From NCBI GenBank assembly GCA_006503475.1, contig RSEH01000399.1, forward strand, positions 1 through 25,944: 25,944 nt of DNA, read 5' to 3'. Of this stretch, positions 1 through 25,944 are shown piece by piece. The first letter of the stretch is position 1. The number at the start of each line of letters is the position of its first letter. The position numbers and the translations under genes were made by a program. Source of the DNA: Stentor roeselii. Its lineage: Eukaryota > Ciliophora > Heterotrichea > Heterotrichida > Stentoridae. The notes beneath the pieces are model-generated. The model was not told the origin of the DNA and did no database searches. It saw only the letters and a program-made list of their open reading frames with translations.

Positions 1-99
1 AATGAGAGGTTTGAGAAATTCAGGAATCTTGGAAGTGCTGTATGGAACCAATGGGATGCTTGGATACCTTATTTTGATGGAATAGGATTTAATCCTTAG
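1..99 (+). CDS. C-terminal end of an unidentified protein (5' truncated by window)
   Basis: The window opens inside a reading frame that runs from base 1 to a TAG at 97-99 and gives a 32-residue tail. It is aromatic-rich, with three Trp plus Tyr and Phe residues, and ends in GIGFNP. The codons look like normal coding sequence, and the downstream DNA turns abruptly into stop-rich AT sequence, which supports a true gene end. The family cannot be identified from this tail; a repeat-propeller protein such as a Kelch type is only a guess. Its start and any upstream introns lie outside the window. Confidence 0.55.
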   Translation, partial: NERFEKFRNLGSAVWNQWDAWIPYFDGIGFNP

Positions 100-1690
100 T
101 AAGATTAGGATTTAAGTTATTTTTTATGTTGTGAGTAATTTCTTTGAAATATTTATAATCATCAATTTTATATTGAATGTAGATGTATAAAAAAATTTTC
201 ACTTGAAGTGAAAATATATTAAATAGTAGAATAAAAATAGTTTCACGTTGATATTATTAATCGTATTATTCATCATTATGTTCTCTGAAAATAGGGTAAA
301 TTAAGGAATTTACAAGAAAAATGCTTGTTAAAATTAATGGCTTTCACAATCATAAATAATGGTTAGTCTGATACAAAACTAAAACCATGAATTCCAAATC
401 AGTCTAACTAATAAAATCATTTCTTTAACGTTAAAAAAAATTAATAATAAGAATTATCATAATCAAGAAAATATTACACTTTGAAATTAATATTCGATCA
501 TAGCTATATGGTAATTTAATTAAATTTGAGAAAAACACTAGAAATTGATGATGACTATATATATTAATACTGGTTAGTCAATCATAGGAAAACCTGAGAA
601 TAAGAAAAGAATTAAGTATCAAAATTGATTATGGAATTTTTAGTTAAATCAAAGAAACTGAAAAGATGAATTCCTTCAAGAAAATTATATCTCAAGCTGA
701 TAATATCATTAGGAACCTTCTGGAGGTTAATTTTTCGAAATCAAAATAGGAGAAATATGAGTCCAACTATCTAGACTGCATACATATAGAGACTTCTCAT
801 CTTCAGCTTCTTAAGTTTTCTTAGATTTTTTAATGGAATATAAATTTTTCTTTTCTATTATTGCCTCGAAGATGATTCTTGAATTCCTACTTGAAAGACT
901 TGCTTGAATTCAATAAATATTTTGGTAAATCATAATCGATCTTAAAAATACTAAGGTAAATTGATATGATATTATACTTTATCATCGCTTTTTTTAACTT
1001 TAAAACAATCAAAGTTAAGAAAATTAAACGGCACAATGCAACTTTTCTTTAACATTACTAAGTCAGTAAGGATTTTCTTTTTTGATTAAATTTTTCAATG
1101 CAGTGGCTTTCCTAATATTCTAGATTTAAATTCTAAAAACAAACTTCAAAGGAATTCTATTAAATAAATTAATATCACTAAAATCTTTCCACAACGTCAT
1201 GATTGAATATTTTTTAGTGTTTTTCTTACAGATTTAGAGATTGCTAAGTGTTTACTTTGAAATTTTTATTGAAGATGTTTTGGAAAAATATTAAAATAAC
1301 GATATGAAGATAATACCTTCAAAATCCAATCACAATTAAAATCATCAATCAGACTTAAAATTACTGTTAAAAAAATTATTACCCTTCAATATAATGATCA
1401 TTTTTTAATATACTTATAATCAGCAGCATCTTTAAAACTAATAATCTACCTAAAATTTCTGGAGAATTTTTTAAGTCACAAACTATCCTTTCTTAAGCCC
1501 TTCGAACCTTTAAAATCCTTTACTCTTCATCTAACTTATCTTCTCCCAAATCCTCTTTCTCTCCTAAAACCTCTACGATGAAAGAAATTCAATAAATCCA
1601 AAAAAAATTAAAACTCAAATCCTAAAAAACTCCAGAAAATTATCAAATAATTGATTAAAACCAAAACTTTCTAGAAGGAATTCATCATAG
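100..1690. other. Gene-free AT-rich interval
   Basis: About 1.6 kb with stops in all frames and no tRNA-like or other recognisable RNA gene. The last 250 bases (about 1450-1690) change character: the plus strand becomes A/C-rich with C- and T-rich runs, just upstream of the first surface-protein gene. This is probably 3' flank of the left gene plus the promoter region of the right one. Confidence 0.6.
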
Positions 1691-1695
1691 TTCTC

Positions 1696-1704
1696 TATAT
1701 ATAA
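1696..1704 (+). promoter_or_regulatory. Putative TATA box of paralogue 1
   Basis: TATATATAA begins 36 nt before the ATG at 1732. The tandem paralogue has the same motif, with a similar preceding context (AGTTCTC versus AGTCC), 37 nt before its ATG at 7553. The conserved spacing in otherwise diverged upstream DNA supports a promoter element. It implies a very short 5' UTR if transcription starts about 25-30 nt downstream of the box. Confidence 0.55.
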
Positions 1705-1731
1705 CTCTAAAGACCGATTATTGGATAATAA

Positions 1732-4700
1732 ATGTGGATATTTGTTTGCCTAAGCTCGTTGCTCGTTTTCAAAGCTCAAAAAATTTTAGAATACCGTCCT
1801 GGAGTAAACTACGGGCAAGTGTTTAGAGACTATTCGAATAATGGCTGGCATGCGGTAAGTGGACTCTCATTCTCAGCAGATTCATCAGATGTTTTCCCGA
1901 CAGATAGAGGAAGTTATATCGATGGGACGAATTCTAAACTGATCACAGGTCCATCAAATGACATTCCTGTTGCATCATTAACTTTGCCTTCTACATTTAT
2001 GATCGCTGTTTGGTTGATGATTGATGGTGACCAAGAAGGAATCATATTTTCAAGATTCAAATCTTCAGACCAAACAAAAAGTTACTTTTACTTAAGAAGG
2101 ATAAAATCATACAGTATCATTGCCTTTAAGTATGCTGTTAATGGAGTAACTGCAGGAGAAATAAAGGGCCTTAAATCAAGTTTCGATAAAGGTATTTAAA
2201 ATTTAGAAAAATGGTGCTTTATAGCTCTAGCTATTTCAACATCTTCTTTTAAAGTTTATCATAACGGAATACTTCAAAAAACTTTAACAATTTCAACACC
2301 TTACCTAGAATCAGGAGACTATAAACTACAAATTGGAGGAAAATTTAACATTGGAATCGGTTCCAAGTTTTTCTTATGGTCCTTCACGATAGATTCAGGA
2401 ACTGATCAAAGTCTTTATTATTCTTCAGTTCAAACATCATATTGCCTTGTTCCAGATTGTGATCCCTGCAACCCAGCCGTTGTTTTTTCCTCTCAAAAAG
2501 GTTGCATTTCAGAAGTTTTATATGAAACTAAAACCGGGCAGAAAAAAGAATGCTCTTCAAAATTAGTTGGGTGTTCAGGGTATCCACCAGTTGATTTAAA
2601 TTGTGGATGTCCTTTTAACTCCTGTACTCTCAGTGGAGGTCAACATCTTTGTGTGTGTCCAACATCAGCAGTGTCATCAACAACGACATGTTCATGTCCC
2701 TCTGGTCAGACAATCCGATGGGACATGTGCTGTGAAAGTTCTTGTTTGACTTGTTCAAGGACAAGTGCAGATATTTGCTTGACTTGTGTCGATTTGAATG
2801 CGATTCCTCATACAACTGGTTGCAAATGTAAAGATAAGTTTTTTAATACTACGAAACTTTTCACTAGTTCTTCGTGTAAAGCTTGTCATAGTAATTGTAA
2901 AACTTGCACTGGAAGTCTTTTATGCACTTCTTGTATCGATGCCAATGCCGTGGTTCATCAGAGTGTTGGTTGTGTTTGTAAAGAGAAGTATTTTAATGTC
3001 ACAGCTTTGACAGCGACTGGGACTTGCAAGGCTTGTCATAATAATTGCAAGACATGTAATGTGGATCTTTTGTGCACGGCTTGTATTGATGTTAATGCTG
3101 CGATTCATGCTACTGTGGGGTGTGTTTGCAAGAATTATTTTTTTAATATCACTTCTTTGAATATTGATGGAAGTTGCATGAAATGTCATTCGGATTGCTC
3201 GGCTTGCTCTGTGAGTTTAATTTGCAACTCGTGCATTGATTCTAATGCAACCCCACATCCAAAAGTAGGATGCATATGTAAAGAAAATTACTACAACATC
3301 TCATCTTTATCAGTACCTGGTGCTTGTTTGCCATGCCACAATCATTGCAAAAGCTGCAGTTCATCTTCCCAATGTTCTGTATGCATATCAGAAAATGCTA
3401 TTCCATCAACTTCAGGCTGTGAATGCAAGACAGGCTTTTACCAGATCAGTGATTTTTCATCAATTACCGCTTGTGCCCCTTGCTATGAAGAATGTTCTAA
3501 ATGTTCAGAGTATCCTAAATGTCAAGAATGTATTTCAATAAATGCAGAAATCGACTCTTCTTCAAATTGCGTCTGCAAATCAGGGTACAGAAAATCCGGA
3601 ATAACCCTTAACAATGAAAATTCTTGCTTTATATGCCACTCTGATTGTAATACTTGCCTTGAAGCCTTAAAGTGCGAAGATTGTATCGCGGAAAATAGTG
3701 AACCAAGCACAGTCCAAGGCTGTGAGTGTAAAAAAGGATTTTACCAGTTAAAAGACATGTCAAATTTCGATGCTTGCGAGGTCTGTCATCATCATTGCGA
3801 AACTTGCCTGGAAGCTGATATTTGTTTGACTTGTTTAGATGATAATTCACAGCCGAGTCATCAAATCGGTTGCATTTGCAAAGACACTTTCTTTGTTATT
3901 GAATCGCTTTCTAAAGATAATATTTGTCAAAGTTGTCATCCTCACTGCAAAACTTGTGATCAAAGTGATGTTTGTTTGACCTGCTTAGATCTTAATGCCA
4001 AGCCAGATGTATATGGGTGTAAATGTTTAGAGAAATTTTATTATGATGGTTTACTTTCGAATGAAAAAATTTGTCAAGAGTGTCTTCCTGAATGCAGTTT
4101 ATGTGAAAATGGAAAAAGTTGCAGTGAATGTGTTGCGTCAAATACTGAAATTATAAATGGGACTTGTTTATGTAAAGAAGGGTTTTATCCTCGAGAGAGA
4201 CTTATTAGTTCAGATGGTTGTTTGAAGTGTAATTATGGATGTAAGCAATGCACTTCAGGAAAAGAATGTTTGAAGTGTTTGAGTTTTTTTTCTGAATTTA
4301 ACAAGGTAGGAGGATGCGATTGTAGTGATAAAGAAATCATTGAAATATTTATTTTAATATTTTTATCATGTGATATTGGAGTTTATTTATAAGTTTTTAA
4401 ATGATGGAAAATATTTAAATTGTAGTTATGGATATTTTGATTCTGGTTTAGATTCTCAGAAATGTACTAAATGCAGTGAAAATTGTTTGACGTGCTCTAG
4501 TGGATCAATGTGTGATGAATGTAGAGTTAAAAACTCTAATCCTTTCATATCTGGAGAGTGTAAATGTCCTGAAGGATCGAACTTAGGTGTTAATGAATGT
4601 ATTTGTATCGAAGGGAAATTTATTACTAAGGACTCTTTAGGAAAATTCGTTTGTAGAGATTGTCATAAATCTTGCAAAGTTTGTAATGATACTAATGAAA

Positions 4701-6358
4701 AAGGGTGTCTTCAATGCTTAGAACCTTATATTCGAGGTAGTGTTGATGATTTATGCACATTATGTGATGATGGATATTCAGTAAATGGAACTTGCTACAA
4801 GTGTGAACCTGGTTATAGAGTTCATAATAATTCTTGCAAAAATAATACATTTAGGTCCTATTCTTATGTTGCAGATTCGTACATCTTATGGATTATCTTC
4901 AATGAATCCTTGCTACTAGATTTGAAAGCTTCAGACATAACAGTATTTGTTGATTCTAACCAAGTTGATTTTAAGTTAATTAGAGCAGATGGAAAGTTGA
5001 AATATGGTTTAAAACCAATACTTTATGAGATTTACAGAAATTCTATAATAGAAGTAAAGTTAAAAAGCGGTATACTTTCAGAAAAATTTTCTATTTTAAA
5101 TAATACTTATTACAAAGGAATAATAAACTTTAAAGGAAAAGATTATATAGAGCAGAAATATTCAGATGAAGCAAAAGAACAAGAACAATTTGCTAATGAT
5201 GGGGCTACAACTGGATTAATTATTACTCTTGGAATCAGTTTTTTAACTTTAGATACAAACAGTGTTTTCAATTTAATTAACACAGATGAACTTATTTATT
5301 CGATATACTTATTGGATTTAGAAATTAATCCTATACTAAGAGAGTTTCTTCTAGGTTTAAGAGTTCAAAAATCAACTCCAAATTTATTTAAAAATTTTAT
5401 ACCTGAAGAAAAAGGATTAAAACTCACAACAAAATTTAAAAAGTACGGATATAAGAGTAATCTAGTCATGATTAATGCAGGAATTTTACTGACTCTACTT
5501 GGAATTAAGGTAGCCTTTATTATTCTTTTGGCTATTCTTTCATTTATACCAAAAATTAGAGAAAAGGCAGTTTCTGCTATATCATGGATAACTACTAAAC
5601 TCTTATCAAAATTTTGGATACAAAGTTTTTTTGAATTTATAGTCACTTCCAGTGTCACAGCGAAATATAATATAAATTTAAATGAATATCAAATAGTTGA
5701 CAGTGCAATGTTTTTTGTTATTATTGTAAAAAATATTTAGGTTTTAGAGTTTGCATTTGTTTTTAATTTGATTCGTCTAATTCGAGTTAGACTTTCAATA
5801 ACAGTTCCAAAAATGTTAGAAGAGTTCGAAAATAAATACTCAGTTTTCTTTATAGAGTTTAGAAACGAAAGCAGAGCACAATCGTTTTTCATTTTAATTT
5901 TTTTCATCAGAAGGTTTCTAATAGCAATTGTATCTCAAAGTGAATTATCAGGAATTACTCAAATAATACTTGTTGTGATTTTTAATTTCTCAGTAAATTC
6001 CAAATAGGTTCTTATTTATATTCTCAGTACAAGATGTTTTAAAAAAAATATTTTGAATATTTTTCATGCAATCACAGAATTTTTCATTGTGTGTATAAAC
6101 TCTTTGATTATTTATGGTTATTATCAAAACGAGCTTTACGAATATAATCGGATATCAGTCATTTGCATTCGTTTCATATATGCTAGTTGGGCTGCAAACT
6201 CCTTCGCAAGTCTTTATTTGCTTATATCTAATTTGATAATGAAATTCAGAGGACTTAAAAAAATTTTCAGTAATAGACGATCAAATCAAGTGATTCAATT
6301 TACTAATGAAAAAAAGAGCAATTTCGAAAATAAGACTCAGGAACAGCAAGTCTGGTAG
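1732..6358 (+). CDS. LamG-like/furin-repeat multi-pass membrane protein, paralogue 1 (interrupted by a 100-bp insert)
   Basis: Inferred exons are 1732-2191, 2207-4322, 4423-5725, 5741-5992 and 6008-6358. They give about 1493 residues once three 15-nt introns and the 100-bp segment 4323-4422 are removed. The first ~16 residues are a signal peptide (hydrophobic VCLSSLLVF, then KAQ). A LamG/ConA-like beta domain follows (~20-230). A cysteine-rich ectodomain (~236-997) holds about 13 furin/growth-factor-receptor-like modules with the pattern C-x2-C-x3-C-x2-C-x5-C-x2-C-x12-C-x-C, many with an N-x-T/S sequon. A short beta-type juxtamembrane region precedes about 7-8 hydrophobic helices (from ~1118) and a charged cytosolic tail. 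The role is probably as a surface or vacuolar membrane protein; ligand and function are unknown. If the insert is not excised, translation stops at the TAA at 4390-4392 before any membrane segment. The ATG start is supported by the signal peptide, the upstream TATA box and the identical start position in paralogue 2. Confidence 0.85.
2192..2206 (+). other. 15-nt intron 1 of paralogue 1
   Basis: GTATTTAAAATTTAG, phase 1. Read through, it gives an immediate in-frame TAA. Removal joins DK to EKWCF, matching the TKFKWCF junction made by the equivalent intron of paralogue 2. A at position 10, TAG at the end. Confidence 0.93.
2728..4310 (+). repeat. Tandem array of ~150-bp cysteine-module repeats (paralogue 1)
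   Basis: Coding tandem repeats with a period of 147-150 bp (49-50 residues). The first-cysteine blocks recur near 2871, 3021, 3171, 3321 and 3471. Eleven modules lie before the insert and two more after it. Repeats 2-5 are closest to one another. From repeat 6 on they are more diverged and lose the sequon that follows the last cysteine pair in the earlier modules. Confidence 0.88.
4323..4422. other. 100-bp IES-like insertion inside paralogue 1
   Basis: The segment is flanked by an exact 8-bp direct repeat ATTGTAGT (4319-4326 and 4419-4426) with TA at its centre, exactly 100 bp apart. It is about 16% G+C by hand count, far below the surrounding exon. It shifts the frame by +1 and carries stops. 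Removing it from one TA to the other restores D-C-S-Y-G-Y-F-D, aligning with D-C-E-E-G-Y-F-D in paralogue 2. No GT-AG boundary gives a 100-nt excision, and no 15- or 16-nt intron explains it. The best reading is an unexcised internal eliminated sequence of the TA-bounded kind known in ciliates including Blepharisma. A small insertion with an 8-bp target duplication is the alternative. No clear terminal inverted repeat is visible. Confidence 0.65.
5726..5740 (+). other. 15-nt penultimate intron of paralogue 1
   Basis: GTAAAAAATATTTAG, phase 0. It ends in an in-frame TAG if retained. Removal joins FFVII to VLEFAF. Introns in paralogue 2 (11243-11257) and in the minus-strand relative (17622-17636) occupy the same position. 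Confidence 0.93.
5993..6007 (+). other. 15-nt last intron of paralogue 1
   Basis: GTAAATTCCAAATAG, phase 0, with an in-frame terminal TAG if retained. Removal joins FNFS to VLIYILS inside a membrane helix. The position is shared with 11510-11524 and 17373-17387. Confidence 0.93.
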
Positions 6359-7515
6359 ATTAGGTAAATATTTTAGATTTAAATAGACTCTATTTCGTTT
6401 TAAACTAGAGTTTTATTATTAGAGGTTTTAATTTTTAATAGTTTATTGAGCTTTATATAGTTAATAATGGCGTTAATTAAGTCAATTTTCAATATCTTGT
6501 CAGTAATAAGTAAGAAAGATTAAAACTCATGATAAAAAATTCAATCAATCATAAAGATATTTTATTAGATTATAAGCTTCTTCAGGATTTACCATAATAA
6601 AATATAAAATTTACTCAGTCAATTCTTTTGCGTAAAGCCTACTTTTGATTGATAGAATTTAGTTGAAAACAGAGTTGATTTTAATATATAATAAAAGCTT
6701 GTAGATAAATATTATATAAGCATTTAGTTAAATATTCTGTATCTCATAGATTAGATTAAAATACTTTTAAAGTCAGATATTTCTAATAAAGGTGCTTTTT
6801 TCTAATAAATTATTTCATAAAGAATAAGTGAATAGGTTAAGCAATTAAATATAAAATTGACTTTGAATATTTAGTAAGTAAATCCTATTGAAATACTTCA
6901 TCTATAATAGAACTAAGTGCATTCAATTTTAATAAAACAGAATCAAGAGTTTTAAGATTTTCCAGGCAAAATAAGCTTATTATTTTAATAATAAAATATT
7001 TTTCAAACATAAAAACGATTACAAATAGACAATATGTTTAGAATACCACTTAATTAAACCTTTTAAGTATAAACTAATTAAACTATAAAAAAATAGTGTT
7101 TCTTTAGGCATAATAAATTCAAATATTTATAAATCTTAAATTTTTCGAATAAGAACAAACAAAGGTTAATGTACTTGAATATTCAATCTTAGAGACTTTA
7201 ATTATCTAGATTATTCCTAATTATGCTTGGACAAGCAGGGGATGATAACTATTTTCACTTTTCGATAATATTAAGGTTTCTCAATAAAAATATCCTTCAA
7301 AATTCTAAAGATAAATACATAGCTATTCTGAATAAAAATTTTCAAGTGAAACCCGGATCAAAATTACCAAAACTTTTTGAATATTTGAATTATTCTGCAC
7401 GAATATCAATGACTCAGATCATTTAAAAATGAATAAAAGTACTAAAGTCCATCATCTTAGATAAAAATTCTAAAAATCCTAAATTCTTTCATTCATTCAA
7501 TTCTCTTCAAAGTCC
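6359..7515. other. Gene-free interval between the tandem paralogues
   Basis: About 1.15 kb of AT-rich DNA between the stop of paralogue 1 and the promoter of paralogue 2. The only ATG frame of note (7223-7426, 67 codons) shows no domain and is probably chance. The last ~70 bases are again pyrimidine-rich on the plus strand before the TATA box. Confidence 0.6.
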
Positions 7516-7526
7516 TATATATAAAA
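7516..7526 (+). promoter_or_regulatory. Putative TATA box of paralogue 2
   Basis: TATATATAAAA begins 37 nt before the ATG at 7553. Spacing and core match the element at 1696-1704. Confidence 0.55.
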
Positions 7527-7552
7527 CATTTCTTATCTAAATATAATTATAA

Positions 7553-10500
7553 ATGTGGAGAGTTATTTCTCTAATTTGGTTCCTTGGCTCTAAATCACAA
7601 AAAATTTTAGAATATCGGCCTGGAGTGAATTATGGGCAAGTCTTCAGAGACTACACCAATAATGGCTGGCATGCTGTGAGTGGAACGTCTTCAGCAGTTG
7701 ATATTTATGATGTTTATCCAACTGACAGAGGAAGTTTTGTCGATGGATCAGATTTTCGACAGATCACTCTTCCATCTAATGACGTAAGTACTGGGTACTT
7801 CTCTTTACCCTCTTCTTTTATGGTGGCTGTTTGGTTGATGGTCAATAGAGACGACGGTGGTTTAATATTTGTTAGATTTAAAGAGAATGACCAGACGAAT
7901 AACTTCTTTTACTTAAGAAGGTTAAAAGCGGACTCAAATTTGAGTTTTAAATATGTTGTTAATGGGGTCGTTGTTGGAAATGTAGATGGACCTATTTCGA
8001 GTTTCACGAAATGTAATTGAAATTTAGTTAAGTGGTGCTTCATTGTCCTATCTGTTTCAACTACAACTTTCAAAGCGTATCAAAATGAGGTACTTTATTC
8101 AACTTTAACATTTTCAACACCTTACCAAGAAATTGGAAATTATAATATGCAAATTGGAGGAAAATTTAATTCTGGTGGATGCAGATTTTTATTATGGTCA
8201 TTTACGATTGATTCAAGCAGCGATCAAAGTGGATACATGTCTAAAGTATTAACAAATAACTGCCTTGTTTCCCCTTGTAATCCTTGCAATCCAGAGATAG
8301 TATTTGGTTCAACTTCAGGTTGCCTTTCAGAGGTTAGCGATGAAACTAGTAACTCAAATAAAGACATCTGTAATTCTAATCTTTATGGATGCACTTATTC
8401 ACCACTGGTACTTTTAAACTGCGGATGTTCTTTTCAATCATGTACTCTGAATGGAACTTCCCATTTATGTGTGTGTCCATCATCTGCAGTTTCAACAAAT
8501 ACGACTTGTGTATGTCCAACTGGCCAAACCATTCGATGGGACTTATGCTGTGAAAGTTCGTGTTTAACTTGCTCAAGTACAAATCCAGACATTTGTTTAA
8601 CATGCGTTGCCTCGAATGCAGTTCCACATACAGTTGGCTGTAAGTGTCAGGATATGTTTTTTAACACTACTAGCTTGGTTACTTCTACATCATGCATATC
8701 CTGTCATAATAATTGCAAGACATGCTCCTCAAGTTTATTATGCACAACTTGCATAGATTCAAATGCGGAAATTCATTCAACCGTGGGTTGTATTTGCAAG
8801 TTGAAATTTTATAATACCACAAGTTTATCAGTTGATGGAAATTGCAAGCCCTGCCATAGTGACTGTGAAACATGTACTTCAAGTTTTCTATGCACTTCAT
8901 GCATAGACTCTAATGCGCAGGTTCATTCAACTGTAGGATGCACTTGCAAAGTTGGTTTTTATAATATTACCAGTCTGTCATTGGATGGAAACTGCAAAGT
9001 ATGTCATAATAATTGCAAAACTTGTACTTCGAGTCTGTTATGCACTAGTTGTTTAGATCTCAATGCAGTGATCCATTCAACAGTAGGATGTACTTGCAAT
9101 TCAAAATTTTATAATACCACAAGTTTATCAAGCAATGGAAACTGCATACCCTGTCATGATAACTGCAAAACCTGTATTTCAAGTTTGGTATGCACTTCAT
9201 GTTTAGACTCAAACGCGGAGATACATCCAACTGTCGGATGCACATGCAAGAATAATTATTTCAATGAAACCTCCTTAACAGTTGATGGAAACTGCATGCC
9301 TTGTCATCAAAATTGCGAAACTTGCACTTCAAGCTTTTTATGCACTTCATGCAAAGACTCAAACGCAGATATTCATTCAACAGTTGGATGCATTTGCAAA
9401 AGTAAATATTATAATACCACCTCTTTAAATTCGGATGGAAGTTGCAAAATTTGCCATTCTGAATGTTTAACTTGTTCTCAAAGTTTGATCTGCGATTCAT
9501 GCATAGACCAGAATGCAACCCCTCATCTAAACTTAGGGTGCATATGTAATGCAAAATATTATAATATAACTTCTTTATCAATTTTTAATGCCTGCAAAAA
9601 ATGCCATAGCCATTGTGAAAGTTGCACAACAGGCAGTCAGTGTGTATCATGCATTGCAAGTAACTCGATTCCATCAAGTATTGGCTGTAGGTGTAAAGAT
9701 GGCTTTTATCAAATCAGTGATCTCTCATCAGCAGATGCTTGTGGGTGCATCGCGTTGAACTCTGAGATTTTGAATGGAAATTGTGTTTGTAAAGAAGGAT
9801 TTTATGCTGTTGGGAGGCTTGATGAGGTAGGGAGTTGTTTACATTGCAGATATGGATGCAAGAAATGTTCTTCAGAAGATTTATGCTTGGAATGTTTCAG
9901 TCTTTATTCTAAATTTAACCAGTTTGGCGGATGTGATTGTGAAGAAGGGTATTTTGACTACGGGCTTGATGTTCAGAAATGCATCAAATGTCCAGAAAAC
10001 TGCCTGACGTGTGTTAGAGATGAATATTGTAGTTTATGTAAAATTGAATTTTCTAATCCTTTTACTACTGGTGAGTGCAGATGCCCTAATCACTCAATAT
10101 TGGTTGAAAATAAATGTGTTTGTAGTCTAGGGAAGTTTATTAGTGAAGATTCTTTTGGATTATTTAGTTGTATTGATTGTCATGAATCATGTAAGACTTG
10201 TTTTAAGGAATCTGAATATGATTGCCTTGAATGTGCTGAACCTTACACAAGAAATGACTTCAGTAATCAATGTGCTTTATGCTCTGATGGCTTTTTCCTC
10301 AATGGAACTTGCCAACAGTGTGAACAAGGCTACAAATTAAAAAATAATTCTTGTGAAAAAAAAACGTTTAAGTCTTATTCATATATCGAAGATTCATATT
10401 TTTTATGGATCATCTTTAATGATACTTTATTGCATGACTTGAAAGCTTCTGATTTAACAGTGCATGTTGATTCAGATGAAGTCAGTTTCACATTAATTAA

Positions 10501-11872
10501 AGCAGACCGAAAGATAAAATATGGAATAAAGCCTAAACTGAATCAGATTTACAAAAATTCATTAATCGAAGTAACAATAATAAACGATCTGCTTTCTGAA
10601 AGCTATTCATTCCTAAGCACAAAATATTTTAAAGGAACAATCAACTTTGGTGGAAAAGATTTCATTGAGCATCAATATTTAGAAGAAGCAAAAGAACAAG
10701 AACAACTTGCTTCTGATGGAGCTACAACAGGAATCATTGTAGCATTAGGAATAAGTATTATTACTAATGACCCTAGCACTATATTTAATTTTATTAATGT
10801 AGAAGAACTGATCTATTCAATCTATCTACTTGATTTAGAACTGAATCCTATACTTAGAGAATTTCTTCTTGGTTTAAGAGTGCAAAAATCAACTCCTAAT
10901 CTTATGAAATTGATAATTTCAGAGAAAAGTGGATTGGAACTTCCGAAAAAAATTAAAAAGTATGGGTTTAAAAGCAACCTTGTATTGATTAACGCAGGGA
11001 TTTTACTCAGTCTACTTGCAATTAAAATAACTGTGATATTAATTTTGAAGCTTCTTTCTTTTATACCTAAAATTAAAGAAAAGGCTAAATCTGCGATTTC
11101 ATGGATTATTAAAAAAGTTCTTTCTAAATTTTGGATTCAAAGCTTTTTTGAGCTTAAGGTTGCCTCCAGTGTTACAGCAAAATACAACATAAATTCAAAT
11201 AATTTTCAGTTAGCTGACAGTTCAATATTTTACTTGATAATTGTAATTGATAACTAGATATCTGAATTTCTGTTGATATTCAATCTAATCCGTCTAATAA
11301 GAGTTAGAGTTATAATAAAAGATTCTGAGGAATTAGAACAGTTCGAAAATAAATACTCAGTTTTCTTCATATAATTCAAAAATGAAACTAAAATACAATC
11401 ATTTTTCTTCTTGATTTTCTTTATCAGACGGTTTTTGGTGGCAGTAGTTAGTCAAGCTGAATTATCAGGAATTACTCAAATAATACTTGTTATGATTTTG
11501 AATTCAACTGTAAATATTATGCAGGTTTTTTTATATGTTATTATCACGAGATGTTTCAAAAATAAGATTTTGAATCTTTTCCATATTACTACAGAATTTC
11601 TCATTGTTTGCATAAATACCATGATTATTTATGGGTACTACAATGACGAGCTTTATAACCATAACAGAATTTCAATCATTTGTATTAGGTTTATTTTTGC
11701 ATGTTGGGGAATCAATGGTTTAGTGTGTCTCTATTTATTGGTTTCAAACTTGATTACCAAAATAAAGGAACTAAGACAATATTTGAACAATAGAAAACTT
11801 AATAAAGTCACAAACTTAACTACTGATACCAAGGGAAATCTAGGAAAAACGATCGAGCAGAAAAAAGTTTAA
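7553..11872 (+). CDS. LamG-like/furin-repeat multi-pass membrane protein, paralogue 2 (one in-frame TAA)
   Basis: Exons are 7553-8012, 8028-11242, 11258-11509 and 11525-11872, nominally 1424 codons. The order matches paralogue 1: signal peptide (~1-15), LamG-like domain (~18-230), cysteine-rich ectodomain with about 11 modules (~231-929) and multi-pass membrane region from ~1050. Repeats 2-7 each carry an N-glycosylation sequon after the last Cys pair (for example FYNTTSL). Module 8 runs into a shortened module (ACGCIALNSE), so several modules present in paralogue 1 are missing here in frame. Codon 1264 (11372-11374) is TAA where paralogue 1 has GAG. Translation stopping there would give 1263 residues lacking the last four or so helices and the tail. 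The frame stays open and similar to paralogue 1 afterwards, with the last intron intact. It could be a fresh pseudogene, an allele, a readthrough site or a sequence error. Confidence 0.85.
8013..8027 (+). other. 15-nt intron 1 of paralogue 2
   Basis: GTAATTGAAATTTAG, phase 1. Retention gives an in-frame TGA. Removal joins TK to FKWCF, aligned with paralogue 1. Confidence 0.93.
8538..9740 (+). repeat. Tandem 150-bp cysteine-module array (paralogue 2)
   Basis: GG-A-A-x-TGC-type blocks that start each module recur at exactly 150-bp spacing at 8841, 8991, 9141, 9291, 9441 and 9591. Modules 3-6 are strikingly alike (shared TSCxDSNA, HxTVGCTCK and TSL blocks), pointing to recent unequal crossing-over or gene conversion. 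A module-truncating junction lies near 9745. Confidence 0.9.
11243..11257 (+). other. 15-nt penultimate intron of paralogue 2
   Basis: GTAATTGATAACTAG, phase 0, stop-containing if retained. Removal joins YLIIV-I to ISEFLL. Homologous in position to 5726-5740. Confidence 0.92.
11372..11374 (+). other. In-frame TAA within paralogue 2
   Basis: Codon 39 of the third exon, within Y-S-V-F-F-I-*-F-K-N-E. Paralogue 1 has GAG (Glu) there in Y-S-V-F-F-I-E-F-R-N-E. A single G-to-T change from GAA would create it. No GT-AG pair removes it. Confidence 0.88.
11510..11524 (+). other. 15-nt last intron of paralogue 2 (stop-free)
   Basis: GTAAATATTATGCAG, phase 0. It has no in-frame stop, so it is hidden in an open frame and would add V-N-I-M-Q if retained. 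It aligns exactly with the intron at 5993-6007, has A at position 10, and its removal makes the helix match paralogue 1. Confidence 0.85.
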
Positions 11873-13394
11873 TAGTTAGATTTCATAAATGGTTTAATAT
11901 TCTAGACCTTAGATTATAGTAAGAGTAAATCATGAAAACAGCATAAATCAGCTATAAACTGAAATTTATTAATATCAATGAGATAATAATGTAAAAAATT
12001 AGTTATATCAAATCTCAAATATTAGTATGAAGCTTAGTAATAATACTCGATATAATAAATTTGTTTAATATCAAAGCATTAGTATTTTTTTATTATTTTG
12101 AGGAATTTAATATACTCTATATAAAAAATGAATAATAATAGTAAGGATATAATATTTAACTTAGAATCGACTATCCACTAAATTTTTTTAAATTAATATT
12201 ACTCTTAACATGATTTAGGATAACTTGTTGATAATTTTTTATGTTTAAATGATATATTAAGGTATGGCAAATATTAATAATTCCAATTGAAAGTTATATT
12301 ATTGGTGCATCATTTGAACTCAATAAAATCGAGAGAATAATGGGTGATTATTGAAATGTTTAAGTATGAATTAATTTTTAAAATATGTTAAATAATCTTT
12401 TATATTTTTGGATATCTGTCTTAGCGAAATAGACTATCAGCAAGTTCAAATCTTAATTGAAAGTAAGTATTCATATAACTTTGAAGTATTTTGCTGAATT
12501 ATTATAGAATAGATTTAGCTATTTCAAGCATGTTATATACTAATCTCCACAAATTTCAATCGATGATTACATCATTATAAAAAATATCCACATCTCTTAA
12601 ATAATTATTGTATTCTACTCTGTATTATCAAAATCAACTTTCTGATTCCATTTTAAACCTTTTTATGCAAATAACTCCGTTTCAAATTCGATACAAATTA
12701 AACATTTTTATCTATATTAGATATGAACAATAGATAAAATCATTTAAATACGATCTTTTCGTCTTTTATTTTGATTTCTTTGTGTTTATTTCTTAATCAG
12801 ATATTTCTTCTTTTATTGTGAATATTCCAATAGTTTAAAACGGGAAATTCTAAATATCGAAAGTAAATAAAAACTTTTACAAGAATAACATATCATTATC
12901 TAATCACTTTACCAAGTGGCTTAATTTCTTGTTTAGCTTTGCCTTAAATGTACAATAATTAAACTTGAGAATATATCCTGTTGCTAGATATCATAAAAGT
13001 GTACCTTTGAAGCTAATTTGAGAGTTTTAGATTTATATAGTTTTAGATCAAATCGGAGAAGAATTCTAATCACGGATTTGGTCTTATCATAACAATCTTA
13101 AAGAGGTGCATGCGAGTTATACTTGAAAAGACTTAAAATCCTGAATTTTATTCCTTATTGAATGACAAATCACTGAGTATCTGCTAGTCAGTCTAAGATA
13201 ATTGATACTCACTAAGCCAGACTACTTTGAATCAAACGATTCCCAAAGAATTCCTAAAATCCCAACTTAAAAAAAATCCAAATTTTCCCAATGATATTTA
13301 CTTCGAAATCCTAAACAAACCAACCCAAACAATTAATCTAAAACCTAAGTCTTCATTTCAACAAACTACCAAGTTGATTGTTGACTTAATAAAA
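11873..13394. other. Gene-free interval before the glucosidase gene
   Basis: About 1.5 kb of AT-rich DNA with no supportable gene. The final ~190 bases (13206-13394) are A/C-rich and stay open in the glucosidase frame, but contain no in-frame ATG, so they are taken as upstream flank. No TATA box at the spacing used by the surface-protein genes is visible. Confidence 0.55.
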
Positions 13395-15995
13395 ATGGTA
13401 AGATTACCAGCGACTTTGATTCTTTCAGTACTCAGTCTGTTAGTATCAATAGAAAGTCTGCGAATCGGTGACAACCCTTACGATATTTCGAACATTCAAA
13501 TGGACAGCAACGGAATAATCGCTTTAGGGACTTACCACCTGGGCGACTTCGAGTCAGCCGATGAAAAGATCATAAATAAAATATTCATAAACATAACCTT
13601 CGACAACGCGCACCGTCTGAGGATTCGAATAACAGACAACTCAACAGCGAGATGGGAAGTTCCTTATGACCTGGCGACTTACACAATAACAGGAAGTTTA
13701 GGTCTTTACAACGTGAGCATAAACCAGCAGCCGATGGGCATTCAAGTTGTGAGAAACTCTGACAACAAAGTTATTTTCAACTTAGACCCAAACCTTTTCT
13801 TCAGTTATGACGACCAAGACCTGCTTTTTACGAATAATTTGCAATACCCGATAAATGTTTTAGGCCTTGGTGAGAGAATCACTTCTTTTATTGTTCCGAC
13901 TGGAAGTTATGTGCTTTGGTCAAGAGATAGGACTTCGCCAGTTGATGATGGGCAGAGTATGGATGCTAACATGTACAGTTCACAGCCTTTTTATATGGTC
14001 ATCGATGAGCAGGGGAAAGCTTTTGGTTGTCTTTTGTATAACTCGAACGCCATGTCAGCCACTGTGAACCCGACGTCAATCACGATGAGGACGACAGGAG
14101 GTATCATTGACTTGTGGCTTTTCATAGGGCCTGAGCCTCAAGATGTTATTTTTCAGTATCATAGTCTTATCAACCCCCCAGTGCAAATCCCTTACTGGAG
14201 CCTCGGGTGGCACCAATGTCGATACGGGTATCAAAATGTCTCTGTTTTAAATCAAGTGCTGAACAATTACACCAGTAATAATATCCCTCTTGATGCACTT
14301 TGGAATGATATTGATTATATGGCAGCTTATAATAACTTTGTCTTGGATCCTGTTAATTACCCGATTACTGAAATGACTACACTTATTCAGAAGTTGCAGC
14401 AGCTTAATAAACATTATATTCCCATCGCCGATGCAGGAACTGGACAGAACTTGAGCAACCCGTTCTATGTGAAAGGAAGTAATATGAATGTTTGGATCAT
14501 GGACCCTTATACTCCTACTCAACCAGCTGTTGGAGTTGTTTGGCCAGGAAATGCTACTTTTATTGATTGGGTTCATCCTAATGCTTCTGATTATTGGTCG
14601 TATTGTTTGAGTACCTTTCAAAATACTGTTGCTTTTTCTGGATTGTGGATTGATATGAATGAAGTTAGTAATTTTCAGAGTGGAAATGTGGGGCATCAGC
14701 CTAGTATTATCACTAAAGATACTATGCCTTGGACGCCAGGTGACGATTTGAATACTCGATCCCTAGACGTAGCCTCAACTCACTACAACATAAACCCAGA
14801 AGTTCCAAACAGCAACATCGAGTACAACTACCACTCCCTATACGGTCACTTCCACGCACGTGAAACAAACAAATGGTTTACCAGTCAAAAAACTCGATCA
14901 TTCATAGTCACAAGAAGTAGTTTCCCAGGGAGTGGTCAATGGACATCAAAATGGTTAGGAGACAACTTTTCCCAATGGAGTTACATGGAGCATTCAATTA
15001 CAGGAATTTTTAACTTTGGAATGTTCGGAATTCCGATGATGGGAGCTGACATTTGCGGCTTTCTTGGAAATACAAATTTGGAACTTTGTGCAAGATGGAC
15101 TCAACTGGGGACTATGTATCCTTTTTCAAGGAACCATAATGATATCAAGTCGATTTCTCAGGAACCTTGGCAGTTTGGACAACTGCTTATTGAAACTAAT
15201 CAGATTTCGATTAGGAACAAGTACATGCTTTACTTATACTTTTACTCTAGGATGATGGAAATTTCTCAGAGTGGAGGAATGTTGTTCAAACCGGCCTTCT
15301 GGGCTTATCCTAATCAAATGGCTTTGTTTTATAATGCGACTTCTTCGTTTATGCTTGGAGATGCTTTGATTGTTCATCCTTGCTTGTGGCATGGAATTAA
15401 GGGATCAACTTCCTTTTTCCCTGATGATATTTGGTATGACTTGTACACAGGAGAATACAAATTCCTAGACTACGACAACTCTCTCTATCTCCAAATGGAT
15501 TGGCCAGGTCTAATCAACATTCATTTAACAACCGGTCACATTCTTCCCACACTAGACAACTACAAGACCGCAATGTCATCTTACGACACTCGATATTCTA
15601 ATATAAGCCTGATAATCACCCAAAGTGGAACAGCAGATGCTAATGGAAAAGTCATCTTCGACGATGGTATCACTTACGGAACTTTATCCAATTCTCAGTT
15701 CACCGAGATCGAGTATGACTTTTTCTCATATAACAGCACTTTCGACATCTTCAGTGTTCAAGAACTTGCTGATGGTTACACCAGAGCACCACGAGAATGG
15801 CCTTATATTTCTACTTTAATTTTCTACGGTTGCACTGCAGCTCCTGAAAATGTCTATCTTTTCTCGCAGAATAACTTGAAGTTACTTGCTGTTTCTATTT
15901 ATTGGAATGCAGCGAATATGATTTGCAAGATCTGGTTGAGAGATAACTTGGCACCTGACCAACCGGCGACTCTTTACATAGACTATTTGATTTAA
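13395..15995 (+). CDS. Secreted/lysosomal alpha-glucosidase, glycoside hydrolase family 31
   Basis: An 866-residue single-exon protein that should cleave terminal alpha-linked glucose from maltose- or glycogen-type substrates, in lysosomes, food vacuoles or outside the cell. The ATG at 13395 opens a signal peptide (MVRLPATLILSVLSLLVS). A GH31 N-terminal beta-sandwich follows, including RLRIRITDNSTARWEVP, and then the (beta/alpha)8 barrel. Visible motifs are LGWHQCRYGY, LWNDIDYM (W303, D305, D307), WIDMNEVSNF with nucleophile D420, KWLGDN with acid/base D523, GADICGF, and FSRNHN with H581. C-terminal beta domains follow (~600-866). There is no trefoil (P-type) domain as in human acid alpha-glucosidase. 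It has many N-x-S/T sites. It converges with the gene at 17019-22754. Codon choice alternates sharply between C-ending and T-ending blocks. Alternative family roles such as alpha-xylosidase are possible but less likely given WIDMNE. Confidence 0.93.
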   Translation: MVRLPATLILSVLSLLVSIESLRIGDNPYDISNIQMDSNGIIALGTYHLGDFESADEKIINKIFINITFDNAHRLRIRITDNSTARWEVPYDLATYTITGSLGLYNVSINQQPMGIQVVRNSDNKVIFNLDPNLFFSYDDQDLLFTNNLQYPINVLGLGERITSFIVPTGSYVLWSRDRTSPVDDGQSMDANMYSSQPFYMVIDEQGKAFGCLLYNSNAMSATVNPTSITMRTTGGIIDLWLFIGPEPQDVIFQYHSLINPPVQIPYWSLGWHQCRYGYQNVSVLNQVLNNYTSNNIPLDALWNDIDYMAAYNNFVLDPVNYPITEMTTLIQKLQQLNKHYIPIADAGTGQNLSNPFYVKGSNMNVWIMDPYTPTQPAVGVVWPGNATFIDWVHPNASDYWSYCLSTFQNTVAFSGLWIDMNEVSNFQSGNVGHQPSIITKDTMPWTPGDDLNTRSLDVASTHYNINPEVPNSNIEYNYHSLYGHFHARETNKWFTSQKTRSFIVTRSSFPGSGQWTSKWLGDNFSQWSYMEHSITGIFNFGMFGIPMMGADICGFLGNTNLELCARWTQLGTMYPFSRNHNDIKSISQEPWQFGQLLIETNQISIRNKYMLYLYFYSRMMEISQSGGMLFKPAFWAYPNQMALFYNATSSFMLGDALIVHPCLWHGIKGSTSFFPDDIWYDLYTGEYKFLDYDNSLYLQMDWPGLINIHLTTGHILPTLDNYKTAMSSYDTRYSNISLIITQSGTADANGKVIFDDGITYGTLSNSQFTEIEYDFFSYNSTFDIFSVQELADGYTRAPREWPYISTLIFYGCTAAPENVYLFSQNNLKLLAVSIYWNAANMICKIWLRDNLAPDQPATLYIDYLI

Positions 15996-17018
15996 GTAGG
16001 TAGATTTAGTGGGAATTTCAGTTGAATTGAGTTTATATTTCAATGCCTTGAAGGCTATATGTGAAAGGGAATATTGAATAATTTAAATTTTTATTAATAA
16101 TTTGACCAGGTGTCTGATAATTTTTTTTTCTTTAGAAGTTTATGGGGCTGCTGTTTTAAGAGAATAACTCAGTTCGATTTGGTTATTTATCTTATTTCTA
16201 TCATTCTTTCAGAAATTTCTTTAATCAACTCTTGGATCATGCTTACAATATTCCTTAAACTTTTAAGTATTTTTTTCTACCTAGAGTAAAGATTCCATGA
16301 AAGAATAAAATAATTGAAATATCTTATAGTAAACTCCGTTTTTCACACTCCATATGCGAAATGATAAAAAAAAATCTAGATAAATCCTGTTTTATTGGGG
16401 AGAAAACAGAGAAATGATCAGGATGAGAATCACTGCTTAAACGGAGAGGCACAGATCTGAACTAAAGAGAAGAAATTTTACAGGTTTTAACTTCTAAGAC
16501 AGAATATAAATCTTATGATAGAGAGATTATAAAATAAAAAGTTTATTGTAAAGTCATTCAATATAAGAAACTAAAGAAAATACCAATCATCTTAGTCTTT
16601 GAGTTGATTGTTTGAACTTTAGGTTCAATTTATTGAAACTGTTTCAAGATATTCAATTTTCTGAATTATTTATCTTTCAACTCTAAAATATTATAGCTAT
16701 TATCCAAATGATCCACCAAAGTCTAAGATAATATTTTTATCATAAATCTAAAGATTATTTCGATTTCTTGTAAGTGGATAAATACCTTGTAGCAAAACAA
16801 AATTGTTATTGTGTTAAAACAAATATATTATTTGATGTGAATAAACTACTAAATTGAATATTATAAAGATTTCAAAGCTTTAATTAATTTATATAAGTGA
16901 ATTTTTATAAAAATCTTTAGTTTCTTCAAAGAATCACAAAAAATAACTAAAATTTAACTAAACAATTTTTTCAGAATTCCTTTTCTAATCACATAAACCC
17001 TTTAATAATTAATAAATC
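15996..17018. other. Convergent intergenic interval
   Basis: About 1 kb between the tail-to-tail glucosidase and minus-strand surface-protein genes. No open frame is supportable. A purine-rich, GC-richer patch lies at about 16395-16470 (roughly 40% G+C by hand count in an otherwise AT-rich stretch). Confidence 0.6.
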
Positions 17019-20000
17019 TTATCTAGCTAGTCTTTTAATATTTGGTAAACTTGCGAAATTGACATTCGTTGAAGGAGATGCAGTAGTGATGTGTCTAATC
17101 GGAATAACAGTATCTTTTTTCGAGCATTTTTCAAAAATAAGTCTTCTAATATTAATAAAAGCTTCAACGACACTGAACACTCCACTCATAATGATTGTGG
17201 AAGTGATGATATAAATTAAAAGCTTTGTATTTTCCAGACTTTTGGTAGACTCCTTCCCCAAAGTAAACGAGAGGAAAATGAAATAAGACAAAATGTGAAT
17301 CTCGTTCAAAATGTTAAAGACAAGAGTCAACTTGCTCTTAAAAGGAACAGTGATAATCAAGTAAAACAAGATCTGCTTATTTCTTACAACAATTGTCAAC
17401 ACTAAACTAACAGTGACTTGCAGAAAAGGCTCACTGAATAAAACAATGGAGACTGAAAGAAACATTCTTCTAATGATGAATAAAACGTAATAAAGAACAC
17501 ATGAAAGGTTTTCTTTTTTGAATTCCTCGAGGATGGTTTCGATTTTCTCAGGGGAACTTCCACAGTTGTATACTTGAAATAGTTTATAAATTATCAGAAA
17601 AAGAGAAAGAATCAGGAAGAACTACTTAAAGATTACCAAGATTGCAATACTGACTGTAAAGTCAAAAATATTAAAAATACCTGTAAGCTCTGTATTTAAA
17701 ATAGATATCAAGCAAAATACACTCAAATCAAAAATAAACTGAATCAAAAATCTCAAATAATATCCAAAAACCATTCTTTTCCTCAAAGCCATTCCTATTC
17801 TTTCTAGTCTACTATTTCCAGATACTTGAAAACTATGACAAATCAACTGCAAAAACAGAATAAAAAACAAAATAATCAAAGCACTAGATGAATTAACCAG
17901 AAAATAAGAACTAGTAATTCCAAGTTTTTGATATTTTCCAGGTATTTTCGAAACAATTTTCAAGTTACTTTGTATAATATTCGGAATTTTCATGGTAGAC
18001 TTAAGACCATCGATGAATTCTTCATAAGTTTCATCAAATTCAACGTCAAATATCAAAGAGTAAATGTAAATTTCAATCATGTTTATCAGGTTAAACAGTC
18101 CTGCAGGGTTCATCCCTAAAAATGCGGAGCCAGCTGCTGCACTTCCTGAACTCACCGTCGCTGATTTCCCTGATTTTGCAACTTCTTTCACTTGAGCTTG
18201 AGCTATAGCAAGTTCTTCCAAGTTCTCAAGTTGATACAAAGCGCCTTGAAGGACTTTATTTTCAAGTAAATATTTTTCAACAGATGTTATTTTTTTTAAG
18301 AATTTTAAAAAAATTCTGTGTTTTTCGTGCATTTTTATGGATTTTGATGGGATTAAAGTTAGAAAGTAAGTCTTTGAGTCTAGCTTTTCTAATTCGAAAT
18401 CGGAAGTGATTGCGTCGATCTTCACTGAGATGTCTTTGGATGAAATTGGAAGAGAAAGATCGAATTCGAACCTTATCAGAATTGAGTTGTTCATGAGTAT
18501 TTGTAAACCTGCTTCGAACATTATCTGCTCACAGAATAGACCTTTTAGCTTAAAACCTTTTATACATTCGCAGAAATTGGCTGAATTTAAGGTGAAATTT
18601 GTTTGGCAGGCTGTACAGATTTCACTTGAATTGCAATATGTGCAGAATGGGTGACAGTTTTTGCATTTTTCAGTTTTCACATCATAATATTTCGGAAGCT
18701 CACACTCATAGCAATTTCCTTTAATGACCTCAAACCCCCAATTGCATTTCCTGCAAACCGACAAATCAAGAGTATCACATTGAAAACAATTCTGATCTTT
18801 ACAAATCTGGCAAGTTGTAGAATTAAAACATCCAAATTTACAGTCACTAGAACAATTAAAGCATTCACCATCCTCATCCATAAACTGATCAAAATGACAC
18901 TTATCAAGACATCCATAAAAAAAACTCGGGAAAATCTCACAAACACGACCAGAATAATATTCAGGTTCTAAAAAAATATTCAAAATATCAAAAGCAAACA
19001 AGAACCCCATCGAATAATTCCCAAACTCAACAGTTGATCCAAGAATCAAAGTCGAATTTTCAGAGTCTTTATAAGGAAATTGTGAAAAACTCTGAATTTT
19101 TCTCACTTTATTAATCAAATAAAAAAATTCACTTTCAATTGAATAATTAAGTCCAACGACCAGATAATTCCACTCTGAGTTGCTAAGACTTTCATCAATT
19201 ATAGCATTTACATTATCCCCTGATAAAAAAGCTGAAAAAATCACTGAAGGACCTGGACTAACTTTAAATGAAAATTCTTTTGACGTGAAAAGTTGAAAAA
19301 GTTCAAATTGATTTAAAGGTCTCACCCAAGCATAAACAAAGAAACTCGGTCCGACTATTGCCTGGCCAGGTTTAAACCGAATGCAAGTATTGAGCCCGTT
19401 GAAGTAAACCCCTCGTCTGGGGTACACAAGGACTTCTGAGTGTTTTGAGCAGGGCTCAGCGGATTTTTTCGTGTTAAGTTCTCGAAGCGACGGGGCAAGC
19501 CCGTCGAAGCGAAATTTAACTGATTGGAGAGAATCTGGAATGCAGAGGGTTCTTTGCTTTTTATAACCTAAAGGACATTTGTTGTAACACATTCCTTCTA
19601 GAAGAGAGGTTTTGCAGTTAGAACAACTGAAGTACATTGCGGAACTGCAGTTCAAACAGGGATCTGGACATGGAAGGCAATCGTCTCCTGATTTATAAAA
19701 GGTTGTGTTGCAGATGCAGGAGGTGTTTTCAAGATGGGCTCCTGGTTTGCATTTTATGCAACTGTTTGAACTGTTGAATGTGCAGGCTTGACATGATGGA
19801 TGGCAGATTAGACAAGTTAGTCCTGATTTGAAGTAACCTTCTTGGCACTTTAAACAACCTTCGTATAAACTATTATTGTATTTGCATGTATCACAAAAGT
19901 CATAGGATGAGTTCCAAAAAAATCCTTCAGAACATTTGCATTTATTTTCGACAAGTTGTGCATTTGGAAGACATTTTGAACATGAATCTTGGTAGTCTTT

Positions 20001-22754
20001 GCAGATACTGCAGATACTATCATTGCATAATGAGCATCCTGGGTTAGTTGCGCATCCATTCAGACATTTTGATTCACATATTTGACAAGAACTCCCTGCC
20101 CAATAATATTCAAATTGGCAGGGCCATAGTCCACTATATAACGTGAAATTTTCCTGCAAATATGAAATATAAAACATGTAAATGAACCCTTCGAAGCCAT
20201 TATTCAAACATCCAATTTTAAGACTTGAAGAATTATCATAAAAGTAGCTTCCTGATGATACCGAATAAAAGTAATAATTATTTATACTGATCGTAAATGT
20301 TGATAAATCAGGCAATAAACTTACAAATTTAAAATGAAAATACAACCAAACTTGATCAAAAATATAGTTGTCTATTTTTATACTCTGCTCTGAAAGATTG
20401 AACCACCCATTTGTTGATAGAAACTTGTTATACTTTTCAATGATGGTGCCAGCTTTCATTTCATACATGTAAAAACCGAAAATCACTTGATGAGGCAAAA
20501 TGATGGAATTTGTGTAAATAAATGAATTGTTTTTAAAGTAATATCCCCGACTTTTTGCAGGTAACGGTTTAGAACTCTCTGAAGAATTTAGACTTGAATA
20601 GTTACTGATGTAGTAAATGATATCTGAGGTGTCCGAAATAAAGTATGGTTTATCAAACACTATTTTTGACATTGTATAAAAAGTGAAGTTTTTGGTACAA
20701 TTGGAACCTGAGACTATGAACATTGTAGGACATTCTTTATAGCATTTGAAGTCCAAATAATAATATCCAGGCATGCAACTTGGACATAAAAATCCAGTTG
20801 AATTTATTGTATCGTTACATCCTATCACTTCGCAATCTAACTTTGTTTTATTAAACTCTGAGCCATAAAGGCATGGATCATATGTGGTTGATGAATTGCA
20901 GTCTGAATCGAAACCATTGCAAAATTCACAACTTAAATTCTTGCATATGTTGCATGAGTAGTATGTTCTACAACCAGTTGCGCAGTCTTTAGGACAATTT
21001 TTTACTAGTTTGGAGTAAGTATCAAAATAGCTATTGAATTCATTGCTTTGAATCAGACAATCGTTACTAGATTGAGATGAGCAGCTTTTTTTAGGAGTCA
21101 TAAATGTAATATCTGAGTAAGGATATAAGTTAAGTAAATAAATGAAAGCCCTATATGGTTGTATTTTTATACTAGAATTAGTATCATAAAAAATTCTCTT
21201 ATTAAAAGTTTCCATCCATAAAATATAATTTTTCTGATAAATGATAAGCGTAGTGGCCCTCAAAGCATATTCAATACTAACTCCAATAAAAATCCATCCA
21301 TCAACACTAAATCCTTGAGTATTTTTATTAACACTTTCTGAACAGTTTCTCAAATATACTGATACTGAAAAATCACTGTTAATTACCAGATTACTTTTTT
21401 GGAAAATATGATTCAAAATAGTTTGAGTATGGTAAACCCACATAATCATTGAAAAATTAACGTTTAAAATTGTTTTATTTGATTCCAAGAAACTATATCC
21501 ATTAAAATATAACCCTTTTTGATACAACGGTAAAGGATCATCTATCTCTGGAGTGTTGTTGAAGTAAAAGGTCTCTGGATTCGCTCCACTCATAAAAAAA
21601 TCCCCATAAAGCCCTTTAAAATCGTTGAAAGTGATTAAAATACTTTCATTTAGCACTGAATCTGGAAGACAAAGTGAGTAGTTGAGAATGAATCCTTTAT
21701 CACAAGAAGTGCAAGTATAATTGTCCCAATTTGAACAGTTTGGTTGATCACATTGAGAAGATATTTCTTTTATGCATTCTTTGATGCTGTAGCCTGTGCA
21801 ATCAGTGCAAGCTTGCGAGTAGCAATAATTACTTGAGTTTTTAAAACAGGGAGGCCAAGTATTTACTTCAAAACAATCATAGCAGTTTGAATCAGCGTCA
21901 TATTTATTCAAACCACAGTCTGTGATAGTTTTATAGAATAATTTTGGACAGCTATTATCATTCATCAAAATTGAATAGTATATGAAACCATTAAAAGATG
22001 TAGTCTCATAAGATCCAAAGATGTAACTAATCTCATTGTAGGGTACTCTAAATTCTGAATTAAATCCAAATTGATACTCTTTTTTATCATATCTGATTGA
22101 ATCAGTCGCATTTACTTCATTTCGAAAAATGATGAAATTCACTGACCCATTCAATTGAGTCGCTGATATTGATAAGCTGTACCAATATCCATCATTACTA
22201 TATGGAATAGAAATTTTGTTTATGATGGAAGAGGTCGAGTTGAATGTCAGGTTGACATAGAATTCTAGAAAGGATGCAGAAGACCTGAGCTCTAAAAATG
22301 TCATAGAATCGTTTTTAACTTGAAATATAGTACCATAGTTAAAAGATCTAAAGTATATGCTAAAGCAGAAGTCAGGTGCGATTAAATAAGTTGAATTTAA
22401 TTCTATTGCGCTTGTTGATTCAAAATAAAAACCTTTAGAATAAGTAGGAACCGGGGTTTTTCTACTTGAACTATTAAATTCAATTTCTGGTCTCCCAGTG
22501 AAGTTCTTGAAACTTGAAGCTGAAAATTCGGTAAAAGAAAAGAATTCCGTAAAAAAAATCAAAGGATCTGAACCCTCGATGCAAATGCCAGAATCCAAGG
22601 AATATCCTGCAGGACAATAGGGAAGACAGCTGACATTCCTGTAAAGATTGAACTGAGTGCATGAAGTTTCATTTGTGGAAAGGTAGAGATTCAAACCTCC
22701 TACACTAACGAGAACTAATAATGAGCCCAGAATCATTATAAGCGAAGCATCCAT
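17019..22754 (-). CDS. Large membrane protein with four LamG-like/cysteine-rich units
   Basis: Exons on the minus strand are 22754-17637, 17621-17388 and 17372-17019, giving about 1901 residues. An N-terminal hydrophobic segment (~5-25) acts as signal peptide. Four LamG/ConA-like units lie at ~65-270, 370-555, 695-875 and 1075-1265. Each is followed by a cysteine-rich furin/EGF-like stretch (~279-362, 553-690, 879-1073, 1272-1408), and each LamG unit has a Y-x-x-G-x-Y-F-type strand near its start. A beta-type juxtamembrane region (~1410-1500), an Ala/Ser/Gly linker and a multi-pass membrane domain (from ~1530) containing GLFNLIN then E-x-x-x-Y-S-L align with VFNLIN and L-I-Y-S-I-Y in the two plus-strand paralogues. 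The last two introns are at homologous positions, which supports common descent. There are many N-glycosylation sequons. Function is unknown; an adhesion or surface-sensing role is only inferred. The frame is intact. Confidence 0.85.
17373..17387 (-). other. 15-nt last intron of the minus-strand gene (stop-free)
   Basis: On the minus strand GTAAGAAATAAGCAG, phase 0, without an in-frame stop, so it would add V-R-N-K-Q if retained. Removal joins VLTIV to ILFYLI, aligning with the FNFS/VLIYIL junction of paralogue 1. A at position 10. Confidence 0.8.
17622..17636 (-). other. 15-nt penultimate intron of the minus-strand gene
   Basis: On the minus strand GTAATCTTTAAGTAG, phase 0, ending in an in-frame TAG. 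Removal joins SIAIL to FFLILSLF and opens the frame to the stop at 17019. Position is shared with both paralogues. Confidence 0.92.
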
Positions 22755-25400
22755 TTACTCCTAGTTTAAAATTTTTCAAAAGGAATTAGTTCGCCTCGAG
22801 TACTTTTAGACCTATTCCTAGTTATTAATCTAGAATGGATAAACCTTAATTTATGCAAAGGATATTTTTATAAGTAGTAATAATGCGGCTTGTTTTAACT
22901 CTACTTTCAATGATTTACTAGTGAAGAAGTTAATCTTTGACTATTTAATTATCACGTATAGATCAATTAGATCCTTCAAAAATTAGATTTCCGCGAATGA
23001 CCCTAGATGTTTTGTATATTGGAATAATTAAGATATTTATAATTAAATGGTTTATTAAATAGTATGATTTTAACCTAAGTTCATTAGGCTTACTACTTTA
23101 TATATATTTTCAGATACATTTTACATTCCTATGCACAAATAATAGAATGATCTCAATATTTATCATCCAAAAACAATTTATCTGATAGGATTATTTGAAA
23201 TATTAACTAACTCACAAGGTTTATTGTTATTTAGGTATATTTATAAAATTGGTTGAAATCATGCACTAAGAAACTAAACCTATACATAATTATTTAAATA
23301 TTCTAAAAAATGATCTTTTGGAAATTTTTAGAAGTATCTAAATTTTGAAATTTTAAGAATTATCTCTAGCTTTCGTATTTTCACCAAACTGCTTTGAATT
23401 ATCATATATTATTTGAAAGAAAATAATAATCTTTGAAATTAAGTGTAAAATATACTCCTACAGGTGCACTTATTCTATGAAAAATGATCTTTTAAACTAA
23501 ATTTATGAGGTAGGTGCAGCCGATTTGAATCTTCAGAAAAGTTTCCTTTAAAAATCACAAAGATTCAAATTAAATCATTGATAAGCTAACACCTTAAAAA
23601 TTCAAACTTTCGATGGAAATTCTCTCAAGCCTTAAAAATAAATGAAATATTTCAAATTCGATATGACACAAATAAAACAAGAATAATCTCTTAGTTTTTC
23701 TTTCAACTTTAAACACAAATCTAGAGATATTAATAAAAAAATATTCAGTATAAAGAGACTTAATTAAAAGCAATCCATTAAAGAATATATAGCTTCAGCA
23801 TTATTCTACTAAAAAATGCTAAATGTGGGAAACTTGATTTCCTGAGTATGCTTAATCAGCAACTCACTAAACTTAAAGAGTGATAATCCTGTAAAAATTG
23901 AAGAAATCGACTTTTGGTAAGATTTAACTTTTATCATCATTACAAAATAAGAATATTTAACTAAATGAATTCAATCAACCTTAGCAATCCTTGAATTTCA
24001 ATACAAGTTATACTTTCATTCAAAGAGTAGATCATCTATTTAATTACCATTGAAAGAATCTTTTTCTTTTATTACATCGCTCAGGTTTTACAATAAATGA
24101 TTTTATTTTCAAATAAATCTTGATAAAATTTCACTAGAATTTTGAATAACTCATTCAGTTTTCTGAGATTTATGAAATTTAAGTTTGTATTTAAAGAATT
24201 TTTCTGTTTTATGATCGTATTATATAACGAAATGTAAATCTTAGTGATTATTAAACGTCATACTTATCTAAATTATTAGAATTATAGTGAAATATATATC
24301 AGAATTGAATTTTCAAGGTGGAAAATAGATAACAACTATAAAATTATCAAATAAACTAAATCTTAATTCAGAGGTTTGATTTATCATGTTATTCTAGTTA
24401 TAATCACTTAGTTAATATAATTATCAAAAATAAAACTCGGGAAAATATTATAGCATTTATTTATTTCAAATGAAGGACGTTAATGAGGCTTGTAATCTTA
24501 TATACTTATACTATTTCTTTTATCATCTTCATTCCACCAATATATTTTTATTATTTTATGTTTTTATAGTTTTATATAAATAAGGAATATTTCATCCCAA
24601 TAACTCACGAGTTATCTTAGAATATAAAACAAAATATTGACTTGGTTGGATTTCATTAGAAATCAAGAATTTTCCTCTTTTTACTATCAAATACAACTTT
24701 AAGGGTTTACTTTCTTATTCAACTTTTTAGTAAATACGAATATTTGCAATCCCACATCCTTACTTTTATATTTTCAAGAACTCTTAAATTATTTAAAGGT
24801 CTAAATATTGAAATAATTCAACTTCTAATCATTCTTTCAAATTATTTATCTAGCAGCTATTTTTTCATTTTACATGGAAAACCTTTTCTGATATAAAATT
24901 TCAAGAATATCTAATATTTTACTTTGGAAAGATTTGACCAGGCTAAGAATGAAAATGATCCCGACATATCAAAAGACTAAGGTTTCTGTTGAAAGAACCT
25001 TTTACCTATCTAGGGGAAATTATTTGAAATATCTAATTCTATCGTATGACTTTTAAGCCAACTGATCAGTTAAATGAATGAAAGAGAAGAAAACTGTTTT
25101 TTTTTAGAATTTTATGTGTTGAATGAACTTATTTCAAAAATAATGAACCTGATCTTTATTCGAAAATTTCCTTACCCATGGAAAACAAAGAAATAATCAA
25201 ATACTCGATTCAAACATCTAAAAACAATGATTATCACTTAAATCATTTTAATCTCATAACCAAAAAAGCTTTAATTCAAACTATTTGCAATATTTGAGTT
25301 TCTCTGTTACATACTCTACTTACCCTGATTCTTTTATCCAATCATCAAGTCCTAGTACCCCAAATAATACCCAAAATAAACAATTCTCAAAAGTCTTCCA
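22755..25400. other. Long divergent gene-free interval
   Basis: About 2.6 kb between the start of the minus-strand gene and the repeat upstream of the last gene. It is strongly AT-rich with stops in every frame. I see no tRNA, no coding remnant and no clear inverted repeat. It must hold both divergent promoters, but no TATA box at the 36-nt spacing is evident before the minus-strand ATG. Confidence 0.55.
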
Positions 25401-25475
25401 CTTTCCATTCCTTCCATTTCCATTCCTTCCATTTCCATTCCTTCCATTTCCATTCCTTCCATTTCCATTCCTTCA
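25401..25475 (+). repeat. 15-bp tandem repeat, 5 copies
   Basis: Unit ATTTCCATTCCTTCC is repeated five times. The first copy starts with C instead of A, and the last ends in A instead of C. The plus strand carries no G. It lies about 85 bp before the ATG at 25559, so it may be a promoter-proximal minisatellite. Confidence 0.92.
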
Positions 25476-25558
25476 AAATGTAGACCCACTAAAACTTTAA
25501 AAAACATAGACACTTAAATCTATCCATAAAATCACCATCCAAAATTCTAATATAAATA

Positions 25559-25944
25559 ATGGCAGACCCTTGCTTTATGAATGGATGTCCCGATCCAGCG
25601 AACTTCCGATGCACATGCGACCCAATCATCATGACCTGTCAAAATCACATTTCCCATCACCTGGACTGCCCAGGTGTCCATACAATAATCTTAAAAGGCC
25701 AAGAACGACTTGAATCCCTGCCCATGATAACGACAGCCATATCGACTTTAACCGACTTTCAAAAAAAATCTCATCAGCAGGCAAAAGAGTACTTCCAGGT
25801 CATGTGCAACGCTTTTTGCAAAATCGCAGATGAATGTGCGGATAAACAACAAAGCTTGATCAACCTCAGCACTCAAATGATTTGCCCTGAGCTAGATCTC
25901 AAGATAAAAGAACTCGAGTCCGTGAATGTCAAGTTCAGAAAAGC
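25559..25944 (+). CDS. N-terminal part of a B-box-like zinc-finger/coiled-coil protein (3' truncated by window)
   Basis: The ATG at 25559, preceded by an A/T-rich context, opens a frame that is still open at the window end (128 codons). Residues 5-41 hold closely spaced Cys/His: C5, C10, C18, C20, C27, H30, H33/H34, C37, H41. This resembles a B-box or related zinc-binding fold. Residues ~47-128 are rich in Glu, Gln, Lys and Leu with spaced hydrophobics, suggesting a coiled coil. B-box plus coiled coil is a common front half of TRIM-like or Kelch-type proteins, but the C-terminal domain is not in the window, so function is open. Codons are strongly C-ending, like the 5' part of the glucosidase gene. 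Confidence 0.75.
   Translation, partial: MADPCFMNGCPDPANFRCTCDPIIMTCQNHISHHLDCPGVHTIILKGQERLESLPMITTAISTLTDFQKKSHQQAKEYFQVMCNAFCKIADECADKQQSLINLSTQMICPELDLKIKELESVNVKFRK

Follow-up and report, generated by a model that had tools for sequence, protein, structure and literature searches.

The window, a complete contig of 25,944 bp (C346) from a 44.39-Mb assembly of 522 contigs, carries a gene (gene 1) that is interrupted by a 100-bp unit bounded by an 8-bp direct repeat, ATTGTAGT, and whose reading frame is restored when this unit is taken out. The unit is plausibly an internal eliminated sequence (IES) of the short heterotrich type, present in germline gene 1 and left in the assembled somatic copies, a reading to which we give about an even chance. 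It builds on the observed anatomy of the unit, the restoration of the frame on paper, relatives free of the insert, the telomere repeats of the assembly and its Piwi matches. The features concerned are listed in Table 1.

Table 1. Coordinates of gene 1, its inserted unit and its tandem paralogue in the window
Feature	Position	Strand	Description
Gene 1	1732..6358	+	Cysteine-rich repeat protein with hydrophobic C-terminal part, as read from its translation
Gene 1 exons, unit absent	1732-2191, 2207-4318, 4419-5725, 5741-5992, 6008-6358	+	1,493 codons
15-nt intron of gene 1	2192..2206	+	GTATTTAAAATTTAG; model
Inserted unit	4319..4418	+	Frame-breaking; one ATTGTAGT copy plus 92 bp; 16% G+C
Left direct repeat	4319..4326	+	ATTGTAGT; TA at 4323-4324
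Right direct repeat	4419..4426	+	ATTGTAGT; TA at 4423-4424
15-nt intron of gene 1	5726..5740	+	GTAAAAAATATTTAG; model
15-nt intron of gene 1	5993..6007	+	GTAAATTCCAAATAG; model
Gene 2, tandem paralogue	7553..11872	+	Uninterrupted at the homologous site (~9957); in-frame TAA at 11372-11374

The two exact ATTGTAGT copies noted in a sequence-only reading of this DNA were indeed found to start 100 bp apart, at 4319 and 4419, and comparison of the surrounding sequences showed that their identity ends at 8 bp on both sides. The description of the segment as approximately 16% G+C, frameshifting and stop-bearing was likewise borne out, as the G+C content of the unit is 0.16 (vs 0.33 in the flanks), the gene 1 frame read into the unit encounters a stop at 4392, and the frame that is open downstream is a different one. 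Among overlapping 100-bp windows, none of the 1,669 placed over the gene models of the contig was as A/T-rich as the unit (minimum 18% G+C), and 2.7% of the 700 intergenic windows were. In simulations, random 100-bp inserts had at least eight identical bases at their exact ends in 3 of 20,000 cases; when lengths from 85 to 115 bp (steps of 3) and offsets within 15 bp were allowed, the fraction was 0.042 of 5,000, suggesting that the direct repeat is probably real and belongs to the feature. The additional description of the unit as TA-flanked holds in that both repeats contain a TA, but this is uninformative, since TA is present in 45% of 800 local 8-mers. A third ATTGTAGT on the plus strand occurs only at 10026, in gene 2, ~70 bp from the homologous site.

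Read inwards, the ends of the unit are TAGTG and TACAA. No terminal inverted repeats were found at its TA ends, where 7 matches occur over the first 20 positions, or, in a comparison made by eye only, just inside the 8-bp repeats. Searches of 108 bp and 707 bp against the 44.4-Mb assembly, with the best candidates scored, returned this place alone, yielding neither a second copy of the unit nor an insert-free copy or allele of the gene 1 site; the unit is without the terminal inverted repeats and the several copies that characterize a cut-and-paste MITE. The DNA fold of the unit is unremarkable (z -1.1), and Rfam gave no match over 4200-4550.

Precise removal of the unit from the sequence, which keeps one terminal direct repeat, restores gene 1. 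A stop-free run then extends from 2200 to 5740, ending at the end of a 15-nt intron, and when the three 15-nt introns are also taken out (15 nt being the sole length tried in the gene models), a complete frame of 1,493 codons followed by a stop is obtained, with no other stop. The claim that removal rebuilds a frame like that of the paralogue was thereby confirmed, as the joined gene 1 aligns with gene 2 without gaps over 85 printed alignment columns spanning the junction (gene 1 GGCDCSYGYFDSG, gene 2 GGCDCEEGYFDYG). Lined up by eye, gene 2 and the next four relatives in order of E-value all have an unbroken C-x-C-x-x-G-[YF] motif across the junction. In a wider family search (106 rows at 87 loci), 50 of the 106 rows, all of them off this contig, cross the homologous position unbroken, and neighbouring rows differ in frame in none; this row count is a weak test, because the upstream piece of gene 1 itself was also unlisted and such splits escape. 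No Pfam family was identified in the two stretches of gene 1 that were scanned (703 and 435 aa).

Compared with gene 2, gene 1 exhibits a dN of 0.38 and a dS of 1.48 upstream of the insert, and 0.26 and 1.34, respectively, downstream of it, indicating that the downstream part of gene 1 is without sign of relaxed constraint, in a measure to which a recent change is invisible. The premature TAA of gene 2 corresponds to codon 1264 of 1,429, at which gene 1 has a glutamate codon, and no GT..AG segment of 15 or 16 nt covers it. Gene 2 may be a pseudogene or encode a truncated product, or the TAA may be a sequencing error; such a stop suggests that decay is at hand in this array. Elsewhere in the family, two members on contig C412, at 2239-3483 (+) and 12457-13701 (-), are equal in score, identity and open-frame size, which may mean that an inverted duplication took place recently or that the assembly is palindromic here.

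The telomere-type repeat CCCTAACA, searched for as two consecutive units, occurs 271 times in forward and 389 times in reverse orientation in the assembly, with 0 for the reversed control. Listed sites are located on 12 contigs, and at the contig end in all eight that could be checked (C5, C9, C11, C13, C26, C40, C48 and C56); none was found on the window contig. These telomeres, together with 15-nt introns and the lack of a TGA sense codon, point to a heterotrich-type somatic (macronuclear) assembly.

With regard to the genetic code, gene 1 (flanks joined), gene 2, gene 3 and the GH31 gene contain 61 TGG and 0 TGA in 5,698 codons, and the standard code leaves all four open, with the exception of the single TAA in gene 2. 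Reading TGA as Trp yields 56 long open runs (38,784 codons) vs 50 (35,935 codons), and reading TAA and TAG as sense yields 63 (48,014 codons); such a gain is expected from the removal of any stop, and the four genes are the better guide. Stentor uses the standard genetic code. In Blepharisma stoltei, TGA is reported to encode Trp (PMC9942806), and the evidence from the four genes points to a code that is Stentor-like and unlike that of B. stoltei.

It had also been suggested that germline DNA might be present in the assembly. In the B. stoltei reports, the IESs number about 40,000 and the somatic genome measures 41 Mb, or approximately one IES per kb (PMC9942856; PMC9942806), at which density about a dozen would be expected in the ~12.6 kb of coding sequence of gene 2, the GH31 gene and gene 3. 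None of these three genes has a comparable insert, and a germline origin of the whole contig is therefore unlikely. The minus strand of the contig carries a large gene for a cysteine-rich product whose C-terminal part is hydrophobic (17019-22754; 1,906 codons, open throughout, with one 15-nt model intron); no Pfam family was found in the 1,706 aa scanned. A short tandem repeat with an 18-bp-type unit (TTCCATTCCTTCCATTTCCA..., delimited by eye) is located at 25404-25474, upstream of a gene start.

With respect to the machinery for DNA elimination, 12 Piwi-domain matches were detected in the assembly, all 12 above the cut-off, so that at the gene level the Piwi requirement of scnRNA-assisted elimination appears to be provided for. 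One of them (C114:29189-30070) lies in a frame of 406 aa and the other 11 in frames of 756-791 aa; the short frame may be due to an intron or a truncation, or to a second insert. The PiggyBac profile PF13843 gave 0 matches, which is no evidence of absence, as the control genomes were likewise silent. For S. coeruleus, only a weaker pair of PiggyBac matches is reported (PMC9942806). DDE_1 was represented by one match in a 465-aa open frame and one fragment with two stops, and DDE_3 and MULE had no match in the assembly, with three control genomes positive for each. For IS1595-type transposases there were 12 matches, half of which (six) lie in open frames of 385-473 aa. The IS1595/Merlin superfamily is associated with target duplications of 8-9 bp.

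Similar inserts were sought in the window and in 140 kb of contig C1 (166 kb together), as TA pairs at a distance of 40-400 bp that, once removed, bring together two open frames of coding-like character, with pairs of five other dinucleotides for comparison. TA-bounded clusters numbered 114, vs 105-132 for AT, AA, CA, TC and GA, and those with repeats of at least 6 bp numbered 28, vs 27-48 for the other five dinucleotides. With the TA counts falling within the range of the other dinucleotides, the scan cannot tell IESs from chance and lends no support. The unit has the longest repeat among the eight TA clusters of the window, but on C1 its repeat is equalled or exceeded in length by those of some clusters (8 to 15 bp). 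A homology search for split genes over the same 166 kb recovered only the unit itself and one of the 15-nt introns of the window, with low sensitivity because 34 of 599 fragments had any hit. Among protein kinases, all 135 scored matches (the best 135 of 1,346 candidates) span at least 250 of the 263 profile positions, in a sample biased against split genes because the best matches were chosen. Separately, 14-15 bp direct-repeat pairs exactly 288 bp apart were observed at two neighbouring places on C1 (~884-1600), which suggests a tandem repeat near the start of that contig. A literature search at abstract level found no paper on Stentor IESs.

If the unit is a retained IES, the germline copy of gene 1 would carry the 100 bp, and, as a new macronucleus develops, the two ATTGTAGT ends would normally come together and be cut at the TA or close to it. 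Joining of the flanks would then leave a single ATTGTAGT and bring back the 1,493-codon frame, and retention, either complete or partial, would be the reason why the insert appears in the assembly; the identity of the excising enzyme would be a presumed part of this explanation. Gene 1 is otherwise whole, as would be expected if the insert is usually removed. A precedent for retention in an assembly is provided by Paramecium, where one of 53 previously cloned IESs is reported to have been present in the somatic reference assembly (PMC3464196).

The IES label, as proposed from the sequence alone, is supported by the somatic heterotrich setting, the Piwi matches and a size within the 65-115 bp class, but is unproven, since an ordinary insertion would account equally well, or better, for the 8-bp repeat and the missing inverted repeats. 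With eight identical bases, the repeat exceeds by six what TA excision requires and resembles a target-site duplication, and the G+C content is half that of B. stoltei IESs. Both TAs are intact, which would appear unlike most excision-blocking mutations of Paramecium. The unenriched TA pairs of the 166-kb scan, the lack of an assembled insert-free copy, the failure to detect PiggyBac (though with silent controls) and the premature stop of the adjoining gene 2 also count against the IES label.

An ordinary recent insertion fits the data almost as well. In that case, a 92-bp A/T-rich piece would have entered one member of the tandem gene pair with an 8-bp target-site duplication, and nothing would excise it; its source could be a small non-autonomous element or a retroposed fragment, or it could be filler at a staggered break, and this copy of gene 1 would now be a young pseudogene or disabled allele. 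The perfect direct repeat, with its rarity at exact insert ends, has the look of such a duplication, the six open IS1595-type frames belong to a superfamily with duplications of this size, and gene 2 likewise has a single disabling lesion, so that the gene pair may be decaying. The missing insert-free copy, among the best candidates scored, is also in keeping with an insertion. On the other side stand the lack of terminal inverted repeats (by eye for the inner ends) and the single match in the assembly, and one lesion in 1,493 codons would make the insertion very recent if gene 1 is dead. We regard this explanation as a serious possibility, at somewhat less than an even chance.

The remaining explanations are considered improbable. 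The insert could be an artefact, i.e. a minority or chimeric path in the assembly or sequencing of a highly polyploid genome, given that the contig is short and without the CCCTAACA repeat; a unique insert of 16% G+C, with exact 8-bp flanking repeats and set in normal coding sequence, would in our judgement be an unusual artefact, and this origin is unlikely. It is slightly less probable again that the unit is the IES of a Stentor-like heterotrich in which TGA is not a sense codon, bounded by 8-bp repeats and removed by an excisase other than PiggyBac, a proposal based on the six open frames of IS1595/Merlin type and the undetected PiggyBac with its silent controls.

Least probable of all is an unusually long intron, with the 100 bp leaving the RNA and not the DNA: 21 GT..AG pairs of more than 16 nt (GT at 4200-4419, AG up to 4519) do keep the frame open to 5725, but no pair has its ends at the two repeats, two (4306-4381 and 4306-4393) lose the conserved GGCDC and retain A/T-rich codons of the insert, the other 19 each cost at least 25 nt of coding sequence outside the insert, and a length of 100 bp departs from both the 15-nt introns of the gene models (the sole length searched for) and the heterotrich spliceosomal pattern of 15-16 nt with GT..AG, in which, according to PMC11441545, introns of 15 bp make up ~95% and those of 16 bp the remainder.

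Should the unit be a retained IES, it would provide a sequence-level example from a heterotrich other than B. stoltei and a PCR target for whether, and how, such species excise DNA. Mating, and hence genome editing, is described as hard to study in heterotrichs (PMC9942806, on Stentor). Should it be a mere insertion, gene 1 would be an ordinary young pseudogene.

Among known systems, hAT, Merlin/IS1595 and P elements duplicate their target site and can leave a short non-coding insert flanked by 8-bp direct repeats; the unit shares this arrangement with them, without inverted repeats and with a single match in the assembly. The unit resembles the TA IESs of Paramecium tetraurelia in being short and single-copy, with TA at both ends and within a coding region. 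In that species, occasional retention in somatic DNA is described, and cis-acting mutations that block excision are almost always located in a flanking TA (PMC3464196). Unlike P. tetraurelia IESs, the unit does not read TAYNR inwards on both sides, and both of its flanking TAs are intact.

Of the IESs of B. stoltei, three-quarters are reported to be bounded by TA-containing direct repeats (most commonly TA, TAT/ATA and TATA), about 70% are intragenic, the short ones form a class of about 65-115 bp with ~10-bp periodicity in length, inverted repeats at the ends are common but heterogeneous, and the G+C content is 33.3% (PMC9942856). The unit differs from these in its 8-bp repeat, its G+C content of 16% vs 33.3% and in being known from sequence alone, and the four genes examined here lack the TGA codon that B. 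stoltei reads as Trp. It resembles the short B. stoltei IESs in its heterotrich setting, a length of 100 bp within their range, TA-containing direct repeats, an intragenic position and the precise excision that its structure would imply.
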